Of a stretch of DNA of 64,000 nucleotides, positions 1-64,000 are shown piece by piece; positions within the stretch are counted from its first letter, which is position 1; every line of letters starts with the position of its first letter. The DNA is from Trileptium ribeirensis (taxonomy: Eukaryota; Nematoda; Enoplea; Enoplida; Thoracostomopsidae), in the NCBI GenBank assembly GCA_030248225.1, contig JASANE010030321.1, positions 1 to 64,000 of the forward strand. The letters run 5' to 3'. The translations under genes were made by a program, and so were the position numbers. The notes below the pieces were generated by a model that was given only the letters and a program-made list of their open reading frames with translations, ran no database searches and was not told where the DNA came from.

Positions 1-30
1 ATATATGCCCTCAATTTGATCAATTATCTT

Positions 31-344
31 TATGCCACAATTTCTTTCTGTCCTAGATTTCCTCTTCAAAAACAGTTTTTTTATGAAATGTGGTTGTCAT
101 ACATTGCCTTTATTATTGTTGTTCAGCGTTCAAAGCGCGTTTCATTTCTGACAGAACCCAAAATGAATGAACATAGCGAATGAACGATATTTAAATAATA
201 AATGACAGTAAAATTATTTTTATGCCATAGTTTCTTTCTGTCCTAGATTTCCTCTTCAAAAAAGAGCTTTTTATGAAATCCGGTTGTCATACATTCCCTT
301 TGTTATTGTAGTTCAGCGTTGAAAGCACGTTTCATTTCACACAA
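31..344. repeat. Diverged tandem duplication, about 126 bp per copy
   Basis: Two copies (about 31-158 and 220-344) start with a shared stretch beginning 'tttatgccaca/tagtttctttctg' and end with 'gcgttTCATTTC'-like sequence. They are about 189 bases apart and roughly 90% alike by eye. No coding content was recognised, and the sequence between the copies is AT-rich and unique. Confidence 0.75.
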
Positions 345-1229
345 ATTTAAGAAATTCTAACGCGACGCACAACCCACTGTTTGTGATGAAGGCAGTAACA
401 ACGATGCCGTCTGACGCGGCGGCATGCTTTGTTGTAGTGACATAATTTACCGCAAGTCACTCTATTTGTGTGTAATCCGATCGGCATTTGGCGACGCCAC
501 AATAACAAATAATGTTTGAATGTTTGAAAAATTTAAGCGAAGGATTTAGCTTTAACAAGATATGTGCAAAATATATAATTTGGATGGAATGTGTTAATAC
601 TTCGCTAAATATCTGTAGCCAAACAAACTGAATAGCTAATGCTCATTGCTTGAATGCTAAGAACTTCACGACACATGGCAAAGTTAAAACATTTTAGAAT
701 TGCAGAAGCAGAAGATTGTTCCTGAGCTTAATATATCAAGAATCGGTGATGGTCGACTCTGCTGAAATAATCTCTAGTGTAGAACCAATCATCATCGACT
801 TTTGATATGATTTTTAGTTCGTAGAATAATTGGCATGAAATCTAAATTGACCAGAATGTGTCCAACTTGCTGCTTAAACACGGGAAATGTTATTGTAAGA
901 CTGTAATGCAATCCCTATCATTTTAACTAGAAGGTGCGCTAACGACTGGTTTATTAACACCCCTACAGTTTAATATTATGTCTAGAGATATTCGCCAAGC
1001 AAAAAGTGAACCGTGATGGAACTATGAGCTATAAAAAGTATCGAAGCATTTTTGTTACTGCTTTTTCGTAAGAAGGTACTCTGGGTTACGGAATATACTC
1101 TTTATAATGATTATGGATGGAAATCATCTAAATATAAATTGTTTCAATTAAAAGAATCAACATTATGATGGCAGTTATACAAAATGGTACTATTTTTAGC
1201 CATTTGAGGTGGCGATATAAAATAAGCCA
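345..1229. other. AT-rich stretch, nothing recognised
   Basis: No open frame of any length, no tRNA and no clear repeat unit were seen here. It is probably intergenic or intronic. Confidence 0.5.
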
Positions 1230-1461
1230 AGAGTTCGGCATGAACTCTTAAAGAAGAGTGGGACACTCATGTCACACAATTTTCCCGTGCCTTCCGTCCC
1301 CGTAGCACAGCTACCAACCCTGAGATCTCAGGCATTGAGTATGTATAGTTACGACCCGTAACAACAATCGATTGTTGTAAAGGTACGAGTGCATGTAACA
1401 ACATTAGTAATGTTGTTACACACAAGCCCTTATGCGTAACAACGCACCAAGGGTGTTACGC
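1230..1461. repeat. Cluster of short perfect hairpins sharing GTAACAAC arms
   Basis: Several inverted repeats follow one another: AAGAGTTC/GAACTCTT at 1230-1250, an 18-bp perfect palindrome (ACAACAATC/GATTGTTGT) at 1361-1378, a 13-bp-arm palindrome centred on one base at 1394-1420 (arms TGTAACAACATTA/TAATGTTGTTACA), and GCGTAA/TTACGC at 1434-1461 with an inner CACC/GGTG pair. The last three are spaced 33-40 bases and reuse the word GTAAC(AAC). They could be protein-binding palindromes or remains of a transposon end. The function is unknown. Confidence 0.6.
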
Positions 1462-1469
1462 AGAAGGCG

Positions 1470-4080
1470 CTTCGTCTAACAACTCGGTAATAATTGTGCC
1501 ATTTTTGCATGGTCCCACTCGTTTGTCAAAGCGATTCTCTCGAAGGTGCTTAGCCATTGCTCAAAATCGTCCCCAAAATTTATGGCCTGGAGAGGCAAAT
1601 TTTTAATTTCAATTAACCGATAACTGGCTTGCTTTTTAATTTCAATTACCGAATACTGGCTCGGAATAAGGCTGTGATCGGATTGAGAACCCCAGAGGTT
1701 GCATCTACAGGTTGAGAACCCCCGGGAGTAGCCATGATTCAGTTTTGCATCACTTCCAGAGCTAACTTATTTATCATAGATTTGGACTCACGTGGACCAC
1801 CTGTATAACGACGATAAGTTTTTTCAATGTAAGCCTCAGAATCCATGCTAAATTTCCTAAGTCTCGATGATTAAGATTTTTGATCCAGGCTTGCGGCATT
1901 AACATGTAGCCCGCGTCAGTCCTAACTTAAGCTGGAACGCAAAGTTTGGCAAGGTCAAGAAATAACCGGATTCTCTATGCTTGAGTTTTACCTGTTTGCT
2001 TGTTCCACATTAGTTCACCTGATATTTAAACCGACGGACCTCTTTGACACCTATGATTAAAATCTTTTTCATACCAACGTTTTTGGTTATATCGGTTGTC
2101 TTATGCATCTCCATAACGCGTTGACAAATTTAAGTTTTCCCCGGTATACGTAACTTTGCTTAACATATTAAAATGCTCAAACAGGCGTTCAACCATGAAC
2201 CAGGTTATTGTTTATATTTATTTGTTAGTACCTAGCCCACTGCCCCAGAATAGCTGTCTCTGTCTCTATGCATGTCTTTTTGAGTTTTAAAGTAGGCTTA
2301 GTATTAGCTTCAGATTAGTTCTGAAATGCACCTTCGCAGTTTTCTTTCGGTTATCATCCCTTACTCACATTACCATCTCATTACCGGTCAACCAATCGTT
2401 GTGTACTATGATTTTACATCGTTGAACAATACTAGTGCATGGCCTTGGATCATTTATGTGAAAATTCATTTGAACTCAAACCCGAAATTAAAACCATCTT
2501 CAGTTTTACCATATCTACTCACACATCTTATCCCAGTTCGCGCATTAGCGTTCCCAAAAGGCGCAGAACAACAAATTTCAAATTTCAAAATTTTTAAAGT
2601 GTACAAGTTAATCCTTGATATATGTCAACAGTTGACGTCATTATGGTTCACGTTGTACGGACACCAGTATCGAATCCCTATTTATGTAACAGGACCCTTC
2701 CGGTCTGTTACGTTGGCCCATGCTATCATCAAGGTTCCTTATGAACTTAAAATAGGCTCGAAAGGCTGATAATTCACACTCCGACGCGATCCGCTCTAAC
2801 GCCCCATCGGATCAACCTGACCCGATAGCGCCTTGGATTTGTACTGCTCGTTTTTGACCTTGGCTATTTTGTCCATTTGTGTACCATATGCTTTCATGTA
2901 TGCAATTTTAACCGCTTTTCGTGTTGCTTTGTTTGTCCGTTGTATATGTCGCGCTTTTATATTGGCGCAGGTATTGAATCAAGGAGACGCGAAATTACGT
3001 AGATAGGATTATAGGAAAATTTTAGAATTTCTAGGGACTTCGACTAGGTCAGAATATAGGAAGAGTTTCTTAAATACATAGGATCAATATTACAACCGTC
3101 CGGGAATAGGAGGCCTCTCAGCGCCCGCCATGCATCGAACGGCAGTGGCTGTTCGCCGAACGACGAACAGCACTGACACTGAAATTTGCTGCGGAGTAGA
3201 CAAATATCAAAATATTAATTTTACCTAGCTTAACCAATACTTATTCCCGTGATTGAGCTTAAAGGAAAACAACGACAAGCGCGAAAACAACAAATTTGGA
3301 TTTTGGAAGACGAATGAACCGGACACGGCTTCAACGAGCCGTAGCCGATTACTGCTTCGAAACGAGAAATCATGCCCCGAATACTTTTTGGTGCAAAATT
3401 TAATGGGTTTTCCAACGAGGTCTAGTACAACAAATTCGGTTCATACGCTGTCGAGTTATATTAATAATTTTATCTCTTACTCGTCTAAACAACCGCTGCT
3501 TACGCTAGGTTGGGTTGATGTCATCATTTGATTGCATCACTTTTCTACGTCGCAAATTTATTTCGGCCTCTAGTGTCTTCCCAAAGCTAGGATAGAATTA
3601 AGCCCGCTCTGTTTCTGACGTAAATTACCCTGTCTTGCTTGCTACTGCTACAATACGAACCGATTCGGGCCAAATCGCCTCCGAATTAACGCCATCATCT
3701 AATTTATAACTCTTTACAGTTTTCTAGGGAAAGCCGTAGATCAGCCCTTTGGGTACCAGTGTGCCGATTTAGCGAATCTATAACTCAAGAGCACCATCGC
3801 GTTACAGGCAGCCCCTTTGTTAGTACATTGGGTCGGTGAAAATGCGTTCGTACTTTTCATTCCCATTAAAATCCTTTGATCCGGAGCGTTGCAACCGCTC
3901 CTCCAAAACAATCTGCAAAAAGCTGCAAAACATCCATCACTTTGTTCACTTTGTCGAGACGACTTCGAATATATCCGGCGAGTCTCCATACCCCCTTCCA
4001 TCAACCCAGGACAGGCCTAAATAGCGCCCCTACCGTCGCGAAGACTCTCTCTAATTTCATCATTTTTGTGCTTTTGTAAT
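1470..4080. other. No recognised gene; one 147-codon open frame of unknown status
   Basis: The longest open frame is on the plus strand at 2326-2769. Its product has no motif or family resemblance I can name. The stretch is AT-rich and the frame could be chance. A 92-codon plus frame ends at 3531 and is likewise unrecognised. No splice or promoter evidence supports either. Confidence 0.3.
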
Positions 4081-4084
4081 TCCC

Positions 4085-4320
4085 ACCCGTGGGACAAGGG
4101 TATTGCCCCTCATCTGAATCGCCTTTTAATGGCGAGTGCAACGGTTGCCTTTTCGCCTTTTCATGGCCTTTTTTCGCGAAAATCGCCTTTTCATGGCGAG
4201 CATCATTCCTCCCAGCTGTTAGGTTAGGAAAGCCTGCCAAAGCTCCCGACACTAATATATATAAACTCGCCCGTATGGGTCAGGACCCAATTTTGGGCCT
4301 AACTCCTTAGTGTTTGGTAT
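4085..4320. repeat. Hairpin-rich repeat, dispersed family copy 1
   Basis: Reiterated 'tcgccttttMatggc' words occur at 4120-4200. They are followed at 4240-4312 by a segment 'acactaatatatata...cagg/aagaccc...agtgtttggtatca' that recurs inverted at about 30290-30378. The shared core includes an imperfect TGGGTCA/GGACCC hairpin. Two copies in opposite orientation indicate a transposable element end, but no transposase is linked to it. Confidence 0.55.
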
Positions 4321-6191
4321 CAATCGAACTCATTCTTTGTCCTGGAACGAATTTAACCCCAGCCCATTGAAATGCCCCCGGGAACCTCTTGCCCCAAACC
4401 CTCCCCTATTCAATAAGGCGGGAAAATTAGCTAAATGAAAATTCAAAATTATTTAGGCTAATTGATAATATTCTATAAACCATGCCGTTTAAAGCTTTGC
4501 GTAAAAAGTGCATGGTCAGAGCGTGTACTGTGTAAAATCCCTGCCACGGGAAAACAACAAGGCATCTTCCCAAAGAATTTTTATAACCGCTAGCTATAAG
4601 TTTAGGGTGTCATGACACCATACATATGTGCCGATGGTGTCCGGAACACCATATATAATTGCTTAGAATATAGTGTTGGTGTTCTGTATACTATATCGTT
4701 AACGGTGTTACGTAAGCTGTACCCGGACAAAACTTCCACCTGGCGGGCAACTTATAACGTAAACGCAGCATAAAGGTACTATAGATCGAAGCAGCGGAAT
4801 ATCGAAGGCCTGTCGTATTATGTTAATGTAGTGAAACATACGGACATGTGTGGTACTAAACAGAAACACAGGAAAAACACAGCGTATGTTACCCACAAAA
4901 TCTTCAAACATTTGCAACATTTAAGGATAATTAAATAAATAAATCATAAAATGTGTTTAGTTGATACTTCACCAGCTAATGTGCGTTTCAATAATTTTAT
5001 TTGACTGACTTTGGACTGTTTTCAGAGAATCCACGATCCGAACAAGGTCGGCTGAAACCACCAGAGATGGGACCGTGTATGCGCTTTTTCGAAGCAGCTT
5101 TAGGGAACATGAAATTCTGGAATTTGCGGAACCTTGGCAACTCAGACATCTGGGAATTTGGTAAATTTGGAATCCAAATAACCTGGGAATTTTGGAATTT
5201 GGGAATTCCGGAATTTAGTTTTTTTACAAAATTTCCGGAATTTGGGAAGTCCCTTAGGATTACTTGGGCCGGGTTTGAAAACCAGTGTGTAGACACATTG
5301 GTATCAAAGCCAGTACTCCGATGCGCCATCAGGGACAGCCGCGCAAAATTTTCAAACAGAGCGGTTGTGCGTTTTGCTTATAAGTTTAGATTTAGGTTCG
5401 AGTTTTTTCGTCTTTCTGCTGCTTGTCTTTATTGTCGATCCAGCGCCTTGGTGTACCTACCCCGTACCTGTAAGATATGAGGAGGCCGGCCTCAGTTCGC
5501 TCCTTGTACTTTGAAATTCTAAAAGACGAGATGTGTTTGAGTTTTACCTTGAATCTTCTTTTGGGATACAAACACTGACTGGTTCCTCACAACTCTCTCG
5601 ACGATACTGTAATTATCTGGCTCGTCTACAGGGTTGGGTATTGATTTTGATATCGATTGTTATAAGTACATACTGACATTCAAATTTGTTAATGTTGTCC
5701 ATATAATGATATATTGGGATGCGTATGCTGCAAATCGCATTTATAGATGCGAGATAAAACGCGAATGGTTTGGTGATCAAATTTTAAAATAGCAAGTAAG
5801 GCTGTGTCGCAAATTAAGTGTGCTAAGTGTTGATATTGGCCAGGCGAAAATCTTGAATGTGTCCAGTTGCCCACTTTTTGTCGTTTCCAACGTTCGCTCG
5901 CAACAATCAGATGATTCATATATAGACGTATAAAATATATACCATGCTGGAGTGAGCTCGTGAGGAGTGGAGCGAACGATCGCAAGGGTATGTGATGATG
6001 TAACTTGTGTGATTCCATTAGATTATTGAGCTTAAACAATTGTCGCAGAGAGCCAAAATTTTCGAGTAACAGACAGTTTTTCGAGAAAAATGGACTATGG
6101 TTTTCACCTAAAAAGAAGAGAGTAAATGAGCCTCTGGGAACGACGCATCGTCAAGCCGAAATTTTTGCTGGTTAGGAAGCTCTTTGGAGAG
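4321..6191. other. No recognised gene; internally repetitive around 5100-5250
   Basis: At 5100-5250 the words 'gggaatttgg' and 'aattccggaattt' recur in a simple, shuffled way and create overlapping open frames on both strands. I read those frames as a by-product of the low complexity. The rest, up to the LTR boundary at 6191, holds nothing recognisable. Confidence 0.4.
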
Positions 6192-6622
6192 TGTAGGGCT
6201 TATTGTTTTGGCAAGCATAATTGCATTATTTTTTATTGACAAAGTTTAGTATTTTATTAACAATGTGAGCGCTACTCAATAAAAAAATAGTAACGAAATA
6301 CCAATCGATATTGCTACAAAACTATTACTAACGTAACAAAAAGGTGTTGAAACGGCTTAGTTCATCATACGAAACGCTCAGTAACAACGGCGCAAAAGGG
6401 ATGAGTTATAAGTCGTCTCTTGATGATTGCCACATCCCTCTGAACTAAAATCTTTTAAACTATGCGGCCCTTTTAACAACTTATTCCATGCACTCATGCA
6501 AATTAGCAGAAAGCTAGCTCAATTCACTTTATACAACTAAAACATGTATTTACTACATATTTAGGCTAACGTTTCAACAGTATGCAAAATAATTTTTGGT
6601 GAAGAAAACTGAATACCTCACA
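6192..6622 (-). repeat. 3' LTR of the Gypsy element
   Basis: This 431-bp repeat matches 12882-13313 with about eight or nine differences. Read on the minus strand it starts TGTGAGG and ends CCCTACA. A TATAAA box lies at 6528-6533, about 90 nt into the LTR. Two AATAAA signals (6253-6258 and 6232-6237) lie near its end, fitting U3-R-U5 order. Next to its inner edge the minus strand reads GGGGGGTAG (6623-6631), a short polypurine tract that would prime plus-strand synthesis. Confidence 0.93.
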
Positions 6623-6735
6623 CTACCCCCCGGGCAAGAGGCGGAGCCACTAACGAGAAACCCTCACGAATTTTTAAACCGAGAGATCTGGTTCAACCAC
6701 TTAAATTACAAAATTATTACATAAAACGAAAACAT

Positions 6736-7308
6736 TCAAGTCAATGACATAACATAATTAATAAGACAATTTTGTACGATTGCAACACCATCACGATTTA
6801 AATGTAAACCATCAACAAAACAAGCGTCAGGAAGATCCTCGAACTTAAGAACTCTTATATTTGATGGCAATTCCTGTTGATTGTACGCCTCCAAAAGCAT
6901 GGCATTGTAACGACCAATGTGAGAATTGATTCTTCGATTGACAGACGACGCCCTATTTAAAATGCAAGTAATGTGAAGTTTTGCCAGCGGACACTCTTTC
7001 CTGAAATGTTCAATGAACGTTTTAATCTCTTTGAACAATTTTTTGGACCCATCTTTGCCTTGTTATCCCTGCTAACTAAATTGTTTGTACCAGCAACAAC
7101 GATTACATCCTTGATGTATTTCCCAGTCAGCCAAGGTGCTAATTGAGCGATGTACTGAAATTTGCGCCCGGTAGGCTTATTACCGCAAGATTTCGATTCA
7201 TTCTTTGCCTTAATTCGTATATCTTTAGCTTTTTAGGTAACGAGTCACTAACAACGAGCAAATCCGGCAACGTGCCTGTGTTTCCCTGATAGTAATCGCG
7301 TATGGACA
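6736..7308 (-). pseudogene. Third-ORF downstream half: SGNH/GDSL-type hydrolase domain, frameshifted copy
   Basis: Downstream of the NADAR segment, in changing frames, are the blocks of an SGNH hydrolase. Block I is VVSDSLPKK (7230-7255, nucleophile Ser in SDS). Block III is VIVVAGTNN (about 7081-7112; the usual G-x-N-D has N in place of D). Block V is DGLHLN (6796-6813), with the Asp and His of the triad. The frame ends in TGA at 6736-6738. In known members the fold cleaves esters or acetyl groups; the substrate here is unknown. Three single-base breaks separate the blocks and the NADAR part, in the runs at 7311-7315, 7230-7234 and 7039-7044. Each would be explained by one base missing from a homopolymer. 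This may be real decay or a sequencing fault. Esterase-like ORFs are known in some CR1-type non-LTR elements. I know of no standard LTR element with one. Confidence 0.75.
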
Positions 7309-7704
7309 TCAAAAATTTTCCCCCTTCGTTGCGTGGAATACCAAAAAATGATCAAAGCGGTTGTTTTCAACCAAAGTGTTAGACTCAGTATTAAGCAAAA
7401 AGGCGCTTAGGCACTCATTTTGATCAAACTTTTCAAAGTCTAAACGTAACATTATGTCCCGTTTAACAATATTCCACCAATGTGGATGGCTGTTACGGAT
7501 TGCTTTACTCAAACGCTTTTGTTTAACTCCATCAGGTTCTAACCTGATACGCGTTGCAGAACTGGAATCTTGTCCGAGTGTCGCTTTTGCAAACTGATAT
7601 AGCTGTTCGACAGTGGACCATTGCCAGTCAAAAAGCACCACGGAAGACGGATACAAGTGAGAAAGTGGATGCTTCGGTCCCAAAAAGTAGTACGCACCCT
7701 GAAA
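7309..7704 (-). CDS. Third-ORF upstream half: NADAR (YbiA/DUF1768-like) domain protein of the retrotransposon
   Basis: The frame opens at the splice-acceptor region near 7699-7706 and has no ATG of its own in front of the domain, so it probably depends on splicing. It reads YYFLGPKHPLSHLYPS, then WSTVEQLYQFAKA (the W-x-TVEH-x-x-Q-x-x-KA signature), an A..P..K segment, WWNIVKRDIM, KFDQNECLSAFLLNT and LVE....DHF. These are the NADAR landmarks in order over about 130 residues. Characterised NADAR proteins are N-glycosidases that act on ADP-ribose-type substrates (riboflavin-pathway intermediates, ADP-ribosylated guanine). The glutamate of TVE is kept, but the usual D-x-x-W-G near the end reads DHFLVF, so activity is uncertain. 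The frame closes at 7309 after a T run and the SGNH part follows in another frame. It lies 3' of pol, the position of env in retrovirus-like elements. Confidence 0.8.
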   Translation of the reverse strand, partial: FQGAYYFLGPKHPLSHLYPSSVVLFDWQWSTVEQLYQFAKATLGQDSSSATRIRLEPDGVKQKRLSKAIRNSHPHWWNIVKRDIMLRLDFEKFDQNECLSAFLLNTESNTLVENNRFDHFLVFHATKGENF

Positions 7705-7732
7705 CTGAAGGAAACAAATGAAAACACTAAAA
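7699..7732 (-). promoter_or_regulatory. Probable 3' splice acceptor for the third ORF
   Basis: On the minus strand a pyrimidine-rich tract (TTTTCATTTGTTTCCTTCAG) ends in AG at 7705-7706, with a second AG six bases on (7699-7700). Both lie just before the open NADAR frame and about 120 nt after the pol stop at 7826. This matches the spliced subgenomic mRNA layout used by env genes of LTR elements. It is an inference from sequence only. Confidence 0.5.
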
Positions 7733-7825
7733 AACTATGGAAAACTATATCCCGCGCAAATCCCAACACAAAGATAGACCACGTGACTGGATCTACTGCG
7801 AGCGCCTCGATACCAGTCCGCGATA

Positions 7826-10800
7826 CTAGCAGCGTGCTGCAATTGGCGCAAATGAAACTGTTTTAGTCCTGAGACTTGTCGCAGTTTTACTATCTTGACA
7901 AAAAGCGTTTTGACCAAACAAGAAATCTTCTGCTTGCCTACTCGCTCTATTCAGGCCTCGATGTTTCGTTTGCAAACTATGAAACTTAAACACATGCTTT
8001 GCTGGAATAAGAGCATACCTGTTTGTGCCGAAAAAACGTACGGCAACATCAAACTTACCCGGAGCAGTGTGGCGTAACGGAGTTTCGAGAGGGTTTACAA
8101 CCACCGCTGGCCACGGTGGATAACCATGGAATTTGGCCAACACAACTGTATCGAATGGCCACGCAGGATTGGAAGTTCTATGACGTGACTCTATCGATTT
8201 TGTTTCGCGATCACGGTGTTCAGTTGGTGTTGGTGTTGACAATTCAGAATACAGAAAAGCGGGTTTCACCCTATCTATAGACAAACGTTCTTTGTTTCCA
8301 TTGATTTCCAAAGAAATAGTTTTGTCGTCCCGGTCAACAATCTTGAAAGGCCCGGCATAGCGGCTACAAAGAGAAGACTTTGGGGAATGTTGCCGTACCC
8401 AAGCATGCGAGCAACGTACAAGATCTTTCGGAACAAGGTGAGCAGCATGATGTTCCCGACGCGGAGCGGGAAAGTTTTGAACAGCCGAAAACAACTTATT
8501 TAGAAACAATGTTGTTGGAACATCATGCTCATGCTCGGATTTGACAAAGAAGTCTACTGGCAACTCAACGTTAGATCCGTACACCAATTGCGACGGACTA
8601 AACCCTTGGTCGCTTATCGTCGACCTAATTCCTAGTAAAACTAGTGGAAGCGCGTTGAACCAATCTGCTGAGTCACATGTCGCGTGCAGCGCGTTTTTAA
8701 GAGTGCGGTGGAAACGTTCTACGGCGCCATTCGAAGCTGGGTGATAAGAAGTAGTACGCTTCCTTACAATCCCCAGGCGATTCATCAATAGATTCCAAAG
8801 TGAAGACTCAAACTGGGCGCCACGATCTGATATTACTGCACGTGGAACACCAAATCGACTGATCCAACCCTGAAGAAGTGCGCGGACGACAGATTCAGTC
8901 GAAATATCTGCAACTGGTATTGCCTCCACCCATCTGGTGAAGCGATCCACTATTGTTACAAGATGCCTGAATCCACAAGAGGGTGGTAACGGACCCACTA
9001 CGTCTATATGAATTGTGTGAAAACGCCCAGTAGTCGGTATTTGACCAATTGGCGCTTTAGTATGCCGCGTAATTTTCGATTTCTGGCATTTTTCGCAATG
9101 CTTGACCCACAGCGAAATGTCCTTACCAATTCCCGGCCAAATATAATCATTCTTAATCAACCGCAAAGTGCCGCGTAGTCCAGGATGTGATAAACCGGGG
9201 ACTTGTTGAAATAGCCGATGCCTCATCGACTCTGGGACGTACGGTCGAAAAAAACGGTCACATATCAGTTGAACGCCGTTAATTACCCTTTCAACAAGTA
9301 CAGACTCCGTTGAAGCAAAAAATTTTTGTAAGCTTTCATCCTTCGACTGTTCCTCAGCTATGCACTGGTCAAAACTAACTGTAAGTGCTCCAACAAACCG
9401 TGACATATTATCAGCGACTATATTCTGGGTGCCGGACAAATGCTCTATCGTGCAATTAAACTCCGAGTTATAAGACAACCACCGCGCTTGCTGTGGTGTT
9501 GGTTCCTTCATCTCCAGGGCGCGAAGCAACGGTTTATGATCAGTAAAAATTTTGAATCGCAGCCCTACAAGCCAATTGAAATGCTTGAGGCTCAAATATA
9601 TAGCTAAAAGCTCGCGATCAAAGGCCGACTTCTGAGCTTCTACCCTACTCAGCTTGCGAGAAAAGAAGGCAAGTGGTTGACGATGGGATCCGACCACCTG
9701 ATTAAGAACTGCCCCCACAGCTTTCGTAGAAGCGTCAGTCGTTAACTCAATATCGGCGTCAGGATTAGGAAAAACTAGTGTTACCGCTTGCATGAGTGCA
9801 GTCTTTATTTTTTTAAATGACATAATCTGTTCTGCCGACAGCTGAATCGCCGCCGAACTCTTTCCTTTGTGGCCACATGTTAATGAAGAAAGAGGGGCAC
9901 TAATATCTGAAAAATTTTTCACAAAGCGGTGATAAAAACCAGCTGTCCCGAGGAAGCTTCTCAGCTCCTTCACGTTCTTTGGCAGTTCAATTTTTCCGAT
10001 CGCATCAACCTTACTTGGAACTGGACGAATACCAGTGCTCGATACTTCAATACCGACAAAATTAACTTTGAGCTGGAAAAAAGTGCACTTTTTTGCTTTC
10101 AATCTCAAACCATTCTCCTCAAGGCGTTGGAAAACAATTTGCAAATGCCTAAAATGCTCCCTATCAGTCTTGCTTGCAATTAGAATGTCATCCATGTACG
10201 CCTTAGCAAACGGTAACCCATGAAGTGCTATATCAATTAAACGCCGAAAACTTTGTGCCGCATTTCTAAGACCAAAATGCATCCGCCGATAAATGAACAA
10301 ACCGAACGGAGTTATGATCGCCGTCTTGGGTTGATCCTCCGTGGCAATAGGAATTTGATGAAATGCGCTCACCAGATCAAGTTTGGAAAAAACGTTACAG
10401 TTAGACAGCTCATTGGTTATACCAGAAATATTTGGCATGGGGTACCTGTCGGGTACAGTGACACGATTGAGCCGTCTATAATCCCCACACGGCCGCCAAG
10501 GCTCCGCGATGTCATTCTTGGTAGCCACGTGGAGCGGCGCAGCCCATGGAGACTCTCCTCTAAAAACAATCCCTTGTTGCTCAAGTTTAGCAAAGTGTTC
10601 TCTCGCTATCCGAAGTTTATCTCCTAGTCGCCTAGGTCGCCTAGGTTTTGCAAACACCGGTGGGCCAGAGGTAGTGATGTAATGTTTTACACTGTGACGA
10701 ACGGTATCTGTCGCTGCTATGGGCTGAAACAATTGAGAGTATCTACTAAGTAGTGCGTCAACGGAAAAAGGTTCTGAAACAATCCCGCGAATAGTATTCA

Positions 10801-11200
10801 GCAAACAAGACTTTGGAACAACAGTGTTTGTTAAACAGTCGACAAGTAACTCACAGTGAGTCAAAAAATCACGACCTAAAATGGGATCAACCACGTCAGC
10901 TATCCAAAACTTCCAGGAAAAATTTGTGTCAAACCCGTTTATTGTAAACTTGACATTTCTACGAGCAATTGGTTTAATAGGCGTGTTGTTTGCCGCTTTC
11001 ATAAGTGGAACCTGCATTTGGCAAAATGGTGCGAATTCACCAAGATTGGCAAAATGTTTTGGTAATAAGCTGCAGTCACTACCAGTATCTGCAACAAAGT
11101 ACCCAACTGAACTTGCGGCAATACGAACAGAGTTTACTCCGGTGACTGCCGCGCCCCCACCGGAGAGCTTCCATTTCCCGAACGGGCTGTCCAAGAGCAT
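7826..11200 (-). CDS. pol: Pol polyprotein: protease, reverse transcriptase, RNase H, integrase, C-terminal PWWP domain
   Basis: This is a continuous 1124-codon frame. The aspartic protease motif ADTGSDCSLLP is at residues 37-47. RT runs from about 190 to 400, with KLDLVSAFHQIP near 273 and the catalytic YMDD at 335-338. RNase H has TTDAS at 486, DRELLA at 527 and FTDHKPLL at 551. Integrase has the HPGLRGT...C..C zinc part (His671, Cys701, Cys704) and the DDE core Asp732, Asp791 and Glu827. A GPF-type segment (YAGPFKIV) is near 947. Residues about 1014-1075 form a PWWP domain: VVLAKFHGYPPWPAVVV, then VRFFGTNRYALIP. PWWP domains read H3K36-methylated nucleosomes, so this tail probably steers integration, as chromodomains do in chromoviruses. 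The first ATG lies inside gag, and Pol is more likely made by -1 frameshifting at 11173-11179 than from that ATG. The stop is TAG at 7826-7828. All catalytic residues are present. Confidence 0.95.
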   Translation of the reverse strand: MLLDSPFGKWKLSGGGAAVTGVNSVRIAASSVGYFVADTGSDCSLLPKHFANLGEFAPFCQMQVPLMKAANNTPIKPIARRNVKFTINGFDTNFSWKFWIADVVDPILGRDFLTHCELLVDCLTNTVVPKSCLLNTIRGIVSEPFSVDALLSRYSQLFQPIAATDTVRHSVKHYITTSGPPVFAKPRRPRRLGDKLRIAREHFAKLEQQGIVFRGESPWAAPLHVATKNDIAEPWRPCGDYRRLNRVTVPDRYPMPNISGITNELSNCNVFSKLDLVSAFHQIPIATEDQPKTAIITPFGLFIYRRMHFGLRNAAQSFRRLIDIALHGLPFAKAYMDDILIASKTDREHFRHLQIVFQRLEENGLRLKAKKCTFFQLKVNFVGIEVSSTGIRPVPSKVDAIGKIELPKNVKELRSFLGTAGFYHRFVKNFSDISAPLSSLTCGHKGKSSAAIQLSAEQIMSFKKIKTALMQAVTLVFPNPDADIELTTDASTKAVGAVLNQVVGSHRQPLAFFSRKLSRVEAQKSAFDRELLAIYLSLKHFNWLVGLRFKIFTDHKPLLRALEMKEPTPQQARWLSYNSEFNCTIEHLSGTQNIVADNMSRFVGALTVSFDQCIAEEQSKDESLQKFFASTESVLVERVINGVQLICDRFFRPYVPESMRHRLFQQVPGLSHPGLRGTLRLIKNDYIWPGIGKDISLWVKHCEKCQKSKITRHTKAPIGQIPTTGRFHTIHIDVVGPLPPSCGFRHLVTIVDRFTRWVEAIPVADISTESVVRALLQGWISRFGVPRAVISDRGAQFESSLWNLLMNRLGIVRKRTTSYHPASNGAVERFHRTLKNALHATCDSADWFNALPLVLLGIRSTISDQGFSPSQLVYGSNVELPVDFFVKSEHEHDVPTTLFLNKLFSAVQNFPAPRREHHAAHLVPKDLVRCSHAWVRQHSPKSSLCSRYAGPFKIVDRDDKTISLEINGNKERLSIDRVKPAFLYSELSTPTPTEHRDRETKSIESRHRTSNPAWPFDTVVLAKFHGYPPWPAVVVNPLETPLRHTAPGKFDVAVRFFGTNRYALIPAKHVFKFHSLQTKHRGLNRASRQAEDFLFGQNAFCQDSKTATSLRTKTVSFAPIAARC

Positions 11201-12483
11201 GGACTACTGCACTTCCGAGCGCGCGTGCCGAACGAAAAGTGGTAATAGCAGAATTTGCCATTCGGATTAAACCTACCCGAACTCTTACTTCTGTCCCTAC
11301 GAAAAACTGGTTTGTTTCTGGACAAATCACTATACAGAGTGCCGCTACGATTGCTAAAAGAGTTGTACTTGCCACTTCGCACACCCTGTGCACCTAAAGT
11401 TATCGCTTGTACAGCGGACGAAAGTTGCTGGATTTGATTCCTTAGACTATCAAACTCATTCCCAACTGAACACGATGGCTTAGACACAGTTGCAACTGAA
11501 GAAACGCTCCGTGGCAAGTGGCACATCATCTTGTCAGCCGCTTCAGCTAGCTTCTCTAGAGAGGTGTCGCTTGAAAATGTGCTCAATACAATTCGCACTT
11601 CGCTGGGAAGCATCTCAAAAAACCTAAACCGCACAAGATTTTCACTATTTGGTGCCAGTTCCATCAAGTGACGAAGCGCGGAAGAAGGCTTCTGGTCACC
11701 TAACATTTGCTCATTCAACAGCTTACGCAACTTTTGCTCTACTGTGTCGTCAAAATGTTTGATAATTTGATTCTTGAGTTGTTCATAAGACACAGACACC
11801 TCAGCACCACACTGCTTCAACGCTGAAACTGGAACAACGCGAAGTAGACTGTTTTTCCGCACGATCTCAGTCGTACCTGATAACATTTGATCTACAGTTT
11901 CAAACCATTTCCTGGTATCACTCTCAAAAAAATCAGGCAATTTAATAGTACGACCAACTTCTACTAAATTCTGAGCAGTGGAGCTTTGTGTTGATGGTTT
12001 AACGGACGCTAACAGTATAGAAACAATCCGATCACCATATTGATTAACCCATGCTACCAACTCATCTTTCGTCACAGTGGATGCAATTTTAAAATCAGGG
12101 GTTGTTTCGTTAAGAAGACGCAAAACAGCCTCCAGGTCCGCTTTAGTGTATTGGCTTAACTCCAACGGACCTGGGTTCAGTTCAACATCCCCAGAAAGGA
12201 TAAGGAGCCATGTTAACGCACTAGAATGCTTAGCGGACAAACGCAAACAAACAGTAAAACACTCTGACTTTACATGTTTTCTAAAAGATAATGAGCGCCT
12301 AAACAAATTTTCACTATACGGAATAGATAGCATGAGGGATACTTGAAAATGCGCAAGGCGGAACCACGGAACACAATAAAAGTTAGCTGTAGCGAATGAT
12401 TCGGTATAACTCTGCTCCCTACTTTGCGTTAAACCAATTCCACTAATTAAAATTACACGGCAAAATACTTGTGCAAGTTGCAT
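11134..12483 (-). CDS. gag: Gag protein with N-terminal 2A-terminated leader and CHCC zinc knuckle
   Basis: This is a 449-codon frame from ATG at 12483 to TAA at 11134. Residues 1-105 form a leader with a hydrophobic, signal-like start (MQLAQVFCRVILISGIGL). It ends in LLILSGDVELNPGP (93-106), a full 2A motif, so ribosomes should release the leader and restart at Pro106. Residues about 160-330 resemble the CsRn1-type Gag core: LPDFFESDTRKWFE, KLRKLLNEQMLGDQKPS, ALRHLMELA, FFEMLPSEVR and LEKLAEAADKM. Residues 412-429 form a C-x2-H-x9-C-x3-C knuckle (CYYHFSFGTRARKCSSPC), the CHCC variant of the clade. The last 22 codons overlap pol in the -1 frame. The start ATG sits about 400 nt after the 5' LTR. 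I cannot say whether the leader is secreted or inserted in a membrane. Confidence 0.93.
   Translation of the reverse strand: MQLAQVFCRVILISGIGLTQSREQSYTESFATANFYCVPWFRLAHFQVSLMLSIPYSENLFRRSLSFRKHVKSECFTVCLRLSAKHSSALTWLLILSGDVELNPGPLELSQYTKADLEAVLRLLNETTPDFKIASTVTKDELVAWVNQYGDRIVSILLASVKPSTQSSTAQNLVEVGRTIKLPDFFESDTRKWFETVDQMLSGTTEIVRKNSLLRVVPVSALKQCGAEVSVSYEQLKNQIIKHFDDTVEQKLRKLLNEQMLGDQKPSSALRHLMELAPNSENLVRFRFFEMLPSEVRIVLSTFSSDTSLEKLAEAADKMMCHLPRSVSSVATVSKPSCSVGNEFDSLRNQIQQLSSAVQAITLGAQGVRSGKYNSFSNRSGTLYSDLSRNKPVFRRDRSKSSGRFNPNGKFCYYHFSFGTRARKCSSPCSWTARSGNGSSPVGARQSPE
11137..11179 (-). promoter_or_regulatory. -1 programmed ribosomal frameshift site (gag to pol)
   Basis: In the Gag frame the heptamer G GGA AAT (X XXY YYZ pattern) lies at 11179-11173. 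A 7-nt spacer (11172-11166) separates it from a perfect 8-bp GC-rich stem CTCCGGTG/CACCGGAG (11165-11158 with 11144-11137) around a 13-nt loop. The gag stop TAA (11136-11134) follows the stem directly. The offset between the gag and pol frames is -1, as required. Confidence 0.88.
12166..12207 (-). other. 2A-like ribosome-skipping peptide in Gag
   Basis: The codons read LLILSGDVELNPGP (Gag residues 93-106). The D-V-E-x-N-P-G-P core is complete and is preceded by a leucine-rich helix with serine-glycine, as in active 2A peptides of several non-LTR retrotransposons and of some invertebrate genes. The skip would fall between Gly105 and Pro106. Confidence 0.9.
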
Positions 12484-12860
12484 GATTCGCTCGTTATCGT
12501 CCTAAATCAATTACATGACTTCAAATTAGCTAGCCATCCTTTTAAACTTACCTTAATTGGCGGTCGAATAGCTATAAGCCTTGCTAAATTACTTATATTT
12601 CCCCAACGCTTGAAAAAGACGCCTGTGAAATCACACTACCGTCAAACTGACATAGAAAACAAAAGTTGTTTACCATGACAAAAGAAACACTGAAACATCC
12701 GATCACTTTCTTCAATACTCGATGTCGACTCACGAAAGGTCGCCCGGGCTCGAACAACGACAAATTGTCAATTATGGACGACTGCGGAATTGAATAAGAC
12801 TTCGCCAGACTGAGATCGCCGACGAAATAATTGAGCTTTGAATAGGCTGAATGATACCGA

Positions 12861-12878
12861 ATCACGTCGGGTTCACCA
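12861..12878 (-). other. Primer-binding site, tRNA-Trp type
   Basis: The plus strand here reads ATCACGTCGGGTTCACCA, which equals the 3' end of animal tRNA-Trp plus CCA except for one base (T where the vertebrate tRNA I recall has G). It lies three bases inside the 5' LTR, the expected place for minus-strand DNA priming. A Trp primer is typical of CsRn1-clade elements. Confidence 0.85.
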
Positions 12879-12881
12879 TCT

Positions 12882-13313
12882 TGTAGGGTTTATTGTTTTG
12901 GCAAGCATAATTGCATTATTTTCTATTGATAAAGTTTAGTATTTTGTTAACAATGTGAGCGCTACTCAATAAACAAAATAGTAACGAAATACCAATCGAT
13001 ATTGCTACAAAACTATTACTAACGTAACAAAAAGTTGTTGAAACGGCTTAGTTCATCATACGAAACGCTCAGTAACAACGGCGCAAAAGGGATGAGTTAT
13101 AAGTCGTCTCTTGATGATTGCCACATCCCACTGAACCAAAATCTTTTAAACTATGCGGCCCTTTTAACAACTTATTCCATGCACTCATGCAAATTAGCAG
13201 AAAGCTAGCTCAATTCACTTTATACAACTAAAACATGTATTTACTACATATTTAGGCTAACGTTTCAACAGTATGCAAAATAATTTTTGGTGAAGAAAAC
13301 TGAATACCTCACA
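12882..13313 (-). repeat. 5' LTR of the Gypsy element
   Basis: This is the partner of the LTR at 6192-6622. The few differences include both poly(A) signals of the 3' copy, which here read AATAGA and AACAAA. The TATAAA box is kept. This LTR would drive transcription leftward through gag and pol. Confidence 0.93.
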
Positions 13314-13664
13314 CTAATACCGACAGTCTCACATAAATTGAACTGTTATCAAAATTCAGATCTAATCTGTGCACTCTGACAAATTTGGAAAGTAAGTTGT
13401 GAAAGTTTTGAGGAATTTGGTCCGAATTGCGTCATATGCTATACTCATGATTTAAATTCTCTGATCCTACATTTAAAAATGTAGAGTGCTGAAACACTTT
13501 GAACCGAGGTGTCGAGGCTCAGATGACTTAAGATCGCCGTTATAAGCGATACTATCCTTATTAAGTTGTAATTTTGTTTTATTATGACTTTATTTAAATA
13601 AATTTTAGGCGTGTTTGTAATACTCCGCCAACAGGATAAGCCACCCAATGTTAGATATGACAAA

Positions 13665-13860
13665 TGTGTCAACATACGAAAGAAAGGGTTACTTGAGCGA
13701 TAGTCTAAATTTTATCTAACTCCTTCTGAAACCAAATCGTAGTTTATACTATTTTGAACGAACTTTTGCTCCGGCTTCGGACTGAACCCAGATCGCCCTT
13801 TGTAACTCTTCTACGCTAGCCACAACGCTGTTTAGGAGCTGTTGCTCGGTTCCTTAATGC
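13665..13860 (+). repeat. Dispersed repeat, copy 1 (partner at 20319-20517)
   Basis: It starts 'gtgtcaacatacgaaagaaag' in form and ends 'agctgttgctcggttcctta', words shared with 20319-20517 in the same orientation at roughly 75% identity. Right after it, 13862-13895 carries an inverted copy of a 35-bp word (ggatggtaggggcgcaccttaag type) that also occurs at about 20206-20240 and 44329-44362. The repeat is not recognised as a named family. Confidence 0.7.
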
Positions 13861-14384
13861 ATGAGTAAACTTAATATGCGCCCCTTACCATCCTATTTTG
13901 TCATCACCGATTAGCGTTAAGTTGTTCAATGAACCGCCGATCACTAATAATTAGAAGGAACACAATTTTGTGCTTTTGGGAAACAAACTCAAAATGTTAA
14001 TGAACACGAAACTGCTTGACTACTAATTCGTGCCAAAACGTTCGGGTATGCGTGAATGACTGTTTCGTCTATCATCGTATGTGTTATCTTTGCTACCAAA
14101 CACAAACCCTTTTCTGCATGCTTTCGTTCGTGAACAAAAGCTATATTATAATATATACCTGCAGTAATGTTAGTTCACGAACGTAAAGTGAAATCATCAG
14201 TTCCTAAATTTAAATACAATGATAATCCGTTCGCTAACGTCGGCATGTCATAGTGAACACTTACATATATACCAGCCCGCAAGTACAATAACGTGGCCGT
14301 TTACTGTCTTTACTGCACAACTTTAGTTCGCGAACAAACGCAGCATGTAGTTCACGTCCAATTATTATTGCATATAATTGTCAT

Positions 14385-14600
14385 GCTATGGGGGTAGAGA
14401 GGCCCAAATTTTTCCAGGGGGTCGGTCGAGAAGACCTTACCGCCATATGTTTCGCCTATGAGTTCAGTTTTCCCCCTTCCGGGGGGGGGCGGTCTGCTAC
14501 GCACCTCAATCTCAAGGTACGTCCTGACTTTTCGGACTCGGGGAGTGGGGGGAGGGAGCATGAACCCCAACCCAAACTCCACCATTGCAGCAGACCCTCT
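14385..14600 (-). mobile_element. Possible hAT-type MITE or fragment
   Basis: Read on the minus strand, one edge begins CAGTGGCGGATCCAGAG, a start found on many animal hAT-like elements and MITEs. A GC-rich body with a run of nine G follows. The other end is not clear and no target duplication was confirmed. Open frames across it on both strands reflect its base composition and are not genes. Confidence 0.4.
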
Positions 14601-14929
14601 CTGGATCCGCCACTGTATATCAGTATAATACCTTAGCTTTATAGGTAGCATGTTTGCGCAAATTCAAATGCGTGGTAGTACAGACATTTTTAACTGAGCT
14701 TGAAGTGCAGCGCACACAACGTAAATCTGAGAGTACGAAAATTCGATTGGTTTTTAAATATTTATATACAATTGTCCGCTTAGAATTAGGATTCGAAATC
14801 CGAGCATGTGCAGCTAAATATGTGTCTAAACACATTTAATGCTATATATTGCAGAAATGAAGCCGGGTCATCGGGTTACATCAGGATACTTTCGCAGTCC
14901 TATCAAGGTAGCCGGTACTTGCCGGGCGC

Positions 14930-15110
14930 GAGCTAATCAGTGGTAACCCCCTGGCGGCCAAAATTTTCCTAGGGATGTCGGTCGTAAAATAGCGGTGAGG
15001 ACCTTTTTTGGCCGCCGGAGGCATATTTTCGCCCATGGGTTCACTTATCGCCGCGAAAAAAGTGAGGGGGGGTTCGGACCTCAGGGGGTAACTCCCTACC
15101 GGCATGCATG
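14930..15110 (+). repeat. GC-rich dispersed repeat, copy A (partner at 19545-19740)
   Basis: It shares 'ggtaaccccc', 'aaaatttt', 'ggtcgt.aa', 'tatattttcgccYatgggttcactt' and 'gggggt.acYccctaRcg' in the same order with 19545-19740. The GC-rich edges stand out from the AT-rich surroundings. Its 'tttcgccta' core also resembles the element at 14385-14600, so the three may be one family. Confidence 0.6.
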
Positions 15111-15399
15111 TGTTAAGTTTAGACTAAATAATCGGCCGATACCGATTAGTTGTTAACCGAGTGATCGGTAATCGGTGTTTTTTCTTATCGGTACATCTCT
15201 AATTTATACTAAACAAACGGCGTTCGCGAACCACTTTCTACGTGTATTCGATAAAAAATCACAACTACACATACCTCCAAACGCTTGTTTTATGGATATT
15301 ACAAACTTTTATATTTATACTAAACAAAAAGCGTTCGCGAACCGCTTACCGCTTGTGCACTTAACATATATAGTTCGCGAACGTTACCGTTGGTTATAG

Positions 15400-18300
15400 T
15401 TGGATTGGACAAAGCGCAAAAAAGTTGAGTTAAATTAAAATTGAAACGTATGAGCAGGGGTGTCTACATGGAGGCCCCCAGTTCGAATCATGAAAGTAAG
15501 AATTTCTAAGCACAGGTATGTTGTCACTTTTGAGCATACAGGCCAACGGTGGACCATGTCAGGAGAGGTAAAAGGACCGGCGGGTGTAGAGCCAACCCCA
15601 AGCGTGATGGGTGCCCCCAATTCGAATTTTTAAAATATGAATTTCTGAATATAGCAAAGTTGTGGCCCCTCAGAGAGTGCTGATGCTGGTAAATTATATA
15701 CGCCGAATATGAGCAGGTTCCTGGTATGGGCAATACCTCAAATTAATATCTTAAGAGATTGCATTTTTTGAAAACACGATAGCAATATAGAACTCATCAA
15801 TTCAATAAATAGATGTTATATCACAAAATAATTGTATTTCAAAGTATTTATATGCAGTGATCATATTTGGCATACTTCCCTAGTTTAGATTTCGCTGGCC
15901 AGGGGTTACCCCCTGTGTTGGCCGCCATCCTTCCGGCATCACAACCCAGCTGCATGTATGCTTTATTTAAACTGTTGCTCTAGCGTCATTCATTTCCAAC
16001 AACTGCATACTTCTGCATATATGCATACTGCTTATTTTAGAGCTATGTTTTGAATGTAGTCGTTTCCAATATATATTATTCATGGTTGCTACATAAAATT
16101 TCTGTTTTGCTGATGAATTTTAAGATAAATGATGCGTGTAAAAAGAATACTTTGTTGGACATTTTAACATTGGTATTTAGTCGAAAATTGGGAGTATGAA
16201 CCAAAATTTGTCTCTATAATTTGCACGATACGCTGTGCACATTTTGTTACAAGAACGTATTTTATTATAATTTTAAACATAAAACTCGTGTCTTTCTGGT
16301 GGGGGAGACGCTGCATCGTCTCTAGTTTCGGTTGGTGCAACCTATTTAGTTACGGCGGCGAAGCGCGTTTCTAAATAGGACTGATCTACTATAGGAAACC
16401 TTACAACAAGCTGGCGCCCCCCCACAGAAATTATCAAGGACGCCCCTTTTCTAATAATGCTAATGTACACTGTCGGAAAAATATTCACAAAAAGTAGCAT
16501 ATCACACATATTTTAAATGTTGGCAGACCAGACATCAATGCTAAACGAAATCGCGCGCACTACACAAACCGCTGTGTTTTACAAGCTAATTTGCATAAAA
16601 GAGTTTAATACCGCTGTGTCTTTTCTGAGAAATTATATAAAATTTACATAAGCTTCAACCGATAAATTTCGGTAGTTCTCTATACTGCGCCGGTGGGAAT
16701 TTTCCTGGCGTGAAATCCTGATGATAAACAGTAAAATTCGCTCTCGATTTAATATAGTTATTTATAGCTTTCGTATAACGTTTGTCACTATTCGTTTCTG
16801 CTTGAATTGTAATATTCATTGATCTTGCATCCAATATCATATCAATCTTTGTCGGGTTCATGACATTATTTTCGTCACTGACTTTCAGATCTTGTTGGTC
16901 CCAATATCCTCGAGCGTACAGTAGTCCTTGAGTACGTGATGACGTCCTTGAGTACGTTTATGACTGCCGCGTACCAGAATGTTCAGCAATAAAACCTAAT
17001 GGTATATAAATGAAGGAACCCCAACAGTTCCTGCATAGCATCTAGTCTGGTGCCAAAGTTGGAAAATTGTCAGTGACAAAGAAAATGTTTACGCATAGAA
17101 TTTCTGGAATTTTGTATTTCAGTTGGTCTCATACACGGACTTCATGAACTATAAAAATACTGAGGTGCAATATGAGTATTTGTAGCTGCAAAAGCACATT
17201 AGGTAGAAACTACCGATCCCACAGAAGCACGAAAAAGCTGGTGCCACAAACGTAACTGGACCACAAAGCGATAACACCAACGCAAAGAGCCGCAGTCGGA
17301 ACGTATACTTGTATATGTAACCCAATTTTATGTCAGAGCAGTCGTTTTTTACTTTTAAAAAAATTTAAACTATCTCCTAATCTCCTAAAAGTTTAATTTT
17401 CTTAGTTTTAACGATAGCGTCATCGGTTAAGTTGACGCATTAGATGTGCTGGTTTTATAGTTTAAGCGCGCAATGGTTTAATGTTACACCTCTGGGCGGA
17501 TCCAGGTAGCAGAATACTTATTTTTAGCTTTCACAGTTATTGTTGTGCTGCGAGGGAAGCGAGTGACGATTATATGATATGCGCCCACTGATAAATTTAT
17601 CAGTGTCGGTCCGTCGGTCCGGATGTCCGTGGCAGAATAACTCGGGAACGAGCGAAAATATTCTGATACAGTCTTTTGCATAGCCTGTTATGCCCCGAAT
17701 GCCCGCAGCCCAAGTTTTGCTTAAATTTGTCGATAAATCATGTTAGGTTATGCAGGTTTGTTTACATGAGGAGATCCATTATAACGGCATTTAAATGTGA
17801 ATACATTACGACATATATCTCCTAATCTATGATACGCATCAAAAACGAAAGGCACACCTGTCGTTTCGACGAGATCTACGCCATTGTGGCTACCAGCTGC
17901 GACGGTACGTAGTAAATGATACAATGGGCCTACTCCTAACCTATATTATATGTACATTTATATCAATTTTAAAACCAAGAAATTATATCGCACATGTTTA
18001 ACTATTAATTCCAGTGCCTTAAAACAAAACTACCCTTTTCAGGACTGTAGGAGCTGGAAAAAAACAAGAGTCTGTTGTTGAAAAGTGCGAAAAGTGTTTC
18101 CTACGTCTATACTAAGCCTAACCCTGCCAAAGCTTACCTTCGGTACCTATATAAGGCTTAGATTATATCTCAGAGGCGCACCACCCGTTGGAGTCGCAGA
18201 GATCGGGACCCACGCTTTTTGGGGAAACTCAGTTATAGACGTGAACTACTAGGTGACTTTGGAGCTATCGGTCCCAACACTTTTCACGAACCTGCTGCAC

Positions 18301-19380
18301 CCGTGTTATATCTAAACCTAGGTCGGGGGCAGCTGTTGCCCGCAGCCCCGCACTAACTTGTTCTTTTTCTAACAACCCCAAAAGGTTACTTGGGTTATGA
18401 ATCTGGTTAGAAATTTGGTTTCTACAGACGTAGGATTCCTATAGAGTTATGTTCTACTAGTTTCTTGAAGGCGTACACGCAAACAGAAACATAAGATTTA
18501 TAATATGGTTTTGAATTACAACTGAAATACAAGGATTGTATGCTACGCGGTATTGATTGCTCAGGGCCTACAGACTTGCTTCTCAACAGTTTGTCGTTTG
18601 AAAAGTAAAGTCTGAAATTATCTAATACATAAACCATAAGTTTGAGTGTGTTTCGAATTCATAAATCCGAAGTATGAGTGCTGCACTTTCAGTTATATTA
18701 CCAGCAAGATGTGGTTTATTAATGTAGCCAGGTCAAAACTAATTTAAACGGTCGGAAATTTATGTAGTGCCTTTCGGGCATAGTTTTAATCATTTCTCTG
18801 ACCATGTTTTGTATTTTCAAGTAAAGTTTCGTACTTGAAAGTTTGGAATGAGCGAAGATTAGGGGCTGTAGAAGTTCATGTTTTAATGGACTACTGGCTC
18901 TAATGTTTCTGGTGTTTACAGTTTTCTTGTTTCTTGATTAAAACACGAATAAATGCTCGTAGGCCGTCAAATTGATTGGAGTAATTGAGCGGGGCAGGGG
19001 ACCCCCTGTGGTATTCCTCAATTGGCTCGGCCTAATACTCCTCGGGGTCCACGTAGAGGATCTGTTGCTCACTGGCCGCATTAAACGCATTGGTGGTGTG
19101 GTTTGTATGCGCAGATCTTAGGAGATGAACACTCTGACTTTTTCTTTTTAGTGCAGGAAATAATCCCAGCGTTCCTGTGAGCTTGTAATTGTGTGTTTGA
19201 CTCTGTTTCAAAATTGCGTGCGAAGACGCTGCGACAAGCGTAGTAGGAAATATATTGTAGTAGAAACATGGTTGTCGTTTGTGAATCCAGCAGATAAGTA
19301 GATTAGTTTAAGATATATATTACATAAGGCGCGCAAGCAAGATGGATCGCTGTGCCAGGTAGTGTTAATCTTTCAGGGGT
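15400..19380. other. No recognised gene; weak local duplications
   Basis: A diverged two-copy repeat lies at 15460-15680 ('gcccccaRttcgaat ... gaatttct' about 130 bp apart). A short word at 18345-18400 recurs near 20735-20785. Otherwise this is AT-rich unique sequence. No open frame here shows protein-family features. Confidence 0.4.
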
Positions 19381-19544
19381 GAGTGGCTGGCGGCAATTGG
19401 CGCGGGTGACCTCCTTACTTTTCGAACTCGCGGGTCGGGTGTGTACTTCGGCGGTACCCCTGTCTCATGTATAAATATATTTTATACATGCCCAAGGTCG
19501 GTCATACCAGGGAGGTGTATGAAGGGGTTGCATGGGGTGTCGCC

Positions 19545-19740
19545 ACCCCTGCTGGGTAACCCCTGTCAGCAAAAATTTTTGAAAATGGGGTTCGGTCGTC
19601 AAGACATTTTTTGGTCCCCGATGGTATATTTTCGCCTATGGCTTCACTTCTGTCTAGGGTGGTGTGAGGGCACCTGCGAACTTCCCACCCCAGGAGGGTG
19701 ACCCCCTAGCGTTTCGGCCGCAGGGGGAGTGGGTAACCCT
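19545..19740 (+). repeat. GC-rich dispersed repeat, copy B
   Basis: This is the partner of 14930-15110 in the same orientation, with the shared 'tatattttcgcctatgg' core and G/C-run edges. It creates an 86-codon chance frame on the plus strand. Confidence 0.6.
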
Positions 19741-19795
19741 CTAACCCCCTTTGCGCGCCTATTGGCAAGTAAAATAGTAGCCGTTTCACGAATGC

Positions 19796-20178
19796 GTTCG
19801 CGAACCTTAGTGTTTATATACATCCAAGCATCTATTAGTGTGTGCACAATACACATGCGTTCGCGAACGTGTTGTTTTCCTGTGCTAAGAAACAGAAGTT
19901 CGCGAACTTATGTATATTGGTATTACTACAGTGTATCGATGTGTGCTAACTAGGTGGATTATTCCGCATTTAAAGAACTATGTTAGCGAACACAAATATA
20001 CGGATCTCAATACGCAGAATTTTGCGCTTGAGAACGTAAATAGTACCATATACCAAAGAGTGGCAGTACGTTAACTGAACAGACAAACGGCCGTTTTATC
20101 ATCGGGCAGTCATAGTTAAACTAACAGAATTCGACGAATGTATGATAGGGTGTTAAAAACCACATTGTGTTCACGAAC
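19796..20178. repeat. GTTCGCGAAC palindromes (second cluster)
   Basis: Exact palindromes start at 19796, 19859 and 19898, and GTTCACGAAC is at 20169. The surroundings resemble the first cluster at 14126-15382, and the dispersed repeat follows within 150 bp, as part of the same repeat landscape. Confidence 0.75.
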
Positions 20179-20318
20179 AAAGTTTGTACATCGGGTCAAA
20201 AGAGGATGGTAGGGGTCGCACCTTAAGTTTACTCGCGCATAAGGAGTTTCACACCACGAAAGGACAACGCAAGTGTACATGCTCGCCGAACGAAAAACTC
20301 GGAAATTCGCGACGCACG

Positions 20319-20517
20319 TGTCAATATACGAACGAAAGGGTTGCTTGAGCTGTAGTCTAAATTTCGCCTAACCCATTTCTTCTTAAACAAAAGCGTAGTT
20401 TCTACAATTTTGAAAAATACTTTTGCTCAGACCGCGGATTCAAGCTTGATCGCTCGCGCGCAAGTCTTGTACGCTAGTGACAACCCTGTTTAAGAGCTGT
20501 TGCTCGGTTCCTTAAGG
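20319..20517 (+). repeat. Dispersed repeat, copy 2
   Basis: Partner of 13665-13860, same orientation. Here the 35-bp 'ggatggtagggg...ttaagtttactc' word lies upstream in direct orientation (20206-20240). In copy 1 it lies downstream and inverted, so the family has been rearranged. Confidence 0.7.
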
Positions 20518-20589
20518 AACCTCACACCGCGAAGGTACAACAACGCACGCCTTACGACAAAGTCTGTAATTAACTCGCCACGTAACAAA

Positions 20590-23500
20590 ACCGGTCAAAG
20601 TCACCCTAAGGGGAGCAAATAAAATGCAGGCCATTCCTTTCTCAACACACTAAGCCTAAGTCTAAGTATAGGTCCTAATAAGACATACACTAAGCCTAGT
20701 CGGAAGCTGCCGATTCCGGACATTATTGGTCTAAGCTGTTCTTTTTCCAACGTAACTCCCTCAGGGTTACTTGGGCCATCAAATCAAACACCCAAAGTAT
20801 TGCTAACACAGTGCGAGGCAAATAGGTCTCGGCTTAATGTTCGACCATCAATACGTAAATTCTAAACTAGCTTGTTTGAGAAAACGCGGCACCATCAAGC
20901 AATCTATGTAATTATGACGTCGAGTGCATAGTTATGGTGTCGAGAATGTGGTAAGAATGGTGGCTACCCGTGCACCAAAGGCACATACAAAATGTTATCG
21001 ACAATTGGCAAACACGGTCAAGTGGCAAAAAACTGGAGAACATTGGTAAAAAACTTCCTAACACTTCCTAACACGCGCAACTTCCTAACACCATGCCCGT
21101 ACGACCCCGGCTATCATAACCTGAAGGGTGAACCATGGTTTTCGATATTGGCCTTTCCCTGGCAGACCCGACAAGCTATGGAGCTTAGTATCCCGTAGGC
21201 GTGCTTCACAAGATGTGTTCGGACCCCGCCCGACTGGTTACGCTGGTATCTAGTATCTGGTATGATTGCAGAAGTCCTCCAAGAAGGCTGACACTGACAC
21301 CTGCTCACAGGTCATAGTGCCATGCCATTATTTCCTATCGCAATATCACTCGGAAGTTGTTTGGATTTCTCGCCCAATTTGATATAACTGTAAATATGCA
21401 CGAGATAAGTTAGGTGCCGATGCGAAACCAGTTTGAAATTTGGCTCTATCTTGGCCTCTTCGGGCACGAGTTCACTCAGCAAAAAGGTTTGACCAATGTG
21501 AAAACCCACAAGGTTCCAACAGTTCCCTAAAAGTTAATAGTCGGATTATTGGCCCTAAATGAGGTGGTGTCGTTAGTTGATGATGAATTGTTTACTGTGT
21601 TAATAAAATTTGGTTTAGAAAATTTGACGGTCGCTGGTATTGACTTTCTTTTACGGGCGTGATAAGTTTTATGATTTTGATGGACCTTAATCTCGCTCTT
21701 TCTTTGATTTATTCCTTCGATTAGTGTATGAGCCAAACGGCACACGTCGAGGCTTGATCGCCGCAGGCCTCGGCGCGTGACTTTGGTCGATTAACCGGAC
21801 AAAACATTTAGAACATATAACCGCTGCCAGAAAACGAACGCTAGAGGCCGAAGGCCAATTTTCTTTTGCGTTCATTGTAAAATATGTACTAGTAAGGCAA
21901 AAGGCATAGTACAGCATTGATATTGTCATGGTTTTATTACAAGAACATATACCCGGCGACATGAAATCGGTCGCAACCCGATGATCAAGTTATGCAGGAA
22001 TGGACGCTTACACCACTTATTATATCACTAACGATTGGAATTTCGACAGGTTTCTCCGAGGGTTCAATTTCGCGATATCGCCAGTCAGCTATTGTGCTCA
22101 AAAAACGGGCTCCACTGAGGTTCCCAATTTAGATGTGCCTGGTCCCGGGGAGGCTGTCGAAAATCGAGTTATCGGGTCCTGATTGAGGGAAACACGAAGA
22201 CTCTTGCTCGCTCTGAATGCAGCGGTGTAGGACGGACAATGTGCATGCCAAAAGATTGGACAACGACAATAACATAAATAGTATGCATGAAAGTAATGAT
22301 ACAAAATAATGTGTGATACAACGCATGATAATATATGTATGTACCATAGGTTCATAAGCTTTGAGATTCGTTTACTCGCCTACCGATTACCTTACGACCT
22401 GGCCAAGTGGGCGTGGTTATCCTAAGGTAGATATTAATCGATGCTAGAACAATATTATTCTTTCAATACTCGACCAGTAATGTATGAGCTATAAGTCCCT
22501 AGCAGATCTTTTGGTTGCCGAACGGCTATGTAACTGATACGATGGACACGGTGGGGTACTCCCGATTTCAGATACTTTGCAAGTAAATATAACAGTTATA
22601 TTCCTAAAGTGTTTGACAAATAGTATGTTCACATTGTATACTTTGTCCGCGTGTGTCTTATGACACAACCCGCGTTTTACGTTACCGAGGCTGCAACGGT
22701 GCAATCCGGCGCAACGAGGAACGATTTCTTGCTGCTGAGTGACGCCTACTTATGGATGAATTATAACGGCACGAGGGCCAAAACACCGAGGACAGCACCA
22801 TTTTAGGCTCCGTAACTTCCTTATGACGAAGACTCGCTCTCATGCAATCTGTCTTTTCTATTTAGCAATTTCAATAGTTGTATCGCCCTTGGCAATGAGT
22901 AGGTCCAGTGACTTGAACACGGTTAGCTGAGCATGGTCCTACGCGCGTGCCTGAGTGAGAATTCCTCTGAACTCTCTCTTTAAGATTACGATTATTTACG
23001 CGAGTGACATCTAAAGAGTGACCATAGGACAGTGTTAAAATTCAGTCCCGTCAATTTGATATTTAGTCTGAAGGTTAATCGTTCGGTCACTCTGAGGTCT
23101 TCAGTGCGCTTCAGATCGCTCACATCGGTATTCGACCTTTTCAGATCGTATTGCAATTTTTTACCGGTCGGAACATGTCTCCGACCTATAAATCCTAAAA
23201 GAAATTTTGCCATTATTCTAAGCCGGTACTTGACCTAGGGAAATTTGATAATTCTCCACACAAATTTAATGGAAAATAGACGGTGCCCGTCGTTCTCCTC
23301 GATCGGTATCCTCAAAACGGAGGACAGTCGTAAGAGGTAACAAGACGTCCTCTTTTGTGATAACGGTCGATGTGGACAAAAACTCTGGTGTGTTTTCGGC
23401 TATTCCCTTGGCTAGGTTTCCATCCAACACGGGCGAAGCGTGTGTTCTTCGGGGGCGGGGGCAATTTGTCGATTGTGATTACTGGGTCGAGCGATTGGGC

Positions 23501-24400
23501 ACGCCGGGACTGAGCAATTACGGACGTCGTCGGTGGATCAACCGTGGTCAATCGGAAACTTCGATTCCCTGGCCACTAGATGTCCACTCGGTTTCACACC
23601 GGTTGATGGGGACGCGTGACCGACGGTTTATAAGTTGCCCTGCGATTCGTCGCTGCGATGGCTGATCCGCTGAATCACAAACCCTTCGTTGCGTGGTCTC
23701 CGTGCTAAACGTTTCCCTTGAGCCGGCACTCGGGACAGAAGCAGTAGCTTCACCTTTTGGGATTTCTCCGGCTTTTGGCTGCACTCCCTTAGGGCATAGG
23801 CTCATTCATCTTCCTTAGTATTTTAGTTATCCTTATTTATCCATTATTTATATCTCAATAGAAACGGCAGGAATTTAATACTGCTTAGCTTTGGTTCGGG
23901 TTTAGCGATAAAATTAGGACTGCGGTTTGTACCACGGTACGCGTAGGGTGGATCGCGACACTCGTGTGAGCCTGTATCGGTGCGTTCATTTGCTGAGAGC
24001 GAGAAGCTCGCACCCTGCCAGTTTAGAACTCCTAGAAGCTCGAGCGGGAGGCCTGTGCCTCCCGTTTTTCTCTTTTCTTAGTTTGCCTAAGATTTTTGAG
24101 CGGCGCTACAAGGACCAGATTTTACCCTAAACCGTACGGTCTTATTTTGTGTCCTGCTCCAACTCATATAGGAAGGCAGATTGATATCCTAGTAATTTTA
24201 AGAGTTGATTTTAAGAGTCCAACTGTTCTTGGTTCGGTTTGAACATTATGACTGTGTTATGACTATCGAGCCGATGGATGGGACGTGGTAGAAGTGATAG
24301 GTTTTAAGATGCCGGGGTTGAACCCCGAACCTATTATTCTTGACTAATCCTAATCCCTAGCTTATTTTTCCTATTTCAATTGATCAGGGTAACCACTGCA
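20590..24400. other. No recognised gene; higher GC at 22.7-24.0 kb
   Basis: Overlapping open frames at 23357-23665 (plus) and 23312-23805 (minus) occur where GC rises. None of the products shows a motif I know. A GC-rich hairpin (CGGGAGGC/GCCTCCCG, then a T run) lies near 24043-24070. No gene can be supported. Confidence 0.4.
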
Positions 24401-24409
24401 GCGTGCACT

Positions 24410-26480
24410 GCATAACCCAAGTAAAGTTATGATTAAGCTCATGAACAACCTATCATTACTATCAAGGAAATATATGCCCAAAAAAGGCATTTCATTTTCT
24501 CAATGCGTGAGATTTTGTTATTGTGTGGCTGGGATGGTTTCCCAGTCATTCATCTATCCTGTCGCTAAGGAAGTCTTGAGGGTATCCTATAGTAGATGAC
24601 AAGTATTCCATGAAATCAGTAACTCAGGTAAACTTAAGATTTTGTTAGATATTTAACTGAACATGACGCTGGAAATGTTCGTTGGTCAAAGACAGTTCCA
24701 TCCATCTGAAGTTACAACTTTTTGTATGGCCTGAGGGTATCCCAAGGCTAATTTGCTCAACGCCTCCTTGTGGGGATTTTCTCAGCACGGGCTACTCGAC
24801 TTACTTACTTTAGCCCATGGAGGCTAACCATTACTCTACGTGGTAGCAACACGCGTAAAGCTAAGATTGTTCGGGATCTTTTTGAATCGGAAACAGGGGC
24901 GTGTATGTAAGTGCAGTCGATACCAATTCTCATCAGCGATGTGACTTTTTGATGACCTAGGACCTCGCTAGGTCGAGAGACTAGGGGGAATTTGGACTAA
25001 TTAATTTTCTACAGAAATAACAGGGTAAAGCCAAAACCTGTGGCGGCGACCACTATTTCCTACGAGCAGGAGACAATGTACAGTTGAGATTCCTTGGAAC
25101 GATCACGTATAGAAGATATGGGTTCCTGTTTAACGATAGGTGATATCCATTTACGTTTATCCATGTAACATTTTTCGCACGGTCTTGGGAGAACACCCAG
25201 GCCAGTATATTCAGAGTTGATTAGGGATCTTCTCTCTCGCAGGACATCTGGACTACCTATATCCTAGCCTACGGGGAGATCAGTCATCCCAGGGAACAAC
25301 GGGTGACCAACGTAAAACTAAGATTCCTCGGCTTACTTATTTACAAGCAAGAGATTACTCGATGGCAAATGCAACCAATCCTCACTGAACGTCGAAGTGT
25401 GACCTTTTTGGGCGGCTTGGAGCGTCCGCAAACCAATATATTCAGGGCTATCTGGATCGTTCATGATACCGAATATTTTACCTGCTAGGATACTAAACTG
25501 ATGGTGGTTGACCATGTTCTGTATGATCGTAGTCCAACGTAAAGTTAAGAGTCTGCAAAGCACCTATGGGCGACTGGGGGCGGATGCCTAAAATGGCCGG
25601 CCTGTTTCACATTATCAGCATCACCTTTTTGAGTGGCGTGGAACTGTTCCCAGGCTAATCGGGGCGTGAGGGGCCGCAAATGTGGTCTACAACCCGCGGG
25701 ACGGTACGTCGAAAAGAGGCGATTTATGTCGTGTTGCAGACGCTATTTTATTAGGTGAGGGCCAATCGTCCAAAACCACTCATCATGATGGTCCACTCGT
25801 TAGATTTCCAGAAAGTCGGTAGGGACATTCACCTATTCGAGAGGAGTTTAGATATAGGTGCTTAAAGTTGGTACAAACCTTACTGTCGAGGAGAACGGTG
25901 TTTTATGCCGAGTTCATGGATGTGCGCCCTAGTAAGTAAGAGTAATTTCCTGAAACTACACTGCTATTACGGTAGTCCAACTATGAGACTGTAAATTGAG
26001 ACCTGGGAGCCCATGTCTACCACTTACAGCACTGGAACAGGAACAGTTTAAAGTTGGTCTGAATTGAATACCCAAAGTAGGGGCGATTTACCTATGTTCG
26101 TCGCCATTGTGACGGACGGTCACCTACGGTGATAGTCCAGTTCTTGGGCTATTCAAAAATCCCCGAGGGGCGTCCTTCCGACTTATGGGATTCCAGGTAT
26201 GGGCCTTCAAGGTTGGTCGAAAATGCGTACTCCAGGAAGGAAGTTTCGCCCTATGTTAGAATCGCCCAATTTTGATGATCTCAGGCTGGTTTTAAGTTTT
26301 AACAAACTATTAGGATAGGTTCCTAATCTATGCCAGGAGACTATGGGGGCATTTGTCCTTCTATTGGGTCGAGTGCAGGCCGACTCTGAAGTTGGTGCAA
26401 AATCACATTTTAGCAGTTGACACCCTAGATGGTATGAAATTTTATTCCAGCCCTTATTCAATCCTACATATGAGGTCCTA
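24410..26480 (+). repeat. Degenerate tandem repeat of about 200 bp
   Basis: Related words recur at irregular steps of about 160-285 bp: 'g.gtaaagYtaagatt' near 24420, 24628, 24850, 25310 and 25535; 'ccYaggctaat' near 24745 and 25650; 'aagttggtRcaaa' near 25862, 26050, 26208 and 26390. The copies are heavily diverged. I read this as an old satellite. A dot plot is needed to fix the unit. Confidence 0.45.
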
Positions 26481-26489
26481 CGAGATGCA

Positions 26490-29400
26490 ACCTATGGTGA
26501 ACTGGCGAATCGGGCCCGATGCGCTAGGCTCGAATCTTTTCCGATTTCGACTCCTCTTTCTTCGTCTTCTATACAGATCCCATGTTTGCTTCTGTGTCGC
26601 TGCTTGTGTGTTGTTATGTATTACAAGGCATTGCAATTTCCACTGCATTGTGTTCTCTCGAACGCTGGTAAATTTAAGATTGCTTTGGGGCGTTCGAAGA
26701 ATAAAAGGAAGGATGGAGCTCTGTCATCGTGCAAATAACATACCTATGATAACAGAGATAGAGAGAAACAGAAATATTTGCCTCAAACCCAATCTATGTG
26801 CATGAATCTGAACCCTGAAGAATGTAAGACCTAAAGGGTCACAATGCCGAAATGAAAACAGCATCTGAAATGTCAGCGATCAAGTCGCTCTGAAAAAATT
26901 TCTAGGTTTTGCTTTCATCTGGTCAGAGGAATACTTTTCTCAGATCCGAGCTAATTTAAGAGCGTGGGAGGCATGCTGGAAGTCATGTTTTGTCCCCGGT
27001 TTTGACGTAGACTCGTACTTGTCATTATTTTAGATCGTTGTAAGCCCAAATCTATTGCTCGTGATTTAGTGTACTGGTGTGATTTCCTATTGATTACTTG
27101 CCAGTCCCTGATTATTTGGTAGATGAGTCCTGGTTATTTGCGTAGTCCTACTACTATTGCCAAATGCGATAGTTAAAGAATAACGCAGTCACTAAACTAT
27201 ACTACAAGTCTAAGGCGTTGGGCCTCAGCTCGAGAAGAGTTCTTGAAGAAGCGGATCAACCTGGGGTGATCATGACAGTCCTGAGAAATTAGTAATTCGG
27301 CGAAACCCGGCTCAAAAAAGACGCGCGGATTTTACATTTAACTAGCAGTTCCTAGAAAGTTAAATAGCCCCAGTGAAATTCGACATCCTAAGAAATTTTC
27401 AATGTCCACAGTCTGACAAAACCCGATACAATGAACAAATAACATTAACCGAACCTGTTTTCTTGATCGGTATTTGATGTAGCAATATGCTTAGATAAGG
27501 TAACCAATAATTGTGATGCCCGTCATGGGTCTTTTGTGGCCTGTGTTCTAATGTCCAAATGCAGTCATGATCCCAAGAAAGAATGGGGGCGACCAAAACT
27601 GTAATAAAACTCGATATCACCCTGAGGGCAACAGTATATCGTGCTGTCTACACAATTAAAGTTGCTAGGGTCGTGCGCGAACCCTGAGGGCATTTGGAAA
27701 TCGCGATATTCAAGCGCGGCGCCTGATAAATTGACCACTTTCCGTGATGTAGTGTATAAATATGAATTACTGCATAAGCCCGTACGGTTTGGGACAAGGG
27801 CGATATAATTTACCTCTTCTCTAGTCGGTATTATCATTGATTATTTAGCTTATGGTAACTAAGACCTAGCAAAATTGATTTCTGCTTAACAGTTTGAAAC
27901 CCTACAAACATAAATCACAAAACATATGTATAAAGTTGATCAGGGAATGTATTAACAGTTATCATACAAACGAAAGCCATAAAATTAATCCATTGAATAC
28001 TCCCAACAAACACCCAGTGCCAAAGCAATCAATTCGCACCTTGATATAAATTACTCGAACTTACTTTGTTCTAAAAATTTTCACGTTACGGCTCCGCCCT
28101 AGGGCCACGCTTCGGCTCAAGTGCCGGGCTTTGATCCCCCAAATTTTCTTATTTCAATCATAGCTACTAAATTTTAACTTACCCGCCCATGGCATGGCGG
28201 GGCCAGTAAAGGCCTACACCCATTCACTTGCAACGGCTTCCGTTCGGCCCCAAACGCTGTATGGGCGCTAACAGTCTACTAACAGCTGCAAATTTGATAA
28301 CACATTCGTTCCAAGATGATTGCTAACACAAACTTCCCAGTCTAGGACATGCTAGCAATGATATTTTCAACCGTGATCAGCTCAGAGAAAATTCTCCTGG
28401 ACCCTAACTCAGCTCAATAAACTCGAAAATTGGATCGGTAACATCCAACCGATTCTATTTTATGGTCTACCTATGATCACGGGGAATCAGAGAGACTTCG
28501 CCAAATCTTACCTACTCAAAATGCACGAAAGAACTCCGATCAGGCGTCGCTAATTCCAGGACTTAATTGGCGTAACAGTCCTTCCACAAACCGGGAATGC
28601 CTTAAGGCGGACGGAGAAGTCAACTCATGGGACAGCTATTTGCTATTATCAAACTCATAATTTTATGGTAGTTGTTGTTAACGCGCCTACTTATATTCCT
28701 AACCTTGGGGAAATTAAACCCCCTTCGTTAAGTCCTAACTGTCCACCCGTACTTACACCTTTGATCCCAGCGGGGAACACCAGCTACTATCCGTTCACGT
28801 GACACTGGACAACAAAGTGGATTCCTCCCCAAACGTCACTTGATCGAAAAACCATACGAGCAAGCAAATGAAAACACGTCGATAAACGCACTAGCTATGA
28901 CCACTTAGCCGGTCAGTAGAGTCGACCGAACTCCGTGGTGTCGAAGTCCAACTGATTCGACTATTCTGGGCGGTGGTCCTAACCTTTGACAATTTTGCCG
29001 CTATCTAACTGTACAAATTCAGATCGCCGTCCAATTAGAGGCGATTTTTCGTCGCCCCTTATTTTTGCATTTCGATTCCGATCGCCAATCGGAAAACTTT
29101 GGAAGTGAAGCACTTTTTGTTTACAGTAAACCAAACATCCCACTAAAGAGAAGGGGCAAGAAAAAACCTGCACTTGCAGATATGGGGCAGAGGTCGCGAT
29201 CTTCGTTGAATTTTTCCTTTGTTCCTAGTGAAATAATCTTTCTGTTTTACGTCTGACAATCAAACACTACAAATCAAAACAATTTTATCTAAGAAAATAT
29301 TAATTACCGATCTCAAATTATTAAAATAGTACATTATTAATAATACTAAATTGCATTCCTAAACGTGAACCCCGATCCAAATTCGACTGTTAATTTTCAA

Positions 29401-30280
29401 TCAAAACCATGCTTTTACGTGCAATACACGTGTACCTCTTGTCTGGCTTTATCATGTTTTTGTTGCGACACCTACCGATTTGTGCCATTCAACTCCAAAT
29501 TCTCATATTTACATGGGCCAACGTACAAATATTCCAACTTTATATGTTTGTCTGGCGGCAAAACTCTTTTGTTTACTAGAACAGCTCATACTGCAGACTT
29601 CTACAATTTTCTCAATGCTAGCCACGTCCCGACATGCAAACATTACATACATACATGTCGGTCAACGCGTTTGTATTTATTCCCGATTTCGAATTTTTCA
29701 TGAGCTCAAGACCGCTTCGTGCCGCGGGATGAGACCTTCCCTGGGGCCAGGGACGGAACTCCCCTACCCCCAGGAAACATTCAGCCCAAGACCCACCAGG
29801 GCCACATGCGCCGGGCTGCGAACCTACCCCCTGTTTCGCTATGTACCTATACACCTTTATGTAGGTTAAAATTCGTGACTTACGAATTTTAGCGAATATT
29901 TATTTTTATTTGATGTATACTTCTATATATTATTTATATAAATATATATATGTCTAACCCTTTGGTTTTATTTTATATATATATCTTATGTAAATTATTA
30001 ATATTACTAATTATTGTTAATAACTTCAATTAAAATTTTAAAGGCTAAGAGAGGAGGTGCAAAGAAATACAGACAGAAAACAAAAGGAAAAGAAAGTGAA
30101 AAGGGGGAGAGAAGAAAGAACACACGCCACAGTGAGGAAAGAGAAAGACGATAGACAACGAAGACACAGACAAAAGAACGAAGCATGGGAAGGGCCTGGG
30201 GCAAGGGGTTGCCGGGGGAATTCCGAACTGTCAAATTGGATGCAGGAATTGGGGAATTGTCAAATTCGGTCCTACGTCAA
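26490..30280. other. No recognised gene
   Basis: This is AT-rich unique-looking sequence. The open frame that ends at 26805 (plus) is unrecognised. A very AT-rich stretch with (TA)n-like runs lies at 29880-30010. The GC patches near 28090-28130 and 29720-29830 look like decayed repeat edges. Confidence 0.4.
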
Positions 30281-30284
30281 AGAA

Positions 30285-30385
30285 AGGGTTCCTATGATAC
30301 CAAACACTAGGGGGAAGGACGCAATATCGGGTCTTGACCCACGCGGGCCGATCTATATATATTAGTGTAGGGAGTGTCAGCGGGT
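30285..30385 (-). repeat. Dispersed repeat, copy 2 of the 4240-4312 family
   Basis: Its reverse complement matches 4236-4314, including 'ctaatatatata', 'TGGGTCA.GACCC' and 'AGTGTTTGGTATCA', at about 70% identity. The open frames on both strands at 30.3-30.9 kb look like chance within a GC-richer patch. Confidence 0.55.
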
Positions 30386-30399
30386 ATACTTGGAGAAGC

Positions 30400-31440
30400 A
30401 GACCGGCCGGCTATATTTGGAGTTGCCTTGGCACAACAAAATGAGGGGTGATTTGCAGGCTTGTGAGTTGTGTTCAGAAATCTTGTTCCCACTATCAGAC
30501 TCGAGCGATATTGCGGCGCACTTTGGCAGGTTACCACGGGTCAACGGATGGTCAGGTTGGGACCCACCGCACATCACTGTGTTCGCCAAAAACAGGCGAG
30601 TCGGATAAGCGGTCGCATGCAAATTTCTACACATACAGGAGTACAAAAGCATGGCATATACGGCGGACAAACATAACATGAAAAGCAGTAAATAATGCAT
30701 ACATGAGGCACATGATATCATAGCGGACAAGGTTATTCGCAGGCAATACGAGCCCCTGGCGCTGTGGAGCCGGGTTCATGTGATGGAACATGGGGTCAGC
30801 ACATATTAGGGCGTTAGTTGTCGCCCTTTGCGGCGTTGTGGAGTCCAACACGGACATCAAAGAGAGTACGGGCCACAGTAACAGGCTGGAACGGCATAGC
30901 ATGCGTTTCACTTCCGGCCCTAAAGGTGGCGTTGGCACTATTCTCAATCGGTGGTCTTTGTTGGTCGCGATACCAACGATAAATGTCGAAATATGTATGT
31001 AAAATGTAACACTGCTGTGATTTAGTTTCCTATGCTACCAAAGTTACAGAACAAATTCAATGAATTATTACGCTGCCACCATAACAACACGATAAAATAT
31101 TTTACTACGAACGTGAAATCCAGCCATAAAGCGACTAATATGTCGCAGCACTGAAATATAAAACTGTGATCGTATATATATACTATAAAACGCAACACTG
31201 AAACCGTGGACGGATTATTAATACAAAAGAAACGCCAAAACTTGATACGCATATAATGAAACACTGTCTCCGTAAAAAAAGTTTAGCCGGGTTGAAGATT
31301 CGTTTCAACACATGTTATGTATACAGGATCTGGTTTAAAAATCTGGTGAATTTTTCGAAATACAATGGCGTTTAAAACTACAAATACTTTTCTTACAACA
31401 AACCAGAATGTCTACGACTCTGTCATCAAATAGACATTAT
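30400..31440. other. No recognised gene
   Basis: Several 60-117-codon frames on both strands overlap each other here. None has recognisable protein features. Confidence 0.4.
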
Positions 31441-31455
31441 GCAAAATGTATATAA

Positions 31456-31886
31456 AGCCTTCAAATGAAAAAATTTTGCTAAATTGGTTAACGCTATGAA
31501 AATTCAACTAGCTTACCACAATTGAGATCAAATATAAGGTTTTTACAATATTCAAGCATACAGAAAAAAGCAAGAACGCGAATAAACGGTGACTGGAACC
31601 GAAGGTTCCCATTTTTTGTACAGTCCGCCTTACCGATTAATCAGTTTTTCAGTCTAGGTGAGACCCACTTTATAAGTTATATAGCCTTCAAATGAAAAAA
31701 ATTTGCTAAATTGGTTCGCGCTACGAAAATTCAACTATCTTACCACAATTGAGGTCAAATATAAGGTTTTTACAATATATATAAGCATACAGAAAAAAGC
31801 AAGAACGCGAATAAACGGTGACTGGAGCCGAAGGCTCCCATTTTTGTACAGTTCCCCTTACCGGCTAATCAGTTTTTCAGTCTAAA
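31456..31886 (+). repeat. Tandem duplication, 2 x about 200 bp, with a covarying hairpin
   Basis: Copies at about 31456-31656 and 31683-31886 are about 92% identical. Each contains a 6-bp stem with a GAA loop followed by a T run: GGAACCGAAGGTTCC at 31595 and GGAGCCGAAGGCTCC at 31824. The one base pair that differs changed on both sides of the stem, so pairing is kept. This hints at a structured RNA or a transposon-end hairpin (Helitron ends also carry hairpins, but no CTRR end was confirmed). Confidence 0.7.
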
Positions 31887-31929
31887 TCACTTTATAGGTC
31901 TTTTCTTGTCATTTTAAGATATATCTGCA

Positions 31930-33700
31930 TCACTGGATACAAAATGTCGTTTCAAATTGGGGTTAATTTGGCGTGCAGCTGAATTTGGTTACTGCTTAAC
32001 AACTAATTCGCAAACTAGATGAAACTAGTAATATTTGACCGCTCAACTCAAAGAGAGCTTCATCTTAAATATCCTCAGTCACAGCTTGCAGTATATAGTT
32101 CCCGCATTACGGCACATGGCAAAGGATATTAGACCAGAAAAGTGAAACTGAAAGTATTAAAAAACGCCAATTTTATGTCCTAATTGCAGCTCCGAACTCT
32201 GATTTCCCGAATCGAAACTTATATTTCGGATTTTTCCCTGCACGCACACGCCAGGTGTTAATATTGCAAAACCTTCGCGGAACGAAACCCTATATCGCAT
32301 AGGTTGATTTTAAAAGTCATGATATATTTTTATAATATAATTTTAGTTATACAACTACGCTATAATGAATGCATTACAATCAAGAAATCATTAACACGGT
32401 GTGTAGTATGAAACTGTACTAAATTGTTCAGTTTAGATATCAGGCATTAAATACAAAAAAATAATTAAGGCTACATACATCTATAACCATAATACCTGAA
32501 TATGGCCACGATACGCGGCATAAAACGCACAACACTGTATATGATAAAAGCATTTCCAAGAATACCTTATAATTTTCTGTTTTAAGGATTCGGACATGAT
32601 TCCTATATTCTGACCTCAGTTGTAATAATGACAAAAATAACATTGAACGATAACACGCCCCCAGCCACCGAGTTAATCTTTAGGCGTAGCATAAGAACAA
32701 GCTTGGCCTAAAACTCCGGCTTAGTCTCGGCATATCGAAGGCGGTACAACTTGTATAATATCGCTTTATAAATGCGACAGCTTGAGTTTGGCCTCAAATT
32801 TTGTCGCATACATTCCCTGCCAGAAAAGACTGCATTCGCCCGAAACTTATCCGATGTTCGTTCGAAAACTAATTGAATGTGTTCGCAAACTGTTTGAACA
32901 GTGTTCGATAGAATGTGTTCAATATAGTCGAAATCGCAGGATTTCAAAAAAAAATCAAAAAATGTTTATATAACAAAAATGCTAAAATTTTTCGAAATGC
33001 CTTCGAGAAATTTTGTTCGAAAAGTGTTCGCTCGAGACCACTTCATTCGAGGCCCGACAGGCATTAGCACTGACTGTAACTTTCTTTCATACAAAATTAG
33101 CTGCTTCTGCATGTGCAACTAAATAAAGTTACAATCAGAATTAAGTGCTTATAAAATCGTACACAGACGAAATCGAACGAAAACGCAATCGGTCAAACTT
33201 TGTTTAAATTACACAAATTAACATTTTATGATTAAAATATTTTTTATTTAAACACAATCGAAATTCGTTAAATTAAACGAAACTAACATTTTTTATTAAA
33301 CTTTTTTTTTATTTTGACGCAATCGAAATTCGAAGGTGATCGAATCAAACGAGAACGAAATCGGTAATGACAATACGAGTGGCGGCATATTTATGTTTAA
33401 AGCCGAGGCGACGAGTCAAAACAATGCTTTCGGCACGTCAGGTGCTGTGGAAAATGGTGACTGTGGTATTTATCGTGATACCATACCCGAAAATTAGAAC
33501 AGGAAGCTTCGCCAACGGAAAACGAGATCGACCAGCACATCTGGAGCAGTGTCACATATGACCTAACCGGTATATACCGACCACGAGAATCACAATGAGC
33601 CAGAGCGTGATAGTGATATTTTACGATCTAACGCTAGAGTATCAGATTAAGGAACATGTCTCGACGAAACGCTTCGTGACAATCTACAGATGCGTAACCT
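31930..33700. other. AT-rich, no recognised gene
   Basis: Words containing 'gttcga' and 'ttcgaaa' recur at 32840-33060, and long A/T runs follow. Nothing coding was recognised. Confidence 0.4.
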
Positions 33701-33709
33701 AAAACAGCT

Positions 33710-34060
33710 GTGATTATTGGGATAACTACCGGAAATCCAGAAAATAGCATTGGCTCATTGCATAAAACAAAATCAGATAAATTTGTACGCCCAAAGCTAC
33801 AAGCGGTCATGAAAATTCAAAACTCTAAAATAACCGAGCTAATGAAGCGAATATGTGGTAACATTTTTGGCCAAGAGCCAGTTTGTATCAGCGGTACTAT
33901 CAAAGACTCAACGATAAACTGTATTTTTGGAAAATCTAGACATACGAATATCATTTTAAACACGCTGGCATCTGCTTTATTTGACGGCTTCTCCAGTGAA
34001 TGTGTTAACTGTAACAGTATGTCTAGAACTTCAACTTCAGTATTATTGACGATGTCTTAA
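33710..34060 (+). CDS. Possible coding fragment, unknown
   Basis: A 116-codon plus frame has protein-like composition (for example KLQAVMKIQNSKITELMKRI and ALFDGFSSECVNC), but I do not recognise a family. A second plus segment at 34594-34771 is open, preceded by TTTTATTGTAG and followed by CAA|GTAAGA, so it could be an exon. No link between the two is shown. Both could be remains of a transposon or chance frames. Confidence 0.22.
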   Translation: MIIGITTGNPENSIGSLHKTKSDKFVRPKLQAVMKIQNSKITELMKRICGNIFGQEPVCISGTIKDSTINCIFGKSRHTNIILNTLASALFDGFSSECVNCNSMSRTSTSVLLTMS

Positions 34061-34256
34061 AATCCCTTTTATTTTTTTAGGTTTTAACAAAAATCTAAAC
34101 TCTAAGATAGCTACTGAGTACATAAGCACTGTTGGAGTTCTGTAATGTTCACAGCAGCTGATGCATAATTATTGTAGGATACAAAATACACATTAGAGCA
34201 CATAGTTAAAAATTTATTGTGCAAAGTGTGGAAACAAAACCAGCAGACACTATATA

Positions 34257-34474
34257 CAGTACCCGCCAAAAATGACTGTCGCTCGCTCGCAACTCGCTCG
34301 ACACTCGCTCGCGACTCGCTCGAAATAAATTTGTTCTAAAAATAGAATTTTCTATTAGTTTAAATAGTTGCGAAATCTCGAGCGAGCCACTCGCTCGCGA
34401 CTCGCTCGAGACTCGCTCGCGACTCGCTCGAACTCGCTCGCTCGAAATGCGACGGTCATTTTTGGCGAGTACTG
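34257..34474. mobile_element. Tc1/mariner-type MITE with CTCGCTCG-rich interior
   Basis: This is a 218-bp element with terminal inverted repeats of about 28 bp. The left end starts CAGTACCCGCCAAAAATGAC, and the right end is its near-perfect complement ending GGCGAGTACTG. It is flanked by TA on both sides, the Tc1/mariner target. The interior has two blocks of CTCGCTCG-type tandem words (34270-34322 and 34377-34445), themselves mostly inverted to each other, around an AT-rich centre. There is no coding capacity, so it would be moved by a mariner transposase encoded elsewhere. Confidence 0.88.
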
Positions 34475-34864
34475 TATAATACGATTTTAGTCAAACGTGA
34501 TCAAAATTAGCAATGAATCATGCAATAAACTTGTGAACTCCAGGACTTTTTTGAGGCTAAAATCATTTTAAAATAAACTTTTACTTTTATTGTAGTATGC
34601 GATCGGCAAGACGTTTTCATACAAAAAAATGTTCGTTGTTTGTCTCTATGGGCGGAACAAAGTACCTGCCAGAAAATGATCGCAGTTTGAAACATGTTAC
34701 AATACAGTCGATGCTCGCTCGGTCGGAGGGTGACAGTAAATTCTACTCATTAACTATATGTTACGTAGCAAGTAAGAAACTGTTTGTATGAAATTTTGTT
34801 TCGGATCGCGAAGCCTAAATCACCCGAGATTTTTTCTGTCACTACGTTTTGAAAATTAAACAAG

Positions 34865-35640
34865 GCATTTTCTGAATCTCATTGCGCTGCGACAATGCAT
34901 CATTCCCGGAATGCTTTGGGAATTCTTCGGCATGCTTTCGCTAAGCCTAAATGACTCTATATTTTTCTGCCATTGCGTGTTCAACCTCAAACTAAGTATT
35001 TCCTGGTGACCGCGTGGTTAGAGCCCCTGCTTCATAATCGCGATGTGAGGAGTTCGAATCCAGTGGTCGCGCTAACCTCCTTAGGCAAGGGACTCAGCCA
35101 CGATTGTTTCGCAGTACCTATGCGTTAAACAGGTACTAGACTTTGGTCTAGGCGGATAAAATGATGGGTGGTGTAAAGGGCAATCATCATGGCCAGCCTA
35201 CACACAATGCTTCGGCATAATAACTCGGATTGTCACCTAGTGCCAATTGCATGTTTATCCGACTTTTTAAGTATTTCCTGAGTCTGATTGCGTTGCGACA
35301 ATTCATCATTCCCGGAATGCTTTCGCTAAGCCTAAATGACTCGATATTTTTCTGCCATTGCGTGTGCAACCTCAAACTAAGTATTTCCTGAGTCTAATTG
35401 CGTTGCGGCAATTCATCATTCCCGGAATGCTTTCGCTAAGCCTAAATGACTCGATATTTTTCTGCCATTGCGTGTTCAACCTCAAACAAAGTATTTCCTG
35501 AGTCTAATTGCGTTGCACAATTCATCATTCCCGGAATGCTTTCGCTAAGCCTAAATGACTCGATATTTTTCTGCCATTGCGTGTTTAACCTCAAACAAAG
35601 CATTTCCTGAGTCTGATTGCGTCCCGACAATTCATCATTC
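34865..35640 (+). repeat. Tandem array of about 112-bp units, split by a SINE
   Basis: Units starting 'ttcctgagtctRattgcgttgc' begin near 34870, 35275, 35385, 35493 and 35605. They contain 'ttcccggaatgctttcgctaagcctaaatgactcgatatttttctgcc' in pieces. The first unit is interrupted by the SINE at 35006-35268. The minus-strand open frames here are only the repeat read through. Confidence 0.8.
35006..35268 (+). mobile_element. tRNA-derived SINE with 12-bp target duplication
   Basis: The 263-bp insert begins with a tRNA-like head: acceptor GTGACCG pairing with TGGTCGC, D-loop GGTTAGAGC, and a B box AGTTCGAATCC near 35050. 'ccttaggcaagggactcagcc' follows, a phrase like the bodies of many tRNA-derived SINEs, and it ends in a short T run. 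AAGTATTTCCTG flanks it on both sides (34994-35005 and 35269-35280). The anticodon and T stems are mismatched, so it is a SINE and not a working tRNA. Confidence 0.82.
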
Positions 35641-35960
35641 CCGCTAAGATAATTTACCTTGGTTTTCCGCTGTTTTCTTCGTCTGATTTACAAGTTAAGT
35701 AATATTTTACCGCAAAAGCACTTTATACACGAGTGAATGCGCCCGACTGTATATTGCGTTGTAATATAAGGTTATATTTACGATCGAACGTAATAAAAGC
35801 AATACCTACTAAAACTTTTTTGTTAAAATTAATAATTAATAGCTAAACACAGGAACGACCCACAAAATTTATCACAGCAACGATTGAAGATGATCTTCGG
35901 TGTCAACATGCATACCAAAATAGTTGTGGCGGTAATAGTTTTGTGACTAGAAGGCTGACT

Positions 35961-35966
35961 TTTATT
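35961..35966 (-). terminator. Poly(A) signal of the PAF-acetylhydrolase gene
   Basis: AATAAA on the minus strand overlaps the stop codon by one base (TGAATAAA, 35968-35961), so the 3' UTR would be very short. No other AATAAA this close was needed to end the last exon. Confidence 0.55.
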
Positions 35967-36069
35967 CAAATGTTTACTCGTTCGCCATTTTTCAGTTTCG
36001 CTCCTTCGATCAAGTATTGCCCATATTTTGCTAAGAGATCATCAATACGCTCAGTGGGTTCGATGTAAT
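35966..36069 (-). CDS. PAF-acetylhydrolase last exon
   Basis: The acceptor TTTTTTCAG is just before 36069. The exon encodes YIEPTERIDDLLAKYGQYL and IEGAKLKNGERVNI, then TGA. It matches the family's C-terminal 'LIxGTN' region in position. Splicing to 44381 completes an Asn codon (A|AT). Confidence 0.82.
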
Positions 36070-39000
36070 CTGAAAAAATGATGAACAAGTGTTATAATTT
36101 TCTCATAGCTACTTTACGGACACCGACAGAATTAACTGTCTGTGCTCTCCTATCCATTCGCATGCGTTTTTGTGCAGTTGATTTTCTGTCAGTGACTGTA
36201 TGTAGAAATGCTTAAGCACTAACCACTGTTAATAAACGTAAAATAACAGTTAGAAGATTCTGTAAATTATAGTACTAGCCTTTACTTTTAGATCCGATGC
36301 CTGTGGCAAGAGTTAGAACGTAAAATGTTGGCTGGACCAAAAATGATCAAAATCAAAAAGTGTCAAATTTGTGTCCTATGCGACAAACAGATGATCAAAC
36401 AAAAAATTTTGTCGAAAAATTATGCGCTATGTCAGACAACGCAACTCGCTCCGTTTTAATAAAAATAAAATATACTACAAATATATGAGTCGTTGATGTG
36501 AGCATAAGTCCTATCTCAAAAAATGAATTTCGACAAACAAGCATCTTAAATAAGTTCGACTATAGAAACCACTCTATAATATGTTTTATATTTCGTTTAT
36601 AGCAAAAAAATTTAGCACAACGTAGAAAGCCAGATGACCTAGCTATGTAACTTAAAAATGATCTGAGATAGGGCCTTTGCTCAGGTGAAAGAAATATGCA
36701 ACATAGGACATTTTCCGTGAAATGTAACATAAGGACAAACTACCCACTAGTCATAAATCCTGGCAGTCTTCAGTTATATCGCTTTCGTCTTAGCTGCTTG
36801 TTACTGCTGACGTTTCAGACTGGTCTGAGTATTCATTGAATTGTTGTTGTTCGCGATCAGTTGTTGATAATTGTTTATAATACGGCCAATATAACTTCGG
36901 TATCACCAAATCGGAACAAAGAGCTTGCAGATCAGCTTTTTTAGCCGAGCTAATGGTGAGTTGTGCTGAATACGTTGTTTGTAATATCAATTCGCGTTGT
37001 TGTCGAGTTGACAACCGTGCAACATCAACTGTCTTCATATCAGACTTATAGTCAGTTCTGTACTGCACAATGCTAAGGTTGTTCCTCGAAATACGAAATT
37101 GCTAACTTTAGTGAACCGTACAGCAGGACAACGATTCCCGAACATAATGCTAGGTGTTTAAAGTCACGGAAATCCACAAACTGAAGCAGTTTAACGGATT
37201 TAAATGGCTTTTTAGGTCGAGCTAATCGAATAACATTAAGCCAGTCTCCGGGGACATAGATAGACAACGTTTTTAGAAGCAGTTTCTATTCTAGCCCGTT
37301 TTTATCACGCACCATATATAATAAGGTGCAAAGTATATACTGGTTGCGGTTCTGCCCGCACAGCTATCTGATATGAACGAAAGTTCCTTAACCGAGTTCG
37401 GCAAATCACTAACGTAATCTAAAAGACATGATCCTATTTCTGTTGCTCTCCTATTACCATCGATCTCCGTCAAATAATAGCAATAACCATGGTTGTTACT
37501 TGGTCGCAAATTGTCAAGTTATATGTCGACAGCTTACGCTTGTAATGCAGTGAAGAAACATCATATGACGGCACAAATACCACAGCTTGTAAATCAAATG
37601 TAATACTATAAACGTTTGACTCGGCCTTAGCCTTTTTGTCTTTAAATTCTCTTGCGTTGTTTTTTAACTCAATAGGCGTATTAAAACAGCTTCTAGCGCC
37701 GCCTTATTGTCAGAGTTTACGAATTTAACACATAAGGCGCATCTATCCTTCTTAGGCCGATGAATATATTTGCACGCACTATTCTAGTATACGCGCTATA
37801 AGACACTGCCACTAGGTTTCTATGAACACAGTGTTCCCTGTAAAGCCGATACATTCAAGTCATCCTCTGAACTTGTGATTCAATGTGTACTCGCGAGGTA
37901 CTTTTTTACAATAATGACTAGGAACGCGCGGAAAAGAATCAATGTGCTCATCAACAGCAGCCAGTTGCACCCACGACAATGTATGAAGCGGGTAGCGGCT
38001 TTTAGTTTGGTGGCTGGCATAATCTCCTGAACACGCCCGATTCTTCAAACAATGTCGAGTACACTTTTCACCAACGTCTAGCGTCTTAATAAAAAAATTT
38101 CGACACATCCGCTCTCGATTTCCGTTTCTGTCAACGGTCAAATAAAACTCTCTCGTTACCGTGTGACGAGAAGGACCAGCAAATGTTCTCTTCGACGGTT
38201 GCTTATGGACAATGTGCGGCAAATGTAATTGCGCTTATCCATTCGAGCGTAATAATCGAAAGCATCGCAGCATGTATGAATGGTGGGACATTTTTGACGC
38301 AATGGTTTGAACATTTACAGTTGACAGGCCGTACTTGCGTGCACGAACTACTTTGTTAGACAGTGAGATGTATTCTCGTCCAGTGTCTCGAAGATTCTGA
38401 GCTGTATTCCAAGAAAGCAATTGCGTTGCTTTTCTAAATTGTTTGTTATGATCTTCATTAAGGATTGAATCAATCAAATTTGCAACATCGATGTTCGCTT
38501 CCGCAGTAGCATCGTCTTGTCGAGATTCCGTCGCTGTACCAGAATTGTGGTCGCTAACATCGGAACCAAAGGAAATCTGTCATGGTATAAAATCCGGATC
38601 ATTATTTGCGAAATCACCGCCATCTTAATTATAGCTTTCGTCGTCGGAATTTCGCTGTTTTCGTTTCAAATGTTTTTCTCGGCGAATAATAGCTCTTGCA
38701 GGTGCCATACTTATGGTCGACCACGCATTGCGTAGCCGTAGCGTGGTGGTCAGAGCATCGTGTAGCGTTAACGTGGTGGTCGGAGCATCGTGTAGCAATG
38801 ACGTGCTGGTCGGAGCATCGTGTAACCGTGACCTGGTGACCAGAGCATCGCGTAGCAGTGACGTGGTGGTCGCAGCATCGTGTAGCCGTGACGTGGTTGT
38901 TGGACTATCGTGTAGCCGTGATGTGGTGGTCGGAGCATCGTGTAGCCGTGACGTAGTGGTCGGAGCATGGTGTAGCCGTGACGTGGTGGTCGGAGCATCG

Positions 39001-42000
39001 TGTAGCCATGACGTGGTGGTCGGAGCATCGTGTAGCCGTGACGTGGTGATCGGAGCATCGTGTAGCCGTGACGTGGCGGTCGCAGCATCGTGTAGCCGTG
39101 ACGTGGTGGTCTGAGTATCGTGTAGCCGTGACGTCGCGGTGGAAGCATTATGTAGCAGTGACGTGGTGGTCGGAGCATCGTGGATTTGTGATGTCGTAGC
39201 CGTGATATTCAATTTTTTGAAAACAACAGTATTAAAGTTGGTCCCGTTACTTAATTGTCAAAGTCCGTTAAGCGGTTTTGTTTTCCTTTTCCATATACAA
39301 TAATCAAGTTGGATGACGGCTTTGGTGAATTTAGATCTTGAAATATGCATAACGTTTGTTGCACTTGGAGTATCAAACAGTAAAGCAGCTGATTTTTTCA
39401 CGTAACTGTATCTATCGCTTCCAAAAAAATAAACAAACAACTGCGAATTCGTATCTTTACGTCCAGGGAAAGTAGTATCTTTCGATATTACAGCTGGCCA
39501 GAGAGAATTTTTAGTTAAAGTACCCACAAAGAATCATCGATATTAAACATTATTAATATTGTTAGCAATAATTTGCCAATTAATAGTATAACACTGAAAT
39601 ACACCGAAGCATAAATTGTAGCATTTAAGAAAATATAGCCTAAAATATTAAAATTTCTTAATATGGAACATTTAAAGCTGTGACGCTCTGGCCCGTCAGT
39701 TGCTCACAAACCACCTCTATACCTACAAAAAGGCAGTGTGGCGGGTATCTATACAACGTATGTAATGGTGAATGGTAACAAGCAGTGTTGGGCTATTATT
39801 GACAAAATCTTTTAATGTTAGTGATTATTGTCCAACGCAAAAGTTCGAAGAAATGTGACAGAACAGTACAGTTTATGACGTACGAAAACAGGATCGCCAG
39901 CTTTGAGGACATTGTAAATACGGTGTATCTAAAATAAAATTAGTTCGTATGGTATAGATTTCAATTAATAACATTGCTGCGTTTTCTAAATAACAGCTGA
40001 CCTATAAACACGCTACAACTGTGACCGCGTTAGGGCCTATGCTCAGAAGAAAATACCAGCAGTTGCTCCTACAGAGGCAAAAGCCCTATTAGGGGCCCAT
40101 TTAGTGATACAGCTGACCTATAAACACGCTACAACTGTGACCGTGTTAGGGCCTATGCTCAGAAGAAAATACCAGCAGTTGCTCCTACAGAGGCAAAAGC
40201 CCTATTAGGGGCCCATTTAGTTATACAGCTGACCTATAAACACGCTACAACTGTGACCGTGTTACGGCCTATGCTCAGAAGAAAATACCAGTAGTTCCTC
40301 CTACAGAGGCAAAAGCCCTATTAGGGGCCCATTTAGTGATACAGCTGACCTATAAACACGCTACAACTGTGACCGTGTTAGGGCCTATGCTCAGAAGAAA
40401 ATACCAGCAGTTGCTCCTACAGAGGCAAAAGCCCTATTAGGGGCCCATTTAGTGATACAGCTGACCTATAAACACGCTACAACTGTGACCGTGTTAGGGC
40501 CTATGCTCAGAAGAAAATACCAGCAGTTGCTCCTACAGAGGCAAAAGCCCTATTAGGGGCCCATTTAGTTATACAGCTGACCTATAAACACGCTACAACT
40601 GTGACCGTGTTACGGCCTATGCTCAGAAGAAAATACCAGTAGTTCCTCCTACAGAGGCAAAAGCTCTATTAGGGGCCCATTTAGTGATACAGCTGACCTA
40701 TAAACACGCTACAACTGTGACCGTGTTAGGGCCTATGCTCAGAAGAAAATACCAGCAGTTGCTCCTACAGAGGCAAAAGCCCTATTAGGGGCCCATTTCA
40801 TTATACAGCTGACCTATAAACACGCTACAACTGTGACCGCTTACGGCCTATGCTCAGAAGAAAATACCAGTAGTTCCTCCTACAGAGGCAAAAGCCCTAT
40901 TAGGGGCCCATTTAGTGATACAGCTGACCTATAAACACGCTACAACTGTGACCGTGTTACGGCCTATGCTCAGAAGAAAATACCAGTAGTTCCTCCTACA
41001 GAGGCAAAAGCCCTATTAGGGGCCCATTTAGTGATACAGCTGACCTATAAACACGCTACAACTGTGACCGTGTTACGGCCTATGCTCAGAAGAAAATACC
41101 AGTAGTTCCTCTTACAGAGGCAATAGCCCTATTAGGGGCCCATTTAGTGATACAGCTGACCTAGAAAGATGTTACAACTGTGACCGGGTTAACGGCCTAT
41201 GCTCAGAAGAAAATACCAGTAGTTCCTTCTGACAGAGGCAAAAAGCTCTATTAGGGGCCCGATTTAGTGATACAGCTGACCTTATAAACAGGCTGCCAGA
41301 CCGTGACCGTGTTAGGGCCTATGCTCAGAAGAAAATACCAGCAGTTGCTCCTACAGAGGCAAAAGCCCGATTAGGGGCCCATTTAGTTATACAGCTGACC
41401 TATAAACACGCTAGAAATGTGACCGTGTTACGGCCTATGCTCAGAAAGAAAATACCAGTAGTTCCTCCTACAGAGGCAAAAGCCCTGATCAGGTGCCCAT
41501 TTAGTGATACAGCTGACCTATAAACACGCTACAACTGTGACCGTGTTACGGCCTATGCTCAGAAGAAAATACCAGTAGTTCTTTTAGAGGCAAAAGCCCT
41601 ATTAGGGGCCCATTTAGTGATACAGCTGACCAGAAACACGTGCAACTGTGACCGTGTTACGGCCTATGCTCAGAAGAAAATACCAGTAGTTTTCCCTCCT
41701 GCATAGGCAAAAGCCCTATTAGGGGCCCATTTAGTGTATACAGCTGACCTATAAACACGCTACAACTGTGACCGTGTTACGGCCTATGCTCAGAAGAAAA
41801 TACCAGTAGTTCCTCCTACAGAGGCAAAAGCCTTATTAGGGGCCCATTTAGTGATACAGCTGACCTATAAACACGCTTAAAACTGTGACCAAGGTCTGTT
41901 ACGGCCTATGCTCAGAAGAAAATACCAGTAGTTCCTTTTCCTACAGAGGCAAAAGCCCTCATCAGGGGCCCATTTCTAGTGATACAGCTTACCTATAAAC

Positions 42001-45000
42001 ACGCTACAACTGTGACCGTGTTACGGCCTATGCTCAGAAGAAAATACCAGTAGTTCCTCCTACAGAGGCAAAAGCCCTATTAGGGGCCCATTTAGTGATA
42101 CAGCTGACCTATAAACACGCTACAACTGTGACCGTGTTACGGCCTATGCTCAGAAGAAAATACCAGCAAGTACTACCTACAGAGGCAAAAGCCCTATTAG
42201 GGGCCCATTTAGTTATACAGCTGACCTATAAACACGCTACAACTGTGACCGTGTTACGGCCTATGCTCAGAAGAAAATACCAGTAGTTCCTCCTACAGAG
42301 GCAAAAGCCCTATTAGGGGCCCATTTAGTGATACAGCTGACCTATAAACACGCTACAACTGTGACCGTGTTACGGCCTATGCTCAGAAGAAAATACCAGT
42401 AGTTCCTCCTACAGAGGCAAGCTCCAAATTGTAGGGCCCATTTAGTGATACACCTGACCTATAAACACGCTACAACTTATGGTTAGGCCTATGCTCAGAA
42501 GCAATACCAGCAGTTGCTCCTACAGAGGCAAAAGCCCTATTAGGGGCCCATTTAGTTATACAGCTGACCTATAAACACGCTACAACTGTGACCGGTTACG
42601 GCTATGTTAGAAGAAAATACCAGTAGTTCCTCCGACAGAGGCAAAAGCCCTATTAGGGGCCCATAGATGCCTACAACACCAGCCCCGCAGAAGAAAATAC
42701 CAGTAGTTCCTCCTACAGAGGCAAAAGCCCTATTAGGGGCCCATTTAGTGATACAGCTGACCTATAAACACGCTACAACTGTGACCGTGTTACGGCCTAT
42801 GCTCAGAAGAAAATACCAGTAGTTCCTCCTACAGACTCAAAACCACTATAATAGGCCCATATAGTGATACAGCTGACCTATAAACACGATACAACTGTGA
42901 CAGTGTTACGGCCTATGCTCAGAAGAAAATACCAGTAGTTCCTCCTACAGAGGCAAAAGCCCTATTAGGGGCCCATTTAGTGATACAGCTGACCTATAAA
43001 CACGCTACAACTGTGACCGTGTTACGGCCTATGCTCAGAAGAAAATACCAGTAGTTCCTCCTACAGAGGCAAAAGCTCTATTAGGGGCCCATTTAGTGAT
43101 ACAGCTGACCTATAAACATGCTACAACTGTGACCGTGTTACGGCCTATGCTTGAAAGAAAATACCAGTAGTTCCTCCTACAGAGGCAAAAGCTCTTATGC
43201 AGGGGCCAGATTTAGTAATACAGCTGACCTATAAACATGCTACAACTGTGACCGTGTTAGGGCCTGTGCTCTGAACAAAATAACAGCAGTTGCTCCTACA
43301 GAAGCAAAAGCCCTATTAGGGGCCCATTTAGTGATACAGCTGACCTATAAACACGCTACAACTGTGACCGTGTTACGGCCTATGCTCAGAAGAAAATACC
43401 AGTAGTTCCTCCTACAGAGGCAAAAGCTCTATTAGGGGCCCATTTAGTGATACAGCTGACCTATAAACACGCTACAACTGTGACCGTGTTACGGCCTATG
43501 CTCAGAAGAAAATACCAGTAGTTCCTCCTACAGAGGCAAAAGCTCTATTTGAGGGCCCATTTAGTGATACAGCTGACCTATAAACACGCTACAACTGTGA
43601 CCGTGTTACGGCCTATGCTCAGAAGAAAATACCAGTAGTTCCTCCTACAGAGGCAAAAGCCCTATTAGGGGCCCATTTAGTGATACAGCTGACCTATAAA
43701 CACGCTACAACTGTGACCGTGTTACGGCCTATGCTCAGAAGAAAATACCAGTAGTTCCTCCTACAGAGGCAAAAGCTCTATTAGGGGCCCATTTAGTGAT
43801 ACAGCTGACCTATAAACACGCTACAACTGTGACCGTGTTACGGCCTATGCTCAGAAGAAAATACCAGTAGTTCCTCCTACAGAGGCAAAAGCTCTATTAG
43901 GGGCCCATTTAGTGATACAGCTGACCTATAAACACGCTACAACTGTGACCGTGTTAGGGCCTATGCTCAGAAGAAAATACCAGCAGTTGCTCCTACAGAG
44001 GCAAAAGCCCTATTAGGGGCCCATTTAGTGATACAGCTGACCTATAAACACGCTACAACTGTGACCGTGTTACGGCCTATGCTCAGAAGAAAATACCAGT
44101 AGTTCCTCCTACAGAGGCAAAAGTCCTATTAGGGGCCCATTTAGTGATAGGGCTTTTGCATTTTTGTTATACTACTGCGAATATTATTATACTGGGATAG
44201 GTCTTTAGCTCAGATTATTATAGTTATATCGGTTATATTTGGGACAAATTAAAAACGAAATTCGACTTATACACGAGATAGGACCTTTGGTCGGATTAAC
44301 GGTACAATGATATTTAAGGCCAGATGTGGAAGGTAAGGGGCGCACCCTAAGTTTACTCATGTGCATAAATTAATACTCACTCAAATGTTGTCTAATAAAC
44401 GACATCATAAGCTCGTTGTTGATCGTGTTGCAAATGTGTGGATCGATAGTGCCACGTATTTTGAGAAAAGACGCCAGTCGAGGCGATGATGAGCCGACAA
44501 ACGCGAAGTCACATTGGCTAGCGTGGACTGTCCCTCTGAAACAATAACAAAAAACAAGTTAGCTGCTACAGGCCGCGCCAACATGAAGATGTAACGAAAA
44601 TATACAGTGCAAAATTTTTATACATCCAATAATTTCAACAACACACGTTTAATAATGCGGTCACTTAGAAGTTTCTAAAGGAACTTTCGAGAAGATATTT
44701 GTACCTTTCTTCACCTATTTTGGTGCAGTACCAAGCTCAACAACGACTTTCGCGCGTATAAAGCCTGTTTCATTGACTCCATACGTAGTTGATCTATTTG
44801 GCTGATTTTATGGACAATTTCTAAAACAGCTTAGACTCACGTAGTTGTCAGCACAACTTCACATGTTAAATTTGTCTGGTATTATTGTAAATGCTTAATA
44901 TTCTGTTTAACAGCTGCATAATAATGCGTAACTAAACTTAAAACATTTTTCGTCAGCCGGTCAGAAAATGCTAGTTTTTGTTCGCGAATAGAATTTTGTC

Positions 45001-48000
45001 CGATTTGATTTAACAAGGACTTTGTAATTGACAAATGATAGGACCGTTGCGTTTATGACATCACAGTTACATTAAATTTGGTTGCGAACACAGCCGAGTC
45101 CTATTGCAACGCTGTGACACGTTACTGGACTGTCATAATCCGAATGCAAATTCTAAGTCTGCACTAGCAACGAATCGAAACGAATATGCTATTTGTTCCG
45201 TAACAATGAATGTGGGTACCGCATTGAGACTTGAAAAATAGGATTGAAAAATTAATCGTAAGCAACTAACGTTACAACGTTCATTTATTAACAAAATACT
45301 GGTACAATCGTGTAATTCTCTACTTATTTGACTGCACGCTACGATACTTCTTGTCCTGCACCGATATCGTATTATCAAAATACTTTAGTAGAATTTATTG
45401 TATGCAGAAAAATTGAGTTGTAAAAAATTTATAATATACTGGAAAATCGAATTCGAAAAAATATTACAATAATGCTAAAAGACTGAAATTTAAAACGATC
45501 CAGTAAAATCCTTTCTAGTGTATCATGTCAAGATTTCCCACCGCTCAAATAATCGTATAATGTTTTATAACTTACTGTCTTAGCCAATGCCAATAAGCCT
45601 AAAAGCATGGACTCACACATTTTAATTTTTTCGCTCATGTCTAGTTCTCCTACTGTTACAAGGCGGACTTTACATGATCCATTTAAAAAGCGGATCAACT
45701 GCAGCTAAACGCAGAAATAAAGTTAAAAACTCCATAACTCACAAAATGGTTACCAGCCGCTTTTCGTTGCAAAGCGACTCGGAACTTCGCGCTGCGATAT
45801 CGTAAGGCATCGTTGAGTTCTCGTTTGACGTCGCCGTCCCATCGGCTATTCCTCCTGTTGTACCCGAATTATTGTGGATTACCATTTTCATTACGTCGAC
45901 ATTTGCCTGCCAATGAAAATTGTCGGCGTTGATAAACAGGACAGGTTGTGTAATCGAATGCAACGATGATTTGTCAAGAGGAAACATCCAGCCGTCAAGC
46001 ACGACACCAACTCTGAAACAGACGTAAAATTAAACTACAGTGGTAAACGACTGTATACGCAGCTTCGATCGGTTGAGACTGTGACCCGCCAAACGCTACT
46101 GAATAAATATTCTTCATACAAGTGTGTTAAATAGCAAAGGTGGAAATATATAAGTAGATTAAGTGATTAATATCCATAAACAGCATGTCAATACGCCTGA
46201 GTTATTCTTTACAGATAGCCATCGTCAATATCTTTAATCAGTTATTCTTTACAGAAGATATCCTAAAATGTCACAGTCCTAAACTCTTCGAAAACAACTG
46301 ACAATGGATGAAGTATTTGTATATAACCAAACCATCGAATTCACTCTACCAAAAACCTATATAGACAATACTTGATGATCTACACGCAATACGTAACCAT
46401 CAAGCAACCGAAAACAGATTATATTCTTGAAATCGGGTTGACTGACACTAAGCCCATTCAAAACCCATGAAAAGATGCATTATATTATGTACTTAGGTAA
46501 CTTAGATAATTGTATTTCGCTATCAGAAAACTGCACAAAATACATAATCAGACACATGAAAACGCACTATATTTTGGAAATCGGGTTCGTCGACCGTAAA
46601 ACCCTTGAAACAAAATTTTTTTACAAAATTCCATTTCTTAAGTTAAAAATTTAATTAATTTCAGCGAAATATTGGTCATGCAGTCATTTGCGTTGCGTGC
46701 TGTAAGTCTCCACAACAAACGTCGAGAATAACTAGATACATTTTTAAATAAAAATTAACAAAATGCATTTATAAAAAAACACTAAAAGTAAAGTCCACAC
46801 TTGCATTAACAGCACTACTATGATTCTAGCTATCATGTCGAGAATAACTAGATACATTTTTAAATAAAAATTAACAAAATGAATTTATAAAAAAACACTA
46901 AAAGTAAAGTCCACACTTGCATTAACAGCACTACTATGATTCTAGCTATCATGTCGAGAATAACTAGATACATTTTAAATAAAAATTTACAAAATGAATT
47001 TATAAAAAAACACTAAAAGTAAAGCCCACACTTGCATTAACAGCACTACTATGATTCTAGCAATCATGTCGAGAATAACTAGATACATTTTAAATAAAAA
47101 TCTACAAAATGAATTTATAATCACACTAAAAGTAAAGCCCCCACTTGCTTTAACAGCACTACAATGATTCTAGCTATCATTAATTTGTCATCTCAAAAAC
47201 ACAGACTTAAAATCCCATACTCAGTGTAATGCTAAAACCGAATGTTCCAGGTCAAAAAAAAGTGTAGCTCATCGGAAATCGGTTACTCCGGTAAAGGGTG
47301 ACTAGGGTATTGGATAAATTCAGTATAATACCAAAACCAAATGTTGCCGGCTAAAAAAACAGTGCAGCTCACTTGAAATCGGTAATTCATGCACAGGGTA
47401 AATAGAGTATCGGGTAAATCCGGATATCAAAACCAAATGTTGCCGGTGGAAAAACAGTACAAACTTTAAATCGGTAATTGGGGTACAGGGTTTCGGATAA
47501 ACCCGGGGTAATGTCAAAGCCAAAATGTTTCCGGCCAAAAACATTGCAGCCCACTTGAAGTAGGTAATTAGAGTATCGGGTAAATTCGGGGTAATACCAA
47601 AACCCAATGTTGCCTGACATTAAATAGTGTAAATGACTTACTTGAAATCGGTATCGGCAGCCAATACACCCAGGACCGTCCCGCCACCGTACGAATGGCC
47701 CACAACTGCAGTTTTCGACAAGTCAATTGCGCCCTAAAACATATAACGGCTATAAGAAATAATAAAAATGAATACAAGAATTTCTATCGCATCCGTTGTG
47801 TATCCTCAACATTTTGATCGCAACACTGACTGATCCACCACGGACTTGGTTAAATTGGTAAATTGGCTTAGAACAACTATGCGACAATACCGTATAATAC
47901 TCCCACGTCTAATTTGGTTTGGATTTGTCATGGTCTTACTGACATTATTGCTATATTTTAGCATTGAATGATCCGACGTTATGTTGTGACTATGAATAGC

Positions 48001-51000
48001 TCAGGATTCGAGGGTTTCGACGAATATAACAACAACGCTACCGATATAAATGTCAACCCGAATTTTGTAACAGGTAGAACTTCGGAGATTACTAGTATAT
48101 ATTCAATAAATAAGGAAATAAGACTTATAGTTATATTAATAACACCCGTGAGTTACTGGACAACCCACTAAATTACACAATACAATTTAAGTATGCCACA
48201 TGCTATCATACAATAACATATTTGTTCGTTTGAAGATTGATCGTATTCACTTAGGCTTCTAAAAAGGTTACCAGGTATATGTAATTACCTACAAAAACTG
48301 CTTGAATGAGTTAATAATCCGAAATTGTTAACAATAACAATTAGTCGAGAAAGATTCCACGCGTCACACACAACATAAAAAAGTTAGTAAAAGTGTTCCA
48401 AAAATATTAGATAAATATCGAAATACTTTCAGATGATAAAATTATTCAAGTTTAGATTAGGAACAGATCAAAACACAGCACAAAGAAGCAACGAATTTAG
48501 GTTTTTTAATGTTTTTGTAAAAAAAAAGTGCACACCTAAATATGGTACCAAAATTTCAGCTACTGTTTTTAACAATAATGTGGCAAAAAAGTAGTTGTTA
48601 CTTTAAACTGAGCCAAATCGAAGCTCTTCTTCGTAGTTGTCATTGTGGCTCCTCCTGGACCTTGATCTTCGCTTGGGTCGTACATTATATTATTGATGGG
48701 ACGACCGAGGTTAATTGCTTCGAGCAAATGATAGGTGAGGCGAACTTCTTCAACACGTTGTCGTAGCTAAAACAACAACATAGTATTGGTATTAAACCCG
48801 CCAGTTGTATGTGTGCCTTTCAGCATAACTATACACTATTTATACTTAAATTAATTGGCCATTTTTTATTTCAAACATGTTGCATGTATTATTGTTTTTC
48901 GATCTTTTCATTACTGATTTTTGCTGTCGCCACTTTGAACGACGTAAGTATACCAAGTTGTAAAAATGGGTGGTAATCAAGTACTTGTTATATCAATTTT
49001 AAATGTAGTACTCGCTAGAAATACAAGTGCTGTAACTATTCACTTGATGTTCGAACAAGAAACTTCAAATCCTACAGCTCGCGATCTGTTTGAACGTTTT
49101 AGACAAATTTCTGTAAATATAATCAGGAACTGTTCGCGAACAGGTTAAACTATGAGATCATGATTTCCCACCTATAACAGTGGAGGACTTGACACTAGTA
49201 TCAATGACAAAATTTTGATGTTCCGTTTTACCGGGGTTCCGCTATAGGTAGAGAAGGGAGATTGACCCCTCGTGTCCGGCTTCTGACGCATATTGTCTAT
49301 CTACCCTACTTCCGATAGTTTGAAGCCTTACATTTTGAAAACGAAAAAATTTTATCTCCGACCAACGTAACGTGCCATAATTCTGCTATTTTTGTCCATG
49401 TCAGTCGTAGAATGCAGTAATATTGACGCAAACATGCATATAAAACGGCACGTAAAATATACATTTATGATACACTAGTGACTCAAAAGTGAGGGTGAAA
49501 CGGAGCGAGCGTGGTTGTATTTTAAGTTATCAATTTGTTTAATCAATTGTAACAGGCTGTGTTTGATGTATATACCGCCCTAAAATCAACTGAACCCAGA
49601 ATCTATTAGTCGACCCTAAACCCATCGAAAAAAACTGACAACGCATAAAGTACCTGTGATGGTCTCTAGATAGCGAAACCCAACCATGTCCAACCTACCG
49701 GCAAGCTTACATAGAAATTCATGATGACATATACGCAACAAATGAAGACAGACTTATTCTGGAAAACGGGTTAATTGACCCTAAAACCTTTTAAAACCCA
49801 TGAAAAATGCATTAAATGTACATGCTGGATTCTAGATGACCAAATCAGTGTATTCTGCATAGACTCAACATGATCTAGTTTTGATGCCATATATATACTA
49901 AACTACTGAAGACATACTATTTTCTGGAAATTGTGTCCATTGACCCTAAACGCAATGAAAATATCTGAAAAGGCAAAAGATACTCGTGCTAGGCTCCAGA
50001 TACCCAAACCATCGTTTCCAGCATACCGGAAAACCTATATAGGCAATTCTTGATGACCTGTACGCAGTAAGTGACCAAATAACAGAAGACAGAGTATATT
50101 CCGGACATTTCATTGACACTAGATCCATTGAAAACCCATGAAAAAGCTTGAAATATGCACGCTGGATAACTAAAGCATTGTATTCAGCCTTAACAAACAT
50201 CTATCTATTGTTCATACCCTGCCCGCATTACATAATCAGACAAAAATGAAAACACACTATTTTTTGGTAATCGGGTTTGTTGACCGTAAAACCATTGAAA
50301 CCATATGAAAGGTTATAATATAGCCAAGGTGGACTCTAGGTAAAGCCAACGTATCCAAATAGGCATTCATTGTAATGTAAAAACAAGCAATAACACGGCG
50401 AAATCTGAAAAATCGCTAGTTTTGGCAAAGGGTCGATGAATGATATTCCGGCCCACAACGCGGCCCAGGGAGTGGTTCCACAAAAAGTCGTAATGGGCAA
50501 AGTTGTGATGGACTGACTCTCCATTTTTCGATACGAAGCCTGCGTTGTGAGATATGGGCTGCGAAAGACTGGTACCTGTATGGCCAGATTTGACAAAGAA
50601 TCCTTAAAATGTGTTATTGCAGTTTTGATCGCAAAGATGGGTCAGAACTGTTTAAGTGCAACTAAACGCACATCCTCGTCATTTTGCCAAGAATGAAAAA
50701 AATTTACCGAATTCAAGCCATTTGAGGATGACTTATGGCAGAAACAGACAAAAAGGAATTTTCACTATTTTTCCCTGTAGCGCCCTCAGTGGAAACTCCG
50801 CTCGTTCGGTTTCAATTATATTAATATATCATATAATGTATATAAAATACAAAGGTCCTCCCCAACCCGAGATCGGAGTCAGACTTCACTCCGAGAACCC
50901 CACATTCTCAGAGGTTCGGCGGAACCCAAAAGAGATCTGGTTGTGTCATTCATAACTCATCACTGCATGGATGGATTTCGACATTTTTTTTGTTCGGTAG

Positions 51001-54000
51001 CAAAATGATGAGTGATGACAGCGTTTTATCTAGTTAAAACTAAGACCATCGAGCGTATTTTGCGAGTCAAAATGGCAAAAAGCAGCTTTTTATGAGTTCT
51101 TTGTCACATCAGGCCATACGGGTAGCAGTGTTCCAGAGCCCCTATCAGGAGACACATGCTTCTCATCACAAAATGGAGACCAGAAACCAGAGTCAGCTCA
51201 TCTACAACTTTCCTGATGTGCATTTGTTGTCATCGCTATTGTTTTCGAGCTCTGAGCCAAAGTTTAAAAATACCCAAAAATTATCAAAATTTTTGCAAAG
51301 CAGTTTTTTGCTTGCTCGGGCTGAAAGATATGATTATAGGGTTCTTTAACCCGTCAAGCACGTTGGCTTCATTGTTTTAACCGCAGATTAGATGAGTTAA
51401 TAATCCTGCGAGACGGGTACAGAGCAAAATTTGGAAAATCAGATTTTGTTGCTTTTCCAATATAATGTACATGTAGACCATTAGGTCAATGCGTCCATAG
51501 GTTTCCGTTGTAGCTGAATACGATGAAAGAAATTGTATTTAGGTGGTATCCATAAAATAAGGCAAGCGCTGGGGTACTACAGCGAAAAAGGTTATTTTTT
51601 ACAATTTCATAGAAAATTAAAATTTTTCTTAAGACCTGTGATTTATAAATTTCAAATGTTTTCGTCTTTTTGGTCAATGCAATAAAAATAAATAGTTTTT
51701 CGGACCGGAAGTTTGTCATTGTATAATTGCTATCGTGGGACTTTAAATGGGTTCATGGCCCTGAATTTGGCTCGTCGAAACGGTCGCTAAGGGCAGAGTA
51801 GCAAAGCTCGCTCCGTTTCCCTCGCTTTGCGAATTACAGTTAGAGTAAATTATCTTTATTTGGCATTTACGGTTTAAGCACAGTCATCAAACACACAAAA
51901 CAAATTAATCAGTTACCTGGCGATTACGAAATTTAAATTCCTCGTCTGATCCCGTAACCGGATACTTCTGGTAGCGAAACCAAACGTCTTCCAGCTTGTG
52001 TTCATTGTTCACGGTGGCGCTATTGATATAAGAATGATTTGAGTCTGCAGACGTTGTTCGCTTTAATGCAGCTGGCCTTCGCCAGTACGAAAGGCACGCC
52101 GACTTATCTCTAAAACACGCAATAACATGAATGGCAGGAAAACAAAGCACAAACATATAAGAATGATTTGAGTCTGCAGACGTTGTTCGCTTTAATGCAG
52201 CTGGCCTTCGCCAGTACGAAAGGCACGCCGACTTATCTCTAAAACACGCAATAACATGAATGGCAGGAAAACAAAGCAGAAACATAGCATAAGCCGCAAA
52301 GGTGTTAGACCAACTCATATAATACCACATAGACTTGTATGTCGCAATTGCAGGTGACAACGTACAAACGTGATTTCATCTATAGTTGTTGTCATTATGT
52401 GTAATCACAATAATGTATACACACAACTAAGCAAATGAAAACAGGCTACATTATGGAAATCGGGTTCTCCCACTGTACTAGAACGTGGTCAACCCATGAT
52501 TCCGCAATGAGTGGTATCGCAGTAAGCTAGCGAATTTTGAAGTCACATACGTTCGAACAAATCAACTCATTTTTTGCTAGCTTCGAAAACTTTTATATCT
52601 ACCGATTTAACGAATTACACTATTAGACTGAAACCCTTAAATCATTCATGAATTAAAGGATGGTCTCCGGGCTTGCAGTATCGCGCCAAAAATGGTATAT
52701 TAGTGAAAAATACATTCAAATGAATCATCTTTATGGTTTTCATAATCGGCGAAATCCGTTGTAACCACAAATGCAACAAATTATTTGGTTGAAAATCACG
52801 GAATAATGTATGGCTCGGCGGTCTCATGACATACAGTACCATTCTAGAAAGTGCAAATCGGTCACATACATACACTCAAATAAGTCACTTCATTGTTTTC
52901 AGCATCCTCGAAAACGTTTATAACCACAAATGCAACAAATTATAAAATTACAATGAACATTTCGGATTCATTCGCGGCTCAAAGGCAGGGGTGTGTCATG
53001 AAATACAGCAGCATTCAAAAAAAGTAAGTTGGTCGCAGATACACTCAAACAAATTATATAATCGTTTTCGGCAACCTCAAAAACCTCTGTAATAGCAGAT
53101 GCAAACAGAAGATACGATTACATTTAAAATGCATGTATAGTTCTTGAGTGACACGGGTGTCCCAAGGAATACTGTACCAATAAAAAAGGGTACATTGTTC
53201 ACAGATACCTTCAAATAAATCACTCTATCGTTTTCAGCATACTCGAAAATCTTTGTAATAGCAAATTCAACAAAACTGGAATGTCCACAGCCCTCCGAAA
53301 AGTAGGGGCCAAGGAACTTCGGGGGCCCATATTCATTCTCGGAGAAAATTTCAAAGTGCGGTGGCACTAAATTTTGTTTAAAAATACTAAATATTTCCAT
53401 ATTTTTATGTAGGTTTACTGTAATATATTTTTATGCTATAAAACGACAATTTAGCGCTATGGTAATTTATGTCTTAAAAACATTTTGCATCCTAAAAACA
53501 TTAATTTTCATACATAAAAAATTTGGATTTAGTTGAACATGGGTGTTTCGGCCGAATGGTAGAGAAGTGGACATGGGAGAAATAGCAAGAACATGGGGTC
53601 CCCCCACTGTGGACAAGCCAGCAAAATATAACGTTGAAAATGACGATACCATGCATAGTTATTCGGTGAGCGGGTCACTGTAGATACAGTACTATCCCAA
53701 AAAGAGTAAGTCGGTCAAATGCGTTCGAATAAATCACTCGATCGTTTTTACCATGCTTGAAAACCTTTTGTAATAACAGATGCAACAAAATATCACACTA
53801 CATTTAAAACTAGAATCTTGGCGACATGCCAAGTGTATGAATTCGGAGAAATGAGGAGCTGTAACCTTAGCATACAGTGGAACAAATATATTCCTGTTAA
53901 GAAACAAAAATGTAACTCACCAAAAAATATTTATTAATCTGCTGTTCAATAAGGCATCGATGCAGCAAAACTGATACTCAGATATTTAATACGCATACTA

Positions 54001-56549
54001 AGAGGGTTAACTGCACCTCAGAACTGCTTACGAATCCTGAACAACAATGTATGTAATCTATGCATACATAAGAATCTTAACAAAAGCACAGTAGCACAGA
54101 AAACATAAACACAATTTGCTACAGACCGCATGACATTCGTCCCTTTCGCACCATTCGCATTGTCTCACCCATTGCTATAACTACCTCTACACGAAAAGAT
54201 ACGTTTAGATACAGTGAAGATTTGAAATCAGCAGCCACGAAAACCCATATGAACTTATTTTGAGTCACAAATCTATTAGTATACCGTTGGAAGTGATAAT
54301 GTCACAGATGACTATATATGGCGTCGGGCCCAAATTTGGCCTCACATATCAATTGACCCAGGGGTACAACATATACTCTGTTGGCACCTTACAGGTAGCC
54401 CAGCAGTAGGTATCAGCTCAAGGGTTGCCGAGTTATGAGCAAAAATTACCCATTTAACCATGTACCCCTGGGTACCCGTTTGATTCCCCTGTGGTGGGAC
54501 CTGGGAATGTCGAATCGGAATAAAACCTCCAAAAGGCACATATAGAGTATTGTAGCTTTCATATGAGCCCTCACACGTCTATATCGGTTTACGTTGAGAT
54601 AACGAAGTCCTGTTTACAGAGAAAAAATAAACGGACACCCATCTTTTTCACCATACTGCGGTCTAGTGAGAATTCTTCGATTCCGAAGCTAGCACTTCTA
54701 CATCTCTGAATTCAATATCGAAATCATGTATATGGTTACTGTGGGTGGGGGTTCCCTGTGGATACAGTGCAATTTCAAAAAAGATAAACCGATCATAGAT
54801 ACGCTCAAATGAACTACTCCGTTGTTTTCAGTGACCCCAAAAACCTTTACAGTCACCATTATAATGATTATAAACCATTATCTTAAAAATGTGACAACTA
54901 AAGGGTTAAAATAGACCCATTTGGGATCCCATTTTGTGCCCATACATCGTCATCCGCGAGACTGACAAAAATAGATTTTCAATAAAGTTGTAAATCTTAT
55001 CCAGCCGAACATAAAACATGTGAAAGTTTTGATACGAGTGTGTTTTGAGATATATCTAAAAACGCGTTTTCACTCGGTCACAAAAATTGAAGGGGTACTC
55101 TACATAAGGGGGCATGGCCTACTAATTCGGTGTTTAGATGCAATTGTTTGTAATATTCAATAATGGATTAGATAAGATAAACCTGCGGCGTCACGGTTAC
55201 AGATATATTTATACCATCCATGCGCCATACGGTCGGAAAGCGATTCCGCAGATGCATAATCGAGATGGAAGAGAAGTAGACAGGGGTAAAGCAGAAAACT
55301 GTGATACGTTACACATGAGTACGAATAGGTTATGGTTATGTATTCATATCAATTATTGCTCAGATTTCATAATTCGCACATCACAGGTACTTGCTTCTCC
55401 AAATAAAAGAGACACGGCCCCCAGGTAAACTGACCTCACCCAGGTTTTCAAGTTCATAACCCATGTAAATTTTGACCTCCCACATTTTATACTCTCCAAG
55501 TTTTCAGCGTCAAAAATTGCTCAAATTTTCCATCTCCATATATATGCATTATAGCAATTAGTCGTGCACACTTGCAGTATTTTGTAGCCCTCACATCAAC
55601 TTTGGGATCCCATATGAACTGACATGAATTCCCCAGTTGCGAACTCGGGGGACACCATTATAGATCATGCCCCATTCACGATTTTGGTAGCTTGAAGAGG
55701 CCAAGCTTAATACATAAAATCTCAACTGTAACAAAACCTCGAGCGTGGCAGTCGCCCGCAGAATGCTGGCTCTAAACAAGACAGTCATTTCGGGATAGCA
55801 ATTTTTTGGCTTCTTGTTTCATTTATGGAACTAGATTACTAAGAATATGTAATCTGCGCCGTCTGTTATGCTACACAATCTTTGCTTCGAAATAGGTTAA
55901 GCGGGCAGGTCATTCTGGCGGGTGTGGTGGGGGAGGCAACCCTGGCCTGCCCATAGCCCTCCGAAAGGTCAAAGCATAGTCATTCTCGGTGGAAATTGCA
56001 AAGTGGGGGTATTTGATTTTGCTTAAAAACGCTAAACGTTTCTATATTTTCATGTATACTCTTGCTGTCTTACAAATATTTTCAGGCTATAAAACGACGT
56101 TTTAGCATTAGAAAGACAACTAATTAATTTTCAAATCATTTTGCATACAGGGAACATAAATTTAGAGACATATGACACACTGTGTATCATTCCATGAACG
56201 TATTTTTCAAAAAGGGTAAATTTCATCAGGAAAACTCTAAAAAACAATTTGCTATATTCTATGTAAGGCGCTATATGTCATTTAAATGTTATGACTGTGC
56301 GTGTCGATAAAAATAACTTTAGACAACGTTGCATGTTATTTTCTTTATGTAACCAAATAAAATCGTCTCTGACTAACCTGTGTTCAACTGCGGCTACAAC
56401 AAATCCATGACTAGCAATTTCGGCACAAATTGTCGAGTACGTCGAACGACACGCTCCTAAACCGTGTGAAAACAAGACACATGGAAACGATGTTCCGGAC
56501 GTCCGCGGAGCAAGTTTCTCGTGTAACAGTGCTGGAGATCGAGTATCGC
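35966..56549 (-). CDS. Platelet-activating-factor acetylhydrolase (PLA2G7/PAFAH2 family), seven exons, 5' end missing
   Basis: This is a group VII phospholipase A2 that removes the short sn-2 acyl group of PAF and oxidised phospholipids. Seven exons on the minus strand join with fully consistent phases: 56549-56378, 52109-51917, 48766-48602, 47733-47642, 46012-45743, 44535-44381 and 36069-35966. Together they give 382 residues and a stop. The order of landmarks is that of the family: LFSHGLGACRSTYSTICAEI, ASHGFVVAAVEHRDKSA, FRNRQLRQRVEEV, AVVGHSYGGGTVLG (nucleophile Ser), VVLDGWMFPLD (Asp), QPVLFINADNF and GTVHASQCDF (His). The triad is complete. Human PLA2G7 has 441 residues, so about 60-100 N-terminal residues, including any signal peptide, are missing. 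They probably lie past 64 kb. Introns reach 8.3 kb and are full of repeats. The gene looks intact and single-copy. Confidence 0.93.
36490..36705. repeat. Sub-terminal repeats of a putative transposon, left side
   Basis: 'GAGATAGGRC(C)TTTGCTCAG' type words occur at 36664 (plus) and inverted at about 36505-36520, the latter next to CGAAATTC. The same words recur at 44196 and 44262-44300 on the other side of the transposase and satellite. This suggests that 36.5-44.3 kb was one inserted element with inverted ends, but the exact termini are not resolved. Confidence 0.45.
36781..38480 (-). pseudogene. Decayed DDE-transposase-like gene (orphan family common in invertebrate genomes)
   Basis: Read on the minus strand in shifting frames, the segments run in family order: NLRDTGREYISLSNKVVRARK (38400-38330 region); VTREFYLTVDRNGNRERMCRNFF in two parts and HIDSFPRVPSHYC (38222-37860); KYIHRPKKDRCALC, a CxxC knuckle (about 37740-37780); FDLQAVVFVPSYD with the first Asp (about 37570-37600); NRRATEIGSCLLDY and SFISDSCAG with the second Asp (37509-37291); PGDWLNVIRLARPKKPF (37267-37150); and YRTDYKSDMKTVDVARL to the C terminus IPKLYWPYYKQL (37068-36790). 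Many invertebrate genomes hold hundreds of such proteins, usually unnamed. At least five frame breaks show it is dead. It lies in the last intron of the PAF-acetylhydrolase gene, on the same strand. Confidence 0.78.
38735..39190. repeat. 30-bp minisatellite, about 15 copies, open on both strands
   Basis: The unit is 30 bp, so frames are kept from copy to copy. The minus strand encodes ten-residue repeats LHDAPTTTSR in one frame and MLRPPRHGYT in another, and the plus strand encodes SRDVVVGASC. Copies differ by one to four bases. On the minus strand it sits between the PWWP fragment and the transposase-like gene and continues into a basic tail (REKHLKRKQRN). It may be part of the same decayed gene, but that is not shown. 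Confidence 0.85.
39258..39530 (-). pseudogene. Second PWWP-domain fragment, upstream of the transposase-like gene
   Basis: The minus frame reads SLWPAVISKD, then QLFVYFFGSDRYSYVKKSA. This matches the PWWP pattern WPA-(x)n-V-x-FFG-(S/T)-x-x-Y from the second strand on. The first strand of the domain is missing and a stop lies just upstream at 39534. It resembles the PWWP tail of the Gypsy Pol (WPAVVV...VRFFGTNRYALIP) but is clearly a different sequence. It is either the N-terminal part of the neighbouring transposase-like gene or the end of another, lost retrotransposon. Confidence 0.65.
39994..44148 (+). repeat. Satellite array of 116-bp units, about 36 copies
   Basis: Units begin CAGCTGACCTATAAACACGC (starts at 39994, 40110, 40226, 40342 and so on). 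Each contains CCTATGCTCAGAAGAAAATA and GCAAAAGCCCTATTAGGGGC. Two subtypes alternate: TTAGGGCC with CAGCAGTTGC, and TTACGGCC with CAGTAGTTCC. Units outside 41.1-42.9 kb are almost identical, while that part is full of small indels. A 116-bp unit breaks the reading frame each time, so the array is not coding. It lies in the last intron of the PAF-acetylhydrolase gene. Confidence 0.95.
44149..44365. repeat. Flank of the satellite: sub-terminal repeats, right side, and dispersed 35-bp word
   Basis: 'GATAGGTCTTTAGCTCAGATT' at 44196 and 'GAGATAGGACCTTTGGTC' at 44275 match the satellite core and the words near 36.5-36.7 kb. At 44329-44362 lies the 'ggtaaggggcgcaccctaagtttactcat' word also seen near 13.87 and 20.2 kb. 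The next exon begins at 44381, only 16 bases on. Confidence 0.5.
44381..44535 (-). CDS. PAF-acetylhydrolase exon with the catalytic His
   Basis: The acceptor TTTCAG is before 44535 and the donor GTGAGT after 44381. It encodes GTVHASQCDFAFVG (His of the triad) and SFIRQHL near its end, like the family's 'GSVHQNFADF...FLQKHL'. Confidence 0.9.
45743..46012 (-). CDS. PAF-acetylhydrolase exon with the catalytic Asp
   Basis: The acceptor TGTTTCAG is before 46012 and the donor TTTT|GTGAGT after 45743. It encodes VGVVLDGWMFPLD (Asp of the triad) and QPVLFINADNFHW, then a low-complexity Ser/Thr/Asn stretch (SGTTGGIADGTATSNENST) longer than in vertebrate proteins, then the run to the His exon. Confidence 0.92.
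46275..46620. repeat. Degenerate intronic repeat, first block
   Basis: Phrases like 'ttgacYctaaRcccattgaaaacccatgaaaa' followed by 'gcattatatt' recur here and at 49570-50350 at loose steps of about 150-180 bp. It is non-coding. Confidence 0.55.
46721..47182 (+). repeat. Four-copy tandem repeat, 115-116-bp unit
   Basis: Starts at 46721, 46837, 46953 and 47068 ('gtcgagaataactagataca'). Copies are about 95% identical and AT-rich. The unit length is close to that of the 40-44 kb satellite, but the sequence is unrelated. Confidence 0.92.
47215..47665 (-). repeat. Degenerate tandem repeat that includes the end of an exon and its splice donor
   Basis: On the minus strand each unit of about 100 bp contains ACCGATTTCAA followed by GTGAGC or a decayed form, the same sequence as the true exon end at 47642 (ACCGATTTCAA|GTAAGT). 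On the plus strand the units share 'gtaataccaaaacccaatgttgcc'. About four copies lie in the intron just 3' of the exon. Confidence 0.7.
47642..47733 (-). CDS. PAF-acetylhydrolase exon with the nucleophile Ser
   Basis: The acceptor TTTTAG is before 47733 and the donor GTAAGT after 47642. It encodes GAIDLSKTAVVGHSYGGGTV and LGVLAADTDF. GHSYGG is the lipase G-x-S-x-G elbow. Confidence 0.93.
48602..48766 (-). CDS. PAF-acetylhydrolase exon (LRQRVEEV to FDLAQFK)
   Basis: The acceptor TTGTTTTAG is before 48766 and the donor GTAACA after 48602. It encodes LRQRVEEVRLTYHLLEAINL, a Gly/Pro/Thr-rich link, and SFDLAQFK. It corresponds to the family's 'VRQRAxEC..ALDLI' helix, just before the nucleophile strand. 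Confidence 0.9.
49570..50350. repeat. Degenerate intronic repeat, second block
   Basis: Four or five diverged units have 'gaccctaaa.cc.ttgaaaacccatgaaaa' and 'gctggactctagataRccaaaccat'. They belong to the same family as 46275-46620. Nothing coding is seen, and the frames listed here are read-through. Confidence 0.6.
50400..51350. repeat. Large inverted repeat, arms of about 180-200 bp
   Basis: The reverse complement of about 50420-50620 matches 51080-51290 at roughly 70% ('tttgtcacatctggccatac.ggtaccagt.tt.cagagcccatatc'), with about 460 bp between the arms. Both arms give similar open frames (AIQVPVFRSPY and AIRVAVFQSPY), one on each strand. It could be an old foldback transposon or an inverted duplication in the intron. 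Confidence 0.6.
51917..52109 (-). CDS. PAF-acetylhydrolase exon (RDKSACLSYW to FRNRQ)
   Basis: The acceptor GTTTTAG is before 52109 and the donor CAG|GTAACT at 51917. It encodes DKSACLSYWRR, a Ser/Asn-rich insert, DVWFRYQKYPVTGSDEEFKF and RNRQ, matching the family's 'EHRDKSASATYY ... FHxRNxQV'. The 5' half of the exon is tandemly duplicated, see 52026-52283. Confidence 0.9.
52026..52283 (-). repeat. 129-bp tandem duplication across an intron-exon boundary
   Basis: Copies at 52026-52154 and 52155-52283 differ at one base. Each holds 84 nt of exon, the splice acceptor and 45 nt of intron, so a second acceptor lies at 52238. The unit is 43 codons and the upstream copy is open, so using that acceptor would add 43 residues in frame. 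Confidence 0.95.
52620..54900 (+). repeat. Degenerate intronic repeat, about 170-180-bp unit
   Basis: 'atacRctcaaataaatcactcRatcgttttcagcatRctcgaaaac' and 'gtaataRcagatgcaacaaa' recur near 52560, 52700, 52870, 53040, 53210, 53730 and 54800. They are strongly diverged. The stretch is otherwise empty of genes and lies in the first visible intron. Confidence 0.65.
53280..53460 (+). repeat. Dispersed repeat (three copies: also 55920-56120 and 57370-57545)
   Basis: It shares 'ccacagccctccgaaaRgt', 'cattctcgg.gaaaatttcaaagtg' and 'gctataaaacgacRtttagc' with 55920-56120 (same strand) and 57370-57545 (opposite strand), in the same order. No coding content. Confidence 0.65.
54901..55919. other. Intronic sequence, nothing recognised
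   Basis: AT-rich unique-looking sequence. The plus frame at 55138-55428 and the minus frame at 55591-55788 show no family features. Confidence 0.4.
55920..56120 (+). repeat. Dispersed repeat, second copy of the 53280 family
   Basis: It has the same ordered words as 53280-53460 at about 70% identity. It lies in the intron 3' of the first visible PAF-acetylhydrolase exon. Confidence 0.6.
56378..56549 (-). CDS. PAF-acetylhydrolase first visible exon
   Basis: The likely acceptor CCGTAG is before 56549 and the donor CACAG|GTTAGT at 56378. It encodes DTRSPALLHEKLAPRTSG, then FPCVLFSHGLGACRSTYSTI and CAEIASHGFVVAAVEHR, the oxyanion-loop region and first core strands of the family. The acceptor is the least certain boundary in the gene, and the upstream exon was not found. 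Confidence 0.88.
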
Positions 56550-57059
56550 CTACGGTTAAATGTAACATTATTCCTATGGGATATACATACATAGCAAGAA
56601 ATGGCTATTGCGCTTCGAAAAAACAAACGAACATCGAATAGAATTCGATCAAATGCCGACTTTTGGTATTTAGGCCGATTTTTGGACTGCACTCCCATGA
56701 CGGCAATAGCTCGGCCATATTCTTCTAATCGCGGTGTCTCTCGCCTCCAGTTGGTCTCCGACTGCTTTCTTGAGGATCATAACCATACCCAAAATAGTAT
56801 AAATTCCAACTTTATACTGAATGCGGCTTAAATTTCCATACGACACTTACTAAACTGGTATTTAGGAAAAAACTCTTAATCTTTTACGTCTTGAATTAGT
56901 TTACACTTCGAGTATAGAGAGACAATATGGTCGCCGCGAGGTGTTCAATCCCGGAAGATCGGGTGAAGCTCACGTTTACTAACCACTTAAGAATCTTCGC
57001 AAAGCTACATGAAAAACAGCACGCGTGCAGTATAGCAGTTAGTACACTAAATTTAAACG

Positions 57060-58400
57060 TAATTAGCAGGGAATAACCGAGCCGGAACCAGCAACCGGAA
57101 CCGTCTATTTAAACCGGATCCGGAACCTGGTCTTGGATACTTATATATATAGTAAAACAGGTGAACGAAGAAATGAAAATACCGTTGATTTAAAACTGGC
57201 CTATCCACAATGGGGGGCCCACTTTCAAATTCTCTATGTTCGTGACAGTTTCCCCATGTCCGTCCCCTCACCACTAGGCCGAAACCCCTCACGTTCAACT
57301 AATTTCAAAAATTTTTTATGTCTAACAATTTATGATTTTTGTTTGCAAATTGTTTTTTAAACATTAGTTACCACTACTTATAATGCCAAAATATAGCTTT
57401 TTAGCTTGAAAATACATTCACGGCAGTAAAACTGCGTGAAAATATGGGAATATTTAGTATTTTCAAGCAAAATTTATCCCCCACTTTTAATTTTTACCCG
57501 AGAATGTACATGCCCGTCGACTTTTCGGAAGGCTGTGGACAGACCAGTAAAATGTAATAAAAATAAATTTCACATTAAACTTAATGTAATGGACTCTCTT
57601 CGGATATGGGGAGTGCCATGTATTGTGATCCTGGATCCAGCTTGGGTGCAGACTTACAATTTTTGTTTTGAAAATTTCACGAAATTTTACACAATAAAGA
57701 AACGTAATTACGAAACACAATTTGACATTATTACATAATTACAAATATATAAATTATTCTCTGCATGTCCACAGCCAAAATAAACGATGAAGGCCATTCG
57801 TAAAACCAGCAGCAAGCAACTATATACACATGTAAGCACAAACGGCTGAAAGCCTGCACTTTGTAATAGAATTTGTTATTAGCAGACCCTATGTCTCCGA
57901 AGCGGAAACTGCCCTGGGTCCAGCGTGGGTCTAGCAAAAATTATTTGGGCGTAAAAATATTTGGGTCCAGACCCACCTATGGACCCGAAAAACCTTGTCT
58001 GAGACTTTGAAGAGGCTGAGGAAGCTAAAATACTTATGTATCGATGAAGATGTCGGTTTTTCGGATTCTCAGCGGAAAAATGTCTTATTCTGAACAGGCT
58101 TGCGTAAATTGCGACATATTGAATGTTATTGTAACGCATGGAGGATAGACTCAACTACTTTGCTCTGTTTCTAATCGCCTCCCTTTACTAGATATACGTT
58201 CGTTACATGTTATTCCGTAGGAAACTTGAAATTATTGACATATATGGTTCTAAAAGAAAATAAAAAGGTATACTATAATTTTCTGATAGTTGTATCAGAG
58301 ATGAAGCAAAAAATGTGGGCAATTTTTAACCAGAATTCCGGTCCCGGTATGGTTTTTGCCTTACCGCAACCGGAACCGGAATTCCGGTTACTCCATGCTA
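57060..58400 (+). repeat. Local repeat family, copy 1 (interrupted)
   Basis: Blocks 'ggaaccgtctatttaaaccggatccggaacctggt ... gaagaaatgaaa' (57090-57190), 'cattaaacttaatgta.tg' (57570), 'gaagaggctgaggaagctaa' to 'cgcctccctttactagatatac' (58000-58200) and 'aaccagaattccggtcccggt' (58330) occur in this order and recur at 62460-62960 and 63440-64000. An inverted copy of the 53280 family (57370-57545) sits inside it. Confidence 0.7.
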
Positions 58401-59025
58401 TAGGAATTAAAGGATTAATGACTGCTGTAATTTATGGACGTAAAAAAATAACCGAGCGGGTTCATGAAATCACTAGAACCAGAATGTGGGCAGCATCAAA
58501 GCTAAAGGTAGACCATAAAAATCCACATAAAGACATACTTCGAACAACCGAAGTGCTAAGGACGTGGTATTGGTGGATACTGCTTGAAAAATTACGTATC
58601 TCCATTTTCGCTTCATGACGTTGCATAACATGAACACACAAAGCTCCAACTTAACGTAAATCAAACGATACCAGTGCATTGAATGAATGAATGACAGCAG
58701 GAGGGGTTAATGTAATCTGGTTGGACCCTAGGTCCTTTCCAGTATCCCAATCTGTTTAAAGAATCTAAAATCTTATCATATTCCAGAAACCTATTAATCG
58801 GTCAATTTTAATTGATGGCCTTGGGAGCTATCCAAAATTCCATGCCCAAAGAATTTCAATCTTTAATCTCTTAGTTTACTGCATTCAAAAGTCAATTGTT
58901 TTGCAGTCTCAAAATTTTTACCACACTTTCAACACTTGCCATTGTCTTCAATCATAAAAGTTTTCAAATGTTTCATAAAATTCTCGTGCCTAGTAAAAAA
59001 CTACACGGCAATTCTCATTGTATCT

Positions 59026-60690
59026 TTATTCAATTTCCATAGAAACATGTAGTTTCTTTTTATCAATTCCTTTGAAGAAACATCTAGTCTGAAAGCAGTT
59101 ATTTCCATCGCGCCACTTTGATTGATGGTTCCTATATGAACAGTCTTTTAAGAAAGTCTTAACAATCGTATTACTTATAGGAATACAAGGTCCGGGATCC
59201 ACAAACGCAGTGTCCGATCCCTTCTTAGCCAGCCTATCAGCCACTTCACTCCCAAACAGTCCAGAATGTCCTTTAATCCAACCTAGTTTCAAGCTATTCC
59301 TCTTACCAACCCTATTAAGATGCTTTACGCATTTTAGCACGCACCAAGATCTGGTTCGAGAATTATCTAATGCTTTAAGTGCAGTTTGACTATCGCTAAA
59401 AATAGCGATACTTCTGATCCTAAGTTTTCTTCTTCTAAAATTTCTGCGCATCTGCATATAGCAGTAACCTCTGCCCGAAAAACAATTGCATGTCGACCAA
59501 GTCGGATGAATAGTGATACTTTATTTGGAATAAAGATACCCCCACCACAACTTCTTTCATTGCCCCTGACGATCGCCGAACCATTCGTGTAACATATCAT
59601 TTCAGTACTTTCCACGGACTCTACGCTAAAGTCATCATAAATCCAGAATTGGTTATTCCTAGTTGCTACCGTACTATCTGAAGCCATGCTCAGAAGGGGA
59701 CCATATTTGACAGCTTCCTCCGCAATCGTCGGTTGCCCACGTCCTTTAAATATATAATCACTCCTCCGCTATCGTCGGTTGCCCACGTCCTTTAAATATA
59801 TAATCACTCCAGATACCCATACATTTGAATCTGTGGTATTCCTTCAGCGCCAATTCTTTAGCCAATACATCAATGGGTGTGATATTCAACACCACTTGCA
59901 CACCATCAAGAGGACTGGTTCTAAAAGCACCCCTAATCATGCAACAAGCTAATCTTTGAACCTTTTTACGAAAGCCTGCATATGACACCAAATGTAATCT
60001 GTGCCACCAGCACACCACGACATACATCAGTGACGGCATAACCACTGACTTATACAAAAAAATTTGTTATACCTGGTTTCAACCCCCAATTACAGCCTGC
60101 AAATCTTTTAAATGAGAACAGACGACTAATGGCTTTACTACAATATTCCATCAAATTTGGCTTCCAGTTTAGTTTGCTGTCTAATATTGACCCAAATATT
60201 TAACTTAACTCGAAAGCGGTACAGCTGTACCACCTATCACCAGCTGCTTATACCCACGTATACTCGTACTTTCCGGAACCCAATGAATAGATTCACAGAA
60301 TTTCGTCCATTTTCCAATTTCCTATCTTTAATCATGTACTTATACTGATTTTGCAACATCCTATGTTTGTTCCACGTTCTTAAGTCACCATATTTAACCG
60401 CCATTCTATAAAGTTTCCTGACTTTTTCTTAATACTTGCTAACTTATCATTCCACCATCTATTGCGATTCGCTCGATTAAGTTTTATCGTACAATTCTCT
60501 TGCGCCGCTGTTATAAGGGAGCTAGTTAATTTCATCACAGTAATATCAATGTCATCTTTACTATTACACTGATCCCATTCTTCAGCATTTATAATTTCTT
60601 TTACCCTTCCTTTATATGAATTCCAATTTAATTTCCTAATATTGAGCTCAGGTTTTCCAGTTTTAACGGAATTCACAACCATTCTGAACA
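59026..60690 (-). pseudogene. Decayed non-LTR retrotransposon, I/R1-like, with RNase H and internal deletion
   Basis: On the minus strand, an endonuclease C-terminal piece (NRNRWWNDKLASIKKKSGNF, 60682-60380) is followed at once by the 3' part of the RT (thumb region and YKSVVMPSLMYVVVCWW, about 60330-59760), then an RNase H domain (GGGIFIPNKVSLF, FRAEVTAICRCAEIL, FSDSQTALKAL, GHSGLFGSEVADRLAKKGSD; 59690-59100). The catalytic RT core is missing. A stop and frame changes occur, and the usual acidic D of 'YTDGS' reads YTNGS. A 46-bp tandem repeat near 59713-59808 marks another rearrangement. A RNase H domain places it with I-like elements. Confidence 0.85.
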
Positions 60691-60699
60691 GAATAAACT

Positions 60700-62360
60700 T
60701 GTGATCCGATCCAGAATATTATGTTAATATATCCTTCCCAACTACGAATATATACCAGTGTATTAAGCCTAAAGTTCATACATGCCGAAGCACGGGTCAC
60801 GGGCTACTGAGGCAGACTCAGACACCCCATCGAGGCACTGGTCTGTACCCTACCGAGGGCCCGGTCTGTACCTACCCAGGGTCCGGTCTAACCCTTCCCA
60901 CTACGATGGTATCTACTACCACACTAGTGCACACACTCCCAAAACGCACAGAGAATTTGCAGTAATTCATAAATATGGGGTGAAAATTGGCAAATATGAA
61001 GCTAAGGGGCAGTCAACTTTTTCCAGCACGTCAGGAGAACCCCACCAAGGGCTTCTACTCCAGTTTGTATGACCGCCCCTGAAATCTCGGAGCGTAAGCA
61101 TGTATGCTAAAAGTGTATATATCTACACCACTAACCAATAATCAAATCAAAACCAAATCGATGTATGCGGTAATTAACCGAGAGAAAATCCGCGTAACCT
61201 TGACGATATTCGACTCGTGGAAGCCAAGGCACGCATTCGTCTAATCGTTTCTAAAATGTATGCTGTAACTAAATATACCTATATATACTAGCGAAAAAAT
61301 ATCGAACAATGTTCGAGCAAATTTATAAAGCGTGTTAAATTGTCGAAAGGATGTCGAGTAAAATTTTAGATTTCACGAACAATCAGGAATAATTTCCTGG
61401 CTAGAACGGTATTTACACTAGTATCTAGCTTGTTTTATTGCTAAAATGTCTTTTCCGAAGGTAATGTAATTCAGCGAGACGTATACATCTATGCTAAGCA
61501 TCAACATGCGAAATAAGCGTAAATAAAACAGCACACTATTTACGGCCATATAGCGAATGAACTGCTCTAAATAATGAGTCCAATATAAAATATTACCATT
61601 TATTGTGTATTTTGGGTTTGATATGCCCATTTATAACCTATTTTCGCCCAGTCCTATATCATGAACATTACAGAGATTTATTAGCTCTACAAAAAGAGCC
61701 TAATATGGCTCAAATATTTCAACCACTTGTCGTGACGCAATCCGTAACATGTCTTATCCGAACCTTTTTGAGCCGACCAGAGCCCAGTTGGTCAACTGTA
61801 CGTCCGAAAAATTTGGAATCCGCTTCCGCGTATAGCTAATGAACATGATAATGATTTTAAGCTTTCGAATAAGCTATCTGGCGAGTCAATCCACTAACCG
61901 AAGTAAAGATATGCGTGTCGTCCCAAATACCCTTTGAAACGGACGTGGTAGAAATTTACCACTGTCAGTAAGAATTCTTCGCTGCGCTAGTTTAACTCAC
62001 TGCAGTCACAAACTCAATAATCCAAGGAAATTCGTTAAAAACTGAAATTTGAAGACTTTTAGATATAAAAGCCACCCCCTCGGTTTCAAGCACGGCCCCA
62101 ATTCATAACCCCTGACAAATTTTCAGAGAATGGAGAAAGCCTAAACGTTTTGTTTAAACGAAATTCTGAGATTAATTGTATGAGGGCATGTCGTTTTCTA
62201 ATTATTTTCGTTTGCTTACTATGCATCTATCAACATTTCTGTCATTTTAAGATGGTCCTCCTCCCCCATGTATAGCATACCGTGAGGCATAGCACCGATT
62301 ATGTCATAAAGCCATGTCATAAGGCCAACCTGTCCGGTAAATTATAAACATTAAAATAAT
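60700..62360. other. No recognised gene
   Basis: AT-rich except for a GC patch at 60780-60900 with repeated 'ggtctgtaccctaccgaggg' type words. Open frames at 60782-61072 and 61603-61839 (plus) are unrecognised. No PAF-acetylhydrolase upstream exon was found here. Confidence 0.4.
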
Positions 62361-62366
62361 CCGCTA

Positions 62367-62370
<4 letters not shown>

Positions 62371-62440
<70 letters not shown>
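62371..62440. repeat. (AT)35 microsatellite
   Basis: An uninterrupted run of 70 bases directly before a copy of the local repeat family. Confidence 0.98.
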
Positions 62441-62443
<3 letters not shown>

Positions 62444-62459
62444 GAAATAAAAACTTATC

Positions 62460-62960
62460 CGGTAATTACCATATATCAGGAAATAACTGGAACCGCAAAC
62501 ATCAACTGGAACCGTCCATTTAAACCGAATTCGAAACCTGGTATTCGAAACTTATATATATAGTAAAAAAAGATGAAGAAAGAAATGAAAGTACTGCGGA
62601 TTTAAAATTTATTAAAATAACTTTTACATTAAATTTAATGTATTGCGATGGCATTACTGCCTCTGTGGATCTTTGAAGAGAATGAGGAAACTAATAATGT
62701 TTATTTATAAATCAATTTTGTCAGTTTTTGGACCCTCTAAGCAAAAAATGCCTTCCACTATACAGCCTTGAGTAAATTGCGTCAAAATGAATGTTTGTAA
62801 CTAAACATGTTTGTATGGAGCGCAAACTAAACACTTTCGTCCTGTCTCTATTCGCCTCTCTTTACTGCAAATACATTTGTTACATGTTATACGTTAGTAT
62901 ACTATAACTATAATTTTCTGATCAGTGGTCAGAGACATTGTTTATGCTAGTGTTGGCCAC
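62460..62960 (+). repeat. Local repeat family, copy 2
   Basis: 'ggaaccgtccatttaaaccgaattcgaaacctggt', 'cattaaatttaatgtattgcgatgg' and 'attcgcctctctttactgcaaatac' match copies 1 and 3 in order, at about 80% identity. Confidence 0.75.
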
Positions 62961-63439
62961 CCACTCCACGTCAGTTACATGATAATGAGAATAACTATCA
63001 AAATACTATAAATGATACAAACTGTCTTGAGTGATACTTCTCGCACAGTTTCAATACATACAGTTCGTTCCTCACGAACACAGATTCTGGCTGCTTTGCA
63101 GATATGTTACTATATTCGAATGCAGACTGATAAAACGTTTACTAAAGCACTGGCTGGTGCTTGCCTCAATTTATGTTGGCCAAGCTTACAGCTGAGTACT
63201 TCAATAATCAATACTCTGTTATGTATATCAAGTTAACTCGGTTCAATTCTCACATACCGCAGATTTCTGAATGGGTATGCTGCTACGGGCATCGATCTAG
63301 CTTTGTTTTGTTAACAAACTCCTGCTGGATGAAGATTCTGCTGGATGAAGATGCTGTTCTACTTACGTTTCACAGTGCAATTTGCTGAGTTAATTTTTTA
63401 TTTTGTTTGGTTGTGTTGGAACTAGATCATTGTGTATCT
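62961..63439. other. Spacer between repeat copies, nothing recognised
   Basis: Two overlapping 74-75-codon plus frames (63012-63236 and 63161-63388) have no family features. Confidence 0.35.
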
Positions 63440-64000
63440 ATAACGTATGTTTGGGCAACAGATGAAGCAGAAATATGGAGAATTTCATATTAATTTTTTA
63501 AACCAGAATTCCGGCTCCGGTGTGGTTTTGCCGGAACCGCAACCACATTCCGTATCAGGAATTCCGTTTACTACCAAATATATATTATACATATCAGGGA
63601 ATACCCGCGGAACCGTCTATTTAAAGTGGATCCGGAACCTACTCATAGAAACTTATATATAACAAAACAGATGAAGGAAGAAATGAAGGTACAGTGGGTT
63701 TAAAATGTATTAAAAATTGCATTTACATTAAACTTAATGTATTGCTATGGTATTATTGCTTTTCTGAAACTCTAAAGAGACTGGGGAAGCTAATAATGTT
63801 TATTTATCGATAAATATGTCAGTTTTTGAACACACAGAGCAAAAAATGCCTTCCACTATACGCCATTGTTGTATATATTGCGTCAAACTGAATGTGCTTA
63901 CAACGCAAGGAGTGTACATAGAATAAACACTTTTGGCCTGTCTCCACTCGTCTCCTTTTGCTACACATAAGCTTGTAACATGATGTTTTGTAGGAAAATT
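63440..64000 (+). repeat. Local repeat family, copy 3 (runs off the window)
   Basis: It starts 'gggcaacagatgaagcagaaatatgg' like 58300, carries 'aaccagaattccggctccggt' and 'ggaaccgtctatttaaagtgg', and ends like 58200 ('cgtctccttttgctaca'). The three copies suggest a unit of about 1.0-1.2 kb. Confidence 0.75.

What the first reader, a model, noticed from the sequence alone, without database searches (positions are those of the whole stretch)
6736..7704. An LTR retrotransposon carries a NADAR domain joined to an SGNH hydrolase in the env position
Seen: a minus-strand reading frame between pol and the 3' LTR holds NADAR landmarks (WSTVEQLYQFAKA, WWNIVKRDIM, KFDQN, LVE) and then SGNH blocks (SDS, GTNN, DGLHLN). 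Known: NADAR enzymes cut N-glycosidic bonds of ADP-ribose-type substrates, and SGNH hydrolases cut esters or acetyl groups. Inference: the element has captured a two-domain enzyme that could counter ADP-ribosylation-based or nucleotide-signal defences, or modify a host molecule during its cycle. I do not know this architecture from any LTR element.
Basis: partly seen in the sequence, partly recalled or inferred. Interest (0 to 1): 0.88.

Follow-up and report, generated by a model that had tools for sequence, protein, structure and literature searches.

The report
Retrotransposon family carrying a NADAR–esterase enzyme
A large family of retrovirus-like jumping genes in an unnamed eukaryotic genome carries, where retroviruses keep their envelope gene, a conserved two-part enzyme that looks able to remove ADP-ribose marks and to cut esters, which suggests these elements may chemically protect themselves or their genetic material inside the host cell.

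The parts
12882..13316 (-). 5' LTR of the element
   Evidence: 98.2% identical to 6192-6625 over 435 columns
6192..6625 (-). 3' LTR of the element
12865..12877 (-). candidate primer binding site GGTGAACCCGACG just inside the 5' LTR
   Evidence: same 13-mer within a few bases of the LTR end in 4 other elements; the tRNA was not identified
12672..12676 (-). leader ATG directly followed by GT (ATG|GTAAAC): predicted start codon at the end of exon 1 plus splice donor; another ATG lies 22 nt before it and another donor-like GTAAGT at 12551
   Evidence: ATG|GTR 201-286 nt after the PBS in 5 of 5 leaders and in 5 of 10 further stretches
11134..12501 (-). gag-type ORF, 455 aa
   Evidence: Pfam only DUF7041, sub-threshold
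12166..12207 (-). 2A-like stretch LLILSGDVELNPGP near the start of the gag ORF
   Evidence: read; SGNVELNPGP also in L057 and L058; the 2A motif itself is recalled
7826..11203 (-). pol ORF: RT, RNase H, integrase, C-terminal PWWP
   Evidence: Pfam
7931..8149 (-). PWWP domain at the C-terminus of Pol
   Evidence: PF00855, 6.5e-14; 35 of 40 sister loci have it by tblastn
7699..7720 (-). pyrimidine-rich tract ending in AG (predicted splice acceptor); the NADAR frame continues in phase 0 directly after it
   Evidence: sister loci
7309..7698 (-). NADAR domain (the reading frame leaves before the domain's C-terminal end in this copy)
   Evidence: PF08719 7.4e-19
7139..7309 (-). frame with SGNH block I (SDS), broken copy
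   Evidence: read by eye; homology to intact copies
6957..7232 (-). frame with SGNH block III (GTNN), broken copy
6736..7062 (-). frame with SGNH block V (DGLH) and the C-terminal end
   Evidence: (GDSL_2 E 0.086)

Best explanation
The window holds one decayed copy of a diverse lineage of Ty3/Gypsy-type LTR retrotransposons. Their third ORF, in the env position, encodes a soluble NADAR-SGNH enzyme. SHOWN by sequence: the ORF is common to the copies examined, co-inherited with pol, under purifying selection, and NADAR keeps its catalytic residues. PREDICTED from sequence: it is translated from a singly spliced mRNA in which the leader exon ends with the start codon (ATG|GT) joined in phase 0 to the acceptor before NADAR (giving M-AQLRYFG...). 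INFERRED: the protein works inside the cell on the element's ribonucleoprotein or cDNA. NADAR strips ADP-ribose from guanines of its RNA or single-stranded cDNA (or destroys ADP-ribose signal molecules), undoing host ADP-ribosylation. The SGNH domain, whose closest solved relatives by profile are the esterase of a LINE ORF1 protein and PAF-acetylhydrolase, supplies an esterase or lipid-membrane function in the same particle.
Against: No enzyme assay, RNA or splicing data. One of 10 intact ORFs (L015) has an in-frame ATG at its fourth codon and would not need the leader's. In 4 of 5 leaders 1-3 other ATGs lie between the PBS and the ATG|GT, and the window has a further donor-like GTAAGT. Of 10 further leader stretches, 4 showed no ATGGTR and in a fifth (L065) the only match was the PBS; three of the four missed the right place, L071 is unexplained. 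SGNH catalysis is not kept everywhere: 3 of 9 distinct intact ORFs (L013, L015, L021) lost a triad residue, and 4 of 10 intact ORFs give no GDSL match at E up to 1. L029 lost the NADAR lysine. dN/dS of NADAR and SGNH is higher than of RT (0.13). No ADP-ribosylation of retroelement nucleic acid is known to me.
Confidence: 0.5

Rival explanations
1. RNP or membrane module, not defence: NADAR-SGNH does a job like LINE ORF1 proteins. SGNH binds or cleaves lipids for assembly and transport, and NADAR trims ADP-ribose or NAD-derived groups on the element's RNA during processing.
For: With the 17-row profile the best solved SGNH match is the ZfL2-1 ORF1 esterase 4c1b (1.2e-8; with the 10-row profile PAF-AH 2hsj came first). 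That esterase binds phospholipids and hydrolyses esters (PMC3905857, abstract). LINE-ORF1-like proteins P0032 and P0033 carry SGNH and NADAR. C. elegans SNA-3 uses NADAR domains in trans-splicing (PMC9303266, passages). SGNH catalysis lost in some families.
Against: Pfam shows no RNA-binding domain in the 10 intact ORFs (coiled coils were not tested). Nothing here separates it directly from the counter-ADP-ribosylation reading.
Confidence: 0.3
2. It is an envelope substitute: SGNH works outside the cell like a viral receptor-destroying esterase.
For: Env position; Foldseek and VIA put sialate O-acetylesterases near the top.
Against: The ORF starts directly with the NADAR fold; no signal peptide-like start, and the hydrophobic peaks (up to 2.04 in L015, 2.35 in P0004) lie inside the SGNH part; only P0005's peak lies in an N-terminal stretch read upstream of the domain (hydropathy only).
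Confidence: 0.05
3. Chance host-gene insertion in one copy, or a domain passenger without function.
For: The window copy itself is broken.
Against: Same ORF in the same place in dozens of divergent copies, and fused relatives in metagenomes, with dN/dS below 1 and kept catalytic residues.
Confidence: 0.02
4. Metabolic NADAR: N-glycosidase on riboflavin intermediates or a soluble nucleotide, with no link to ADP-ribose on nucleic acids.
For: NADAR/YbiA proteins are known N-glycosidases in riboflavin biosynthesis (PMC9503650 and PMC9303266, passages); YbiA is the closest solved NADAR by sequence.
Against: No clear reason for a retroelement to keep it; E, K and E that act on guanine-ADP-ribose are kept.
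Confidence: 0.08

Closest known systems
Ectocarpus Gypsy lineage with YbiA-family NADAR (Gypsy-12_Ec32; PMC12477816)
   Same: LTR/Gypsy element with a NADAR domain and a chromatin-reader domain after the integrase
Vesta1 and related bdelloid rotifer LTR retrotransposons with a GDSL ORF3 (PMC5408684)
   Same: SGNH/GDSL enzyme in the env position without a membrane segment
   Different: The word NADAR does not occur in that main text
Oyster Tx1 LINE ORF1 with NADAR (PMC12477816); P0010 and P0055 here look alike (by eye, ORF1 type recalled)
   Same: NADAR in a retroelement protein
   Different: Non-LTR, gag-like position; no SGNH in P0010/P0055 by precomputed Pfam
ZfL2-1 LINE ORF1 esterase (PDB 4c1b; PMC3905857)
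   Same: Best solved SGNH relative by the 17-row profile
   Different: Non-LTR element, ORF1, coiled coil, no NADAR mentioned in the abstract
P0032 and P0033 (LINE-ORF1-like by domain make-up, as recalled)
   Same: Both enzyme domains in one protein
   Different: Reverse order (SGNH then NADAR), CCHC-type knuckles; element not seen, no contig available
P. nicotianae NADAR 8bau and E. coli YbiA 2b3w
   Same: NADAR fold and catalytic residues
   Different: Oomycete or bacterial proteins outside any LTR element, as described in PMC11543638

Membership tests
LTR retrotransposon, Ty3/Gypsy order | Direct LTRs around gag-pol | tested here: met
   (window); LTR ends of 4 further elements
LTR retrotransposon, Ty3/Gypsy order | Pol order RT-RNase H-integrase | tested here: met
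   no RT phylogeny was built
LTR retrotransposon, Ty3/Gypsy order | Target-site duplication | tested here: inconclusive
   no matching flank seen by eye at the window copy (edges)
NADAR (PF08719), YbiA subfamily | Profile above curated cut-off | tested here: met
   69 bits against 35.1 in the window; 66-85 bits in 10 of 10 intact ORFs
NADAR (PF08719), YbiA subfamily | Catalytic E, K and the YbiA-type third glutamate | tested here: met
   residues after PMC11543638; all three present in the window copy; L029 lacks the lysine
NADAR (PF08719), YbiA subfamily | Hydrolase activity on ADP-ribose or N-glycosides | not testable with these tools
   -
SGNH/GDSL hydrolase | Profile match above cut-off | tested here: inconclusive
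SGNH/GDSL hydrolase | Catalytic Ser and Asp-His blocks | tested here: met
   6 of 9 distinct intact ORFs keep Ser, Asp and His; lost in L013, L015, L021
Envelope glycoprotein | Signal peptide and membrane anchor | tested here: not met
   hydropathy only
Spliced subgenomic third ORF (retrovirus-like) | Splicing from the leader to an acceptor before the ORF | tested here: inconclusive
   sequence signals present; no RNA evidence

The most novel reading that the evidence does not exclude
NADAR and SGNH together form a two-bond eraser that retroelements of two classes recruited more than once. NADAR cuts the N-glycosidic ADP-ribose-guanine bond on element RNA or cDNA. SGNH cuts ester-type marks in the same pathway (ADP-ribose on Asp/Glu, O-acetyl-ADP-ribose or a lipid ester). 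In the LTR lineage the enzyme comes from a spliced mRNA that borrows its start codon from the leader, making it a counter-ADP-ribosylation accessory gene of an endogenous retroelement.
Probability: 0.2. Interest if true: 0.9.

Novelty: new variant of a known kind. Interest (0 to 1): 0.72.

Why it matters
If right, an endogenous retroelement lineage keeps an ADP-ribose-removing enzyme as its third gene, as some RNA and DNA viruses do with macrodomains and NADAR (PMC9503650, passages). That would point to ADP-ribosylation of nucleic acids as a pressure on retroelements, and it is testable because apparently intact, recently inserted copies exist in the same genome. SGNH+NADAR in reverse order in LINE-ORF1-like proteins argues for a functional link between the two activities. 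The PWWP reader on the integrase is of separate interest, since the PWWP protein LEDGF guides lentiviral integration (known; seen only in the abstracts listed).

Tried and rejected
Single-sequence protein search with the window NADAR found nothing; the alignment searches did. Viral-contig scan with Pol: no relative; with the ORF alignment: 3 loci, read as NADAR-only. Rfam: nothing at gathering score in the window. The 50 rows shown by VIA-align hold no LINE ORF1 esterase, although the profile finds it. The idea that the overlapping TGA/ATG near 7309 is a coupled start was dropped: intact copies run straight through, so it is a trace of the frame break. SGNH as receptor-destroying enzyme was set aside. 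dN/dS for integrase is noisy (median 0.47, 13 pairs, broken copies; one search was an earlier, slower form of the same script, ended by its time limit). The host was not identified. Whether PWWP elements without NADAR exist could not be asked. NADAR tree (24 rows): LTR and metagenome NADARs form one group (99/98), but inner order is unresolved and several outer rows are long branches.

Full report
Observation. On the minus strand, LTRs at 12882-13316 and 6192-6625 (98.2% identical) flank a gag-type ORF (11134-12501) and a 1125-aa pol ORF (7826-11203) with RVT_1, RT_RNaseH_2, Integrase_H2C2, rve and a C-terminal PWWP domain, all above Pfam's cut-offs. Between pol and the 3' LTR, frame 7309-7734 matches NADAR PF08719 at 7.4e-19. 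The SGNH landmarks are there too, but in three frames, and the pieces alone do not reach any cut-off. This copy is decayed: the frame changes before the end of NADAR and again within SGNH.

Family. A search of the whole genome with the window NADAR gave 110 matches at E up to 1e-3, the window's own included (561 candidates, 150 scored; some NADARs are split over two rows). I fetched 40 places: rows 2-43 of that table without C14872 and the second match on C14049. The weaker rows were not fetched, but for two short pieces. tblastn with the window's RT, RNase H-integrase, PWWP and NADAR showed RNase H-integrase upstream on the same strand in 35 of 40 and PWWP in 35 of 40; L034, L040, L051 and L052 had neither. 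Ten of 40 carry NADAR and SGNH as one open frame of 317-344 aa (L013, L014, L015, L016, L021, L026, L029, L030, L033, L035). The two weaker matches (L060, L061) look by eye like NADAR proteins without SGNH, so the genome has other NADAR ORFs as well.

Catalytic residues and selection. After PMC11543638 (section 12), NADAR hydrolysis of guanine-ADP-ribose rests on E (E43/E88), K (K50/K95) and an acid at the E125/D171 position; YbiA-type NADARs have E there. Among 40 loci and the window, with unaligned sites set aside and near-identical copies counted apart, E is kept in 36 of 38, K in 37 of 39, the third acid as E in 35 of 36. SGNH: Ser 19 of 20 aligned (18 not aligned), Gly 24 of 32, Asn 27 of 32, Asp 23 of 31, His 26 of 30. 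In the intact ORFs, three lineages (L013, L015, L016/L021) lost SGNH catalytic residues. Median dN/dS for pairs with dS 0.02-1 and at least 60 codons: NADAR 0.38 (14 pairs), SGNH 0.34 (12), RT 0.13 (8), INT 0.47 (13); decayed copies are included and stop codons skipped, which pushes values towards 1. For the 5 pairs with NADAR dS 0.4-0.8, NADAR values are 0.15-0.23. Pairwise distances of NADAR correlate with SGNH (r 0.80), RT (0.65) and INT (0.67), as expected for co-inheritance.

Expression. In 9 of 10 intact ORFs the first in-frame ATG lies 20 or more codons in; L015 has one at codon 4. The frame opens just after an AG. In 25 of the 30 loci with a clean N-terminal motif (10 of 40 set aside) AG lies exactly four codons before the motif (AG background 5.6%); the last in-frame stop is TAG in 27 of 40 (25% of stops in these loci), with a T-rich run before it in 26 of 40 (4.3% background) (with a stricter pyrimidine count 19 of 30 against 3.1%). 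In the leader, 201-286 nt after the common 13-mer PBS, an ATG directly followed by GTR stands in 5 of 5 leaders (L056-L059 and the window; 3.7% of ATGs in the loci are followed by GTR); in 4 of the 5, one to three other ATGs lie before it, and the window has a second donor-like site. Ten more 221-nt stretches were aimed at the same place: 5 show it (L066-L070). L062 and L064 stop too near the PBS, L063 lies in gag (by eye), L065 has only the PBS match plus an ATG|GTC, and L071 shows none; 13.7% of random stretches would. The simplest reading is one splice from ATG|GT in the leader to the AG before NADAR, in phase 0, giving M plus the conserved AQLRYFG-type start. Relatives P0001 and P0004 have Met at just that position; P0002, P0003 and P0006 do not. 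This is a post hoc prediction without RNA. Two elements with intact ORFs (L030, L035) have LTR stretches that are 100% identical over 273 and 251 nt; L033 98.7% over 308, L026 95.7% over 278, so recent insertions are likely.

Relatives elsewhere. NADAR-SGNH proteins from public collections: P0001-P0006, 39-47% identical to L030 over 90-97% of it, and P0012, 45% identical to P0001 over 93%; P0007 is partial, P0008 more distant. P0001 is named 'ribA/ribD-fused uncharacterized protein' by its source. A NADAR tree of 24 rows puts the 9 host ORFs used (L016, near-identical to L021, left out) and P0001-P0006 in one group (99/98) with host and metagenome rows mixed; the 9 other NADAR rows, P0008 among them, lie outside. 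P0032 (602 aa) and P0033 (447 aa) carry SGNH then NADAR, both above Pfam cut-offs. P0032's end matches retroviral nucleocapsid knuckles (2.3e-5) and its start PHD proteins weakly (0.013) in the PDB; P0033 has a sub-threshold zf-CCHC. That make-up is like LINE ORF1 proteins, as recalled; no element context was seen. P0010 and P0055 look ORF1-like with NADAR only.

Literature. Searches, with papers found and listed: 'NADAR' + 'retrotransposon' (104, 30 listed), 'NADAR domain' (15, all), 'SGNH' + 'retrotransposon' (23, 20), env-like/Gypsy/PWWP, any two (82, 10), 'NADAR' + 'transposable element' (7, all), YbiA/retrotransposon/LTR/LINE, any two (25,618, 5), PWWP/integrase/retrotransposon (17, 12), retrotransposon/ADP-ribosyl/hydrolase/macrodomain (11, 10). 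PMC12477816 (passages; section 5 part 1 of 2) reports NADAR at the N-terminus of Pol in Ectocarpus Gypsy elements and in oyster Tx1 LINE ORF1; PMC5408684 (passages) GDSL and DEDDy ORF3s in rotifer LTR elements; PMC3905857 (abstract) the ZfL2-1 esterase; PMC9503650, PMC11125620, PMC9303266 (passages). What I saw of these shows no NADAR fused to SGNH in an LTR element, nor a PWWP domain on a retrotransposon integrase; the listings are capped and the library lacks most subscription papers and all bioRxiv preprints.

Mechanism. Shown: a conserved ORF under purifying selection with a complete NADAR active site. Predicted: spliced expression, soluble protein (no membrane segment outside the SGNH part by hydropathy, P0005's upstream stretch apart). 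Inferred: removal of ADP-ribose from the element's nucleic acids or from signal molecules, with SGNH as esterase or lipid-binding partner. The loss of SGNH residues in some families while NADAR keeps its own suggests that NADAR catalysis is the more constant need. Confidence: architecture about 0.95, splicing about 0.75 (lowered from 0.8 on recheck, for the ATG in L015 and the upstream ATGs), ADP-ribose hydrolysis about 0.5, counter-defence role about 0.35.

Noticed in passing
window 7931-8149 (-) and 35 of 40 sister loci: PWWP chromatin-reader domain fused to the C-terminus of a Gypsy-type Pol; none of the 12 papers listed (of 17) has a title or abstract start on PWWP in a retrotransposon integrase.
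   Followed up: partly
window 12166-12207; L057 and L058: A 2A-like NPGP stretch ends a ~100-aa N-terminal piece of the gag ORF that begins like a signal peptide in L057 and L058 (by eye); Pfam finds nothing in the L058 piece.
   Followed up: partly
P0032, P0033: LINE-ORF1-like proteins with SGNH, NADAR and CCHC-type knuckles, reverse order to the LTR fusion.
   Followed up: partly
L061 (C17834) and similar matches: Multi-copy stand-alone NADAR ORFs of about 195 aa in the same genome, mostly 33-37% identical to the query; nature unknown.
   Followed up: no
   Followed up: no
window 39993-44149: Long tandem array with a ~116-base unit.
   Followed up: no
window 59026-59520 (-): Frame that reads like a non-LTR RNase H / Pol remnant (by eye).
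   Followed up: no
L043: A 214-nt unit of the integrase region is repeated in tandem, six matches in a row, in one copy.
   Followed up: no
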